From Symbiotaphrina buchneri (lineage: Eukaryota > Ascomycota > Symbiotaphrinales > Symbiotaphrinaceae): a stretch of 64,000 nucleotides of DNA. Shown here one piece after another: positions 1 through 64,000 of the stretch (position 1 is its first letter; every line of letters begins with the position of its first letter). The position numbers and the translations under genes were made by a program. The DNA is taken from the NCBI GenBank assembly GCA_001599915.1, contig BCIG01000007.1, positions 62,001 to 126,000 on the forward strand, given 5' to 3'. The notes under the pieces are model-generated. The model was not told the DNA's origin. It ran no database searches and was given only the letters and a program-made list of their open reading frames with translations.

Positions 1-485
1 CCAACGGTCCTTCAACCGGGCATTTCAATCCAACAGAGCAGCAGAAAGGTCTGCCGATCACCCTAATGACGCACCTTATCATTATGTTGTTGCATAGCCC
101 CCATGAGGAGTCTGACCCTGTGGTAGGCAACATACCAGGCAAAACACGCCCGCTGTTCAACGTGGCCCAATCATTCCGCACCCGCCAAAAGGGAGTGCTC
201 CGGAATACATTTCGGACGCCTGCCTGCGAGGAGTCATCATTGTGATACCGGGCAGTGGACCCACACATTACAACCGACGAAATGATTCAGTCATGTTGCA
301 ATATGATTCGATAAAGCAGGCAACAATGCAAGGATCTCGATCCGACTACTCAACCGTGGCAGGCAACGCAGGCAGCCGTGCGGGGCTTTGACATTCATAT
401 AAACATTCTTCCCCCAGATCCAGGATGAATTTCCTTGCTCCATTTCATCCCACTTCCACCGCCAACTCACTGCCCCGTCTCCATT
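1..485. other. left-edge non-coding stretch, promoter side of the AAA ATPase gene
   Basis: I see no supportable gene here. A TATA-like CATATAAAC lies near 395, about 90 bp before the ATG of the downstream AAA ATPase, so the right part is most likely its core promoter and 5' UTR. Confidence 0.4.
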
Positions 486-2661
486 ATGTTCAACCCATTA
501 CATCAGCAAACCCGTGCCCCGCCTCCTCCCGGATACTACAATCCCCCCAAGCGTGGAATGCCGGCGCCGCGAAAGACACTACAACCCAGAACCGCTCGGA
601 CGGGCTTAGACGTTGAAGACTTCGTGGACGACGGCACCATCGGTCGGGATTGCGGCATCGGGAATTTCTACCAGAAGTTCGAGGACGATGGAAGCTGGAC
701 CTGGACAGATGAGTACCCCAAGAACCTCGGGAAACCGGCCGAGGGAGAAGGGACCCTCAAGTGGGCGCTTCTGGTCCGAAACCGCAAGGTCAAAGGCAAC
801 TCGAAGAAATTGCTCGAGATCGAATCCATCACTATCCAGAGCCCGCTGCTGAAAGAGCTGTTGGAACCCGTCATGAAAGGCTATCCCGGCGTGACAACCA
901 ATCTGCGGACGCTGGAGTTTCGCACGCCATTCCAGCCGTTCGTTCACCGCTGGGCGCGCTTTGTAGAGGCCGTGGAAGCCGAGGGCCTCGATGCTGAGAC
1001 CAAGAGACATGGAGAACTCCTTCGTGATGTGCTGCAAAAAGAGCTGGGTGAGACCCTTCGACGCAGCCAGGACTTACTCCGCAATAAAGTCATGGAGTTT
1101 GAGTATTATTGGACGATGCTGCCGCCTGGCGAACTGATGTATTGCAGACAAATGGGCCAAGAGTGTGCGCTGCAGGTGGTGGTTGGCACTTATATTGAGA
1201 CTGACTGTGGGAAATTGTTTGTTGTTAACGGATATAAGACAGACTGGGATGGTCGGAAGTTTGGAAGGGCTCAGTCCTCGATCTCAGTTAAGCAGTTTGA
1301 TGGAACGATGCCAATCAGCCAGTTGACCTGCTTTCCATTGAATTACCATCCGGAGAAGGATGTTGTCTGGAACAGGCTGATCGTTCGAGGAAGGCGTGTC
1401 GAGGAGCTTAGTGGCTGTAATTACAAGGTATGTCACATGTCACATGAGCTATGTCCCTGGAGAACATTTGGACTTGAAATTGACTTTACACAGGCTTACA
1501 GCGGTGTCGCATACAGAGAGTCGGACCGGCCTGATCGCGGTCCGATCAGGTATAGTATCAACAGTCGTATCGTGATCGATACAGCTTCCTGGAACCAGTT
1601 CGAGCCCAACCATGCCATATTCGTCCAAGAGAGGCTACAGGACACGCATGGTATGCTTGAGTCCTCTGATGATAACCCTGAAGAGGAGGGCCACGTGGAT
1701 GCCACGCTTCAGATCAACTTCAACGAAGACATCGAGGAGAAACCGCACCCGCTCAGCAAACTCGAGCTTCTCACCTGCACACCCATCCTACGTGGTTATG
1801 CACTGAACAACAAGATGTGGTGTACGTCTCCCCCAGCCCTACTTGAACACATACTAACCAGAAACAGTGAACTTCTTCGTCGACGCCGTCCGCGAGATCA
1901 CCTGGAACACCCAAGCCTTCGACAGTCTCGTCCTGCCCGCCAACGAAAAAGAACTCATCCTCGCCTTCACCGAATCGCAGTCGCAGCACCGCTCCTCCTT
2001 CGACGACGTCATCGCGGGCAAAGGCTCCGGCATAATCATGCTGCTCTCCGGTTCCCCAGGGGTCGGCAAAACCCTCACCGCCGAATCCGTCGCCGAGACA
2101 ATGCGCGTGCCGCTCTACATGTTGAGCGCCGGTGACCTCGGACTCGAGCCAGCCGAAGTGCAGACCCGCCTCAGCGCCATCATGGACATGTGCCAGCGCT
2201 GGGGCGCCGTGCTGCTCCTTGATGAAGCAGATGTATTTCTGGAGCAGCGTACCGCGCATGATCTAGAGCGCAATAAACTCGTCTCGATCTTCCTGCGCAT
2301 CCTGGAGTACTATGAGGGCATCATGTTCCTGACCACCAACCGCGTGCAGACGTTCGATAGCGCGTTCCAGAGCCGCATCCATATCAGCATCGACTACCCG
2401 GAGCTCGATACCGCGAGCCGGAAACGCGTCTGGGAGAATTTTTTGGCGGCGATCAGCGATAAGGGACTGGGACAGAGTGTGAGCGAGGAAGAGGTGGAGA
2501 GGTTGGCGGATATGCATATGAATGGAAGGCAGATCAAGAATGTCCTCAAGAGCGCCCAGTTGTTGGCGAGTAGGAAGGAGGAGAAGTTGGGGTATGCCCA
2601 TATTAAGCGCGTGTTGGATGTGTCGAAGCATTTGAAGAGGTCGGCTGCTCCGCTGGTGTGA
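486..2661 (+). CDS. AAA-family ATPase with fungal N-terminal domain
   Basis: Three exons (486-1427, 1494-1821, 1868-2661) give 687 aa; the introns are GTATGT..CAG and GTACGT..CAG, the second with a CTAAC branch site. An in-frame TTG lies upstream, but the first ATG is 486. The C-terminal third is a classical AAA module: Walker A GSPGVGKT near residues 485-492, Walker B LLLDEAD near 538-545, then a sensor-1-like FLTTNR and an SRIH segment. Such modules couple ATP hydrolysis to remodelling of proteins or complexes. The N-terminal ~400 residues resemble the domain found in front of many fungal AAA proteins (I recall DUF7025; not checked). No transmembrane helix or clear targeting signal is visible, so a BCS1-type mitochondrial role is less likely. 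Substrate unknown. Confidence 0.85.
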
Positions 2662-3239
2662 GATAAGCCATGGGGGTACGAATCAAGATGACGAGATTGG
2701 CGGTGACATTGGGTCCCAGGAGTTGGTCAGGGCTTTTCAAGGGCTTTTCAGGGGCTACACTCATTTACAGCTTAGCGATCACAACGGCTGTTTTCACTTG
2801 TTGCCGGAAATAATGGGCAGATCAGATAATGACACAAATTCAAGTGCTTTTTTGTGTTCCTGGTGCATGTTTCTCATCATGTTTGCTATCCATGATCGAC
2901 ATTCCCGCCATACCACTACCCCGCAGCGGATGCTTAACCCCGTAGTGAGCATTCACAAACCCACTCTAATCCACTTTCACCCAGGTAGCAAACGGTGCCC
3001 CCCGCTCACCCTTGCTGGATTGATTCAGGATTGTTTGCTACAATTATGACTCACACCTGAAAACTGGAACCAGTGTTTGCTTTCCTACGGCAGCAATGTC
3101 TATATAAACAGCAGCTTGCCGCCAGAGGTACTTTGAGAGTTTTCTAGTATATCTTATGTTTCTTGTGTTCTTTATATGTCCTATACACTCCTGTATTAGG
3201 AAGTACGGAGATGCGAGTCGTCATATCAGTTCTAATTAA
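2662..3239. other. intergenic, no gene seen
   Basis: Downstream of the AAA ATPase stop. Short open frames occur but none has a recognisable motif, a plausible splice continuation or coding-like composition. It probably holds the ATPase 3' UTR. Confidence 0.4.
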
Positions 3240-4711
3240 TCTCAATGATCAACCAGATCGCAGCTGAAATGTGCACATCGCCGGGTGCCAACGCATCTGC
3301 CAGTACTGGGAGGTTAGATGCCACTCCAACTCAATAAGTTCCTACTAGAACATGCTGATCTAGTAATGTCTACTGCTTCAACACCCGAGAGGTTCCTGAG
3401 GTGTCCCGGCTCGCATGGTGCATCAAAGGAGAGGAACACGCGCGTCTACACGTGTAGGTGCCAGATCCTAACGGTTTGAACCTGTTCTAACCAGTCAGTG
3501 CATGGCTGAGGTCGGACGGAAATGTGAACGTAGCTAAGTGCCAGCGGATCTGTCAATATTGTGGATCCTGACAACAATCGTGAGTAACAGTTGCATCTGG
3601 TCTCTACTGGTTCTAACTGGTCTTAGAGCGCGGGATATGGACGGATGATGCAGGAGTAACACAAGAGGAGCACATAGCAGGAATGGGCATACCTGGTGGA
3701 AGTCAAGGAGCGGAGCAGGCAGCCATGCTCAACCAGCCTGACTTGCAACATAGCATTGCCATGGACGGTACCACCATTGTTAGGGCCATCAATAAGATCT
3801 AAAAGGAGACCGAAAACAAGGCAGACGAAGTACCCAAGACGTCAAAGAGGAAGATCGAGAATTGGTGGAAAACGAGCCTTGAAGCCTAGTCGCTCTCGCG
3901 AGCCGGTATGTAGTACAACACCCAGCAAGTAGACTTCAACCCTCGGCTGGTCGTTGCTAACTACTACTGGTACTAACATCACCAGGCGTAAGGCAAGCCC
4001 CGGTGTTGAAGAAAAGTGAGTTTGTTACCCGGTTATCTTCAGTTGTAACCAGTTCTGACCAGTTTTGGTATTCCCTTTAAGAAACGCAATGAATGAGAAT
4101 GAGGATATGGATATACCGAGCTACAGGACGCGGAGCTCCGAAAGCAAAATCCAGAAGTTGGGACGCAAGGTCCCCGTCCGGACGATATGACCATGGCTCC
4201 TGTTCCGTGGGAAACATGCAGCATTGGTTTCACGATACACCCGCGTACCCGCTCGGAGAACCATGCCACTCACACCAACTCGAATGCCCTGACGGAGTAC
4301 GTTGCTCTTTTGTTTGACACCTTTACACGGTTACTAACGCTTAGGAGTTTGGTCGACGCAATCTTTCGTAGCGGGTTCGCCGACAAGTATGAGATGCGGT
4401 TCTTGATTCTTTATACAATCTTCATCGCCGACCAGACGGGTCTTGCAGAACATCTGCTTTCTAGTTTGAGTTCATCCTATGCCTGGGACAGAGGCCTAAA
4501 CAGAGTCCTGTGCGGCTTTCACGTTACTGGTGCTTATACTGTGTCGCAGCAGGCCTATCAAGACACGGTGGAGGAAGTTGGTAGTCGTGGGGTGCAGGAA
4601 AGAACTCCATCAAAGGATCCAGAAAAGTTGGACAGGATCCTGACCGTCGGACGAAGAGCCAGAGAGCTACTTGCAAACACTGATTTGGATTCGCCCGTGG
4701 GTGGTATATAA
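3240..4711 (+). pseudogene. unrecognised multi-exon gene, probably broken, with a duplicated exon
   Basis: Frames link across a chain of intron-like segments (GTGAGT..TTAG near 3580-3625, GTACCC..CTAG near 3829-3888, GTATGT..CCAG near 3905-3985, GTGAGT..GAG near 4015-4103, GTACGT..TTAG near 4298-4344) into one hydrophilic protein that ends in ELLANTDLDSPVGGI at 4711. One in-frame TAA near 3799 cannot be spliced out and no convincing start codon is seen, so I call it a relic or a gene whose model I have not solved. Two stretches near 3262-3310 and 3508-3560 are similar to each other, as if an exon had been duplicated. The family is not recognised. The last exon (4345-4711) is the best-preserved part. 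Confidence 0.35.
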
Positions 4712-5180
4712 GTTCAGGAGCAGTGGAACATTTATCATCGTATCTTTGAGATATTAGTGGATTATCAATATTATTGCCATCCATGTCTATTCTTCCTGAT
4801 TCTAACTTCTCACCCTGTCCTTTCCGTAATAACCGCCAAGCCCCACAACTTAGGCACAAGCTTCTCCATGTTTTTGAAAGGGGTTGCCTGTCTTAATGAA
4901 GTATCGAGAGTATTTAGTGTGCCCCATTAACCGTCGCTATATGTACATCGAATGGTCAGTAGGGTACAGAGGAAGTGGAACTCCGACTGACGTAGCTCCT
5001 CCTCCTCCTCAGTTGCCTCTACCATTACGGTACTAACCCAGTGAGGGATATACCAGTCAAGACTCATATGGTCACCCATATCAACCCAGCTGGGCGCCAT
5101 AAGATATCGAAATTCCCGTGCTAGACGTGCTCGTTGCAGCTGAAGGAAGTAAGCTTATGATCGACTAATTGTCCTTCCAG

Positions 5181-5501
5181 CAAGAAGATCGATGACGTAC
5201 GATGATTTCCCAAGCCATATCCAGAGGATGCTCAGCTTTTTTCAGACGACCATTGGCATCAAACTCGTCTGGGAAGTACCGTAAGTCATACATTCCCTCG
5301 CCGGCAGCGTATCAACCAGATCCATATTGACTGCTTGACTAGATCCCTTGCTTCAATGCCACAGTGGATGACGATGATTCCTCTTCCGGTTCCTCATCCT
5401 CTTCCTCCTCGAAGAGCTCTGCCAGCTTCAGCTACAGCCTTGGGGCCACGACGCTGCTCGTGGCTACTATGGTGGGATTGTTCGCTACAGTGTTGTGCTA
5501 G
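5181..5501 (+). pseudogene. C-terminal remnant of a GPI-anchored-type surface protein
   Basis: Two exon-like pieces joined by a GTAAGT..CTAG intron (5281-5342) encode a short acidic segment, a serine run beginning VDDDDSSSG, and a hydrophobic tail of about 20 residues ending LFATVLC before TAG at 5499. A Ser-rich spacer plus hydrophobic C-terminus is typical of fungal GPI-anchored cell-wall proteins. Upstream the same frame meets a TGA near 5199 with no acceptor after it, and no N-terminal signal sequence is found, so this looks like a truncated leftover. It could instead be the last exons of a gene I failed to assemble. Confidence 0.35.
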
Positions 5502-5767
5502 ATGATATCATTCGCGGTCATGTCGTATGACGAGTATGGGAGGGGAAATGTGGAAGGGGAGTGGTGGATGGGGGTGTGGTATATAGGACGTAGATTGATC
5601 TGGCAAATATATCTATGTTCTTCCAGCAACAAGCCGAGAGGTTAACGCCTCACGACACTATCATTATTTCTCCCATTGCTATTGCTGAATAGTAGAGCGG
5701 AACGCAAAGAACTATCACATTCATTGCGCAATCAGGCCTCGCCGACGCCCTGCGGGGCCACCCGGCC

Positions 5768-7171
5768 TCAGGCGGCTTTCTCAAAGCGTTGTTCCCGAAC
5801 AGCGCCGTCTCTCACACTGCCCTTAGTCCATTGCTCCTGAACCTCATCCGAGAGCGTGCTAGTCACCACTCCACCCTGTTCCCTGAACTCCAATGGCCCA
5901 CCGTACCTTCTCACAATCTCAAACCTCTCCTGTTCCTTCATAGCAAAGTCTCTAATATTCTCCAACAAAATCCCAAACCGCACCAGCGTTTCCGCATTGT
6001 CTTCTTCCCAGCCCTTGATCTTCTCGCGCACGTCGTGTACCTAGACATCCTCGTCCTTGAACAGCCCTTGGGTATGATACGCCAGGATGAAGTTCGGAAT
6101 CTGCGCGAGCCGCAGCCGCGGCAGCTCTTCCGCCAGCGTGTCGGTGCCTGCCGTCTTCTTGCGCAGAGACCGTGTCTTGAGATCGAAGATCGCGCAGCGA
6201 GGGACCATTTCTCCAGCGGCGAGAACCTTTAGAGGGGCTTCGCCCTCGGGGACTTTCTGCTTGATAGCAAGTGCTGTGCTAAGAGAGGCTGCGATATCGT
6301 CCTGCCTGGTAGGCACCTGCTCACCTTTGTGTGCTTCTGCCTTGGAGCTATTATCTCCGACCAGATCCGCGATATAGCCATCACCCTCAAAACGCATCAG
6401 AAGATTCAACCGAGCAAAGCTATACTGCACAACACGCTGATGCGACGCCGAGCCCTTCACCGCATGTTCCCACGTCGTGGACGCCGCGGGGAAACCGATT
6501 CCATACCCGTAAATGTCCGCAATGACTTCCTTAGGGTCCTGGTTCCTGCGTACCAGGAACACGGTATTGCCGAGAGCTCCACGAGCATGCGGAACGGCCT
6601 CTGGTCGCCGCGGAGGAACCGCAGGAGATTCCCCAGTGTGCTTCCGCAGCCGAACATGCCGATGTTGTGAGTCGCCAGATCGGGCTTGCAGCGCAGCACG
6701 GACACCACGGCCGGTTCCATGGGGTGAGCGGCGTACCGTGCGGAGTTCTGGTCGAGGAAAAACTCGCCGCGGTCTTCTGCCAGTTGGGTATCTTCGTGGA
6801 GTGGCGCCCATAGCGGTGGTTTGCCTACAGGCCCAGATCAGTCTTGCATTCCAGCTTTGGGTGGGAACGATATACGGACCAGGGATCGTGATGGTTGGAG
6901 TGTTCCCGTCCAACCAGTTGTACGAGGCCACCTCTTGCACGTTCCGGATCTTGGCGTCCTCTGTTTTCACAATGCGGTCGAGCGTGATGCCATTCGAGCG
7001 GATCGTGTGCAGTGCCTTTCCCAGAGGTGGAGAGCCCGGGCGAGCTGCTTCGGGAGTGCGCCATGCTCGGCCTTTGCCCCAAGCTGCTGGTTTAGGTGTC
7101 CAGCTCCCACGCGTGTTATGGCTGCTGTTATTGGAGCGCCAGCCTCTGCGGCTCCCTGTTGTGGTGTACAT
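5768..7171 (-). pseudogene. SYNW-family fungal protein (often labelled geranylgeranyl pyrophosphate synthetase), broken
   Basis: Reading from ATG 7171, the protein has the VASYNWLDG..PTITIPG block, a short intron (6825-6879, GTCCGT..TAG), then PPLWAP, FFLDQNSARY and STLGNLLRF blocks and a later segment with SASHQRVVQYSFARLNLLMRFEGDGY. I recall this block order from a large fungal family whose prenyl-synthase name is probably a misannotation. Two lesions are visible: near 6570 the frame slips by one base between FRMLVEL and GNTVFLVRR, and an in-frame TAG at about 6039-6041 separates FKDEDV from VHDVREKI, after which the family-like C-terminus continues to 5768. The TAG could come from CAG by one transition. 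It lies beside the dehydrogenase group but is probably not functional. Confidence 0.7.
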
Positions 7172-7707
7172 GGTTAAGAACCCTTTCTGGTCGAAGAGTA
7201 AAATCCCCACAAATGAAGCACCAGCGAGACGGGTGTCATCAAAGAGTGTATATCTGGCTGGGGAGCCAACAGTTTAACAAACTTGACACAAGCAGCTTCT
7301 AGGCGGCAGAGCAGCAGGTGCCCGCAACGTGGACCCATAGGAGCTGCCGTGTACCCATCCCAAGGGCTCAGCATCACCAGCTATTGGCGGATGGGAGGCT
7401 CAAACGAGCAGCTTGCACTAGGCCCAGAGACGCCAGACCATCGCAATCCCTGGACAAACGCAATAGTCAAAGAGGCCAAGAGGCAACCAATCCAAGCTCT
7501 CGAGAAAAGCCGTAGCTGCCGTATCCCGTCTGCCGCAGTCACATTTGTTCCCCTGTATGTGCAACCGTGCTTGTTTGCTCGTGGCCTTCTTGGATTGTGT
7601 ACGTACTGGCAGTGTGCACAGGTAGTGTAATCAGGGCCCATGCACACACATATTCAACCATCCACCTATATACAAATCCCATCCACATCCTCCACCCAGG
7701 CTACAGG
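7172..7707. other. intergenic, no gene seen
   Basis: The stretch lies between the 5' end of the broken SYNW gene and the 3' end of the short-chain dehydrogenase, both on the minus strand. Short frames exist on both strands without recognisable motifs. Confidence 0.35.
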
Positions 7708-9125
7708 CTACCCCTGGACCCCACGCTCATAGATATCCATAAGAAACACCTGCCCCTTCGCAACCTTCTCCGCCATATCCTCCGTCAACCACAGCGGCAT
7801 CGCCTTTTCGAACCCCGGCTCCATATCGATGACCTCGTGCCCGCCGACCCAGTATGTCTGCCCTGTTTGCCCCCAATGTTAGCAAATTCCACACACAACC
7901 AGGGGAAGAGGGGGGAATGAGCATGGGTGAGGGGGAAGAGGGCAGGGGATATACCATTTACGGGCTCGACGAGCGGGTATAATAGCGCTTTAGCCACGCC
8001 GCGCGGCGTGTTCACCGGCATGCCCTCCTTGCGCCACATCGGGAGGACCCAGTCGCCGCCCATGGCCGTGTCTAGCGGGGCACACATGCACATTAGCATC
8101 TCATCTCCATTCCCTTCCCCAGAATCAACCCCGTAGAAACTCACCCGTCATCCACGGACAAACACAATTCGCCGTAAAGTACTTAGATATCTTAGCCTGC
8201 ATAGCCAGCGTGCGCGAGAGGCCTAGCACGCCGTGCTTTGCAGCCGAGTAGGTGAACAGCGGTGGCGCGGGGAGCACGGCGGCCGCGGACGCGGTGAAGA
8301 CCAGTCGGCCCTCTTTGACGCCCAGTTTGTTGAAGTAGTACAGTGCGAGTTTAGCCGCTGTTATTCGTTGTCGAATTAGCGTCCATCTTTCAGAGCAACA
8401 GGCCCAGCACTCCCGCGCTCCAAAGCTCCCCGGCTCCTCAATTTTCAACACAGGCTATGGGTATAGGGGTGGTGGTGGTGGGCGAACATACAATAAAACA
8501 CGCCCGTCAGGTCCACATCCAGAGTAACGAGATTGGGCTTCTTAACCTTCCCATCAGGCCCGAGCGCGGCATCGGTCAGGTCCCAGAAATCGCCCTTTTC
8601 GCCGATGCCGGCGTTGACGATGACGGCGTCGAGCGTCTTGTGCAGCGCCAGCGTCTGCTCGAACAGCGCCAGTTGCGACTCCCAGTTGGATACGTCGGTT
8701 TTGATGAAGGTCACGTTTCTATGCGCACCACCGGGAGTTCGAGTTAGTTATGTGTAGATGGGTGTGGATTGAAGGGGTAGGGGGGAAGGGGGGAAGGAGG
8801 GAAGGGAAGGCCAGGGAGGAAACGCACGGTAGCGACTCCAGCTTCTGCCCAGCATCACTCCAGTCGGCACAGATGACTTTGGCGCCATTCTCTAGATACC
8901 AGCCTCTACATCAGCATCCAAACACCTCAATAGAAACCAATCCCTCCCATTCGCTGCCTGCTGTACAGCGCCCGGCACGCAGGAGCTCCAGAAGTGGGAA
9001 GAAAAGCTTATACCCGACGCGAGTCTCACCGTGCCCTCGCCAATGCCCGCAGCGCCGCCGGTGACGATGATGACCTTGTCCTTCAGAGCGGCCCAATTGA
9101 CCGATTCGATGTCTATCTTGGACAT
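7708..9125 (-). CDS. short-chain dehydrogenase/reductase (classical SDR)
   Basis: Six exons (9125-9014, 8903-8828, 8718-8492, 8357-8145, 8071-7955, 7862-7708) give exactly 900 nt, 299 aa; all junctions are GT..AG and keep phase. The NAD(P)-binding motif TGGAAGIG is at 22-29, INAG-type VNAGIG follows in exon 3, and the catalytic set is Ser162, Tyr175 and Lys179 (YSAAK). The best resemblance I recall is to the 15-hydroxyprostaglandin dehydrogenase / 5'-hydroxyaverantin dehydrogenase branch, enzymes that oxidise secondary alcohols with NAD+. No signal peptide, so it is likely cytosolic. It is co-oriented with a second SDR and lies near a vanillyl-alcohol-oxidase-type gene, which hints at alcohol or aldehyde metabolism. 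The true substrate is unknown. Confidence 0.87.
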
Positions 9126-9595
9126 GGTGTTTCTTTGTTTAGTCTGGTCCCGTGTTATCCAACTCTGTTGGGGCCCGTCGGCTTTTTGCTGCCTGGGTTT
9201 TTGGGGACAAGGTTGGAGGTTTGTTAGTGGTGGGGCACGGTATGCGCGCTGCGGGGTACGGTTGGGAATTGCCCGGATTCTTGCCAAGAGGTGCCCCACA
9301 TACGGAGATTAGTCCAGAACGGTGCGTCCGTCAATAATATGGTAGGAGTTGAAGTGAGAATATGACAAAACGTTTGGGATGGGAACATGGGGATCCGTGG
9401 TTCACACACTATCAGCGGATCTGTCTACTGAGAACATCTGGGCGGTGTTTCGCGGCATCAGGGAAGCACCCTCCTCCGAGGGATGGGGAGACCACTCATA
9501 ACATCACCAGCCACAACCCCTAACCCCATCATCTCAATCCAACCCCATCTTCACCCCATCGCATCCTCCAGGTTCCCCACCAGCAGCTCACAGCC

Positions 9596-10512
9596 TCACA
9601 GCTGCACGCCCGTACACAGCGCCCCATCGACCACCAAATTCGTACCACTCACAAAGCTCGCCCTATCACTCGCCAGCCAGAGCACCGCATCCGCAACTTC
9701 CTCAGGGCGTCCCATTCTGCCCATCGGATTCTTCTCCATCTGCTTCCTAAAAAGCTCCGGATCATTCTTCTCAATACCTCCCCAAACTCCATCTGCCACA
9801 TAGATATTCCCGGGAGACACCGTATTAGCGCGCACGCCCTGGCCGGCCAGCGTATGCGCCAGCTGCGCCGTGTAGTGCACGAGAGCAGCCTTGAACGCGC
9901 CATAGGGCCCGGGCGCCGTGAAATCGACGTCCCGGCCCGAGACGCTCGAGATGGTGATGATGCTGCTCCCGCCCTTGCCGGCACTTGCGCGTTTCCGCAA
10001 CGCCGGCAGCGCGGCGTTGACGAGCGTTACCGTGCCGAGCATGTCTGTGTGGAACGCCGTGGTCCACGCTTCGGCCGTGTCCGGCATGGACAGGCTGGAG
10101 ACGTTCGAGACGATGACATCGATGCCGCCGTCGTGTGCTGCGGCCACGGAGGCGACCCACTCTTGGACCTCGCTGGCGTTCGATACGTCGACGCGCTGGC
10201 CGGTGAGCTTGCCCGTTGGCGGCTTATCGGCGTGCGAGGCTTGGATCTCCTTCACGGTCGGCTCGATAGCGCTGCTTGTCCGGGCGCAGAAGTAGACATT
10301 TGCGCCGGCTGCGAAACTGGAGTCTGTTAGTGCGATGGAATGGAGAGGCATGGAGATGGACGGGGACAGTCGTACAAGCCTTCGACGATGGCCCGGCCGA
10401 TGCCTTTGGTGCCGCCTGTGGAGAGCCTTCAGCATATGGAGCGGGCGGTATTAGCGTGGCATTCGATCTTACCAGTGACCAGGACGACTTTGGTCTCTAA
10501 TCCAAGCTCCAT
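9596..10512 (-). CDS. short-chain dehydrogenase/reductase (enoyl-reductase-like SDR)
   Basis: Three exons (10512-10473, 10415-10376, 10316-9596) give 801 nt, 266 aa. TGGTKGIG spans 13-20, split by the first intron after codon 13. The catalytic Tyr165 and Lys169 (YGAFK) follow a Ser-rich ISSVSG block at 149-154. The C-terminal WLASDRASFVSGTNLVVDGA is typical of SDRs with a 3-oxoacyl-ACP-reductase-like fold. At the usual NNAG position it reads SNVSS, which is a known variant in fungal members. Probably cytosolic NADP(H)-dependent carbonyl reduction; substrate unknown. The third SDR at 38.5 kb has the same TGGTKGIG start and a similar C-terminus, so the two may be distant paralogues. Confidence 0.87.
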
Positions 10513-11325
10513 GGCTTGCTCTCTCTACAGGATTTATGTGTCTCGGGTTTTGCGGTCGCTGGATCCGAGATCATGTACAGCGTCGGCGAAGAAGAAAATC
10601 GGGCCCGCTTATCGCTATCGACGTTTTCCGCCGATAACGTAACGTCATGAGCATTGTGTGTCTTGACTGTTGCACAAGGAATGACAAAATTGCAAAGACA
10701 CCGGAGACACTGTGAAGAAAAACGAAATTCAAGAAAGATATATGTGGAGTTGTGCCGACTGAGCAACCGATGTAGGTCAAAGAACAAATGTAAGGTACGT
10801 GAGGAGCGGCGCCCTCAACGATGGTGTGTTAACCGCTAGGTTCCATGCTGTTCTCAGAAAGCAAAGGTCGCTCGATTCTCCAGCTTGTTCTCAACTACCT
10901 TCTCTCCTCCATTCTGTGCTAAACATCGGCTTTTCTGGACACGGAGAAGACCCCGCCAACTTAGCTCGCAGACCGGTCGAGTGATCATTGCTCCCCACAG
11001 CATTACATAGACCTGCTTGCTGACCACAGATATCTCCATAAGCTACCCACGCCAGGACATAGAACCAAATAAACTTTAATAAAGTTACTGATATCCCCAA
11101 CTTCTAAAGTCCCATCTAAATCACCTTAGGCAATAAGCTGGTGGGGTGTGGGGTATGGACTTTGTTCCTGCGCGGGGATATTGTGGGGAACAACGCCCGC
11201 CTCGAATCCCAGGGTTCTGGTGCATACATTATCTAGCACATCTCTGAGAGACAGGGGGTCCGTACTTGTCCACCCCATCAAACCCCAACTTCACTAAACA
11301 CAGGAGACCTACCCGCTATATCAGA
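10513..11325. other. divergent promoter region between SDR and flavin oxidase genes
   Basis: 813 bp separates the start codons of two divergently transcribed genes. No further gene is supported. A shared promoter is possible but I see no defined operator. Confidence 0.4.
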
Positions 11326-13307
<1,982 letters not shown>

Positions 13308-13535
13308 ATAACTAGGAGTGTTTGATTCAGAAATAAACAATATGAATTCGGTCAATGAAGCGCCTGGCGTTCACTTTGCGTTCGCTTTACCTTGAGACAT
13401 TCGGTGAATATTCCCTTTGGTCTCCCTAAGACTGTCTGACAACATTTACCGCTCGCTGCACATCTCTGCTTACAACACATGCCCATGGTCCTCTCTGTGT
13501 CATTGGTTTCCACTTTGTCGAGGTACTGAAGCACG

Positions 13536-14561
13536 ATGCCGCGGCAACTGAGGAGAGATCTCTTAAACAACCTGCCTAGGATGGACACGGATCTGGACGG
13601 GTTTCAATACGATGCCGAGAATCCAGATACATACTTCATCTTCATTGATGGAGCCTGCAGCAACGCACGAGCCGCAGTTGGCGTCTACTTCAGCTGTCAA
13701 TCACAGTATAATCTCTACAAGGCTCTCCCGGCACCTGAAACCGCAGCACCACTTACATACAACTATGCTGAACTTATGGCTGCCACTGAAGCAGTGCACC
13801 ACGTCATGGGGCTGATCACCTTTGATAAGGTCATGGAGGGAGCACAGCGTGTCGTGCTGGTGTCTGATTCCTCCTTTCTCGTCAGCTGTATGACTGAGTG
13901 GATTCACGAGTGGAAAGCGAACAACTGGACGACAGCCTCCGGACTTCCACTCGCTAATCGATATCGGTATGAGATTGAAGAGCTGGACTTGCTGCTACTG
14001 GATGCTTCTAGGCAAGCCGCAATCGAGTTCCACTTCAGGTTGAGGCCCTGTGAAGACGTGGCGGAAGCTAATGAGCTTGCCAATGACGCGCTCAACAGGC
14101 GAGTCAGGCCGTGGGTAGGCGAGTGGATAATTGGTGCAAACTATGATGAGCACGGGAATATACGCAACCTACCAGAAGACAAGTTCAAGCTGCAAATTGG
14201 AAATCTTGTTGGAACTGCTTGCTACGAATCGAGAGCACGTACTTCGGTTGTGTCCGCACGTTTCGTCCGGTTGGCTGGTTACAAGAGGAGGATTCGATGG
14301 TTTAAGGAAGGCTTTGACAGCATTGCATTATCTCCGCTACCTGGTTATCATGGAGCGATCCACCCGGATGGCGGAGTGGAAATGCCAATCATGGTAAATG
14401 GAAGGCCCTTCATGCACTTCATGTGGGTCGTCTCGACGCTGCCGGAGGATGTGGACTGTATAATTGGCATCGACCTTATCAAAAACCGAGATATCTTCTG
14501 GGATGGCAATGCTGGTCCGGGAAAGGCGCCATTCAAAACATTGAGCAGACTGTTTCGGTAG
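13536..14561 (+). CDS. RNase H-domain protein, tandem copy 1
   Basis: Single-exon, 341 aa, from ATG 13536 (a second Met at residue 16 is possible). The N-terminal half is an RNase HI-like fold: FIFIDGACSN (first acidic residue), YNYAELMAATEAV (second), VLVSDSSFLVS (third), then the WKANNW basic patch. The fourth acidic position, clear as ADRLAN in copies 2 and 3, reads ANELAN here, so activity is doubtful. The C-terminal ~150 residues form a second conserved domain with TSVVSARFVRLAGY and VDCIIGIDLI, also present in both neighbours. RNase HI degrades RNA in RNA:DNA hybrids; whether this one does is unknown. No reverse transcriptase, integrase or terminal repeats surround it. It is followed by two paralogues in the same orientation. 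Confidence 0.75.
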   Translation: MPRQLRRDLLNNLPRMDTDLDGFQYDAENPDTYFIFIDGACSNARAAVGVYFSCQSQYNLYKALPAPETAAPLTYNYAELMAATEAVHHVMGLITFDKVMEGAQRVVLVSDSSFLVSCMTEWIHEWKANNWTTASGLPLANRYRYEIEELDLLLLDASRQAAIEFHFRLRPCEDVAEANELANDALNRRVRPWVGEWIIGANYDEHGNIRNLPEDKFKLQIGNLVGTACYESRARTSVVSARFVRLAGYKRRIRWFKEGFDSIALSPLPGYHGAIHPDGGVEMPIMVNGRPFMHFMWVVSTLPEDVDCIIGIDLIKNRDIFWDGNAGPGKAPFKTLSRLFR

Positions 14562-14950
14562 CCGGACGACAGCAGTCAAAGTCTGGGAGAGAGAGAGCTC
14601 AATCAAAGCACAAACACCCTATTTTGACGTGAGATTTGCGAGATGATGGAATAATTATATCATCTCAGCTCAAGTTAAAGCTAGTGAGGCAGGGTTGGCA
14701 AAATGATTGTACAGCGTGGACATGCGTTCGAGCGAGCACGCTAAAGAAGGCTAAGATTGTAGGATGGTTCAATGCCGAGAATTACGCGTAAGAGGTGACG
14801 GTTCCAGACCTTCGCCAAGCGCGTCTCGCCAATGCCCCTTTCCTCTTCCTCCACTTCCATCCAGTCCACTCCCATCATCCATGGCCGGAACAGAGCCCCA
14901 ATTCTGCTTCCTCGGATTATCTCGTGCGATCCATCGTTGATCTCGTCAAT

Positions 14951-16078
14951 ATGCAACGTAACGGATACAGCAAAAGACTATACGATGCAGCGGTCAGAGA
15001 GCAGAGGACCGCAGAGTATGCGGCATCTCCGATGATTGCCGATTTGATCACGGAGTTATACCCGGATGGATTCACATGCGATTACTTTGACCCCAGAACC
15101 TATTATGTCTTCGTCGACGGCGCCTGTCGCAACAATGGACATCCTGACGCTCGAGCGGCCGTGGGTATCTACTTCAGCGAGAATTCGAAGCACAACCACA
15201 AGGCGACGGTTTCGCAATCACGGTCTGATACGTCTTTGACCAATAATATCGCAGAGATCGAAGCGGCATATATTGCACTTGGGCATATTCGAGACCTTTT
15301 CCTTTCCAAGGGTGGAATGCAAGATATGCAACGCCTGGTCCTAGTCACTGACTCCTCGTACCTGGTCAATTCCATCACGAAGTGGATTTACAAGTGGAAG
15401 GCCAACGGATGGCAATCCAACTCCGGCCTTCGTGTGGCTAATCAGACTCTGCTTAAAGAGCTTGAGATCAGAGTTGCGGCTGTTGAGAATCAGCTTGGAA
15501 TTGAGGTATTCTTCTGGCTGCAACCGCGCAAACAGCTCGCTGGCGCCGACCGTTTAGCCAACCAGGCGCTCGACGCGCCCGAAGCACCTAGGATCACGCC
15601 GATGACTGGGAATTACAGAGTGAATTCAGCCTTCATAGTTTCCAAAGACGTTCGAGAATTGCCCAGTACCACGTTCCCGCTCCGAATAGGACCGCTCGTT
15701 ACGAGTACCTGCTTCTCCACCGCGTCAAATACCTCTGTTGTCTCTACACGCTTCGTTCGGCTTGCGGGCTACTTGGAAAAGGTCCGTCCCTTCAAGGAAG
15801 GCTTTGACACGGTGACTTTGAATCCAGGTTATGGCGGACACACAAGTGGAAGCCACCCGGATGGCAAGGTCGTCATGCCCATCGTGATAGATGGTAAGGA
15901 GTGCAACCATTCCCTGTGGGCAGTTTCCACCTTGCCTGAGAACGTGGACTGTATGCTAGGGACCGACTTCATATGCGTCCATAACATGAACGTTGACTTA
16001 GGGCGCGGAGATGGGGAGCATCCATTTTCTCCTCCGATGATTGCATACGTGGGCTATTGTGAAGTAGTTCGTGCCTGA
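14951..16078 (+). CDS. RNase H-domain protein, tandem copy 2
   Basis: Single-exon, 375 aa, from ATG 14951, the first ATG in the frame; the frame is open upstream without one. All four RNase H acidic positions can be placed: VFVDGACRNNG (Asp56), NNIAEIEAAY, LVTDSSYLV and GADRLANQAL. The WKANGW segment and the Ala/Asn-rich end of the domain also fit. The C-terminal domain has TSVVSTRFVRLAGY, FKEGFD, HPDGKVVMPIVIDG and VDCMLGTDFI, lining up with copy 1. The arrangement [TS]-S-[VI]-[VI]-S-x-x-F-V-R-x-A-G followed much later by D-C-x-[LI]-G-x-D loosely recalls the retropepsin fold, but this is a weak inference and I make no activity claim. It sits about 390 bp after copy 1. Confidence 0.78.
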   Translation: MQRNGYSKRLYDAAVREQRTAEYAASPMIADLITELYPDGFTCDYFDPRTYYVFVDGACRNNGHPDARAAVGIYFSENSKHNHKATVSQSRSDTSLTNNIAEIEAAYIALGHIRDLFLSKGGMQDMQRLVLVTDSSYLVNSITKWIYKWKANGWQSNSGLRVANQTLLKELEIRVAAVENQLGIEVFFWLQPRKQLAGADRLANQALDAPEAPRITPMTGNYRVNSAFIVSKDVRELPSTTFPLRIGPLVTSTCFSTASNTSVVSTRFVRLAGYLEKVRPFKEGFDTVTLNPGYGGHTSGSHPDGKVVMPIVIDGKECNHSLWAVSTLPENVDCMLGTDFICVHNMNVDLGRGDGEHPFSPPMIAYVGYCEVVRA

Positions 16079-16192
16079 GGCTGCGGACTATGTACATGAG
16101 GGCGACATTCGTTCGTGTCCATAAGATGGACCTTGAATACGGGCGTGGAGATGGGTAGCATTCATTTTCGCTTCGACGACCATCGTCGTATA
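15975..16192 (+). repeat. diverged direct repeat at the 3' end of RNase H copy 2
   Basis: About 75 bp at 15975-16051, coding for the last part of copy 2, recurs at 16116-16192 just past the stop (shared pieces TGTCCATAA, GGGCG.GGAGATGGG and CATTTTC). The offset is about 141 bp. It looks like an old partial duplication of the gene's 3' end. Confidence 0.6.
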
Positions 16193-16597
16193 AGTAAAGG
16201 TCGTCAATCACGGGAGCACGGCGCTCTTTGCTGTTCAGGGCATCATCACATAGCAGCGGGACTTGTGTTTAGGTGCAGCTGCTTGTACCGTTTGAAGGTT
16301 TCTCGGCGTGTCAGATTCGGAGCAGTAAATACCCATGCGGAGCTATATATTATCAGCAGCTCCATGAACTACGCTACTTCTAGTTATATGAATTCTCCAT
16401 CCATTTGCGGAAATAGACTGGCAATGCTGCTGATAGACGGAGAACTGATAACTGTTGGAGTTTGTGCTGGGAGCTATGCGTAGGCAGGGGGCTATCTCGG
16501 ACCGGTCTATATCTCGCTTAAGCCCAACCTCCCTCACCCGCCCTCTGTATTTGACCCGCCTCTTGGAATCTCTGACAGATAACACAACGAGAGGCGC

Positions 16598-17818
16598 ATG
16601 CTGGTCAGGACTCCCTTCCATCCACAAGATGCCTTGGAGAAGGGTAGCGACCGATACTATCTGTGTGATGATGCACCCAATCCATGGTCCATCACTCTCG
16701 GCAGAGATGGCTTTCAACACTCCGCTTATGGCGGGGAGCTGGCCACTGAGACAACGTATGTGCACATCGACGGCGCATGTCGAAACAATGGCCGCGACCA
16801 TGCCGAAGCAGCACTTGGCGTCTTCTTTGGAGACGGTTCTTGCTACAATATGAGCCGGAAACTGGACGGCCTGGGGACTCGAGCCGTGACCAACAATTAC
16901 GCTGAGATTAGTGCATGTCTCTATGCTATGGCCATGATCCGGCATCTCACGCGCATCAAAAGCCCTCTTGCACAGAGTCGCCGTATTGTCATCGTGACAG
17001 ACTCGGAATATGTCGCCCGCTCGATGGCCGAGTATGTTCTCAAATGGAAAAAGAACGGGTGGCGGACGGTGGCTGGCAAAGAGGTTGCCAACCGGTCCAT
17101 CTTGGAACAAATAGATAAAATGATCATCCAGTACGAAGGGTTATATGGCCCTGAGGTTCTCTTTTGGAGGGTTGACCGGGACGACAATGATCAAGCCGAT
17201 CGGCTGGCGAATGCAGCTCTGGATGCTGCCAGAAGACGTCAACATGAGACGGACGACGTAACAGGCCCATCGGGCAAACGTGCTAGGCCATCTTCCCCTT
17301 CGGCGGACATTCCTGCAGCCAAGAAACGACGGGAGACGCCTTGGAAAGGCGAGTATCAGATCGGCGGTCTCCTCGTCGAGTCAGAAGATGGACGGCCCAA
17401 GGGGAGTTTCCGGCTTACCATCAACGGCCTTGACAGCATCGCCATGTTCAGCAGCAGCTCCAGCATATCTATCATATCAGAGAATTTTGTTCGCAAAGCG
17501 GGTCTATTCCATAACGTAAGGTGGTATCGGGAGGGTTTCGACGATGTCAAGGCTGGGCATTCATACTTGGACTTGAGCTTTCAGCCGCGGGGTATGGTGC
17601 ATGGGCTATCAGTGGAGATACAGGGTCGGGAGTTACCTGTCGATATGTTGATCCTCAAGGATGCACCCGCGGCTGACCTTGACTGTGTCCTGGGGAGGGA
17701 CATCGCTCGTGAGCATGACCTCTTGTACATGCCGAGGGCAGAGGATGAGCACAAGTGTCCGCTGTGTTTCGTGCCCGAGTTAATGCGATCCATGTTGTCG
17801 CGACGTACTGGCGGTTGA
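16598..17818 (+). CDS. RNase H-domain protein with NLS-like linker, tandem copy 3
   Basis: Single-exon, 406 aa, from ATG 16598. RNase H motifs are complete: YVHIDGACRNNG (Asp58), NNYAEISACLYAM, VIVTDSEYVAR and NDQADRLANAAL, with WKKNGW between. A linker absent from copies 1 and 2 contains GKRARPSSPS..AAKKRRE, a bipartite nuclear-localisation-like pattern. The C-terminal domain follows: FRLTINGLDS, SSSISIISENFVRKAGL, YREGFDD and DCVLGRDI. This is the most complete of the three copies and the most diverged from the other two. The role of the C-terminal domain is unknown. Nuclear action on RNA:DNA hybrids is one inference. Confidence 0.78.
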   Translation: MLVRTPFHPQDALEKGSDRYYLCDDAPNPWSITLGRDGFQHSAYGGELATETTYVHIDGACRNNGRDHAEAALGVFFGDGSCYNMSRKLDGLGTRAVTNNYAEISACLYAMAMIRHLTRIKSPLAQSRRIVIVTDSEYVARSMAEYVLKWKKNGWRTVAGKEVANRSILEQIDKMIIQYEGLYGPEVLFWRVDRDDNDQADRLANAALDAARRRQHETDDVTGPSGKRARPSSPSADIPAAKKRRETPWKGEYQIGGLLVESEDGRPKGSFRLTINGLDSIAMFSSSSSISIISENFVRKAGLFHNVRWYREGFDDVKAGHSYLDLSFQPRGMVHGLSVEIQGRELPVDMLILKDAPAADLDCVLGRDIAREHDLLYMPRAEDEHKCPLCFVPELMRSMLSRRTGG

Positions 17819-18106
17819 GCTATGTAAATCGATTTATACAAAGAATTACAGCTGGCTTGCCAGGCGATGGAAGGTCAAGGTGTACTGTTTTGGATGGCCC
17901 AGTCTGGATATTCCATACGATATTTTCAAAAGACTCCGGATTTCACATACCACCCGGCTCCCACGGCGTTCAACGACCTTGAAGACAGAATGATACATTG
18001 GCCAGAGCAGGAAATTCCTAGAGCAACGAAACGGTATACCTCGGTTGCAGACCCTCTACAACGAAAATATATACTTCCTTGAGCATGCCACTGGCATTCG
18101 TACGGC

Positions 18107-19479
18107 TTAGCTCACCTCCTCCGTCAGTTTCTCATCAAACATCTTCCAAAAGCGCGCGGCATTCATATCTTCCGACCCGCCCGACCATGGTATCAAGAAT
18201 TCTTCACCCCAAAACTCCGAGTAAAAAACTAGCTTCTCCTAGAATTACTCTCCGTCAGCAATCATCATCTCCTCAAACCAGGACATGCACTACAACAACA
18301 TACTTTTCCCAAGGTCAACGTCAAGGCGCCCTCAAAGTCATTCGGCACGTATTTCTTCAGGTCTTTTCTCCCCTTGATGAGCCGCAATATGTTGTCCGTA
18401 ACGACCTCGGCCTGTATCGCGCCGGCTCTGCCCATTTTCGGCCCAGTTGTATGTGCTACATCCCCCAAGGCGAAGATATTGCGGTTTGGAGCCCCGTTTA
18501 CCAGGAGAGTTGGCTCGACCAGGATCTCGCCACTTGCCGAGACGCATTGCGGTAGTGAAGCGGCGAGAATCTCGGAATTGGGATGTAAGCCGGTGCAAGG
18601 AATCTACACCAGGAGAAATTAGCAGGATGTCCCTAGCAGACTACGCGGTGTACATACGACGAGATCAAATTCTCTAACTTGTCCGTTTATGAAATGCAGC
18701 TTGGTGTCCCTGATAGCCAGGTCATCCACAGCAGGCAGCTGTGGCCTCTCACCCAGCATGACATCCACACCCAGATCCCTCAGGACCTTTACGACATGCT
18801 CATGCAGCTTCCGTCCGAATCTCGGGAGCAACTGGTCTCTCGAATGGATCAGCGTCACGCTCTTGTCCGGATACACATTCTTAATATCCGCCGCGAGCTC
18901 CACGCCCACCGCGCCACCCCCAACAACCGCTATCTTCTTCGCCTCCCTGATCAGGCCCTGGAACTTCTGCAACTCCCGTACTCCCTCGCTCTTGCTCATC
19001 GCCGCCAATCTCGCCGGTGGAGGCTGCGCCGCGCCCGTCGCTATAGCCAGATACTCGAACGGCACCTCTCTCCCATCCACCAACCGCACTGTCCCCTCGC
19101 CAATACCTTCCACCTCGCCTTGCAGCACCTCCAGCGCGCCTTGCGGGGCAGCCTTCACGGTGCCATCATATGGGATAAACGCCCTGGTCTCAAACCCCTG
19201 GACGACGCTGTACCGTGGAAACGCAAAGCTGTAGTGCAGATGCGAGTGGCGCTCCACCAGCACGACCCTGTAGCCGGAAGGAATGGAGTTTGCGAGGCGG
19301 CGCGCGAGGTGCAGGCCTGCGAAGGAGCCGCCGATGATGACGATGGCTTTGGGGTCGGATACGGCGCGGTAGGTGCGCTTGTGGATCAGCGAGGAGACCG
19401 AAACGGAGAGCTGGTGTAGAGCGAAGGGGACGAGGGTGCTGATCAGTTTGAGGATGAATTTTAGGGTTGTGAACCCCAT
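18107..19479 (-). CDS. AIF/AMID-like FAD-dependent NAD(P)H oxidoreductase
   Basis: Three exons (19479-18658, 18603-18304, 18238-18107) give 1254 nt, 417 aa. The N-terminus has a hydrophobic segment (residues ~5-30), suggesting a membrane anchor or targeting. The FAD-binding GGSFAG is at 50-55, the NAD(P)-binding GGGAVG at 187-192, the ATG-type motif AIATGAA near 146, and the second FAD contact NIFALGDVA in exon 2. This is the two-dinucleotide-binding layout of pyridine nucleotide-disulphide oxidoreductases, in the apoptosis-inducing factor-like / AMID branch (ferroptosis suppressor relatives). Such proteins reduce quinones or similar acceptors with NAD(P)H. The last exon (EKLVFYSEFWGEEF, ending in EEVS) was chosen because it restores a natural C-terminus through a GTATGT..CTAG intron of 65 bp. 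Confidence 0.85.
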
Positions 19480-19780
19480 TCTGCTTTAATGGGTATGGCC
19501 TTCGACGAGCAGAGTTGGAGGTGGGAAGAAATTCAGGATGCAGGAGATCGGGCCCGGTCAAGATACTATTATGCCCTGTATTCACTCACTTCCATACTGC
19601 TTGGAATCCTTGTTGCCTAAACCAATATCTATGAGGGCCCTTTCGGTCCTATATCGGAGAATTCGCCCTCAAAATCACCCATGAACTTCCTTATGTGGAG
19701 AGCGCCATGGAGTCTCCGTGGGCCACTTTGAAGGAAAGGGGTTAGCGCTAGTCTGAAAGAAGCGCAGAAACGACCCGATA
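19480..19780. other. promoter side of AIF-like gene
   Basis: A short non-coding stretch between the AIF-like ATG and the MITE insertion. No gene is seen. Confidence 0.4.
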
Positions 19781-19789
19781 ACGGCCGTA
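19781..19789. repeat. left 9-bp direct flank (probable target-site duplication)
   Basis: ACGGCCGTA is repeated at 20341-20349 directly outside the other end of the MITE, with 5 bp on each side between it and the inverted repeat. ACGGCCGT is itself a palindrome, so the match is less decisive than a plain 9-mer. Confidence 0.55.
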
Positions 19790-20340
19790 AGGGGTGCTTC
19801 GGGAGCGTTGATTTCGAAAGTTTTTTAACACAAAAAGTTACCGAGTTTTAACCACGCCGCTTATACAACACCGCGTGAGATTTGTATGGGAATCAACATA
19901 TCGGCAGTGCTACCGTTCAAATTATTGAAGCTTTTTCTGATTTACTTGAATATAACAACTTAGGATAATTGAGATAGGTCATTCTACTATAGCTGATGTA
20001 ATTCAAGGGACGAAAGAGGTGTAAAGACGACTTAGAAATTGATTTATAGTTATGTTTTTACAATAAAGAGAGTTAAATCTTCAGGGACTACAACGTCAAA
20101 TAACATAAAAGAAGAATAAAATAAGAAACGACGACCAAAGTCCCTATAGAGCTGTAAAGCTCCTTATTCAGGTATTTGAAGGTTGAAATAAATAATTTAG
20201 GAATGAGTTTTGAGCTGTCACACTGACTAGGTGTTGACTCCCATATTGATTTTGGTGGGGGCTACATAAGCGGAGTGGTTAAAATTCGGTAACTTTTTCT
20301 GTTAAAAAACTTTCGAAATCAACGCTCCCGAAGCATCGCG
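19790..20340. mobile_element. MITE-like non-autonomous DNA transposon, 551 bp
   Basis: The element has long terminal inverted repeats: 19795-19864 and 20266-20335 match over 70 bp with about 3 differences, starting TGCTTCGGGAGCGTTGATTT. The interior is AT-rich, without a coding frame or transposase. The 9-bp ACGGCCGTA lies just outside both ends. Long TIRs plus a ~9-bp target duplication fit a Mutator-like (MULE) derived MITE; the outermost 5 bp on each side do not pair, so exact ends are uncertain. High similarity of the two arms suggests a fairly recent insertion. It sits in the intergenic space upstream of the AIF-like gene. Confidence 0.75.
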
Positions 20341-20349
20341 ACGGCCGTA
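20341..20349. repeat. right 9-bp direct flank (probable target-site duplication)
   Basis: Second copy of ACGGCCGTA; see the left flank. Confidence 0.55.
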
Positions 20350-21101
20350 GATTGATCTGATAAGCGGTAGCTTCCTACTGGCGGCCAGGAGTGTACTCGT
20401 AGAGGTACGAAGTACGGTGTATTCGCTTAATTGCCTATAGCTATCTTTTCCTTCCAAAATGCTAATAATAATGATATCGATCGACTCGTAGATCATGACC
20501 TACCACAATCTTCCATCAACATCACACTGTCCAATCAACCATAAGAGCTGCATATTCAAGATGTTCACTGACTCTGCAACGTTGACATCCATAATTGGCC
20601 GTCCAGTACCTGCTCTTTATCGTCGGAAAAGCCTCATCTTGCGGTTGTGGAGCTGTGCCACTCACGCAGCATAGCCCACCATCCAATGGGGTTACATGAC
20701 TACCAGCACCGGGCGCGAATCAGTAGCAAGCCAAGCTGAATCCATGCAGTTGCACTCAAAACGGTGTGTAGCGGTGCCTCGCCCGTGGCGGCTTCTCCAA
20801 TGATGTTTGACCCCAGCATCCTAGAGCCTCACTCATGGTGCGCGTTGCAATTGGACGATGTCTGTTTTGACCCCGGAGAGCTTGATCCCTGTCGGAAACC
20901 AACACCGAGGAAGCGCCCGGTGTTGGGAATTGCCCGGAGTCTTGAGGCTGTGAATTCGCGCTTCAATCATTCTCCGCCACCCTACCTACTGAGACTGATG
21001 GTAAGTCACGGCTCATTATTATTGATACAGATTTGGATTCTTTCCACTTTGATCTTTTGTAACTCACTTTGATCTGCCTGCACTTGATATTCCTCTCCGG
21101 A
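20350..21101. other. intergenic, no gene seen
   Basis: The stretch lies between the MITE and the membrane-protein start. Short frames only. The right part is presumably the promoter of the next gene. Confidence 0.35.
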
Positions 21102-23135
21102 ATGTCTCACTCTCAAGTCCGCCCGCCTCGCTTCCACCACGGACTCTACGAGATCAGTCGACCTTATGGAGGTCAGGGTCCACCGTTGCAGGATCCTTTC
21201 GGCTCTCGGCCGGCAAAGATTGAATATACCGCAATCCAAGCAAGCAGCTCTCACTCTAACATCAACCGGCCGGAATCAGAAGGAAATCCCCAAGCTGACC
21301 CACCAGAACCTCTTAACGATAGTCGACGGAGAAAGGTCTTCAGATTCTGTCTCTGTGTTCATGGTGTTGATTCCAGTACCTTTCTTTGCGATTGGTGGAG
21401 TTTCAGCTCACATCAACGGGCGCTTGGTAGACGCTGAAGATTGGCGCATACTCCAGCTCGTCACGAAAGCTGTAAGAAGCCCTCTGTTCTTGGTGGATGT
21501 GGTGCTAGCTGCTAATCATCGGGAAACAAGCTTTCCACGGCATTTCCCATTGTTTTCGCGATTGTCGTAGGTGACGCCACGAGGAAGACTGCAGCGTGGA
21601 AGCTAGAAAGGGGCATAACTCTCGGAACATTGGAAAGAGCAATGGGCAGCTTGAGTTTCGGAGGCACGATGAAGACTCAATTTCAACTTGGAGGGCTAGG
21701 TCTTCTGGGTATACCCCTGGTGGTATTATGGTGCCTTTCCCCTGGCGGTGGTCAGGCCGCGCTTCAGATGTTGACGACTGTTGAGACGAACAAATACACG
21801 AATGTCTCTATGCAATATCTTTCGACGGAACAGATAAGCATGGTTTTTGGGGCGGGCGCAGACATCGCAGGCTTCATTCCTCCTTTGGACGCGCTCTATG
21901 TTTCTTGTCTGTTGACGCCACCAAGCCTCATGCAATCCAGTAATGACCTGTGGGGCAACGTGAAAATACCGGATGTATCGCGTCTGGTCCAGTCTGTGGA
22001 ACCTGACAACACCGGCTGGCTTCAAGTCCCTGGCGATGTCTCGCCGGCGTATTCTTCTTTGCTTGGGGTACCCATTGCAGGGCTACCAAGTCAAGGGAGC
22101 TCCAATTTCACCATGACCACCTCCTATCTCTCACTGTCATGTACCAACGTCACCCGCACACCTGTGGATAACCGGACCTTTACAGGATCGTTTTCCATGA
22201 GTCTGAGCTCCTACGAGTGGATCCCGGGTGAGAACGCCTCGACGGCATCAATCAATGACACGTTGAACGTGTGGAGCACGATGAACCTCTCGACTCCCTG
22301 GTACTTCCCACCCGCGATGTTGCAGTTCCAGTCCGTCGAATACGACTACGGGACCATTCTCACCACAGACTGTGCGCTGACGACAACATATGTTGAGTCC
22401 GCCATCACATGCCAGTCACAGAAGTGCGCCACGACAGCCGTCCGCGCATCGCAGAGGCCGCATCCTAACAGCAATTATACTAATCTCGGGTTCGAGGTGG
22501 TCTTCGAGATCTTCAGCGGGTCGTTGTACCAAGCGACCGGGACAGGACACCCTGCCACGTCCACACTGACCGAGATGTATCTCCAGGACCCGAGCTTTGC
22601 CGTTGACGGCTTGGACTCCGGGAGCACACTGCAAAGTGTCAACTACACGGCCGTCACCACCGACGACCTCACGCTTAGACTGCAACAGGTAATCAACACC
22701 TACTGGCACGGCAGTCTAATCTCCTATGGCTTCATGGGCAACCTCCTCACTACTGGCGGGAAGACATTCACCGCGAATGGGACCAACATCATCCCCGAGA
22801 CGCGTTACTATTCTCGGACTCCATGGTTGGTTCTGTATCTGGTCGCAGTAACAGTTATGTTCCTCGCCGCTATCGCAGGAGTGGTCATGGGCTGGCTGGT
22901 CCAGGGGCCAGATCTACTCGGGTACTGTTCGAGTCTGATCAAGGATTCGAGGTTTGTGGATACGGCAAGGGGAAATAGCACGTGGAACGGGATGAAGCGA
23001 ACGAAGAAGTTCCGGGATCTGCGGATCCAGTTGGCGGATGTCCGGCCGGGGGGTGAGACGGGCTATATTGCAATAGTTGATGCCGGGAATGAGGTGGGAG
23101 CAAAGCCGTTGAGCAAGCGGCGGCAGTATAGGTGA
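21102..23135 (+). CDS. fungal multi-pass membrane protein with large N-glycosylated ectodomain
   Basis: ATG 21102 opens a hydrophilic N-terminus (MSHSQVRPPRF..PLNDSRRRK). A second frame supplies the first membrane helix (VFMVLIPVPFFAIGG) up to 21471; an intron (21472-21530, GTAAGA..CAAG) then joins the main exon 21531-23135. That exon starts STAFPIVFAIVVGD, then WKLERGITLGTLERAMGS and GGLGLLGIPLVVLW, a ~400-residue ectodomain with many N-x-S/T sites, a last helix (LVLYLVAVTVMFLAAIAGVV) and a basic cytosolic tail. The layout matches a fungal family of unknown function that I know only from hypothetical proteins. The change of frame near 21335-21365 is unexplained: it may be a small indel, or an intron 21177-21247 (GTCAGG..GCAG) replacing part of the N-terminus. 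Confidence 0.7.
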
Positions 23136-23337
23136 TGCCGCACAGTTTATCAGCTCTGGTGACACACGAAAGGAAGGAAATGATGAGAACGTAAGATGTC
23201 TTCATTTAAACGATACCTGCAGGATATCCTCATATGCGCCTCTACAGTTGGAATCATATATTGCAATTGCTGTCCGTGGTAGTGTATTTGTTCGCAGTGT
23301 CACCATAATTTGGGTCTCTTGCATATCTTTCAAGCAT

Positions 23338-25263
23338 TTAAGCACCAACGTTCTCCAGGTGATATGCCTTCCCCTCTTCTTCGACGGCCAGCGCGCCGCT
23401 CACCTTGCTGTCCATCTCCATGGCAATCTTCTTGTCAGCCTCCGTCAGATGCACGGCAACAGGATCTCCATAAAGCTCGTTGATCTCCTCCAGGGAAAGC
23501 CCCTTGGTCTGGTCGCGTTAGTATACGGCTTATCCACTATATGCAGGGCAAGGCGCCTACCTCAGGGAAGACCTTCCAGACGATGGCGAAGCAGACGACC
23601 TCTAAGCAGATGAAAACGAGGTAAAACTTCCACCCAATCGACGCAAAACCTGGTCATGTATCAGCATTTGCCCAAGGAGGAACAAGCAAGGGTCTTACTC
23701 ATCGGTGCAACACCCACAAACAGCGCCGTGCCAGCGAACTGTCCAAACAGCGAGAACGCCACCCCAATGCTCCGGAAATGCATCGGGAACGTCTCGCTCG
23801 AGATGACATACTGCTGGTTATCCATGCACGAGGAATAAAAGCCCACAAACAGGAAGATGAAGAAAACGCCAAAGCCGAGGCCGACGCGATTACTCGAGCC
23901 CGTCTGCACATAATACTTTGTCAAGGCGGCCTCGCACGCCAGACACGCCGCCATGCCGATCAGGCCCGCCAGGAAGAACGGCTTCCTGCCCCAGCGATCC
24001 ATCGTGATGAACCCAGACGAGGCATTCCCAAAGATGGCCAGCATGTTCCAGAAGCCGATGAGCAAGATGGGGATGCCGCCAGTGACGCCCAGTTGCTGGT
24101 AGATGGTGACTTGGTAATTGTTGACGACGAGGTTGCCGGTGCAGCAGCAGCTGAAGGTCGCCATGAACCCGACGAACAGCCGCCGCCGGTAGCTGGCCTT
24201 GCGGAAGTAGTCCCACCAGTGCTGGATGCCCATCTGCTCGCGCAGCCGCTCATCGAGGAGGAATTGCTGTGTGATCTGGTAAAATTCGCGCCGCGCAAAC
24301 GTGTCCTCCGGGTCGGATGGTTCGCGGTGAAGCTTTTGGAGGTTCGTCCAGGCTCGATCGGTTTTGCCGTTGCTGAGCACTGTTGTGTAGATCGTTAGAT
24401 ACCATTGGGGGCGGGGGAAGTAGGGAGCCCTTACACCACCGGGGACTCTCGGGCAATTTCCAGCTTCCGCAGAGTAGGATCAACACCGGAATTAGCTGGA
24501 CGGCAAAGGGGAAGCGCCTATAGCATCACTCAACGGCCGGAGAAGGTTGAATTGATCCGCTCTTACCACTGGAAAGACGTCCCTTCCGCATAATAGCATC
24601 CGAAGCCGACGAATCCAGTCAGAGTGTACCCGCTAGCGAGCGCCATCCCATGGAACCCAACATGTAGGCCCCGATGCTCCGGTGTAGCCAGTTCGGCCTG
24701 GTAAAGAGGCACTGTATAGCACTTAGCAGCCCATAACGCTGCCGGGCGGTTCTCTAACTCACCTCCGCAGACTATCATCCCAATACCAATACCCATAATC
24801 AACCTACTAGCCAGGAACATACCAATATTCGCCGCTCCAGTCATCAGGGTCCCGCCAATGATGCATACCACGCAGGCGACCTGGATCGTGCGGAGCCGAC
24901 CGAATCTCTCGCCGGTATAAGCAGTCGATAAAGCACCAAGAGCGCCGCCCAGAGAGAAGAGTCCGTTCATGAGACCTGGCGATGTACTTTAGCAACTCTT
25001 CTCTGGATTGCGCAGAGTAAATTACCTTCGATAGTGTTCGTGTGCGAGAGGCCCGGCCCCGATTGCGCGAGGTTGAATTGGTTGTAGAAAGATGGCTGTC
25101 CGATGACTTGTGCGATGATTGCCGCGCCGTATCCATACTACAGGATCAGGACCACATTGTTAGCCCCGAGGACATGACTGTGAAATGGCAGTCTTACCGT
25201 AATTGAACCCAGTGCAGCGAAGAGCGTCACAGCTGTAGTATAAGGGTTCCTCTTTCGGCCCAT
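23338..25263 (-). CDS. MFS sugar transporter
   Basis: Eight exons (25263-25198, 25137-25026, 24975-24763, 24711-24567, 24517-24435, 24379-23699, 23649-23561, 23508-23338) give 1560 nt, 519 aa, with phase kept at every junction. Sugar-porter signatures are present: GERFGRLRT after TM2, PESPRWLLSNG before the central loop, DRWGRKP in the second half and SSETFPMHFR near TM10. Twelve membrane helices are expected in the plasma membrane, moving a hexose or related sugar with protons. The cytosolic C-terminus is acidic and Lys-rich. The gene is co-oriented with the phospholipase C gene upstream, but the 640-bp gap suggests independent transcription. Substrate unknown. Confidence 0.93.
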
Positions 25264-25905
25264 TTTGGCTTCTTGGATGCACTCTATGCGTCTATAATAT
25301 GTGAAAACAAAGAGGAGAGAAGAAGAAAAGCACTCCTAGCCTATGTCCACCAGGACTGTCCCTAATATACGGCTTCGCAATCAAGCCGACCTCACCCCAC
25401 GGGGTGTGACCATGCATCATGCATACCCACTTTTTACCCCGCACGATAAGCACTTGGGCAGGATCGGGGAGTTGCGGAGAACGGCGCACTGCCTCGGGTG
25501 AGTTGACGCCCGTAAATCCAGGTTAACACAAATGAAAATGATGCAAAGCCCCGGTCGGCGCTGTTGATCGCTCGGCTTTGTTGGTTTATCAGCGGTGATC
25601 CTTACGCGTTGGGCTTAGACGCGGGTTTGGTTGTGGGATGTGGTTTATTCCCGGTCGGCATAGTTTCCCCACATGGCACTGATCTCCGTGAGTTCGAAGC
25701 CGAGGTCCTCTTTAGGGTACCTTCGTATCCCCGCGAGAGCTCTCTCCGAATCACCTCGGCTGCCTAGGCGGGATGTTCCCATTAATATCTCTACGAGAAC
25801 TTCTCTCCTGATGGTCGCAGAGTGAGGCTGTCACACTTCTAGTTCTAACCACAACACAGAAAGAAGACCATCTCCCATATGCTTACGTCTCTATATATCA
25901 GTATA
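25264..25905. other. intergenic: transporter promoter and phospholipase 3' region
   Basis: No gene is supported in this stretch between two minus-strand genes. A pyrimidine-rich tract lies close upstream of the transporter ATG. Confidence 0.4.
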
Positions 25906-28435
25906 TTAATATGTAACACTATACACATCAAACCCCATGGGGCTCCAATCCAAATACACATTCCCCCTCTGATCAATATTGACATACTGTCCCGTGATCG
26001 CCTTAACACTATACCCCTTCCCATTACCCAAATCCTGCACCGTGACCGGTCCCGCCCCAACGACGCTTCCCTGCATACCACCTAGGAGATTAACATAGTT
26101 CTGATCGAGCGCGCTCTGCAGCAGATACAAGTCCCCATTCTGCACCACCTCGTGAATGATCCAGCGCTGCGCGACGGCATCGTGCGCTGGAGTGGCTTTG
26201 GACGCCGCGAACCGCCCGCTGTTGGTGAGTGCGTACCCGTTGGCTTCGAAGACGAGGTAGCGGCCTTCGGTCAATTGCCCGCGGACGGGCTTGAAGCCCG
26301 ATTCAGAGACGAGAGAGGTGGATTCCGATTGCTCACCGTATGGGACCGGAGGGCGCTGCACGGGATAGAGGGATGCACAGTATGAGGAGCCGTCGTAGAC
26401 GCCTTCGGAGTTTGTGTGTGGAGCGGGAGCATCGGGGAGGTTGGGGATGGAGTAGTCGGGCTGGGAGTTGAATTTCTCAGCGGAATCAAGTCTAGCACAG
26501 AGGAAACAGGCTTACATGGTCGAAGTCGAAGGCCTTGACGAGGTTGGACATCTCTTGTCGTCGCCAGAAGGGCATCTGCTGCGTCTGGACGTTACGATAC
26601 CCTAGGGCTTGCAACCATTCCTCTTGATATTCCCGTTAGCCATTGAAGTCTACGAATAACGGAAGTGCAAATCCTAGAGGGCGAAGAGCAGCATAGGACG
26701 CACCGAGGAACATGATTTGAGAGTTATGGTCCGATAGCTCAGTGAAGACGGAACCGCCGCGAGTCCATGGAGATATGATATAGAACGGCAGTCGGAAACC
26801 TAATTCCACACAGATTAGGAACGAAATAGCAGCAACCTAATCAGCGTCTACTTGCCAGGCCCGGTAAAGGTATACCCAAAATCGCCCTCGGGATCTTGCA
26901 ACCACTCGCCTGGGGTTCCTTGCGGGGAATGAAAGGGCGTAACATGATCACCAAAGCCGCCAGTCTCTGAGCATTTTATGTCAGTAACCTTCAGGCTTCA
27001 ACTATTTCATAGACTGACCATCAAAGCTAATAATCAACGCCGTCTCATTGTACAACGGGCTGCTAGTCACCGCATCCACAACCTTCTTCTGCAACCACGC
27101 ACCATCGCGGGGTGAGTATGGCGGGTGCTCGCTCAATTCCGTGGGGCCGATGATGTAGCTTATGGTGGGAAGGGTACCCTGCTCACAAGCTTCATAGAAG
27201 GAGTCGAGGCCGACAAAAGACATACCACGGTCTGCGAGAGCTGTCCCATTTGAATCCTCCTGGTACTGTTGGAACCAGGCAAGAGGGTTGTCGTCGAAGT
27301 CTAGTGCAATATACATTAGTGGTGGCTGTCTCACAACAATATCTGGACTTACTGTCAGTGTCTTGGTAAAGTTGCCACGAGACGCCGGCTTGTTGCCAGT
27401 ACTCCGGAATAGTCTTCCATTTAAGGGGGTAGCATCCCACTTCTGGCGCCTCGCATCTTGCAGCACTGTCAGTACAATCGCAGACGGTATATTTTATTTA
27501 CTGGGAAATTGACTCACACAGGAGTCTCGTAGTTGTCGATATACACGCCGCCGTCGTTAGGATAGCCGGGACTACCAGGAGCATTGATTGTACCACTGGT
27601 CCAAGTCACACGGTTAGGATTCGTAGAGGCGATGACTGATTCCTGTCCTAGCATATCAGTACACAAAGTCCTTTTTACTGCAAGTCGTCTCCGCTGGGTT
27701 CCAAAAAGCTGATACCAAAGCGGTACAAGCTCACAGCTCAGCAATGACAGATTGAAAAGGCAGATGTGCAAATTCTGTACCCTACGCACAATGGCCCTAC
27801 TCATCCGGCAGGAATATGTTGCACAAGGAAATCAATTCTGACATACCTGATACATATCGCCCACCGTCCAGCCATCCGCAATAGCATACTGCACGGGAAT
27901 ATCGTCCCTCGTAAAATAACTCCAACTCCACGGCGTATTATTCCGCGCCCACGCATCGTTCAATCCGTCATTATACGCGGCGTGGTTAGAGTCCCAGCCA
28001 TTGTCACCGGCAACCATGCGCTGTGTCGCTTCATCCCATGTGCCGCCAAGGTAGTTTAGTTTCCAAGGAAGCAGCCAGTTAGTAGCGTTCGACAGGTCGG
28101 GCGTGACGATTCTGCTACCGCGTTAGGAGAGAACGGCGCATTGGAAGAGGCACGACGTACTGATACCACACGGATTTGCCGTCGGAGTTGACTTGCACGT
28201 TTGGATCGGAGAAGCCGCGGACACCAGCCATTGTTCCGAAATACTGCGTTGAAGAACGTTATCAGAGATGATCAAGGAATGGAATGCTTGGTGAAAGATA
28301 TACGTGGTCAAATGCTCTGTTTTCCTGCATGAACAACACAACATGCTTGATGTCGGCCAGAGAGCCGGCAGTTGCTGCACCCAGAAGGGAGAGCCCTGCC
28401 ACACCAGCAGCGAGCTTTTTCGAAGGCAAGATCAT
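25906..28435 (-). CDS. secreted phosphoesterase-family phospholipase C
   Basis: Ten exons (28435-28304, 28243-28161, 28111-27847, 27642-27518, 27465-27353, 27300-27019, 26966-26856, 26799-26704, 26622-26516, 26460-25906) give 1869 nt, 622 aa. A signal peptide (MILPSKKLAAGVAGLSLLGA) leads into HVVLFMQENRAFDHYFGTM, the hallmark of the PF04185 phosphoesterase family that includes bacterial non-haemolytic PLC and fungal PlcC-type enzymes; Glu38-Asn39 are the likely metal ligands. Later blocks SEHPPYSPRDGAWLQK, TGGFGDHVTP and FYIISPWTRGG are also family-typical. The enzyme should hydrolyse phosphatidylcholine-like phosphodiesters outside the cell, perhaps under phosphate limitation. The C-terminal ~120 residues form an extra domain. 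The intron 26800-26855 appears to be GC..AG (donor GCAAGT). Confidence 0.9.
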
Positions 28436-29220
28436 GGTGTCTTCTTGTCCAACCTTTGTCGGATACGGTCAGCCCTTCGCTGGTTTGATTGTCCACAGTA
28501 TTTAACGTGAGAGGCTGTTGATCATTATATGTGCATCACCACATTAGTCTCCAGAAACCCATAGAGCTTGTCAGGCAATCTTAAAGACTACAGAGACCAT
28601 GCAAAGCGGACCGACGCCGCGGTGCTGAGAAAGAACGTGCAGATCTCGCTGGCCGAGATGTGATCGTACCCTAGATCCTGGGTCTGAAGCGTCTGCGACC
28701 GCTGTACTAGCAGATGCACTTCATAAAAAGCCTTCAGGCTATGATCGCCCGTTGGAAATCTCAACCTATTAGATTGGAAGCATTATTAGTTCCCCTCCAG
28801 CCGATCATCACAAACTGTCAAAAAGCTCTGACATTCAGCCCGCAAAAGGGCCATCGGTGGGAAGTCCCACCCAGAATTCCCGAATGTTTGAGCACGCTCA
28901 GCCATAACCCTTTTCCATTGGCCTCCGATCAAACCAGTTTGACAAGGGTTTCTGGCAAAATAGCGGGGTCCAAACAGCACGTGGGGGCGTTTATCCAATT
29001 ACACGACATTCAATCTAATCATCCCGACGGGGCGCAAATCAAGCCGTTAAAAGACGGCGCCTGCCGAAAGGAAAGAAACGGCGACTGACTTCTTAGTGCA
29101 GTGCGGCCTCAGGCCGACAGCCTCTGGAAAGAATAGAGATCTGGAATTTTACAATGCTACGAAAGATACCGCCTCGTCAAAATTGAACATGTATATCAGT
29201 GTTCTTGTGAATGTTGATGA
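28436..29220. promoter_or_regulatory. divergent promoter between phospholipase C and multicopper oxidase
   Basis: 785 bp between two start codons that face away from each other. No gene is supported. Co-regulation of the two genes is possible but I see no shared operator. Confidence 0.4.
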
Positions 29221-31555
29221 ATGGAACGACAGAACTCCCGGCGACGCCGGCGCGAAAGGGCTGAATCATCTAGAAATGAAGAGGCGTTACTTGAAGCTGC
29301 TACTCCCATCAATGAAACTGGACTCAAGTCGGACGTATGGGACGGCATTCCTAAAGCAGCTAATGCTTGGTTCAGGAGGCCTGTCACATTAATCGCCTTT
29401 GCCTTGCTGTTAGGCATTCCATTTTGTCTCTTCATCTTATTATTCAGATATACAGCATTCGGACACAACCACCTGTCCATCTTCCAACAGCTACACAGCA
29501 CCAATGCCGAAAGCGGCAGCACCAACGGATCTCTAACCCATCTTCTGCACCCAGAAGATCACATCCACCGGCCACCAAAAGTGCTGCACTACGAATGGAC
29601 CGTCACAGCCTCTGACCAACGCCCAGACGGGGTCCTAAAAAGAGTATATATGATCAACGGCGCCTTCCCGGGCCCAACAATCGAAGCACGGTCTGGTGAT
29701 ACACTCATCGTCCAGCTTACAAATGGGCTGAAAGATGGCGAGGGCGTATCGATCCATTGGCATGGTCTGCACCTGTCGAATGCCAATGAGATGGATGGCG
29801 CTGTTGGTGTGACGCAGTGTGCTATACCGCCTGGGGGGAATTTTACGTATGAGTTCAGGATTGATGAAGAGCAGTCGGGGACGTTTTGGTGAGTAGTTCT
29901 GGGAGTCAGTGGCAAGGATGGCTTCCGCTAAATGGCTATGCAGGTATCATTCTCACTACGAGTCTCAGCGCGCAGATGGGTTATATGGTGGCCTGATTGT
30001 GCACAAGCCCGTAGAGGCTGCAGGGATCTCGGAAGCAGCAAGATATTATTATGCGAAAGAGTTGCTCCTGCTTGTCGGCGACTGGTATCATCAGCCAGCG
30101 GAAGATGTTCTAGCTTGGTATATGAGCAGCAAGAGTTTCGGTATGCTTCCCTTCCGCAAACTTCGCTAGCTCCTACTGACGTCCGGTGAAAGGAAATGAG
30201 GTAAGATAATGAGATTACTCTATGGGAAATCTGCTCTACTTAACGTTCAAGCCCGTCCCAGATTCGCTTCTTATCAATGGCCTCGGAGCCTTCAACTGCT
30301 CCAGGGCAACGCCAGCTCACCCACTGGATTGCATTAATGTGCCCGCAACGCGAGGTCCGCAATTGTACTTGGAACAGGGCATCAGATACAGACTGAGAAT
30401 TGTGAATACAGGGCAGGTGCAAACCCGAATGTGGTGACCCGCATCTTGCTGAGCGATTTTATCTGCAGAGCCGTATCAGGCATCACAGTTTCCTTGCCAG
30501 GATCTCGCATGCAAGTCATTCAAGTTGACGGGGGACATGAGATTGTCAACTCCCCAACCGCTGACTCTATCGGCGTCCTGTATCCCGGAGAAAGGGTTGA
30601 TGTCATCCTGGGCGGGGATGACCAAAGTACGGAAGACCGCCAACTGGTCATCACCCTCGACGAAGAGTAAGTAATGAGCCTCCAGGGCACTCGTTATAGG
30701 ATCTAAGCACGGCTTACATCTCCCAGAAACTTCGGATACCCAAACCAAGCTCTCACCCGCACGCAATCCTTCCCCATCACCTTCGCCCCACGAAAAGCAC
30801 GGTCACTCCCAAGCCCCCGCACCATCCCCAACAAAGGCCATAAATCTCTCGCAACTAGAATCGCCCCCTACCGCCTCCTCCCTCAACTTCCCACCAGTCC
30901 CAGACGAGACGCTCGTGCTCTACACCACCACGATGAAACTGGCCAAGCTCAACAACATCCCTCACGGCTTCATGAACCGAACCTCCTGGGCGCCTCAAGC
31001 AGATCCACCTTTCCCGCTCATCAGCTTGCCCCGGAAAGACTGGGATAAGAGCCAGCTGGTGCCGCATGTTGGTAGAAGTATAGGGAAGTGGGTTGATATT
31101 GTCATAAATAATCTGGATGAGAAGGGCCATCCGTTCCATCTTGTTAGTCTTGCCTGTACTCCCCTCCCGCGCGCTCAATGTGACTGATTACTTTTCAATG
31201 AACACTCTAGCACGGATTCGATTTCTACGTTCTGGCATCATATCGGTCGACCATCGGCTGGGGCTCTTATAACCCCTTTGATGCGGCCGCTCCACCAGGG
31301 GAAGCGTATAATCTTATCAATCCGCCCAGGAAGGACACGGTCTATGTCCCGCGCAGAGGGTGTGTTGTGCTGCGCTTCCGGGCCGATAATGAGGGGATTT
31401 GGATGCTGCATTGTCATATCCTTGTGCACCAGGCCAGCGGGATGGCGATGGCCCTTCAGGTTCTGGGAGATGAGGCGGCAGGAGTCTTTGTTGGGGACGA
31501 GCATGGGGAGAGGAGAGAGAAAGCAAAGGGCTTGTGTCACGCTTCAGGCCCTTGA
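29221..31555 (+). CDS. membrane-anchored multicopper oxidase (laccase/ferroxidase-like)
   Basis: Exons 29221-29888, 29944-30140, 30193-30200, 30252-30412, 30469-30666, 30727-31142 and 31211-31555. A basic N-terminus (RRRRRER) precedes one helix at residues ~54-75, a type II anchor. All four copper-binding signatures are present: HWHGLH (179-184), YHSHYESQ (from 224), HPFHLHGFDF across the last intron, and HCHILVHQASGM near the end. These proteins oxidise phenols or metals and reduce O2 to water. The third exon is only 8 nt (codons read G-N-E into PVPDSLLING), and the intron 30413-30468 appears to start with GC. Within the sixth exon the frame slips by one base at a CCCC run (30786-30789), between FPITFAP and HEKHGHSQ, so the gene is either slightly broken or carries a sequencing error. 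Confidence 0.85.
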
Positions 31556-31610
31556 ATAAAAAGCAGTGTTTTCTAGTATAACCCTCTAAATCAACATCTT
31601 CCATCTATCA

Positions 31611-32734
31611 CTATGGCACCGTAATCACCACCTTCCCAAAATGCTTCTGCTCCTTCAAATAATCAAACGCCGCCAGCGCCTCCTCAAAGGCGAAGACCTT
31701 ATCAATAACGGGCTTCATCTTGACGCCCTCCATAAACCGGACCATATCCTCAAACTGTCTCCGGGAACCACACTGAATCCCCCTGAGCGTCGCGCACTTC
31801 GCCAGCGCCCACGTTCCAATATTCATCTCATCGCCACTGCCCTTACCCGAGAGGTAACCAATCGCCGTGATTACGCCATTGAACTTAACGCAATTGAAGC
31901 TGCGGGCCAGCGTATCCTGGCCGCCCACCTCAATAATATGATCGACGGGCACACCATATCCCAGGACCTCCTCGTCCCACGCAGGCACAGTGCGGTAATT
32001 GATGACCCAATCCGCCCCCAGTGCTTTTGCGCGCGCACACTTGGCATCGGAGCCGCTGGTCACGATGACCTTGCACCCCGCGGCCTTGGCCAGCTGCGCG
32101 GCCGCGATGGACACGCCGCCCGTGCCCTGCACCAGCAGCGTCTGGCCGGGCAGCAGCACCTTTGCGCCGTACAGGGCGTTCCAGGCCGTGACGTACGCGA
32201 TGGGCAGCGTGCTGGCTTCCTCGAGCGAGAGGTACGCCGGGATACGCACGAGGCCGTGGGCTGGGAAGGCGATGTACTCGCAGAGTGTGCCGTCGTTGGG
32301 CAGGCCTAGATCGTGTCTGCGGTGTTAGAGAAAATGGAACTAAATCAGCCCGTTCAGGTCTTGACCAAGGGAGGCTGCTCACCGAGCCCGTACTTCCGCG
32401 TCTCCGCGTCCCATTCGCCGTCTACCCACTCGGGGTTGCAGTTGTTCATCACCCGGTCTCCGACTTTCCATGCACCGCTCACGTCCCACCCCAGCGCGAC
32501 GATCGTGCCGGCCATGTCCCCGCAGGGGATGACCTTCGGGGGCTTCGGCATGCCCTTGTGGTGCCCGTACCGGTCCTCCAGCACCTCGATGTCCCGGTAG
32601 TTGAGCGAAACGGCCTGGATCTGGACCAGGACTTGGTTCGGCTTGAGCGTGGGCATGGCCCGGCTCACCAGCTTCAGGTCCGGGATCCCCGTGTAGGAGG
32701 TCTCGTAGGCGCGCATTGCGGTGGGCTGTGCCAT
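31611..32734 (-). CDS. MDR-superfamily NAD(P)H oxidoreductase, zinc-independent type
   Basis: Two exons (32734-32383 and 32305-31611) give 1047 nt, 348 aa; ATG 32734 gives MAQPTAMRAYET. The N-terminal GroES-like domain reads VSLNYRDIEVL and PCGDMAGTIVALG, where zinc alcohol dehydrogenases would have GHExxG and a cysteine cluster; those ligands are not seen. The Rossmann domain has VQGTGGVSIAAAQLAKAAG. This fits quinone-oxidoreductase-like or alcohol-dehydrogenase-like MDR enzymes that use NADPH on carbonyl or enone substrates. The stop lies only 55 bp from the stop of the convergent multicopper oxidase gene. Confidence 0.88.
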
Positions 32735-32962
32735 TTTGGACGGCTGTGCTGTGCTGCCGGGATGTTGCAGCGGGAAGGTGCAACTAAGGAGGGTGATCTC
32801 AGTGTGGAGTCGGATTAACAAAGGTGGGGCAGTTGCCCGGCGCCGTCTTATCGCGCCGCCATGTCGGCCGTGCGCGTGGTAAGGCCCCCTAAGTTTCGTA
32901 ATATAAATTGTACCATAAGAATAACTGCATTGTAGGTGAGCACATCAAAGCCGAGACGGTAT

Positions 32963-33000
32963 ATTATTTCCTTGTTTGGACATTATTTCCTTGTTTGGAC
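32963..33000. repeat. perfect 19-bp tandem duplication
   Basis: ATTATTTCCTTGTTTGGAC occurs twice head to tail, at 32963-32981 and 32982-33000, in the gap between the MDR and DUF3669-type genes. Confidence 0.9.
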
Positions 33001-33152
33001 CTCCAACTATGGCCTTCTTCTTCCGCCATGCCAGATACTAGACCACCCAGACATGCTATTCCAAAACTATTACTACCCTTCCTAACTCCATACTTCAAGA
33101 GCCATCGATATCCCCAAACCCTAATCCTTGCCCCAGTCATCTCGGATATCAA

Positions 33153-34532
33153 TCATATGGAATCCATAAACGACAAATCAACCGCCGTCTTCCTCCCACT
33201 GACCCTTCCCTTCCTCAACCTTGGATCACGCTCTCCTGCCCTCTTCCCATCTCCAGCTCCAAGCCTATCACCACCATCGCCAACAGATCCACCATCGCTC
33301 AACTCCTCACCGACCACTCCCCTCGGCGGTCCCTCCTCCTGTTCCCAAGCCCTCCTCCTCATCGCCTCCTCCGTGACCAGCCTCAGAAAACATCCCGCCA
33401 ACTCGTCGCGCTCAAACCTCTCCGCCGCGTCACGATACGCTCGCGCAAACGCATCCCACAGGTCGCGATCGCGGTGTCCGTCAGGTACGTAGCGCGGATA
33501 GTAGGGATCATTTTGGTAGTACGCGTCGGCTGCTTGCTTCATGCCTGCGCCGTCCATGGTGATATCGCCACACTGGTTGAAATCCAGCAGGAACAGGCTT
33601 ACAAGTCTCTTCCCGGCGCTGCTCGCCTGAGGCACCTGAGTGTCCGTTAGGACTGGTTCGTTGGATGTACTGGTAGCGCCCAGCACGAACTCAACGTCCG
33701 CAGCATCCGTCTTTGCGTCGAAATGCAGCGCGGCGACCGTGGCGCCCATCACGCGCGCGTGTTCCGCTTTCTCCTCGCCTATGCCAAGTTCATCTAGGAC
33801 GCTGAGGTCCGCAGGGAAATTTCTGAGTGAGAATTCCGTCTGGATCAGTCCAGGGTTACGTGAACTTCGCAAGCCAAGGTAGACTCGAATAAGGCAATGC
33901 TCATTCTGCTTATTCGCCTTCGCAGTCTGCTTCAAGCGCTCCGGGCAGTAGCGTTCAATGAGCGCCTCGCGGACGCGTGAGGGAAGTGGATTAATCAATC
34001 CCATAGCGAGGAGGTCGGTTCCTTCGATGAGGTTGAGCTTGCGGAAGAAAGTGTCGTGGTTTGCCCACCATTCCTCGTTCCCGGATTTCAGGTACTCCAG
34101 AGGGCCGGACATGGATAGCAAGATAGACGGGTCCGCCTGACGCAGACGGCTTACAGCTTCGTAGGCGGCAACATGGTGCTTATAGTCATTCCACAGCTCT
34201 GATGCCTTGCCCGCGTGCGGCCGCTTGTAAGCGATGTTGGTGGTAGGGATATAGATAACCTCGGCGCAGAAACCTCGACCTATTGAAGTGACTTGAGTAT
34301 ATGGCTTGATGCGGGAGTCCTTTGGGTCATCTGTGACCGCTGTATGAGTCGAGAGCCAGCTGGAAAGCCCAGCAGTCGACGTCGATTTTTCCTCTTTGTC
34401 CCTCAGAGACAGGTCCTCCATGACCTTACTCATCCCGTTGTCGCCCTTCACCGTATCCTCTGAGGTCACTGATGATGGCGAAGGCGACCTTTCCATCATT
34501 ATTTCGCTTTCGCGTTCAGGGTACAGCTGCAT
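33153..34532 (-). CDS. DUF3669-type fungal protein
   Basis: Single exon, 459 aa, from ATG 34532. A Ser/Thr-rich, probably disordered N-terminus is followed by GRGFCAEVIYIPTTNIAYKRPH, a kinase-like glycine loop and lysine pattern, then HDTFFRKLNLIEGTDLLAMGLINPLPSRVREALIERYCP and a late LVSLFLLDFNQCGDI block. I recall this order from the fungal DUF3669 family, often mislabelled as zinc finger proteins; no zinc motif is visible here. The C-terminus is Gly/Arg-rich. The function is unknown; the LLDFNQC block recalls the Asp-containing motif of distant kinase-fold proteins, but that is only a guess. Confidence 0.75.
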   Translation of the reverse strand: MQLYPERESEIMMERSPSPSSVTSEDTVKGDNGMSKVMEDLSLRDKEEKSTSTAGLSSWLSTHTAVTDDPKDSRIKPYTQVTSIGRGFCAEVIYIPTTNIAYKRPHAGKASELWNDYKHHVAAYEAVSRLRQADPSILLSMSGPLEYLKSGNEEWWANHDTFFRKLNLIEGTDLLAMGLINPLPSRVREALIERYCPERLKQTAKANKQNEHCLIRVYLGLRSSRNPGLIQTEFSLRNFPADLSVLDELGIGEEKAEHARVMGATVAALHFDAKTDAADVEFVLGATSTSNEPVLTDTQVPQASSAGKRLVSLFLLDFNQCGDITMDGAGMKQAADAYYQNDPYYPRYVPDGHRDRDLWDAFARAYRDAAERFERDELAGCFLRLVTEEAMRRRAWEQEEGPPRGVVGEELSDGGSVGDGGDRLGAGDGKRAGERDPRLRKGRVSGRKTAVDLSFMDSI

Positions 34533-35014
34533 TGCGTGTCGTTAGGATTCAGTAGTGTTGCGATAGTTGAATGAGAAGAAATATGAGAAAGAGGAGAGTA
34601 TGCCACGGTGGCCAGTGGTTGTTGTTCAATTATATACGTGGCGGTTCGGGTGCCTTTTACCTAGGCATGTTGCACTGCCTCCATGCACTGATCGCCTTAT
34701 AAAGGTCTAGCGGTAAGCACTTGTCTTGTCTTCGATGATGCATTTGACACGTTGCCTGGTTGACCCTTGCGCTACCTTGGTGGATGTGGAGATCCCAAGC
34801 ACCCGGCGGGTTAAAGCAACCGCGACCAAGTGAAGCACGCCTCCAGAAGAGTAAGTGTCGCTTCGCGTCATTCGCATGGCTAATCCTTTGCTAAATATTC
34901 GCGCTCGGTAGGATACTGCCATTTCGCCGTGTCCAGAAGTAGTGTGCTCGGGAAGGAAGAGATCAGTCACCAATGTTGAACCCATCCAACTGGTCCATGT
35001 GTGATAACGAGCAA
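34533..35014. other. intergenic, no gene seen
   Basis: It contains the promoter of the DUF3669-type gene and the 3' region of the Zn2Cys6 regulator, both on the minus strand. No recognisable gene. Confidence 0.4.
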
Positions 35015-37099
35015 TCATAGTATCTCCAATACTCTTTCCCCCTGAAGCTCAGCCGCAGGTCCCGGAGAGAATCCATCGGTCTCTGACTCCTCGAAGCCCG
35101 TCTCGCCAACATACCACTTCTTTGCCTCTCTCATGACAGCTCCTCCCGCATCAGCACTGCTATTGACTCTAACACCAGTTCCCCATCCCAACTCTTCCAG
35201 GCCACGCTCAACCCTCTCGCGCTGGTCTTCCTGCCAGCTAGCCGGATTGACGATCAGCAACGGGAACACCATCTGCATCAGGCTCGCGTTGTTAGCCAGG
35301 CCTGGCCGCAGGAACTTGAGCACGGAGACGATGGCCGTAGTGTGTTCTTCGATTCTTTGCTGCAGGTCTTCTGCAGTAAGTGCCGAGTATGGGCAGACCA
35401 AAGGTGATGCGTGGGTTGGGTGTATCGTCTGTAATTGTTGGAGGAGTGTGTAAAGGAGGGTGTTTGCTGTGTGCCAACGAGCAATGGTCGTCGCAACGAA
35501 GCTGCTCTCGTAGATTCCTGTTCCAGGTGTGCCGCGCCGAGCGTAACATTGGATTCCAGCGTGGTACTGTGTCCAGAAGTCTGCGAGGGTGGAGAGCAGT
35601 GTGTAGATGCGGATGACAAGGGTGCGGGCTGTTTGCTGGAAAGTAACGGAATACGGAGGAGTAGTTGCAGATGAGGCACTTCCCAGCTGGTCGCAGACAG
35701 CCATACAGCCAGGTATCGCCATGAGAACGTCGGTCACAGTATCTGGGAGTGTCTTTGGGTGGACCGCAAATGGGACGGTGCACCATTCGGCAGAGGCGAA
35801 CATGGAGGGTTGGCGCTTTTCAATGGAATCATAGACCTATTGTTTCACGAGTGTAAGCTCTCAATGCCAACAAGGGACGATCCGAATAAGGAGACCGCCG
35901 ATAGCAGCGCAAACTGGCAGAGCAGGTGCGCTTACCATGTTCAATCCCACTGTTCTAAACATTCGATGTGCAATACCCGTCTGACAGTTCGCTGGTCCAC
36001 GCATCTCCATTAACCGTGCCGCGCCTTGTATATGCTGGAACCAACCCAGCGGCGTCGTGCTGCACGAGATCTCGAAGTACCCCAACATGATGCTCGAGCA
36101 TATAGCTTCTTCACTCGGTACAACTGGAGCCAAGTCCAGATGTGCCTGATCTCTTCCGACCGACTGCTGCCCCGATGATGATTGCTCCTGAGCATTTCCC
36201 TCTCTATGGGAGGGGCCTGCCTCCAGCTCTAGGACCTGGACGCGCTGGCCTTCCAGTCCACGTGCATACCATTTACAGGCTTCGACCTGGATACTCTCGT
36301 CACCAACCAAGCTGCCGTAGAACGCCATGGTAGCGGCGCGGATAGCGTGATTGACCGATGCTAAAGGTCGGTCGGCCAGGAACTGCGGCAGTTCATGCAT
36401 CCAGCTCCTCTGCATGTTTCCGGGGTGATTTCGAGCGAATGACGAGATGAAGTGCGATAAGAAGTGTGTCTGGAAGATGTCTGTGCGGCTGGGCTGATAG
36501 ATGGATAGAGACGGAAGATATGACAATTCGGTAGGTTGAAGACCATCAAAGTCAATGACAGACGACGACGCTTCTGGTAGGAACAACGCGCCTCCGAGAT
36601 CCTGTTCATACAAAGATGAAATTCCAGTGTCGACATTTCCCAGTCCAAATTGAGGTATTGGATCAAAAGAAGGGGCGGTATTGCTCTTTCTTTTCTTGTG
36701 CCGGTGGACATCTTTGCTTGCATTAGAATCCCTTGATTCATTCAGTGCCGGCTCCCCCTGCGTCTTGGGGGCATCCTGCTGTGCAAGATGAGACTGCTTG
36801 AAGCCAGTTGCAGTTTTGGCTCCCATATCCAGCAGGATCGGCCCCACCAATGGGCCGGGACACTGCCGCCCCGTTCGCAAACATTGCCCACATTCTGGAG
36901 CAACCTCATCGCACTAGGCACATTAAATCAGCCTCAGACCACTCCAAAAGAGAGCAAATTCCAGGGCAAAGGAGTGCCATTGACGAAGCATCCCAACCAT
37001 GCCGTCCTGAACCATCTGCTAGAGAAATCCTCATCGTACCTTAATCCTCCGTTGCAAACAGTTTTTACAACCTCTGCTCCGTCCGCTCCTTCTCACCAT
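35015..37099 (-). CDS. Zn2Cys6 transcription factor with fungal-specific domain
   Basis: Three exons (37099-37040, 36913-35936, 35836-35015) give 1860 nt, 619 aa. The N-terminal binuclear zinc cluster has Cys11, Cys14, Cys21, Cys28, Cys31 and Cys38, split by the first intron just before Cys21. A basic KKRKS stretch follows. The middle region (SLSIYQPSRTDIFQTHFLSHFISSF, later QHIQGAARLMEMRGP) is the usual fungal transcription-factor middle homology. It should bind CGG-type half-sites as a dimer. The neighbours on either side are an unrelated DUF3669-type gene and an SDR, so its targets cannot be told from context. Confidence 0.88.
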
Positions 37100-38457
37100 G
37101 GCTGGCTAGACGGCAGCAGGAATGCCACAAACAACGCCAAGCTTTGGCGCCAAGCCTTCACTGACAGCAGCAGGATGTGCGGATAAGGGTTTAGTGAGTG
37201 TGTGACATTGATCGGAACGGTGGTCGGTTTCGAGTAGATATTGCGTGCTCCGGCTCAGGAAAGAAGGTGCGCATGTGCAGAACTTAGCAGCCTCTTACGC
37301 ACGCCGCGCCTGTTGGGCCGCGGCATGACTTCCGCGGTTTGATTAATCTATCAGCGTTGTGCGGACGCAGGGCGTGGTGTAACGTTTGAAGCCTCTGCTC
37401 GCTGATGTGAGAAGAAGATCTGATGCAGGTGATGATGCCCTATCAGTAGCTCGTGTGAGTGCTGTTGCGGGGCGGTGTTTCATCTAAAGAACTGGCATGA
37501 TGAGTCCGTGCTATCCAACATCACCAGGCTGCCACGACTTTGACTCGGCTGTATAAACCCTCGCAAAACTTCCCTCTTTGAGTCTAGCTCTTCTCCTTCC
37601 CGCCCCGCTCGATGCGCTCATTTGCTCCGTCCTCCTCATATCGTACATGCAAGAATGCAGAGACGTTTTTCATCAGGCCTCCTGCATCCTCAGATCTATC
37701 TCTACAGGGGCCAAGCTTTGCGGGTCGTCCGGCAGCTGGCCGCCTATCCCTTAGTGTCAGACATAGGCGCAATTCCGGGCCGATAGGGCTGGCATCTCCC
37801 GTTCATCGGTCTACGATGGTCAGATTCTGATTCATTTGAGGAAGGTCGGGGAAGAGCAAGATAGAATTGGATTAACTATTGGCGCGGCTACAGGAGATTA
37901 CAAGGGATTCTTCAGCTCGGTCTAATGGATAGTTGCATCAGACATGGTCCAGAGAAGCTCATTGTCTGGGGAGAACCGCGTAGTCTGCATGATAAAGCTG
38001 AACTTCAGGTGGAAAATAACCTCCCGGTGTGCATTTTCCGCATGGAAATTGAATAAGCAGATGCTCAAATGAGAAATCTGACGATTGATGTGCGGAAAGG
38101 TTCCGCGTAACAAGGGGCGTTGGTTGAACCGGGAGGTCAAATGCAGTCTAAAAGGCTCAGTCTCTTAGTAAACACTTCCAATATACATGACAAAGCTGAT
38201 CTGCGGGTGGAAAAATAACCCACGGGTGTGCATTTTCCGCGTGAAATGACATTAGGGGCAGGTCCGTCCCGCCAAATCCCCTTATTCCAGTGACATCGCC
38301 CGACTAGGTAAACGCTCGAGGGTTACATCGGGCAACAGACTTGCATAATGAGATTACCATGGCCAGGTGGACTAACTACTCTTCTAGCAAACGAGGAGAC
38401 AGAAACCTCAGCGCAGCATTATCCCTTTTCAGCAATCCCATCACAACAGTATCCTTC
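37100..38457. other. long intergenic region with a diverged direct repeat
   Basis: No gene is supported in 1.36 kb. About 65 bp at 37985-38050 (CATGATAAAGCTGA..GTGTGCATTTTCCGC) recurs at 38183-38250 with several differences and a small indel. The left part is the promoter of the Zn2Cys6 gene. Confidence 0.5.
37985..38250 (+). repeat. diverged ~65-bp direct repeat pair
   Basis: Copies at 37985-38050 and 38183-38250, sharing ACAAAGCTGA-like and GTGTGCATTTTCCGC blocks. Spacing is about 200 bp. No ends typical of a transposon are visible. Confidence 0.6.
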
Positions 38458-39343
38458 TCACGCCGCTCCCAGCAAGTATCCCCCATCAACGACCAGCGCC
38501 GCGCCGGTGACGAACGCCGCCAACGGACTCGCCAACCAGACCGCTGCATTGCCGATGTCCTCTCCAGCGCCCCACCTGCCCAACGGGATACTCTTCAAGA
38601 CACGGTCCATCATCTCCGGGGCTGAATGCAGTGCCTTCTCGGCGTTCCCACCGGGCGTCATGATCGTCCCCGGCACAATGCTGTTCACCCTTACACCCTT
38701 GGGCCCCAGCTCAGCTGACAGCGCTTTGGCGTAGACGTGCTGTGCGCGCTTGAAGGGGCCGTAGGGGCCGGAGTTGATGGGCTGCCAGCCGCCGATGCTG
38801 CTGATCACGATTATGGAACCGTGGGTGGAGCGGGTCAGGTGTGGCTCGGTAAGGCTGCAGAGGTGTACGAGACTGAGGATGTCGAGTTTGTATGATGTGT
38901 TCCAGTCGGAGGGGATGTATGCCGTCATAATAACTGGGGAGGCTGTGAAGAACCATTGCCTGTTAGTAATGAGGAGCAGTATCATGAGAGTTGGACTGAC
39001 CATTGGCGACGACGGTGTCGATGCGACCGAATTCGGCGGTAGCTTTGGAGACCCAGGCCTCCACCTGGCTAGGGTCGGTGAGATCAACGGCGCTTCCGAC
39101 GGCCTTGACCTTGGTGGCACTCTTATTGTCAAGGCGCTGAATGAACTCGTCGAATTCGTGACCGGTGACGTTGCGCGCACAGTACGAGACGTTGACGCCT
39201 TCAGCAAGGAACGCCTCCACGAGATATACACCGATGCCCTTGGTTCCGCCTAGGAGAGATAGGTCAGCCGGTCAAACGTTAAGATGGCAGGTGTCAATAC
39301 CTGTGATCAGGGCATGGTCGCCTTGGAGCTTGGTGTCGAGCAT
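38458..39343 (-). CDS. short-chain dehydrogenase/reductase
   Basis: Three exons (39343-39301, 39249-39001, 38942-38458) give 777 nt, 258 aa. TGGTKGIG spans residues 14-21, interrupted by the first intron. VVANGASP holds the NxAG-like position, VISSIGG the catalytic Ser region and YGPFK the Tyr-x3-Lys. The end WLASPLAAFVTGAALVVDGG is typical of 3-oxoacyl-ACP-reductase-like SDRs. The sequence is closest in design to the SDR at 9.6-10.5 kb. The flanking Zn2Cys6 gene at 39.8-41.1 kb, 482 bp upstream in the same orientation, is a possible regulator. The substrate is unknown. Confidence 0.87.
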
Positions 39344-39825
39344 TTTGGTCGAAGCTTGTCTTTTCTGATAGAATAGGAGCTGCCGTTGCCGAGGTGCTGG
39401 GCTCCAGCTTCAGTAGTTTGGAAGAAGCATCGACTATGGAGCAGCAGCAAGCAGTATTTGTATTCAACCTCCCAGTTCAAAAGGCCTTGATTTCAAATCC
39501 ACAATTTCCGCTCTCTGCATGTGAGTGTCCAGGGTCGCTGTCGTCGCTGGCTGGCAATGCGTCGGACTTCCACTCCGCCGCTACAAGTCGGCCTTCGCGG
39601 AGCGCGAAACGATATCGATCAGTTTCGTCCGCCGATTTTCGATTGAGGTGCGTTTCATCCTTAAGAAATGTGCAATGCAAGATGCGTGTAGTTCGCAGTC
39701 GCGGACCCTGGTTAGGCATGAACTTCTGGGACTTAAGTCGCGGCCCTGGACGGCTCTCGGTCCGCTGCTGGCCCAGCACCCTAATGATCAAACGACCGAT
39801 GTGATTGTTCGCCGTCTTTCACGAT
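39344..39825. other. intergenic, no gene seen
   Basis: 482 bp between the SDR start and the stop of the Zn2Cys6 gene upstream. Presumably the SDR promoter. Confidence 0.4.
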
Positions 39826-41112
39826 TCAAAGAAAAGTAGACACAATCGGCATCTCCGACTTCCTAGCCATCCACTCATGCACGGCATCCATGCCACGAAA
39901 CGAGACGAGCAACAGCACACCCAGATCATCAATCTCACTCCTCTTCGCATCTTTCACCACCGGCTCGAAATCCATCCGATCCACCTCCCAATGATTCTTC
40001 TCTCGCCATGCCTTGGCCCAATGCCACGCACTGCTCGCATTCCACAAGCTGCTCGCCGCCGTGAAACTCATCGAGCCCATCTCCGCCGCCAGCGAGCACA
40101 TGCCTACTTTCGACATGGAGTAGATGCTCTGCAGCATAAACGAAACAATGATCGTGCGCCGCACACTTTCGCCGAAGAGCCACGTATGCCAGCTTGGGTC
40201 CGGCAGCCCCGTCATGGACGCATTGCCGGGCCCGATATGCTCGTCGCTTTCGAAGCGCGCGCGCAGCTGCTGCGTCCACTGGATCAGCGTCTCCTGGTGC
40301 TCCTCGGCCACGGCGCGCTGGCGGATGTCGCCGTCGAAGAGCCGGATGGTCTGCAGAAGGATCAGCGCCTGCAGGCTGTTTAGGTGCTCGGCGAGGCTCC
40401 AGGATTTGCCTGGAGCAAGCAGTGATGCAGCAGTGCAGTCCAGCACGCGGAAGGCAATGCGTGCGGTCTGCTCCGACTTGGAGTAGTAGGCTGCACAAGC
40501 GCAGAAGGCGTCTTGGAGGGGCTGTGGCAGGCCGTCTTCCTCGTATAGACGAGCTGCGATGAAGGGCGTTCCCCCAGTCTTGATGAAGGTGCGGGGGTAG
40601 GTCTGCAGTTTGTCGAGGGCATGTTGCAGTCTCTCAAGTGGCATGCGCGTATAATTCGTTGGGAATGTGTCGAGTGTCATCCCGCATGTGACGGTCAGGG
40701 AAGGGTCAGTTTGGGGCTCGGTGAGGAAAGGCATATTGTTGATTTCATCCAACTCCGCAGATAGTGTGCTTCGATGTTGGCGTTGTTGATCCGTGATGGA
40801 GGCTAGAATCTGCTCCGGGTCCAGTTGTACAGAAGCATGAGCAAGCCACGGCGCATGTGATCCGACGGAATGTTCTTCTTCTATTGGCTGCGATGCTGCA
40901 AACGATATTTCTGTAACAATATCCCTGTTGTGGTATGCTTGCGGCGGCGTAGGCTCGATCTGGGCTTGAGGACGCGCCGGGTAGCTGCACTCGATGCCAC
41001 GAGTGACACATCGGGAACAAGCGGGCGACCGTTGATCACATCGCCGTTTAGCTTTAATGCAAGCAGCGCAAGACTTGCGGCGCGGCGGAGGCGGCGTTTG
41101 GTCTACAGCCAT
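39826..41112 (-). CDS. Zn2Cys6 transcription factor
   Basis: Single exon, 428 aa, from ATG 41112. The zinc cluster is complete: Cys15, Cys18, Cys25, Cys32, Cys35 and Cys42 (KSCAACIKAKRRC, CSRC, GIEC). The rest is a compact regulator C-terminus (LQALILLQTIRLFDGD, then WLFGESVRRTIIVSFMLQSIYS) of a type common near fungal metabolic clusters, where the full middle homology domain is reduced. It lies between an SDR and a GH76 mannosidase. A CGG-N4-CCG palindrome about 250 bp upstream of its start would suit autoregulation. Confidence 0.9.
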   Translation of the reverse strand: MAVDQTPPPPRRKSCAACIKAKRRCDQRSPACSRCVTRGIECSYPARPQAQIEPTPPQAYHNRDIVTEISFAASQPIEEEHSVGSHAPWLAHASVQLDPEQILASITDQQRQHRSTLSAELDEINNMPFLTEPQTDPSLTVTCGMTLDTFPTNYTRMPLERLQHALDKLQTYPRTFIKTGGTPFIAARLYEEDGLPQPLQDAFCACAAYYSKSEQTARIAFRVLDCTAASLLAPGKSWSLAEHLNSLQALILLQTIRLFDGDIRQRAVAEEHQETLIQWTQQLRARFESDEHIGPGNASMTGLPDPSWHTWLFGESVRRTIIVSFMLQSIYSMSKVGMCSLAAEMGSMSFTAASSLWNASSAWHWAKAWREKNHWEVDRMDFEPVVKDAKRSEIDDLGVLLLVSFRGMDAVHEWMARKSEMPIVSTFL

Positions 41113-41939
41113 GTTGAATGCTCAAAGCCCGCGGGAAATAGAAGCCAGAAGGTGGAGCGCGTGGGAATGCGGAGAATATTTGCTTGTAGTGCCGCCAAGT
41201 CAAGCTGCTATATGATGATTTCCGCCAAAAGCCATAGATAAGCTAGAAAGCACTTTCAGAGAAAAGCATTGCGGAGACTTGTCCACCATGGACAGAAGGC
41301 GGAGTGGACGGTGTATGGCGGCGGCGTTTGCTGAACTCCGCCGAGTCCTCAGCCAGCCAAGCGGAATTCCGCCGGCTCGGTGCGTTAACAATTGGTCAGC
41401 AACTGGTCCGACCCTTGCATAAGATACGGCCGCTGATCAAGTGTGGGCCAGACCGATATATATATGCCAGTACTAATGTAGCTGACAATGACGCTCCCTG
41501 AAATTTTATCTTTGAATCTCCAATCGAATAAGCATCCTGCAGAATGTAAAAGACAGCGAGGGAACAAGAGAAGCTGCGAACAGAGATTTTGCAGAATATC
41601 GTTGGCCATCACGCAGAACTCAAAGCTGAAGGGCCAGTGGTCTTCGTACAGAGCCTTGCAGGGACGTACACATTCTAATTTCCTAACCTTCCGAAGCCAG
41701 CTGGAATCGACGATGTCACGATAAACTTCTATATGGTAGGCCATTTTTCAGTTCGACGATGGCATCTATCCAACGGTGTCCAACAAGTACCGCTTTTCGA
41801 ATGTGAGCCGGAGAAGTATGTACATAGAATGGTGTAAGCAAGGAATCATGCGTTTCCTTCCATGCAAGTCTAGTTCTCTTCCATTCTCCTCGACCAATGC
41901 AGATCTGTAATGCATGCATGCCGCGGTGTAGGCTCAAAT
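41113..41939. other. intergenic: regulator promoter and GH76 3' region
   Basis: No further gene is supported. The left part is G+C-rich with many CGG triplets; the rest is unremarkable. Confidence 0.4.
41361..41372. promoter_or_regulatory. CGG-N4-CCG palindrome, candidate Zn2Cys6 binding site
   Basis: GCGGAATTCCGC is a perfect 12-bp palindrome with inverted CGG half-sites, the arrangement recognised by many Zn2Cys6 dimers. It stands about 250 bp upstream of the Zn2Cys6 start at 41112. Several other CGG/CCG triplets crowd 41290-41380. Chance occurrence is quite possible. Confidence 0.35.
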
Positions 41940-43450
41940 CTATGCGACAAACAAAATCGCCAATGAAATGGTGCCAACCAGAGCGCGTAGCCAGCTACCT
42001 GTACCAGCTGTTGCAGACCTGGCACCCAAGGACTTCTTAGACGCAGTAGGCGTCGCCGTCGCCTTCGTTGTCCTTGATGGCACGCTGATGCTAGTCGTAG
42101 AAGAACTGACTGTGGAGTTGCTGATATGGACGTTTTCTTGGGTCAGAGGTGGAGTGGTTCCATTGATTAGCAAGCCCTGCATAACGCCCAGGGCCGAGAG
42201 CTGTTGCCCAACCCCATATGTTCCATCCCACCCATTTGTGTACCATTTCGTACCACAAGTCATCCCGTCTACACCGCCAGAACAAGAGGCTGCGGCACCT
42301 TTGGCAGAAGCTTGAAGGAGGGGGATGATTGCAGATGCTGTATATGGTGCAATCTGTGTAGTATACCACATCCATGTGGAGAGATAATCTTTGAAGCTCT
42401 GAGTGTCGGTGTTGCACGTCAACGATAGTTCACATGATGTCTCAAACATAATATCAGTGGCGTTAGGGAAAGGCGAAAAATATGCTGATGCGGCCTTGAT
42501 AAGTCCAGTCGTCCGGTTCTCCCAGGTAGCAGAGCCATTTGTATAGTTGTACATGACGGCGCTGCCGTAGAGGTACACGCCAAGATTGTAGCTGAATAGC
42601 GTATGATCTAGCTGAGTGCAGTTGAGTGTATCATCGCTGCCGTCGTAGACATTATAGTTTGTTGGGTCGACTAGGCCGATTCTAAAACTCCAGTCCCATA
42701 TTTTATCCACCCAGTCGACATAAGTTTCATTTCCAGTATACCGGGCAAGACGCGCTGCAAGCTGCAGCAATCCTCCATTGGAAATTGAATTCTTGTAGTC
42801 ATATCCCAAGTTGAAGGTGTATATTTGCCATTTGAGGCCCCCTGCACAAGATGTTGTGTCCCAACGGGCAATCTGTGAGTTGAAGACACCTTCAGCAAGC
42901 GTAAGCCAGGAAGGAGATCCAGTTGGAGGTGTAGTAAAGTTGCGTTCAATGGCCGTCATGGCGGCAAATCCCCAAAAATCCTGATCATCATTCCCCTACA
43001 TCATCCTATCAGCGCTTGTACAAGCATACCATGGCAAGATAAGATACCTCGTCTTTCTCTTGTGCAACCAGCATGAAATCATCATTGGGTCCCGCCTGTG
43101 ACAGCAGCGCCTGAAGTGTAATATTGTTGTAGGTCGTGTCATTCGTAAAGTACCAGTAATCAATCATTGTGCCCCACATTGCACCTGCTTCCCACCAATA
43201 GTATGGAGCGGGAAGGATCCCAATTTCGGCGGAGGTGACGTTGCCAACGTAGTACTTCATAAGGCCGTATGCGACATGACTCGTAGCATTCTTTATGGAA
43301 GCTAAGTAGAACACGTAAGCGCTTTCAAAGGCAATTGGCACATGAAGTGGACTCACCGACATCGCTAATGTTGAGCTGCAAAGCTCCAGCAAGTGGCGTA
43401 CTTACAGCGACGGCGGCCAGCGCCGCACGCCACATGGACGACAACAGCAT
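41940..43450 (-). CDS. GH76 alpha-1,6-mannanase-type cell-wall protein (Dfg5/Dcw1-like)
   Basis: Three exons (43450-43357, 43301-43048, 42995-41940) give 1404 nt, 467 aa. A signal peptide (RAALAAVAVSTPLAGAL) is followed by ASIKNATSHVAYGLMKYYVGN and PYYWWEAGAMWGTMIDYW, then GNDDQDFWGFAAM with the Asp119-Asp120 pair expected of GH76. Many N-x-S/T sites are present. The C-terminus has a Ser/Thr-rich spacer and a hydrophobic tail (SWLRALVGTISLAILFVA) fitting a GPI anchor. Family members act at the plasma membrane to cross-link GPI-anchored mannoproteins into the wall glucan. Fungi normally hold several paralogues. Confidence 0.92.
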
Positions 43451-44443
43451 CACTCAAATCGTTATTGCAAAAGTATTATCATGCTTGGAGATACGGGCGT
43501 GTCGACGACGGATGCCCCGGATCGACGAGCAGACAATGAGGATGTGCACTGTGGAGATGAGGGGCAGGTAGAGAGGAGATGGACAATGACGCGGTCTCTT
43601 TCCCGCTTTGCATTGGAAAGAACGATCGACAATTTTCAGGCACGTCCCGTCGGTGTTTGCCGCACCAACCAAACCGGGGTAATGACGCAGATGGCGACCA
43701 CGTGCTGAATAAGTCATTTACACTCTCTACGAAGGTACCTTGTAAAAATTGTTTAGGATTCATCAACCTCTATCAACATCCCGCGCTTATCCTTTGGTTC
43801 TAGCAACGCTATAAATGAGTAGCATTCACCTGTTCCAGAACCTGGTGGAACGTGACCTCCCTTTTTTTGCTACGCGGCCCACTCTCCCCTCAATGACCCA
43901 CCTTTGCCATTCACGCTGCAGCGATAGCAAACAGAAATGTACGGATTATATAGCCCAACTTCCTTGATCAAATCTCAGCTGCGCCAGGCATGACATATCT
44001 ATTCTTCCATGGCCACTATTCTGGTCGAACATTTATATACCCATCTACTTGCGTAATTTGACCAGCGATTTTGCATTTTCTGACAATCAAAACTCGGCTG
44101 ATGCATTTGTTCCCTGCTCCGATCAGCAAAGGCTTGGGGCACTTCCGACGGCTCTTTAGAGCAGTCAACGGCAGAACATGTTCAGAAACCGTATACAATC
44201 ATACTCCAACTTGACCGTTCAAAACAGACCAGATTCGAGCAAGAACTCGTCCGTCACGAAACCAAGGAATTACTATTCAATTCCCTTGAATTATCGTCAA
44301 ATAAGTTGGAACCCATCTGAGATCCCTGTAACTTTCCTCTGGACGAAATGTAGAGGGTATAACGTGAGAAGGCAGCTTGACTTCCTAAACCTTCGTACCG
44401 ACTTTCTACGTATGGACCTCTTTATAGATACGACAAGGTCTTC
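43451..44443. other. intergenic, no gene seen
   Basis: 1 kb between divergently arranged starts (GH76 on minus, orphan coiled-coil on plus). Only short frames without motifs. Probably promoters for both. Confidence 0.35.
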
Positions 44444-45139
44444 ATGGTCTATAATTATGTTAATCTGAAATCAATCGTTCATTGGAACAAGGTGCTAAAT
44501 GGTCTACGGTCGACGATAAAGATCATCCTCAAAAATTCCCTTCAAATCATGGACACAGAGTTTGAAACGTCAACTCTCAAGCCTGCGTTTCCAACCATAC
44601 CGATTCAGGTGGAGAGGCATAAAGCTCATAACCATAATAGTCATCAGCGAATGATGACAAGGTCCACATTCGCTATGGGATCCTCAGAACATGTTCAAAC
44701 AATGGTCCCACAGCCCTCTGGAGTGGTTTTCCTCCTAATTCCGACCTGGAACATTCTGATCGGACTGACGAACGTCGCAGGAAAGAGTCTGGGCAACAGT
44801 AACCGTATGACATTTGAAGAAACGTGTAGGGAAGCAGACTCAATCGACCATGCATTGGTCCAGCAACATCTGGAAGAAGAAACCGAGATGCTAGATAAAG
44901 CATTAACCGACTACGAGGCTCTCCTTACATTCGAAGACGACAAAGCCAGACTAGAAACCCTTAAAGCTGAGCTGGGAAGGCTGAGGGTCAGCAAGGCAGA
45001 AACCCAGTCTAAGATCAAGGAAAAAGGGGAGGAATTTGGCTCGCTGACGGAGAAAGCCACTGAAAAGTTACTTGCCTATGGTGAGCAGGTTGCCCATGCA
45101 GCGAACGATCTTCTTTTTTTACCGTCGAATGCACGATGA
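44444..45139 (+). CDS. orphan hypothetical protein with C-terminal coiled coil
   Basis: Single frame of 231 aa from ATG 44444; a more likely start is ATG 44549 (196 aa), because the upstream part reads like translated AT-rich leader. The middle has a weak hydrophobic stretch (GVVFLLIPTWNILIGL). The last ~100 residues are highly charged with heptad-like spacing (LEEETEMLDKALTDYEAL, then LETLKAELGRLRVSKAETQ), predicting a coiled coil. No family is recognised; it may be lineage-specific. No intron is needed. Confidence 0.5.
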   Translation: MVYNYVNLKSIVHWNKVLNGLRSTIKIILKNSLQIMDTEFETSTLKPAFPTIPIQVERHKAHNHNSHQRMMTRSTFAMGSSEHVQTMVPQPSGVVFLLIPTWNILIGLTNVAGKSLGNSNRMTFEETCREADSIDHALVQQHLEEETEMLDKALTDYEALLTFEDDKARLETLKAELGRLRVSKAETQSKIKEKGEEFGSLTEKATEKLLAYGEQVAHAANDLLFLPSNAR

Positions 45140-45508
45140 CTACACAGAGTATCTACGGAAGCGGCAGGAATAAGCAGGCCTGCAGTCTTGCGCTGCACAC
45201 ATTTTCAGATAGGCATAATCCTTGCATTCGTAATTCCCATCGATTTCGTGGGTTTTGTATTTTTGTATTTCTACGATGGCTTTGATGCAGCCAAGCGGTG
45301 TGTTCACGATTATGCACTGCGGTCTGGCCTTTGTTGGGTCAGCTAGGTGAAGGGCCTGAACGGCCTTTGTCCTACAGACTTGCATTATTTCATAATCTCT
45401 TATACTCTATATCTTGCATTCGCATCGACTTATCTTCATCAGCTTCAATTTTTCCAAACCCTGTTCCTCCTGCATTACGTATACCAAGACGACCACCTCC
45501 ACGCGAAA
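45140..45508. other. intergenic, no gene seen
   Basis: Gap between two small plus-strand genes; no supported feature. Confidence 0.35.
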
Positions 45509-45826
45509 ATGAGACGGGTCTACATCGTCATCATAACCCTTTCTCTGACGATATTTACCTGCATCCTGCTCCGCTACTTGAGGAGGTGGTGGTATAACGC
45601 GCTGGACAGTTGGCTCTTTTGGTGGGTTGCGCAGAGCCTTCGTCGTCCACGCTTCAGGGTCCCGTGGCGAGAATGGCAGGCGGCAAGGGCTGAAAGGCGG
45701 GCAAGAGAAATAGATGGACCAACCCAGGAAGATCACGAAGGTGGTGGCTGCGTTGAAGGGGAAACTGTAGGTTGCTGTCGAACCTTGTGGCGAGCCTTAT
45801 GTTGGGAGGAGAGGGACCTCAGGTAA
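45509..45826 (+). CDS. small single-pass membrane protein, orphan
   Basis: 105 aa from ATG 45509. One hydrophobic helix (VYIVIITLSLTIFTCILL) lies near the N-terminus, followed by an aromatic and Arg-rich segment (RYLRRWWYNALDSWLFWW) and a basic, then acidic tail. The frame is open further upstream but without an ATG. No family recognised. The charge pattern (basic residues after the helix) suggests the C-terminus is cytosolic. Confidence 0.4.
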   Translation: MRRVYIVIITLSLTIFTCILLRYLRRWWYNALDSWLFWWVAQSLRRPRFRVPWREWQAARAERRAREIDGPTQEDHEGGGCVEGETVGCCRTLWRALCWEERDLR

Positions 45827-46849
45827 TAGTGCTAATGGAGCTTTACAGACAGGGGAAGCCGGCATCTCTCCATGGTCCAACCGGGTCACAGCATGATGGG
45901 AAGGCCTAAAAGGGCTAAGACTGGAACATCACGTACTCTCGGTGCGTTCTTCATCTTCGGCAACTGGGCTGGGATCATGACCTATAACGAACCCTCCGCC
46001 CTCAAAACTATCCTCTCCAGCTGCAGCCCGTAGTGGCAGACTTCATCGATACCCTCGCATAGCCTTTGACATTTAGTCCATTGAGGACCGAAGACATCGA
46101 CAGTATTCCAGAACAGCGGATGCCGTCTTCTCATCTATACTCGAGCACCTTTTGTTAACGGGTTCCATGGTGAAAAGGCTTCCCAAAGTGCTGGGCTCCT
46201 GGATCAGGGACGAAGGGCAACGACACGGATGGTTTGAATTGGAAATGGTTAGATTTCGTCCGTAAAGATAGTCCAGGGTACCCCAACAGATGCTCAGACA
46301 AAGGCGTTGTTCACAGACTATTGATCTCTTTGTTCCAACGTTGTCCGTTATTTCATTATCCTACTGGGTTCCCTGTCCTCTCCATAGAGGTACGATTCAT
46401 TGTACATGGCGTCTGAATTTCATGGACGCTCTTACCCCAGGATAGGTCGTGCGGGCCCGAAGATATTCTCTTTCAGTACATCTGTAGTGCTACAGCCATC
46501 CACATTCGAAGGTCTCCAACCAAAGGTCTACCTATTGCTCTGTTTTCCACCTTGCTATGATAAAGTGTTCCTTTGGTGTGCAAAAGCTTGCCAGACTAAC
46601 AATCCCGTAAGCTGTTGCTGCAGCTTGAAAAGCTCATTGTCGGCATCGCCATGGGACAACACTTGAATAACGATATCGCCTTGTATATAAGCCGCGTTGT
46701 CTTCGCTCTTCCCTTGAATTCCGCACCCGCTCGAAAATCTTCTTGCACCTCCCTAGCCTTCATCCCATTCTTCCACAACCCTACTTGTCGTGCTTCCTCC
46801 GCTTTCTGCTACAGACCCGGTCCTCGGGCGCTACACAACAGACCGCAAA
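45827..46849. other. intergenic, no gene seen
   Basis: 1 kb with short frames only on both strands. Right end is probably promoter and 5' UTR of the next small gene. Confidence 0.35.
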
Positions 46850-47104
46850 ATGACGGCCGTAGACACGACCGGCCAAAAGGTCGCTTGGGGCTGGATAATT
46901 ACTGGAAGTTTCGTTGTCATCATCTCGATGTTCCTAGCGATATCTTGGGTCATCCTTGGTCGCCGCAGGGAAAGACAAGAACGAAGGGATGAAGAGAGGT
47001 TTGATGCACTTGAAGAAGAATTGAGTGATCTGTCAATTAGGCGACCACCACCTGCATACATTGCTGAAAGAGATTATTTCATTGGACAGCAAAGGAGTGG
47101 TTAA
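46850..47104 (+). CDS. small single-pass membrane protein
   Basis: 84 aa from ATG 46850 (the upstream in-frame codons lack ATG). Helix GWIITGSFVVIISMFLAISWVIL at ~12-34 is followed by a long charged amphipathic segment (GRRRERQERRDEERFDALEEELS) that may form a cytosolic helix, and a Pro-rich PPPAYIAERDYF. A PPxY-like PPAY motif could recruit WW-domain proteins such as Nedd4-type ubiquitin ligases; this is an inference. No family is recognised. Confidence 0.5.
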   Translation: MTAVDTTGQKVAWGWIITGSFVVIISMFLAISWVILGRRRERQERRDEERFDALEEELSDLSIRRPPPAYIAERDYFIGQQRSG

Positions 47105-47212
47105 CTGCTGATAGTATGGGAAGTGTTGTCTTTTTGCGTTTTCCTTTTAGTTCTCCTGAGCTGATAGTATGGGAAGTCGTCTTTTTGGAGTTTTTATTCT
47201 AGTTCTGATGAG
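47105..47212 (+). repeat. tandem duplication in the 3' flank
   Basis: Two diverged copies of about 54 bp, each starting GCTGATAGTATGGGAAGT and running through CTTTTTG..TAGTTCT, at about 47106-47159 and 47160-47211, then a third start CTGATAGC. Confidence 0.7.
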
Positions 47213-47328
47213 CTGATAGCTTTAGCTACCGCGTCGCGTAGACACAATTGAGCATTATTAACCCCATCACCCTGTGCACCACTTATATCCAAGTCCACCT
47301 AAGCCGTAGATAAACCGTCTAAACCCCT

Positions 47329-47805
47329 TCACGCCGTCTCTATAACCTCCTCTTCCTCCAGCGCACTTTTATCCACCTCCTCCGGCTCCTCCTCCCACCT
47401 CTCCACGCCCTCTGGAATCGGCATCACCGCTCTCTTACACCAAATATGTTTCGTGGCCTTACTCCAATCCAGCCCATCAATCGCGCCGCCCTTGATACTA
47501 ACATTCCCCTTACCCACAGCGACTTTGCCCTTGACCTCGACCTCGCGGCCGATATGCATGACGCGGGTGCCACACGCCTTACAGAAATAGCAGTCGAGGA
47601 GTTTCCCGGAGAACGTCGGCCGCGTGTAGCAGCCGAGCTTCGTCATGGTGGCGGCCGGCAGCGTGAAGAATGGGAAGATGGCGCTGCAGCCGAAGGCGGA
47701 TGAGGATTGCTTCTGGCAGGCTAGGCAGTGGCAGATGTATAGGTCCAGTGGCTCGGGCGTCGGCGTCTGGAAGGAGATCGCCCCGCATTGGCAGGTTACG
47801 TTCAT
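47329..47805 (-). CDS. GFA/CENP-V-domain zinc-binding protein
   Basis: Single exon, 158 aa, from ATG 47805. Cysteine pairs are as in the glutathione-dependent formaldehyde-activating fold: CQC at 5-7, CHCLAC at 25-30 and CYFCKACGT at 72-80. The middle reads as a Mss4-like beta fold. The family includes formaldehyde-glutathione activators and many proteins of unknown substrate; the name alone does not prove this reaction. The C-terminus is a run of acidic residues (EEEPEEVDKSALEEEEV), unusual for the family and perhaps disordered. Confidence 0.9.
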   Translation of the reverse strand: MNVTCQCGAISFQTPTPEPLDLYICHCLACQKQSSSAFGCSAIFPFFTLPAATMTKLGCYTRPTFSGKLLDCYFCKACGTRVMHIGREVEVKGKVAVGKGNVSIKGGAIDGLDWSKATKHIWCKRAVMPIPEGVERWEEEPEEVDKSALEEEEVIETA

Positions 47806-48852
47806 GGTGCTGGGTGGCGCTGGCGGTGTGGAAGCGGCGATGAGGTGCGATTGGGAGGTTGAACGGTCGGGAGACGAGAGCTTGGAGTGACAGAGCTTGG
47901 AATGACGGCGAATTTTGCGTGTTCAGCTGTGGGGTACAGATAGCGCGCCTCGGCGCATTGCGAGCGCACAGGCCCCGCTGACGTACGGCAGCCTATAGAT
48001 ACAAAAGTCTCAAAACAATTTTTGACGTCGTGCCGGTCCACAAGGACGTAAGCTAAATGTTCCTCTTCCTCTCTCTGTCATCTCAGTCGAGATCCAGGTA
48101 TTGGCAATATAATGCCTTGCAGTCATACATTGGAGAGCAGCTTCTACGTACTAGGGAAAGGAAAGCAGTGGCCACTTCTACGGTCTTTTTCAGCCACAGA
48201 AAACTGCGCAGAGTCAGCATACTTACAATTCACTACAGTCAACTGTCAATCAAATCTCCAATCGCCAACATGTCCTCCGGTCTGGCTTTTCTTCCAAGAA
48301 CTCTTTCATTCAAGCCTTCTTTGATGCGATATTGTTGCCATTGTTCCAAAATTCTTATGTGCCCTTTGTCCTATTTGTCGTCCATCCAGGATCCTCCTCA
48401 GCTGGACGCGACAGCTCCTTTATCAAGAAGAAAATGATGCAAAGAAGGGCTGGGTTCTAGGCCTTCTTGGCCTCCTTCTTCACTGCCTTTTAAGTAGAAG
48501 TAATCCTGTTTATGTTACGAATTGGACGACTATGGCCGTCAAGGGCCACTGGACTTGCCACACCCACAATGTCTGCTCATATACTCTTCCTTAAGCTCCT
48601 CTTCCTTAATCTCCTCTCGCGGCTGCCATTATGATCATAGATATGCTTGATTAAAAATCTATTTTGTGGCGCAATGTCCCAATTTGTCTGATCCCTCAGC
48701 TTGAATGGACTTCCTACTAATACATTTACCCCTCATGACACAGGACAGAAAGATAAACCAATCCCATTGGGCTGGCAGCAGCGGACTTGTTGAATAGTCA
48801 CCCGCGCCTCAGCTCCTTCCACCAAGTTCTTGCCATTCTCCAAAGATCCTGC
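47806..48852. other. intergenic, no supported gene
   Basis: 1 kb between two minus-strand genes. A 55-aa frame from ATG near 48270 on the plus strand is too weak to call. Otherwise nothing recognisable. Confidence 0.35.
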
Positions 48853-49326
48853 TCAAGTAAAGATCGGTGGCGTGCACGCCGTCCAGTACGATCCTCCCGT
48901 GATGGTGATTTCGGTCTGCAACACAGGACTCCAGCATCAGCGCTGCCAGCACAGGCTTCTCAAGCCGGAGTATCAATTTACACCGGGAATGCAGCAGAAG
49001 GGATACGCCTCTGCAGCGGTGGCGCATGTTCCAGCCGCGGAGGGAGCGACGCCTTGATTGAGCGGTCCCCGTTAGCAAAGAATGCCTTTCCTCTGAAGGA
49101 ACAAATCTTGAACCAGAGACAGAGATGGGCAGGGAGGAGTTTGAGGCGAATGAGACGTACAATTCAGAGTCAGCGGCTCGGGGCAGCATACGAGCTCGAA
49201 CTCAGTCGTGCCGGGGACGTTCGGGCAGGTGTAGACGACGCCGGCGGGGAGCTGGCGCGGGGCAATGGCGGCGCCGAGGGTGAGGGTGGCGTGGAAGAGA
49301 GGGATGAGGAGGGTTGTGCACTTCAT
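48853..49326 (-). CDS. hydrophobin-like small secreted cysteine-rich protein
   Basis: Three exons (49326-49161, 49052-48982, 48915-48853) give exactly 300 nt, 99 aa. A signal peptide (MKCTTLLIPLFHATLTLGAA) precedes a mature part with eight cysteines in the order C-CC-C-C-CC-C, the hydrophobin pattern. Spacings (12, 7, 8, 9, then 16 before the last) do not match either the class I or class II consensus well, so this is a hydrophobin-like or divergent member. Hydrophobins coat hyphae and conidia and self-assemble at surfaces. Introns (49053-49160 and 48916-48981) are GT..AG. Confidence 0.75.
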
Positions 49327-51579
49327 GTTTGCGGCGGATTTAAAAATCTGGATAGACAGGCTATTGTTTGAGGCTGGTGTTCGGTGTGGAGGAGTGTGCA
49401 GGTCCGTATCCTTGATGAGGTTTGTGGCTACAGAGGGCTGTACGTGTTTATATATCGCAGGCGGAAGGACCTGGCCTGATTCTGATGGACTGTCCGATAC
49501 AGCGAACCTGCGGCTAGGTGCGCGACGCGGATAGCCGTTGAACAGATCCTTCCCTTGTGAGTGGGACCGGACTGCTTCTGTGTCACGAATATCAGTTGTT
49601 TCAGGTCCCCTTACATCGAAGCCTTTCCAGAAGTCGTTCAATCAGGAGACCTAGGACCAAATCAGGGCTCTTCCGGCCCAGGTTTTCTCCGTGAATTTCT
49701 GGCGCAGACGCCCTGAGAGAATAGATTTGAGAGGCATCTCAGTCCGAGTTTCAAGTTGTTAGCAAATCCACTCGCGCCGGGGGGATCTTCGATGACATCC
49801 AACGTCCAATCTCCACACTTTCGACATCAATTCCTCTCCACTCGCCGATCCCGCCGACCCGGTCCATCAATCCTCGAGCGCACATAAACGTAACGACTTC
49901 TCCGCATGCGGAGAAGTATTCGAGCATTGTACCACCTTTTCCCCCCTGCATTGTAGCACCAAGGAGGGACCCTGCACGAAAGAAAGCATTGTGGGACCAC
50001 CCTCGACAAGATGGGAAACTCACGTAAATGACTTATGGGGACACCAGATCTAGTGTCCGAGATTGCTGTATTGGGTATGCCGGTGTCTTTGTGGATCTTC
50101 TGTGGGTGATCAAACTCAGGAAGATTTTGCTGTGGGTGCTTGCTTGCTTATGAAGAGCGCCCTGGCCTGGTGGATGCTGAGAGTACTGGATCGAACCCTG
50201 TCTTAAATCAGGGGTAAAATTTCAACTCGTATCGTACACATCTTCCCCTTTGGGACCAGCCGGACCTCTTCCTCAGTCTGTCTGTCTCTGCCCCCAGAGT
50301 GATGCTACACGGCGATCGTTCAGGTGATCCGCTCAGGAGATTAGCCCTCTTGTGAACGGCCATAGACGGGCGCCTGCATGCCTGCATGCATCCCTCCATG
50401 CACAATGACTGCAGGGAACCGCACCGCTGATTTCTATAGCTCGACAGCACACGTACCTGATGGATTGGCCAGTGAGTCTCAGCTCTCTGCAGGGTGCTTG
50501 CTGACAGCGTGGGATCGTAAGAAATACTAACTACAAACCATTGTTCTTGAGAGCGCAGATGGATGGCTGGATATTGCCGAAAAACACTTATGGGAAAGAA
50601 GAAAAAAAAAGGAAAAAGGTAGGATGGGAGTGTCCCTGTCCTGGCCTAGTAAATCTATAATCTTGGAGCAGGGAGTGCTGCCTATATGGGCTGGCATTGG
50701 CCGTGTAACGTGGTTTATTTGGTTGGTTGGATGCGGGGAGGGGAGGAAGCAGAACGACAGAAGCAGAATAACGACGCACAGGCGGGAGTTATACCTTGTT
50801 TTTAACCCGAGTCAAAATTAGTAAGATACCTCTGCACAGGCTAGTTACTCTAAGACTAGTCTTTCTACTGGATTGCTGCGGCAGGCAAAAGCAAAGGAAG
50901 TCAGTCCATCATCGACGGCAAAAGAGAGCTGGGTTATTCATCATGGTCACAAGCAAAAGCACTCAAGCACACTAACATCAGGGATCATTTTCTGCGTTTC
51001 CAACTCATCATGTTCATTTCTATCTAAGCCGGTCGATTCTACATCTTTCGCAAGCCATATCGACCAAAGCCCGCAGGGTCTGAAGCTCGAACCCAGCACC
51101 TCTGCTCATGATAGACATCCAGAATCCAACAAAAGAGCTGACAGCTCAAGAAGCGCGCCTATATATCCCAAGAAAACAGCCACCGGCGCCAGCCCCGCAA
51201 TAAAAATGCTTTCCATGCAGATGTTTCACAACGATAAGAGAAAAATGAATGCCACAAGAAGGACCTATCCCAAGGTCGATCAAGCGTTGGAGTAATCGTA
51301 CAAGTGGCCTCCTTTCCCCACGGCCCTCCAGCTGGCGTTTTGAGGCTCAAGCTGCGGCGGGGCCATCAACACGAGGATGGGCGCCCGCGCGAGCAGCTAG
51401 AGCCTAAGACGCCGACGAAGACGGGTACTGAGGCCCCCCAGCCCTCCCAGCCAACCCGCGCGCCTCCTTTCCGCCCCTTCAGCAAGCATGCACCGCCGCA
51501 CACATTCAGCAGTGCCGCTGCTGCACAAGGGCGTACTGAGGCGCCTCGGGACGGCGCCCAGCAGAAGACAACGAGTCCT
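49327..51579. other. long intergenic region, no supported gene
   Basis: 2.25 kb without a recognisable coding frame. Poly(A)-like AAGAAGAAAAAAAAAGG near 50600. The left part is the promoter of the hydrophobin-like gene; the right part holds the 3' flank of the small mitochondrial-type gene. Confidence 0.4.
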
Positions 51580-51828
51580 CTACTGGTAGTTGCTCTTCTC
51601 AATGGCCCACTTGGCCGCAAAGGGCCAGGCGAAGAAGAGCGTGAAGGCCGGCACGATGCCCGAGGCGGTGCGGGCGATGCGCCGCGCGAAGACGGAGTTG
51701 TCGTGTGCGTGTGCGGTGCCGGGGGCGGGCAGGCGTGCGAAAGGGTGCGATTCGAGGGAGGCGGCGAAGCGGTGCACACCGGTGGTTAGACGGCGGATGG
51801 CGCCCATGCGTGCGATTGGTGCGGACAT
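51580..51828 (-). CDS. small probable mitochondrial inner-membrane protein
   Basis: 82 aa from ATG 51828. An Arg/Ala-rich, acid-poor N-terminus (MSAPIARMGAIRRLTTGVHR) looks like a mitochondrial presequence; one helix near the C-terminus (GIVPAFTLFFAWPFAAKWAI) ends in EKSNYQ. The size and layout recall small accessory subunits of respiratory-chain complexes, but I do not recognise a specific one. The frame is open upstream with another ATG at 52032, rejected because that part is low complexity and lacks targeting features. Confidence 0.6.
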   Translation of the reverse strand: MSAPIARMGAIRRLTTGVHRFAASLESHPFARLPAPGTAHAHDNSVFARRIARTASGIVPAFTLFFAWPFAAKWAIEKSNYQ

Positions 51829-53128
51829 TGTGATTTGGATGTTGGTTTTTTGGAAGACGAAGGTGTCTTTTTGTTTTTGTTTGGAGGAGAGGAGTGGAGT
51901 TATGTTTGGTTGAGTGGAGAGTCGGTTTGACTGTTGTCTGACTGTCTTATTGACTGGAGAGTGTGTGTTGTGATGATAGCGAGACAGGCTCCTGGTGGGC
52001 AGCTCACCCAGGGTTATATACCCATTCTCCATGGCAATCCATCGACATCGCCATCACCTCAGACCACCGTTCATCTCCCCTCTCTCGCCCAGGACAGCGT
52101 CAGACGTTGCGTGCTCACTATGCTCGTAGTTGCGTTGTTGTTCCGTGACCACACCACCACCGCGCGCACTGGCCAGTAGCCCAGCAGAACGGCACCACCA
52201 GCGTCGTTCAACCATCACACAACCTCCCAGACCTTACCAACCTATCTCGCGTTAGCCAGTCGCCTAACTGGGGCAAGCTGATCGGGCAGGGATGATTAGC
52301 GCCCGTCATCACCAATCACAGCGTCCAATCTCCGCCGCACAGCGCCCGAGTCTGGATCCTTCCAATCATTCTTCCGATCTTTGCAGGTTCTACTGCGCCC
52401 AAGCCCGCAAGCCCACTCCAGAATTTTCGCTGTCACGCAACGCACCACCACCCGCGCTGATCTGCCCCGAGCGGGCCACCGCCCGAACGCCACAGCCAAT
52501 GCCGCGCTTAGCATCCGCGCCCATAACTCTAAGGTACGAAAATATGCTGGACGGGAATTTTGCTGGTGACAGCGAAATTCTCCGCGCCTGTCGTTCTAGA
52601 ACCCCCGGGCTTAGCACGGGGATCGGCGCCCGTCGTGCCATCGTAGAGCGGTTTGAACGCATGGCATTTCTGGGATAGCCAGATGCAGGTTCGGGATGTT
52701 CTCGTTCGTCCGTTCGACGCCCCTGCCGTCGGCCGATACGGGGATGGATGGATGATCAGGATGGCGCAATTATTGCGGCTCGGCGGGTGAGAGCACGGAG
52801 CACGGGAAACAGAGTGACAGGCGAGGATCATGGGTGATGCGTATGAGGTGCTTCTGTGGTGCGGAGATGCCGTAGGGAGTGGAAAGGTCGTAGTCTAGAA
52901 TGTCGTAGCTGTGATTCGTTTGCAGCGATGGAGCTCTCCTCTATTGCATCTACCCTGCATCGTTGGAAGAGATTCCCGGATCATGGGTCCTTCGTGCAGT
53001 GAATGCTGCTACTCAGACGGCCCTTCTAAATCCCTACCGGAGTACCGTAGAGGATGACTGGGAGGGTATATCTCGTCTACTCAACCACCAAGCCTCTTCA
53101 TCCAACACCCCTCCGCTGCCCTGCAGCA
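51829..53128. other. intergenic, no supported gene
   Basis: 1.3 kb containing the promoter of the small mitochondrial-type gene and the 3' flank of utp21. Short frames only. Confidence 0.4.
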
Positions 53129-56100
53129 CTACCTTGCACTCCGCAAGAACGAGACCACGCCCCGACAATACCCCACCAGTGCCTCCAATCGGTCCGCCTC
53201 CTTCTTCGCCTCCTCCCTCCACTCAACCAACGCGTTCCGCAACTCCTCCGCGCCCTCCGCTTCTCCCTCCGCCAGCACATCGCCATGGCACCGCAGGAAC
53301 ACGGCCATCCACGCCTGCACGAGCTCATAGTCGACCTTCTGCTTCAGCCGCGACGTTAACGCGTGCACGAACGCTGTCAGTTCGCTGACGGACGTGTCCG
53401 TGGAGGGCGTGTCGATGAGCATCGGGGATAAGGAGCGGATCTCGAGATCTGCGGCTGAGGGGTTGAGGCTCTTCAGATGATCGATGAAAGGTGTGAAGTC
53501 ACCCGAGGATGCGGCGCTGTGGAGGAGGGTCGTGAAGGGTCGGGTGGAGGTGGATGATAACCGGTCGACTTTGGTAATGCGGGACGATGGCTCTTTGCTC
53601 GACTTCCCAGACGCAGAGGCAGGAGCTGTGAGCGCGGACGAGGATGCTGGATCCAGCGGGTCTTTGGCCAGGCCAGGAAGGAAGAAAGGCGCTTTCTCCG
53701 GCGCTTTAGGAGGCTCAATGGGTTTGTTCCGTTGCTATCGCTATCTGTTAGCCTGATCCAGCACGATGAAAACAAAGCATCTTACCCGGATGACGTCCAA
53801 ATGCAGCAAGGTCTGCCATCTGGCTTTCGGAACAAGACTGAGCGTCTCTAGATCCTTGCTCAATTGAGCCTCCGTTGTCGTGTCTCCGAGGGAGTTCGAT
53901 GTCGGCAAGACAACTTCTTCCTCTTCAAAAGCGGCCTCAAGCACCCCTTGACCACCCTCGCCAGAAGCAGTAGGAGCCTCGATGGCCGCAATCTCGTTTT
54001 CGGTAACAGGACGCGTGGAGACATGGGTGAACAATGACCGATTGGTCCAGATGCTCACTCCGACAGAGTCAGGATGAGCGGTAGCGAGGAATTCGCCGGT
54101 GGGAGAGAATGAGAGGGTTGTGCAGACGCCAGGCAGTTTGACAGCATCAATCAGGTGGCCAGTGGTAAGGTCCCACACGCGGATGATGGAGTCTGCCGAT
54201 GAAGCAACAATCCAGCGGCCGTCAGGGGAGAAACACTGCTGTTGTAAGTGACTATTTGAAAGAAGAGTTGGAGTGTCTTACAAGATCATTTATCTGTTTC
54301 CGGCAACCCCACAGCTCACGGACAACCTTCTTCGTTTCAGCATCAATGATCCGTATTGACAGATCCTCGCAACTCAGAGCAAGTAGATCGTTGGGTCTAA
54401 AATAGCGTAAGTCGGATACGGTTGTTGTTGAAGACCAGTCTATTGTGTCCAGCAGACGGGCAGTAGCAAAGTCCCAAAACTTCAGAGATGTTAGCTAATC
54501 CAGTGGACATCGTGCTGCTGGCTCACCTTAATTGTCCCATCTTTACTACAGCTGATCACCTTCCTGTTGAGAGCATCAACTGATAGTCCAGTCACAGCGT
54601 CATAATGCCGCCATTTCGCTGGATTGTAACCGGGATCTTGACCGAGTTTCACTTTCCTTGCCTGGCTAGGGGTCATCTTCGGAGGAAAGCGCTGACGGTG
54701 TAGGCCTGACTGCATGTTGTACATATCGATAGTCCCCTTACTTGACCCAATAAGGGCGAATGTGCCGCAAGGTGACAATGCAACACTAGCAACATCACCC
54801 CCGTCACTGGTCTCGAAGGTCCATCTTCCCGCTTTCTTTCGGCCCCAGAACCATGTTCTTGCAAATCGATCTCCTTTATGACCAGTGACGACACTTTCCC
54901 AACTTGTGGTGCCAGTATCTGCAGTCTCTGAGGTTTGTTTCTTGGTCCTGACATTGCTCCAGATAGGGGCATTGCCCGCAATATTGCCCATCCCGCCATC
55001 ACGATTGAGGCAACACGCAATACACGTTATCTCGGGAGCTTTCAAATCTTCAAGACTCGTGCTTTGTTCTTCGGCCAACGCACCACTGGCGAGGATACCG
55101 TACTTCTTCGCCTTCTTCCTGATATTGCCCTGACTCAGTTCCGTACTTTGCCCATCTCTTCGTAGACTCCAGCCCCAGAGACTCCTATCAGCACCTGCAC
55201 TAAGCAGCCACTTCCCGGAAGCATCTGATCCATCCGACTCTGCAGGGACAAACTCCAGTCGGTTGATAGGCGCAGCATGACCGCTTCGAAGGTGAAGTAT
55301 GCGGGGGATAGGCGAAAAGGGCGTCTCATCAAAGATCCATGACTTCAAAGAATTGTCCAAACCACTCGTCACAATGACAGGTTGCCCAGCCAGAAACTCC
55401 ACCTTGCTTACTCCCCCGGAAACTCCACCTTTGACGGTTGATGAAGGGTTGTGGGCCCCTCGAAGTACTCCCATTATCCTTCCCCCATTGTTAAGATCCC
55501 AGAAGGTAACGTCACCAGACCATATGCTCGCTGTCGCCATTACTCCGGCTTTCCGACCTTCTTCTCCGGCGCCAAGACCGTCCGTTCGGAATGATATGGA
55601 GGTTATTGGCGGTCTGCTTGTACCCTTTGGATTGAGATGAATGATACTCTGGTCCTTTCTGACATCATGTATGACAACAGTTCCGCTGGCGTAGGCTATG
55701 GCGAGGAGAGATAAAGCAGGCGTCGCTTCCATAGCGGTGACAGCACCAGTATTTGAGGATGCAGGTTGGATCGTGTATATCAGTTTCCTGCGAGCATTAG
55801 CGGCGAAGAAAGTTTGTCATCCGATTGACTGACCCTGTGCTGACATTCCATATTTCCACAGCCCCATCATGCTTTCCCACAAATATCTTGTTTAGGAAAG
55901 TAGGTAGAGTGCAGATGCCGCTAATATTTGGCGCATCGCCAGAAGTTCTCGATTGCTTCGGCATCAGCGTAGTATAGTGTTCGAATGTAGCGGATTTCCA
56001 AACTTCTGTCCTTGTACTACAACAGCCCACAATCCAAGAACCAAAGATGACCAGTCGTTGGATAGGTTGGTGGAGGTCCTCCGGTATCTCTAACTCCCCG

Positions 56101-56545
56101 ATCCTCTTTCCTCGCTTGAACACCCATACTCCGACAGCTGCTTCCTCTTCATTGCTCCCCCAGGCTCCCAAGACAACATCCTTCCATGCAATTGTAGCGG
56201 TTATAATCTCGGGTGTTTGGGGTCTTGTCAGAAAGACCAGATTGAGACCCCTTCGGAGGTCATATGTTTGGAGAGATCGGCCGACGGAGGTGGTAATCTG
56301 GAACGTGGTCTTGCCAAGTGGAACGGATGTGAAGGGCACTGCCGTAGGAGAGACGAGCCCAAGTGTCTAAGATATACCAGTGAGCTTGGTCAATTCCCTT
56401 GAGGCTTCTAGCTGCTTACTCTGAAGGGCGCAAAGATTCGCGAAGCTCGCGCTGCAGGCTGAGGAGTTTTCGGGTCAGTCAGCCCCCCAACTCTCTGACG
56501 TTTGGACACTCGGCCATCAGGCTGATCAACCGAAGCTGACGGCAT
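53129..56545 (-). CDS. utp21: U3 snoRNA-associated protein 21 (WD40 repeat, SSU processome)
   Basis: Six exons (56545-56420, 56366-55834, 55787-54527, 54479-54282, 54235-53786, 53734-53129) give 3174 nt, 1057 aa. Multiple WD40 repeats are seen through most of the protein, e.g. VGVWVFKRGKRIGEL, GAVEIWNVSTG, GDVTFWDLNNGG, DGTIKFWDF and SIIRVWDLTTG. The C-terminal ~200 residues (TPFIDHLKSLNPSAADLEIRSL, then VQAWMAVFLRCHGDVL) are the Utp21-specific helical domain. The basic N-terminus (RVSKRQRV) suits nuclear import. Utp21/WDR36 belongs to the UTP-B subcomplex and is needed for 18S rRNA maturation in the nucleolus. The gene is somewhat longer than the yeast protein, partly from a low-complexity insert (SSALTAPASASGKSSKE). 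Confidence 0.93.
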
Positions 56546-56970
56546 GATTTTATGCTTCGGACACCACTGCAAATGGCTTCCGGGCTGATGTCGGTTGATA
56601 TGTGAATGACGGCTTATTTTGAAGCGGAGTGGGAAATTTTGGGATGCTATGGAATATTGTTTTTCCGCGGTCTTACCAGCTATTCTGCCATTTGGTACCG
56701 CTTTGGCTCTCCGCACTGTCCAGCCGTTTCCGTCATCACCTTGCAGTGGCACGCCCCTCTTGTTCTCATTCTGATAGGGCAATACTAATTCTGGATATCT
56801 TCACTCCTCAAAGAATCCCTGGAGCACATCTCAGCCAGCCAGTACCTTACATCATTGGGCAGCTGCGTTGGAACCCTTGTCGTATGCATCTTATCCTTGT
56901 TGAGCATAAATTTCGCATGGGATTTTAGCGGCGATAAGTGTCGGCGCTTTATAGCCGACTCCTCGGAGGG
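56546..56970. promoter_or_regulatory. bidirectional promoter of utp21 and vip1
   Basis: 425 bp between the two divergent start codons must hold both promoters. CGATAAG, a GATA-type hexamer context, occurs near 56932. No clear TATA box. Confidence 0.5.
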
Positions 56971-59900
56971 ATGGATCAAGAGGATACACTCGCACCGGTC
57001 TCAACAACAAACGATCAATCACTCGAGCAATTGCCGACTGAAGCTGCTCCTCCGGACCCCTCTGCTCCAGCGACCTTGCCCCAAAACGCCGTCGAACCCA
57101 GCGTCAACTTCAACGCTGCCTCACCAATTCCGATTCCTTCATCCCAGAACGGGACCGTCCCGCGACTGAAGCCTCGGACGCCTTCACATCCATTAACTTC
57201 TGCGTCTATCGTTTCTTCTTCCGCAACTAGGAAAAGCAAATATGCTGAGCCAGGGACAACGGAGGGGATGCTAGGAAAAGCGGATACTTCGATGGGCCCC
57301 TCTACGACATCTTCCAGACCGGAGTCGACGCGGCGATATTCTCGGGAGTCAACGAGCAGTCAAGCATCGAGGCAGTTCATGATGGATACGGATAATACAG
57401 CATCAGCAGAAGTCTCGGAGTCGGTCACACCTACGTCGATGCGTAAGTTTTGGCTGCCCGAGAAGTGGGACACTGGGGACAATCTGACGTACTTCCTTCA
57501 CAGAAAACAGGAACAATCGATTATCACTTTTCTCGATCAATTCCGCTTTCTCGTATAATGCGGTTGCTTCCACTGCTACCAGCTCGACGGCTGACCTGAA
57601 CGCACTCATTCAGCAAGAACCTTCCTCGGCCCCGAATCCGAGGTTATTAGCAGGGCATTCGACTGAGTCTCCGGCCACATCGGCAACGACAGCGACAGTG
57701 TCTGGATCCTCTCAAGACCCAGCTCCCGACGTCACATCCACGCAGATGCCTCCACCCATCGACATACTTGCAATACCGGGTAGTTCGAGGGGATCGCAGT
57801 CGTCACAGGCCGGGCCTGATGGAAGACAACGGTCACAACAACCTCGGAGGTCACGGAGTAGGACGCAGAGGAGATTCAGCAATAGCACCGTCGCTAGCAG
57901 TGCCAGTCCTAGTAGTGAACGCGGGATGAGTGGTTTAAAAACGACTGAACAAAGTATGGATCAATTTCCTCTTGGCAATACCCACTGCTAACATACGCAG
58001 ATAAACCTGCCGCAGTTGGTATCATTGGAGTTTGTGCGCTGGACGTCAAAGCCCGATCAAAGCCAAGCAGAAATATTTTGAATCGTTTAATATCTAAAGG
58101 AGAATTCGAAGTCATCGTTTTTGGGGATAAAGTCATCTTGGATGAAGATGTGGAGAATTGGCCGATATGCGATTTCTTGATATCGTTCTTTTCGGATGGC
58201 TTTCCCTTGGATAAAGCAATTGCTTACGCGCGTCTTCGGAGGCCATTCTGCGTTAATGACTTACCAATGCAGAAGGTGTTATGGGACCGGCGGATCTGTC
58301 TCCGTATATTGGATCGAATCAATGTACCTACACCTCGCCGGCTCGAGGTAAACCGAGACGGCGGTCCTAAGCTTGAATCGCCCGAGCTTGCCAGACACGT
58401 TTACGAGAGGACTGGTGTCAAGTTGAAGGGCCCGGAAGATGGTACTGGTGGAGGTGAACCAACCCCTAGGAAGGTCGAGCTGCTTGATGATGGCGACACG
58501 TTAAGCGTTGATGGGACTCTGCTGAAGAAGCCTTTTGTGGAGAAACCTGTGAGCGGAGAGGATCACAATATTCGCATTTACTTTCCAAAAAGTCAAGGTG
58601 GAGGTGGAAGAAGGCTTTTCAGGAAAATTGGAAACAAAAGCTCCGAGTATGATGAGAATTTGAACGCACCACGCTCCATTACCGAGCCGGAAAACAGTTA
58701 TTTATACGAACAATTTTTACGCGTGGATAACGCAGAAGATGTGAAAGCATACACAGTCGGACCTGACTTCTGTCACGCTGAAATACGGAAATCACCTGTC
58801 GTTGATGGTTTGGTCAGACGGAATACTCATGGCAAAGAAATTCGTTATGTCACTGGGCTTTCCTCCGAAGAGGCCGCAATGGCTAGTCGAATCTCGGAAG
58901 CTTTTGGCCAACGAGTTTGCGGGTTTGATCTCCTCCGAGCAGGATCAAAAAGTTACGTGATTGATGTCAACGGATGGAGCTTCGTCAAAGACAACAACGA
59001 TTACTATGACAAAGCCGCCGGTATAATGAGACAGATGTTTATACGTGAAAAACAAGCCAGGGAAGGCAGATTGGAGGGCAGACAAGAAACGGCGGTTGAG
59101 GCTCTGATCGACCATCCCCTCGGACCCGATGGCAGTCGTCGGAGCGTCGGCCATCGTTCCGCATTGCAATCAGTGCTCAGGTCACCAAGCATGACAAAAC
59201 TCTCCCAATGGCATCATCCACATTCGAGGTCACACAGCGCCGCATCCCCGGATACTCTACCACTTACGTCATCTCCGAGCTTCGATAGAGCTCATCATGC
59301 ACAACAACTTCCTTCGTTGCCTGGGCATACCGATGTCCTCCCACCTCCAGCGATGGGCTCTGCTTCAGCTCCACTGCAACAAGGCATCCACCCTTCCATC
59401 TCCTCGGATCAAGTGGCACCAGTAGCTGCTCCTGCTCCCAAGCATTCATGGAAGCTCAAAGGAATGGTTGCAGTGATCCGTCACGCGGATCGTACACCAA
59501 AACAGAAATTTAAATTCACCTTCCATACCAAACCATTCGTCGACTTACTCAAAGGACATCAGGAAGAAGTCCTCCTGGTCGGGGAAGCTGCTTTGGCAAG
59601 CGTTGTACATGCTGTTGATCAAGCGCTACGGGAAGGGGTTGAAGATAAAGAGAAGCTTGAGCTACTCAGGACATCTTTGGAGAAGAAAGGTAGCTGGCCG
59701 GGTACGAAGGTGCAGATCAAGCCAATGTTTAGAAAACGACGACCTGAAGAAGAGGTCCCTCTTGACGGTACGGTTAGCACAACAGATGGCGATAAGAAGA
59801 TGAGACCCACTGTGGAGGTGCTCAAAGATGCGGCAAGCTCCAACCCTGACAATCTTGAGGATGTCTCATCTGATGAGCAAGCCAAGAAGATGGCAGGGAG

Positions 59901-61654
59901 AAGTAACTCGTTGACCGGCATGACATTATCCCGCATTTCCGCCGCTGAGAACAACTTGATTCTCGATAAGCTGCAGCTGATCATCAAATGGGGTGGTGAA
60001 CCGACACATTCTGCAAGATATCAATCTCAGGACCTTGGTGAAAATATGCGAAACGATTTCCTGTTGATGAACCGGGATGTATTGGACGATGTATCCATAT
60101 TTAGCAGCTCTGAGCGGAGAGTTATCACAAGCGGTAAGCTTGTCCCATCCACCATCTTTCTTGTCCCGTGCTAATAAGATCTTAGCCCAAATATGGGCTG
60201 CTTCCTTCCTGGACCGTAAGGAAGTCTCGACAGACAATATTGCTATCAGAAAGGACCTCCTTGATGATTCTAATGCTGCCAAAGATGAGATGGATAGGGT
60301 CAAGAAGAAGCTGAAGACGCTGCTTAGAGAAGGGACGAAAGCTCCAGAGCAGTTTGCTTGGCCCGAAAACATGCCCGAACCCTACATCGTCATGAGAGAC
60401 GTTATTGAGCTCATGAAGTTTCACCGGAGAGTGATGCGTGATAACTATGCTCGACTAGTAAATGGCACATCATCGAGTAGTGATGAAGAGAAGTCCGATC
60501 CTACCACAATGGCTCAAGCTGTGGCAGGCATCCAAGCGAGGTGGTGTTGCGGTGAAGATGCATCACTGTTCAAAGAAAGATGGGAAAAGCTGTTCAAGGA
60601 GTTCTGTGACAACAAGGTGGATCCCAGCAAGATTTCGGAACTATACGACACGATGAAGTTCGACGCTCTCCACAACCGGCAATTCCTGGAATGGGTATTC
60701 ACCCCAAGAGGGAGCATGCTTGAGGAGCTAATGGCAGAAGAAGAAGCTTCTAAGCCATCGTCCATCAGCGACAAGCAGGAAGTTGCCCCAGCTGATGTTA
60801 CGGCTCCCGCTCACGGTGAATCTGCCATTACATCTCCCGAGAGGTCTCCGGAGCCAAAGCCTAATGGTGCGAATAATCACTTTGGGCATCGGATTGGGTT
60901 TGGAAGACGACGCTCAATTATGGCCGCTGCAGCTCCGGCTATGGCACAGCAAGAGGTTACGGAGTCGTATTTCCACCTGTTCACTGGCAGTGGACAGACT
61001 AAAGCCAAGCTTGACGCACGTCTCGAGAAGCTGAGGGAATTGTACAAGCTCGCCAAGGTTCTTTTCGACTTCGTCGGACCACAAGAATATGGCATTGCGG
61101 ACAGTGAGAAGCTTGAAATTGGCCTTCTAACCTCTCTTCCGCTTCTCCGCGAGATTGTCAAGGACCTTGAAGAAGTGCAAGCCTCTGAATTCGCCAAATC
61201 ATTCATCTATTTCACCAAAGAGTCACACATCTATACACTGCTTAATTGCATTCTGGAAGGCGGCATCAAGACAAAGATTGCGCGTAATGCCATCCCTGAG
61301 CTTGACTATCTCAGCCAGATATGCTTCGAGTTGTACGAATCTGAGAACAAGACGCCCGCTGATGCACCACCGGATGAACCAAATACGTTCGACTACAGTA
61401 TCCGGATAAGCATTTCTCCCGGTTGTCATACGTTTGATCCCTTGGACGTATTATTGGATTCGAAGCATACCATCGGGTGTGCGCCAAGAAGGAGTCTGAC
61501 GGCGCACAAAGACTGGAAGGAGGTTATTGAGACGTTGAGGGCCAAGTTCCATACGGTGAAATTACCGAAGAGCTTTACGGCGGTGAATTTGTTCGAGAAG
61601 CAACCAGAGGCGTTTAGGAATAAGGAAGCAGATGACCAATCAATGGAGGACTGA
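56971..61654 (+). CDS. vip1: inositol hexakisphosphate kinase / PPIP5K (Vip1/Asp1 family)
   Basis: Four exons (56971-57442, 57504-57953, 58001-60133, 60186-61654) give 4524 nt, 1507 aa. The first ~305 residues are Ser/Thr-rich and probably disordered. The kinase half starts at [19 protein letters not shown] and has [55 protein letters not shown] and [12 protein letters not shown], an ATP-grasp fold. The phosphatase-like half has [17 protein letters not shown] near residue 800, the RHxxR histidine acid phosphatase signature. The family makes 1-InsP7/InsP8 and partly degrades it, controlling phosphate sensing and polarised growth. The last domain is interrupted by an acidic linker ([11 protein letters not shown]). 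Confidence 0.95.
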
Positions 61655-62197
61655 GCATGAGGGATTCTTGTGTAAGGGGTATGCAGGTTGTTGTACCTGG
61701 AGATATAACGCACTGGATATGTATTGTCATAGATGTCTGGACTGTATAGACAAACGATAGATGGTTGAAACTGGAGTTAGAAGACAATGCTAATATCATG
61801 AAACCGCATTGTACGTTAGTCCCACTGTATCAATACTGAAACAATATCCACAGCGTCTTGTCAAGACAGGGCTTTCAACAAGACATTGTGTCTCGGCAGC
61901 ACAAAGAAGCTCGTCTCGACTTCAAACACAACGCCATTGATCCCGAACGCTTCCTTGAAGTAAATGGAATACCAGATCAGCAAGAGATACAGCATTTAAA
62001 TATGAGCAATCTTCATGTTCGAAATCTCCATCATTCGAAGAGTACAAACGGGAATGGCAGGTCCAATAACGAAACTCTTCAAGCTTCTCTCCTTCTCCTA
62101 TTTCCAGACGCCCGTTCCGCCGGCCTCTGCAAGCCCCGCCGCGAATCCAGACATACATGCCAGAAGCAGCACAACGCAAGAGGCCTCGGAGGGTAGA

Positions 62198-62817
62198 ATG
62201 ACATACGTTATACCGCAGCACCGAAGGCCACCACAACCTGGTCGAAGGAACGCTCAGGCTCCTCTCCGGCACTGCCATAGATGCATGCCCGCCCCTAGAC
62301 ACTGGCGCCAGAGCCCTGAGGAGACGAACGTCGACTTTGGGGACTTATGTCCTCTTGGCTTGGTAGGCGCGCCGTGCACCCGGCCCATCGGGGGCAGGTG
62401 TCGTCCCGAACGTCTACTGTGCATCCACTGGGTACGGGGGCCAATTTCCCACTTACATAAACTGGCGTGTGAGGGCGCTTCAGATTATTTGCTGATCGAA
62501 GATGTTATGTGCAGGCTCATAGCTATGACCCAGAAACCGGCCTGGGCTCTTGTCCGCGCGGGGATGACTGCCGGTATAGGCATGTCCGCTACTCGTGTTT
62601 TGGACTGTTGATCCCGCTGCCCGAGGGGGTGTGCATGATCTGCGCTAAAGATCACTATGCGCATGAGCCGGAGCAGCAGCGGATCCGGGCTTTGCATAGC
62701 TTGAGGCGGCATTCGAGCGGGCTGGCTGGGGATGACGGGGACCAGGATCGCATGGTGCAGGGGGATCTGATCGTTTTCGGGGAAGAGATTAACAGTGAGG
62801 GAGTTTGGGGAGTTTGA
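62198..62817 (+). CDS. small CCCH-type zinc finger protein
   Basis: Two exons (62198-62431 and 62515-62817; intron GTACGG..GCAG, phase 0) give 178 aa. The choice of donor at 62432 turns RPERLLCIHW into AHSYDPETGLGSCPRGDDCRYRH, which yields C-x-rich blocks CPLGLVGAPC, C..LLCIHW and CPRGDDCRYRH. C-x5-C-x3-H at the end is CCCH-like, typical of RNA-binding fingers. ATG 62198 starts MTYVIPQHRRPPQPG; ATG 62015 or 62054 in the same frame would add a hydrophobic leader, which I judge to be 5' UTR. Function unknown. Confidence 0.6.
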
Positions 62818-62946
62818 TGTAGTGTGTCTTTAAAGGGGAATTGAATTGCTGCCGTCTTTTGTTGAGGTTCAAAGTACCCTGAGGTTCTCGATATTTTCTC
62901 GAGGTAGGCTGTCCGGAGTACGAAACCCCCATAACTCTCGGGAGAG

Positions 62947-64000
62947 TTATCTCCTGTACAACGTGAACTCGAGGACCAAGAAAGCCACGTAACCGATCAG
63001 TAGGCCTGCGCCGACCCATCTCGACGCTCCAAGCATCACCACAGCGAACAGGACCACCGCCGAACCCCACACGACCGCCAGTTCAAACACATCCAGATCC
63101 TGAGCAAGCTCTACTCCTTCTCCGCCCAGTAGTACCACACCCAAACATAGCGTAAGCAAGAAGATGTTACTACCCACTGTGTTTGCGACCACGATTCCCG
63201 CATGGCCCCTTGCGCCGCCTATGACAGCCACAAACTTCTCCGGCAGCGTCGTGGCGAAGGACAGGATCGTCACGCCGACTACTGTGCCTGACATGCCGAG
63301 AAGGTCGGAGATTGACGACGCGCTGTGTGCGAGAACGTAGCCGGAGATGGAGAGCGCAATGAAGCCGAGCACAACTTGAACGACGTGAAAAGTCAAAGAA
63401 CGGTGCGAGCGTCCATGTTCTCTCGCCGCGGATGGAGCTAAGAGAGGAGCCGATTCAGAGCGTGCATCTTGCGCCAGGGCTCCGTCGGGACGGCCCACGC
63501 TGTCTGCATCGCTGTCACTGCTATCTTCGTCGTCGGACAGCTCTGGAGCAGTAAGTGTGCCGCGGTAGATAGCGACACCGATAGAGACGACGTAGACTCC
63601 GAACGCAGCCACTGCGACTCCACCTACTGCTCTATTGAACGTCTTGAAAAGCGCTAACAGAGTGAAGACGGTGGTGACGAGCAACAGAACGGCCGTGTAG
63701 ATCTTTGAGCTTCTGTCAAAGGACATACGACCGGGCTGAGACAGTAGAGCAAGAGAGAAAGCTCCCAAGACATTGGAGATGGTTGAGCCCACGACATTGC
63801 CGAGAGCTAGAGAAGAGCGGTGCCTGACCACGGCGGATATGACGACCGCAAGCTATGGTACCTCTCAGACATGATCTACCGCCGGAGATAACTTGACGTT
63901 GGCGCGCAAACTTGCCTCTTCCCACTCCGCTCCCGCGGTCAGGAGTGCTACTAGACCCTGAACTACGCCCAGACGCCGGGCAACGATGGCGGTGTGGTCG
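62947..64000 (-). CDS. sodium/calcium exchanger-type transporter, 5' part beyond the window
   Basis: The gene runs off the right edge; visible exons are 64000-63916 and 63852-62947 (stop 62947). The first alpha-repeat is seen in EWEE|LAVVISAVVR and LALGNVVGSTISNVLGAF, the second in FATTLPEKFVAVIGG and GIVVANTVGSNIFLLTLCL. A loop between them is Asp/Ser-rich (SDDEDSSDSDADS). At least eight membrane helices are expected. The family moves Ca2+ or other cations against Na+, H+ or K+ across vacuolar or other membranes. The intron 63853-63915 appears to be GC..AG, with a canonical GCAAGT donor. Confidence 0.88.

Follow-up and report, generated by a model that had tools for sequence, protein, structure and literature searches.

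Three genes standing in tandem on a contig of the ascomycete Symbiotaphrina buchneri (GenBank assembly GCA_001599915.1, contig BCIG01000007.1) each join an RNase H domain to a C-terminal domain that could not be placed by reading the sequence alone. This arrangement raises the question of what the C-terminal domain is, and of whether the genes are remains of a mobile element, decaying duplicates, or a host gene set with a function of its own. The window analyzed here is the stretch of 64,000 nucleotides at positions 62,001 to 126,000 of this contig, and all coordinates below refer to it.

Gene layout

The three co-oriented, diverged paralogues described in the initial annotation are found as open frames on the plus strand with 29–43% identity to each other, and the frames are uninterrupted, the term 'intronless' holding for the open frames (Table 1). 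The first in-frame ATG of copy 2 is at position 14951 (residue 53), and this ATG is likely the start. The NLS-like linker that had been noted in copy 3 does contain basic clusters.

Copy 2 is adjoined by a decayed duplicate of its own 3' end. The local alignment between the duplicate and its source scores 96, whereas the highest of 300 scores obtained after single-base shuffling of one side is 39. When the window is searched by tblastn with the copies, part of the fragment (16108–16170) is recovered with an E-value of 0.002. The duplicate is a trace of local duplication. With the copies as queries, tblastn finds no fourth copy in the window, just this fragment. Searching the window for tRNAs and Rfam families gave no matches.

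Table 1. Positions of the three genes, their domains and the adjoining fragment in the window
Feature	Position	Strand	Description
Copy 1	13536..14561	+	Open frame of 341 aa, ATG start
Copy 1 domains			RNase H1-type, residues ~30–188; pseudo-retropepsin, residues ~190–335
Copy 1 pseudo-retropepsin domain	14103..14558	+	E-S-R (from E231, nt 14226) replaces D-[ST]-G; DCIIGID from nt 14454
Copy 2	14795..16078	+	Open frame of 427 aa counted from GTG
Copy 2 pseudo-retropepsin domain	15578..16075	+	S-T-A (from S308, nt 15716) replaces D-[ST]-G; DCMLGTD from nt 15947
Decayed duplicate of copy 2 3' end	16085..16204	+	Source 15946–16072
Copy 3	16598..17818	+	406 aa, ATG start; RNase H1-type domain, basic linker, pseudo-retropepsin domain
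Copy 3 linker	17228..17338	+	Two basic clusters, NLS-like (sequence reading)
Copy 3 basic clusters	17276–17287; 17321–17332	+	KRAR; KKRR
Copy 3 pseudo-retropepsin domain	17339..17815	+	S-S-S (from S285, nt 17450) replaces D-[ST]-G; DCVLGRD from nt 17681

The RNase H domain

All three copies match the Pfam family RNase_H (PF00075), with E-values of 8.9e-14, 2.7e-18 and 3.8e-16 for copies 1, 2 and 3, respectively, and the corresponding bit scores (52.3, 67 and 60) are all above the curated cut-off of 25.8. The four acidic positions are complete in copy 2 (D108/E154/D186/D252) and copy 3 (D58/E103/D135/D201), while copy 1 (D38/E79/D111/N179) keeps three only, the last being Asn, in agreement with the initial annotation. 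Copy 1 also lacks five residues after the first catalytic Asp.

Among solved sequences, the closest to copies 2 and 3 is human RNase H1, and copy 1 is about equally close to RNase HI and human RNase H1. When the full-length model of copy 1 was compared with the PDB, the 13 best matches were human RNase H1 chains, and the best 50 of the 84 rows with E ≤ 0.001 were all of RNase H1/HI type. The RNase H part therefore looks like the cellular RNase H1 type. With eukaryotic RNase H1 (represented by the human enzyme, alongside E. coli RNase HI) the copies have in common the catalytic-domain family and fold, in copies 2 and 3 the full set of acidic residues, and, shared with the human enzyme, the W-K-x-N-G-W-x-[TS] stretch. 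They differ from it in the absence of the His from the loop preceding the last acidic position, in their C-terminal addition, and in standing as a tandem of three. They also differ in the hybrid-binding domain: for all three copies, the list of Pfam matches up to an E-value of 10, from which most matches above ~0.1 were filtered, includes no such N-terminal family.

The CDD contains a 'Dikarya-like' RNase H group of uncharacterized fungal RNase H1 paralogues, comparable in this respect to the copies. Neither the name of this group nor its CDD number appears in the papers among the matches listed in the open-access literature.

Fold of the C-terminal domain

The initial annotation could not assign the C-terminal domain to a known host family. 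It can be assigned, although the sequence matches are weak. A profile built from the three copies retrieves 11 solved sequences at E ≤ 10, and six of them, including the four best (E-values of 0.0094 to 0.029), are Ddi1 proteins; the fifth match is an unrelated heme oxygenase (0.03), and the best per-domain E-value of the profile alignment is ~0.1. In the alignment with yeast Ddi1, D-V-L-I-G-L-D falls on the D-C-x-[LI]-G-x-D of the copies. Pfam detects the domain in one of the three copies and below its cut-off: the copy 3 domain alone matches RVP_2 with an E-value of 0.001 (19.3 bits, cut-off 20.3), followed by Asp_protease (0.018) and gag-asp_proteas (0.18).

For the C-terminal domain of copy 3, the AlphaFold2 model, a single chain predicted from an alignment of the three window sequences alone, has a pLDDT of 64.7 and a pTM of 0.62. 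All 29 PDB chains (11 entries) found with it at E ≤ 0.001 are retropepsins, comprising 26 chains of Ddi1 type and one each from EIAV, HIV-1 and Rickettsia. The TM-scores of these matches are modest (0.35–0.50 by query and 0.51–0.66 by target). In the same model the pLDDT of the C-terminal tail, where the retropepsin dimer interface would fall, is below 50; the C-terminal part of the copy 1 model has a pLDDT of 23–50. As judged by the model of copy 3, on which the fold was tested, the C-terminal domain has a predicted retropepsin-like fold of the Ddi1 or LTR-protease type.

The predicted fold resembles the RVP domain of Ddi1 in the helix that follows the active-site loop and in the D-x-[LI]-G-x-D motif. 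The differences from Ddi1 are the fusion to RNase H and the lack of any listed UBL or UBA match (Pfam, three of three copies). In addition, all three copies have an E-G-F-D motif between the helix and the next strands, where Ddi1 is shorter and different.

Loss of the protease active site

The catalytic D-[ST]-G of retropepsins, present in Ddi1, is replaced in every copy (Table 1), the substituted positions being those on which the D-T-G of yeast Ddi1 falls, and D[ST]G does not occur anywhere along the three proteins. The domain is therefore a pseudo-retropepsin. Because the cutting residue is gone, the protease part probably serves now just to bind or pair proteins. One might consider that it is still an active protease working through another residue, in view of the Glu that copy 1 has at the position of the catalytic Asp. 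This is hardly credible, because copies 2 and 3 have Ser at that position, and the G of the motif is missing in all three as well.

Relation to mobile elements

The initial annotation reported no surrounding reverse transcriptase, integrase or terminal repeats, and ORF scans and a repeat search likewise found none. The window contains 53 ORFs of at least 170 aa, including the three copies. Reverse transcriptase, integrase and transposase families are absent at E ≤ 0.001 from the 50 others, and the copies themselves contain neither reverse transcriptase nor integrase. Between 9000 and 22000, the only direct repeats flanking the genes are 23 and 21 nt long and ~10–12 kb apart, and no LTR-sized pair is present around the genes or in the window.

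These results bear on the view that both domains descend from one Pol, the genes then being remnants of an LTR retrotransposon polyprotein or domesticated from it. Ty3/Gypsy Pol likewise holds an RNase H and a retropepsin, and RVP_2, which Pfam ranks first for the C-terminal domain of copy 3, is a profile that occurs in fungal Ty3/Gypsy elements (PMC3248453). The likeness to Ty3/Gypsy ends with this weak RVP_2 match and the co-occurrence of the two domains. In the copies the RNase H precedes the protease, which is the reverse of the order in Pol; reverse transcriptase, integrase and visible LTRs are lacking; and the protease site is dead. Moreover, PF00075 is stated in section 8 of the same paper to detect less than 10% of the RNase H domains of fungal LTR elements (PMC3248453), yet it matches all three copies at 9e-14 to 3e-18, and their closest solved relatives are RNase H1/HI. 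Descent from a single Pol is therefore considered unlikely. The genes are taken not to be plain retrotransposon relics because of the cellular-type RNase H, the lack of a detected hybrid-binding domain, and the order of RNase H and protease opposite to that of the LTR polyprotein.

The origin of the protease part is a separate matter. Domestication of an element's protease is possible. The alternative, compatible with the functional reading given below, is that the C-terminal domain derives not from a retroelement but from the host gene Ddi1, through fusion or duplication. Ddi1 leads the matches among solved structures in both sequence and fold, but Pfam ranks RVP_2 over Asp_protease (0.001 versus 0.018), and no copy has a listed match to UBL or UBA. 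The PDB contains few proteases of LTR elements, and the Ddi1 ranking is biased for this reason. A Ddi1 origin is a tentative candidate, short of even odds.

Divergence of the copies

Pairwise amino acid identity is 42.6% between copies 1 and 2, 33.8% between copies 2 and 3, and 29% between copies 1 and 3 (324, 340 and 351 columns, respectively), and the alignments span both domains without a frame break. Identity by codon position decreases in the order second, first, third in nine of nine comparisons (three pairs, each taken as whole length, RNase H part and C-terminal part), where the whole-length rows overlap the other two and the alignment of codons by protein itself favors the first and second positions. 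In all three copies the codon usage score is higher in frame than in the other five frames. The dN/dS ratio is not usable because the synonymous sites are saturated: NG86 gave no dS in five of six comparisons (dN = 0.55 and dS = 1.94 in the sixth), and YN00 gave no usable estimate in any of the six.

It may be argued that the genes are decaying duplicates without function, either pseudogenes or neutral paralogues, considering their fast divergence (29–43% identity), the lost acidic residue and the deletion in copy 1, and the decayed 3' fragment next to copy 2. However, three long frames have stayed open despite the saturated synonymous sites, and both the order of the codon positions and the in-frame codon usage are those of coding sequences throughout. 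Decay is therefore improbable, and the comparison of the copies supports a set of diverged genes with an evolution of coding type. The set is not a recognizable mobile element. Its birth from domestication, which the initial annotation raised as a possibility, is possible for the protease part, while the RNase H part is cellular-looking.

Proposed function

The reading preferred here, to which we assign a probability of roughly 0.6, is that the genes are duplicated RNase H1 derivatives with a non-catalytic retropepsin fold that pairs or binds partners. Each gene encodes an RNase H1-type nuclease domain followed by a retropepsin-like domain devoid of the catalytic aspartate. These two domains, the condition of their active sites, the coding-type evolution and the duplication in tandem are computational results, whereas the activities proposed next are inferred from them. 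The proteins would act on RNA:DNA hybrids by cutting the RNA strand, and copies 2 and 3 are better candidates for this activity than copy 1. The retropepsin fold would act now only as a dimerizing or partner-binding module, taking the place of the N-terminal hybrid-binding domain of ordinary eukaryotic RNase H1; in Ddi1, the RVP domain is described as responsible for dimerization (PMC4962041). Copy 1, with its Asn at the last acidic site and its loss of five residues, may be an enzyme of low activity, or else a subunit pairing with copies 2 and 3.

A genome-defense job is possible, as a prediction only. In its most specific form, the protein would be a dedicated anti-retrotransposon factor. 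Its dead protease fold would form mixed dimers with, or capture, Ty3/Gypsy-type protease precursors, thereby bringing the RNase H to the reverse-transcription complex of the element and destroying the RNA:DNA intermediate, and the tandem copies would reflect an arms race. This scenario is regarded as very unlikely.

With the C-terminal domain named, the genes present an unexpected pairing, in which a nuclease domain of cellular RNase H1 type is joined to a protease fold lacking its catalytic residues. The preferred reading clearly predicts that the C-terminal domain either dimerizes or brings the RNase H to a partner. Conservation of the pairing in fungi would make it an unusual case of a dead retropepsin used as a scaffold, and if many genomes carry the fusion, it may account for part of the uncharacterized fungal RNase H paralogues.

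Relatives in other collections

The fusion of RNase H and pseudo-retropepsin is absent from the viral, prokaryote and plasmid matches examined, which is weak evidence because these collections hold viruses, prokaryotes and plasmids. With the full-length alignment, 22 loci (of 63 pattern matches) were found in viral contigs, all within query residues 10–195, i.e., the RNase H part. For the C-terminal alignment, pattern matches numbered 28 among viral contigs and 56 among prokaryote genomes, and tblastn confirmed none of them. Among 36 plasmid records, the best 20 are ribonuclease HI genes matched at query residues 8–139. In the open-access literature, no title or beginning of an abstract among the matches listed describes a fungal RNase H-retropepsin fusion; most subscription journals fall outside this scope, and the novelty of the fusion is unproven.

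RIP indices in the window

RIP was considered as a source of the divergence of the copies and rejected because each of the three has a composite index below zero. Across the window the index exceeds zero in five of 254 stretches of 500 bases each, with a maximum of 0.34, and none of the five lies over the copies. Two of them cover a MITE-like element.

Gene content and coding constraint

By its gene content (fungal Zn2Cys6 transcription-factor, GH76, Utp21, PPIP5K and fungal AAA-lid genes), the window is DNA of a filamentous ascomycete. One Utp21 exon scores 575 bits against the solved Utp21 5oql, which we take to be that of Chaetomium thermophilum, and less than 190 bits against each of the other four listed, presumably from yeast. 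The initial annotation placed three paralogues at one locus, and this is correct: three open frames lie on the plus strand, with pairwise identities of 42.6%, 33.8% and 29% across both domains.

Coordinates of the copies, neighbouring genes and repeats in the window
Feature	Position	Strand	Description
Copy 1	13536-14561	+	open frame, 341 aa
Copy 2	14795-16078	+	open frame, 427 aa
Copy 3	16598-17818	+	open frame, 406 aa
Copy 2 3'-end duplicate	16085-16204		imperfect, decayed; between copies 2 and 3; source 15946-16072
FAD-oxidase gene	11248-13307		neighbour of copies; presumably vanillyl-alcohol-oxidase-like
Pyridine-nucleotide oxidoreductase gene	18619-19485	minus	neighbour of copies
MITE-like element	19795-20335		541 bp
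23-nt motif	9261-9283; 20922-20944	same	pair
Direct repeat	38013-38246		35 nt

The copies are under coding constraint. In all nine comparisons, whole-length rows included, identity decreases from the second (0.52-0.71) through the first to the third codon position (0.28-0.42), an order toward which alignment of codons by protein is itself biased, and codon usage in frame outscores the five other frames in all three copies. Because synonymous sites between the copies are saturated, dN/dS is unreliable. RIP is ruled out as the source of their divergence, since its signature was found in none of the three. The copy 2 3'-end duplicate (score 96, against a maximum of 39 in 300 shuffles) is a trace of local duplication.

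The RNase H part

All three copies match PF00075 above the curated cut-off, a family that LINE-type RNase H also matches. The top solved relatives of copies 2 and 3 are human RNase H1, which shares with them the aligned stretch W-K-x-N-G-W-x-[TS]; for copy 1, RNase HI and human RNase H1 are about equal. For full-length copy 1 as modelled (pLDDT 53.8, residues 31-190 in blocks of 51-84; pTM 0.49), the 13 top PDB matches are human RNase H1 chains, and the best 50 of 84 at E <= 0.001 are all RNase H1/HI-type enzymes. According to PMC3248453, moreover, PF00075 detects less than 10% of fungal LTR-element RNase H domains. On comparison with solved enzymes and with LTR elements, the RNase H part thus appears to be of the cellular RNase H1 type.

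The four catalytic acidic positions (D-E-D-D) are intact in copies 2 and 3; in copy 1 the last of them is N, and five residues are missing after the first Asp. Copy 1 is not certainly dead, because E. coli RNase HI reportedly retains much activity when it carries D134N. Eukaryotic RNase H1 carries an N-terminal hybrid-binding domain. The Pfam matches listed for the copies include no family of this kind; those of copy 3 besides RNase_H are RVP_2, Asp_protease and a chance-level glycosyltransferase.

The C-terminal domain

The C-terminal domain is identified here as retropepsin-like at the level of predicted fold, which is the new result. With the three window sequences as sole input, AlphaFold2 modelled this domain of copy 3 at pLDDT 64.7 and pTM 0.62. 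In Foldseek the model matches 29 PDB chains from 11 entries at E <= 0.001 (TM-scores by target 0.51-0.66), with human Ddi2 at the top (E 2.9e-6); 26 of the chains are Ddi1-type, and EIAV, HIV-1 and Rickettsia retropepsins contribute one each. Among viral models there are 12 matches at E <= 0.001, eight labelled aspartic peptidases or Pro/Pol or polyprotein pieces, three unnamed and one uncharacterised. In the copy 1 model, the C-terminal part follows a broadly similar series of elements (three strands, a helix and a long hairpin), but with low confidence.

A profile of the three domains, searched against all solved sequences, returned 11 at E <= 10, six of them Ddi1 proteins, including the four top matches (E 0.0094 to 0.029). 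As an unrelated heme oxygenase is fifth (E 0.03) and the top per-domain E is about 0.1, a relation to Ddi1 is only suggestive from sequence. Yeast Ddi1 A-F-V-D-T-G-A-Q-T-T-I-M-S aligns onto the conserved [TS]-S-[VI]-[VI]-S block, and its D-V-L-I-G-L-D onto D-C-x-[LI]-G-x-D. In Pfam, the copy 3 domain matches RVP_2 (E 0.001; 19.3 bits, cut-off 20.3) and, more weakly, Asp_protease (E 0.018) and gag-asp_proteas (E 0.18); no match of this domain is listed for copies 1 and 2. The fold may have come from either Ddi1 or an LTR element: derivation from Ddi1 is favoured by the solved structures, although these, to our knowledge, include few LTR-element proteases, and derivation from an LTR element is favoured by Pfam through RVP_2.

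At the catalytic D-[ST]-G positions of retropepsins, copies 1, 2 and 3 read E-S-R, S-T-A and S-S-S, respectively, and the motif is absent from the full length of all three proteins; motifs kept across copies include F-V-R-x-A-G, E-G-F-D and D-C-x-[LI]-G-x-D. Because D-[ST]-G is lost in every copy, the domain is termed a pseudo-retropepsin, sharing the predicted fold of retropepsins but without their catalytic motif.

Relation to mobile elements and possible function

Among the 50 other ORFs in the window that reach 170 aa, none matched a family of reverse transcriptases, integrases or transposases, and no LTR-sized repeat pair flanks the copies. Unlike Pol, the LTR retrotransposon polyprotein, they have RNase H before the protease. 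The interpretation given in the initial annotation was half right: the copies form no recognisable mobile element, but the C-terminal domain that it left unassigned can be assigned, by AlphaFold2 and Foldseek, to the retropepsin fold. Searches of one open-access literature collection turned up no description of an RNase H-pseudo-retropepsin fusion, a result that does not establish novelty.

Ddi1 dimerises through its RVP domain (PMC4962041). On the simplest reading, the RNase H part would cut RNA:DNA hybrids and the dead retropepsin fold would provide pairing or partner binding for it. The basic linker of copy 3 suggests a nuclear location. The analysis itself establishes both domains, the state of each active site and the coding constraint; role, location, dimerisation and nuclease activity are inferred.

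Other repeats

The A+T-rich MITE-like element adjoins the pyridine-nucleotide oxidoreductase gene and is bounded by inverted arms, 96% identical over 70 bp and 80% over 127 nt; no second copy was found within the window. Two 500-base stretches over it have the top RIP index values of the window (0.27 and 0.34). The motif GTTGGGAATTGCCCGGAKTCTTG occurs twice, 11.7 kb apart (0 such pairs in 100 shuffles), and may be a common promoter element or a repeat remnant. The direct repeat is 86% identical, with a spacing of 199 nt.
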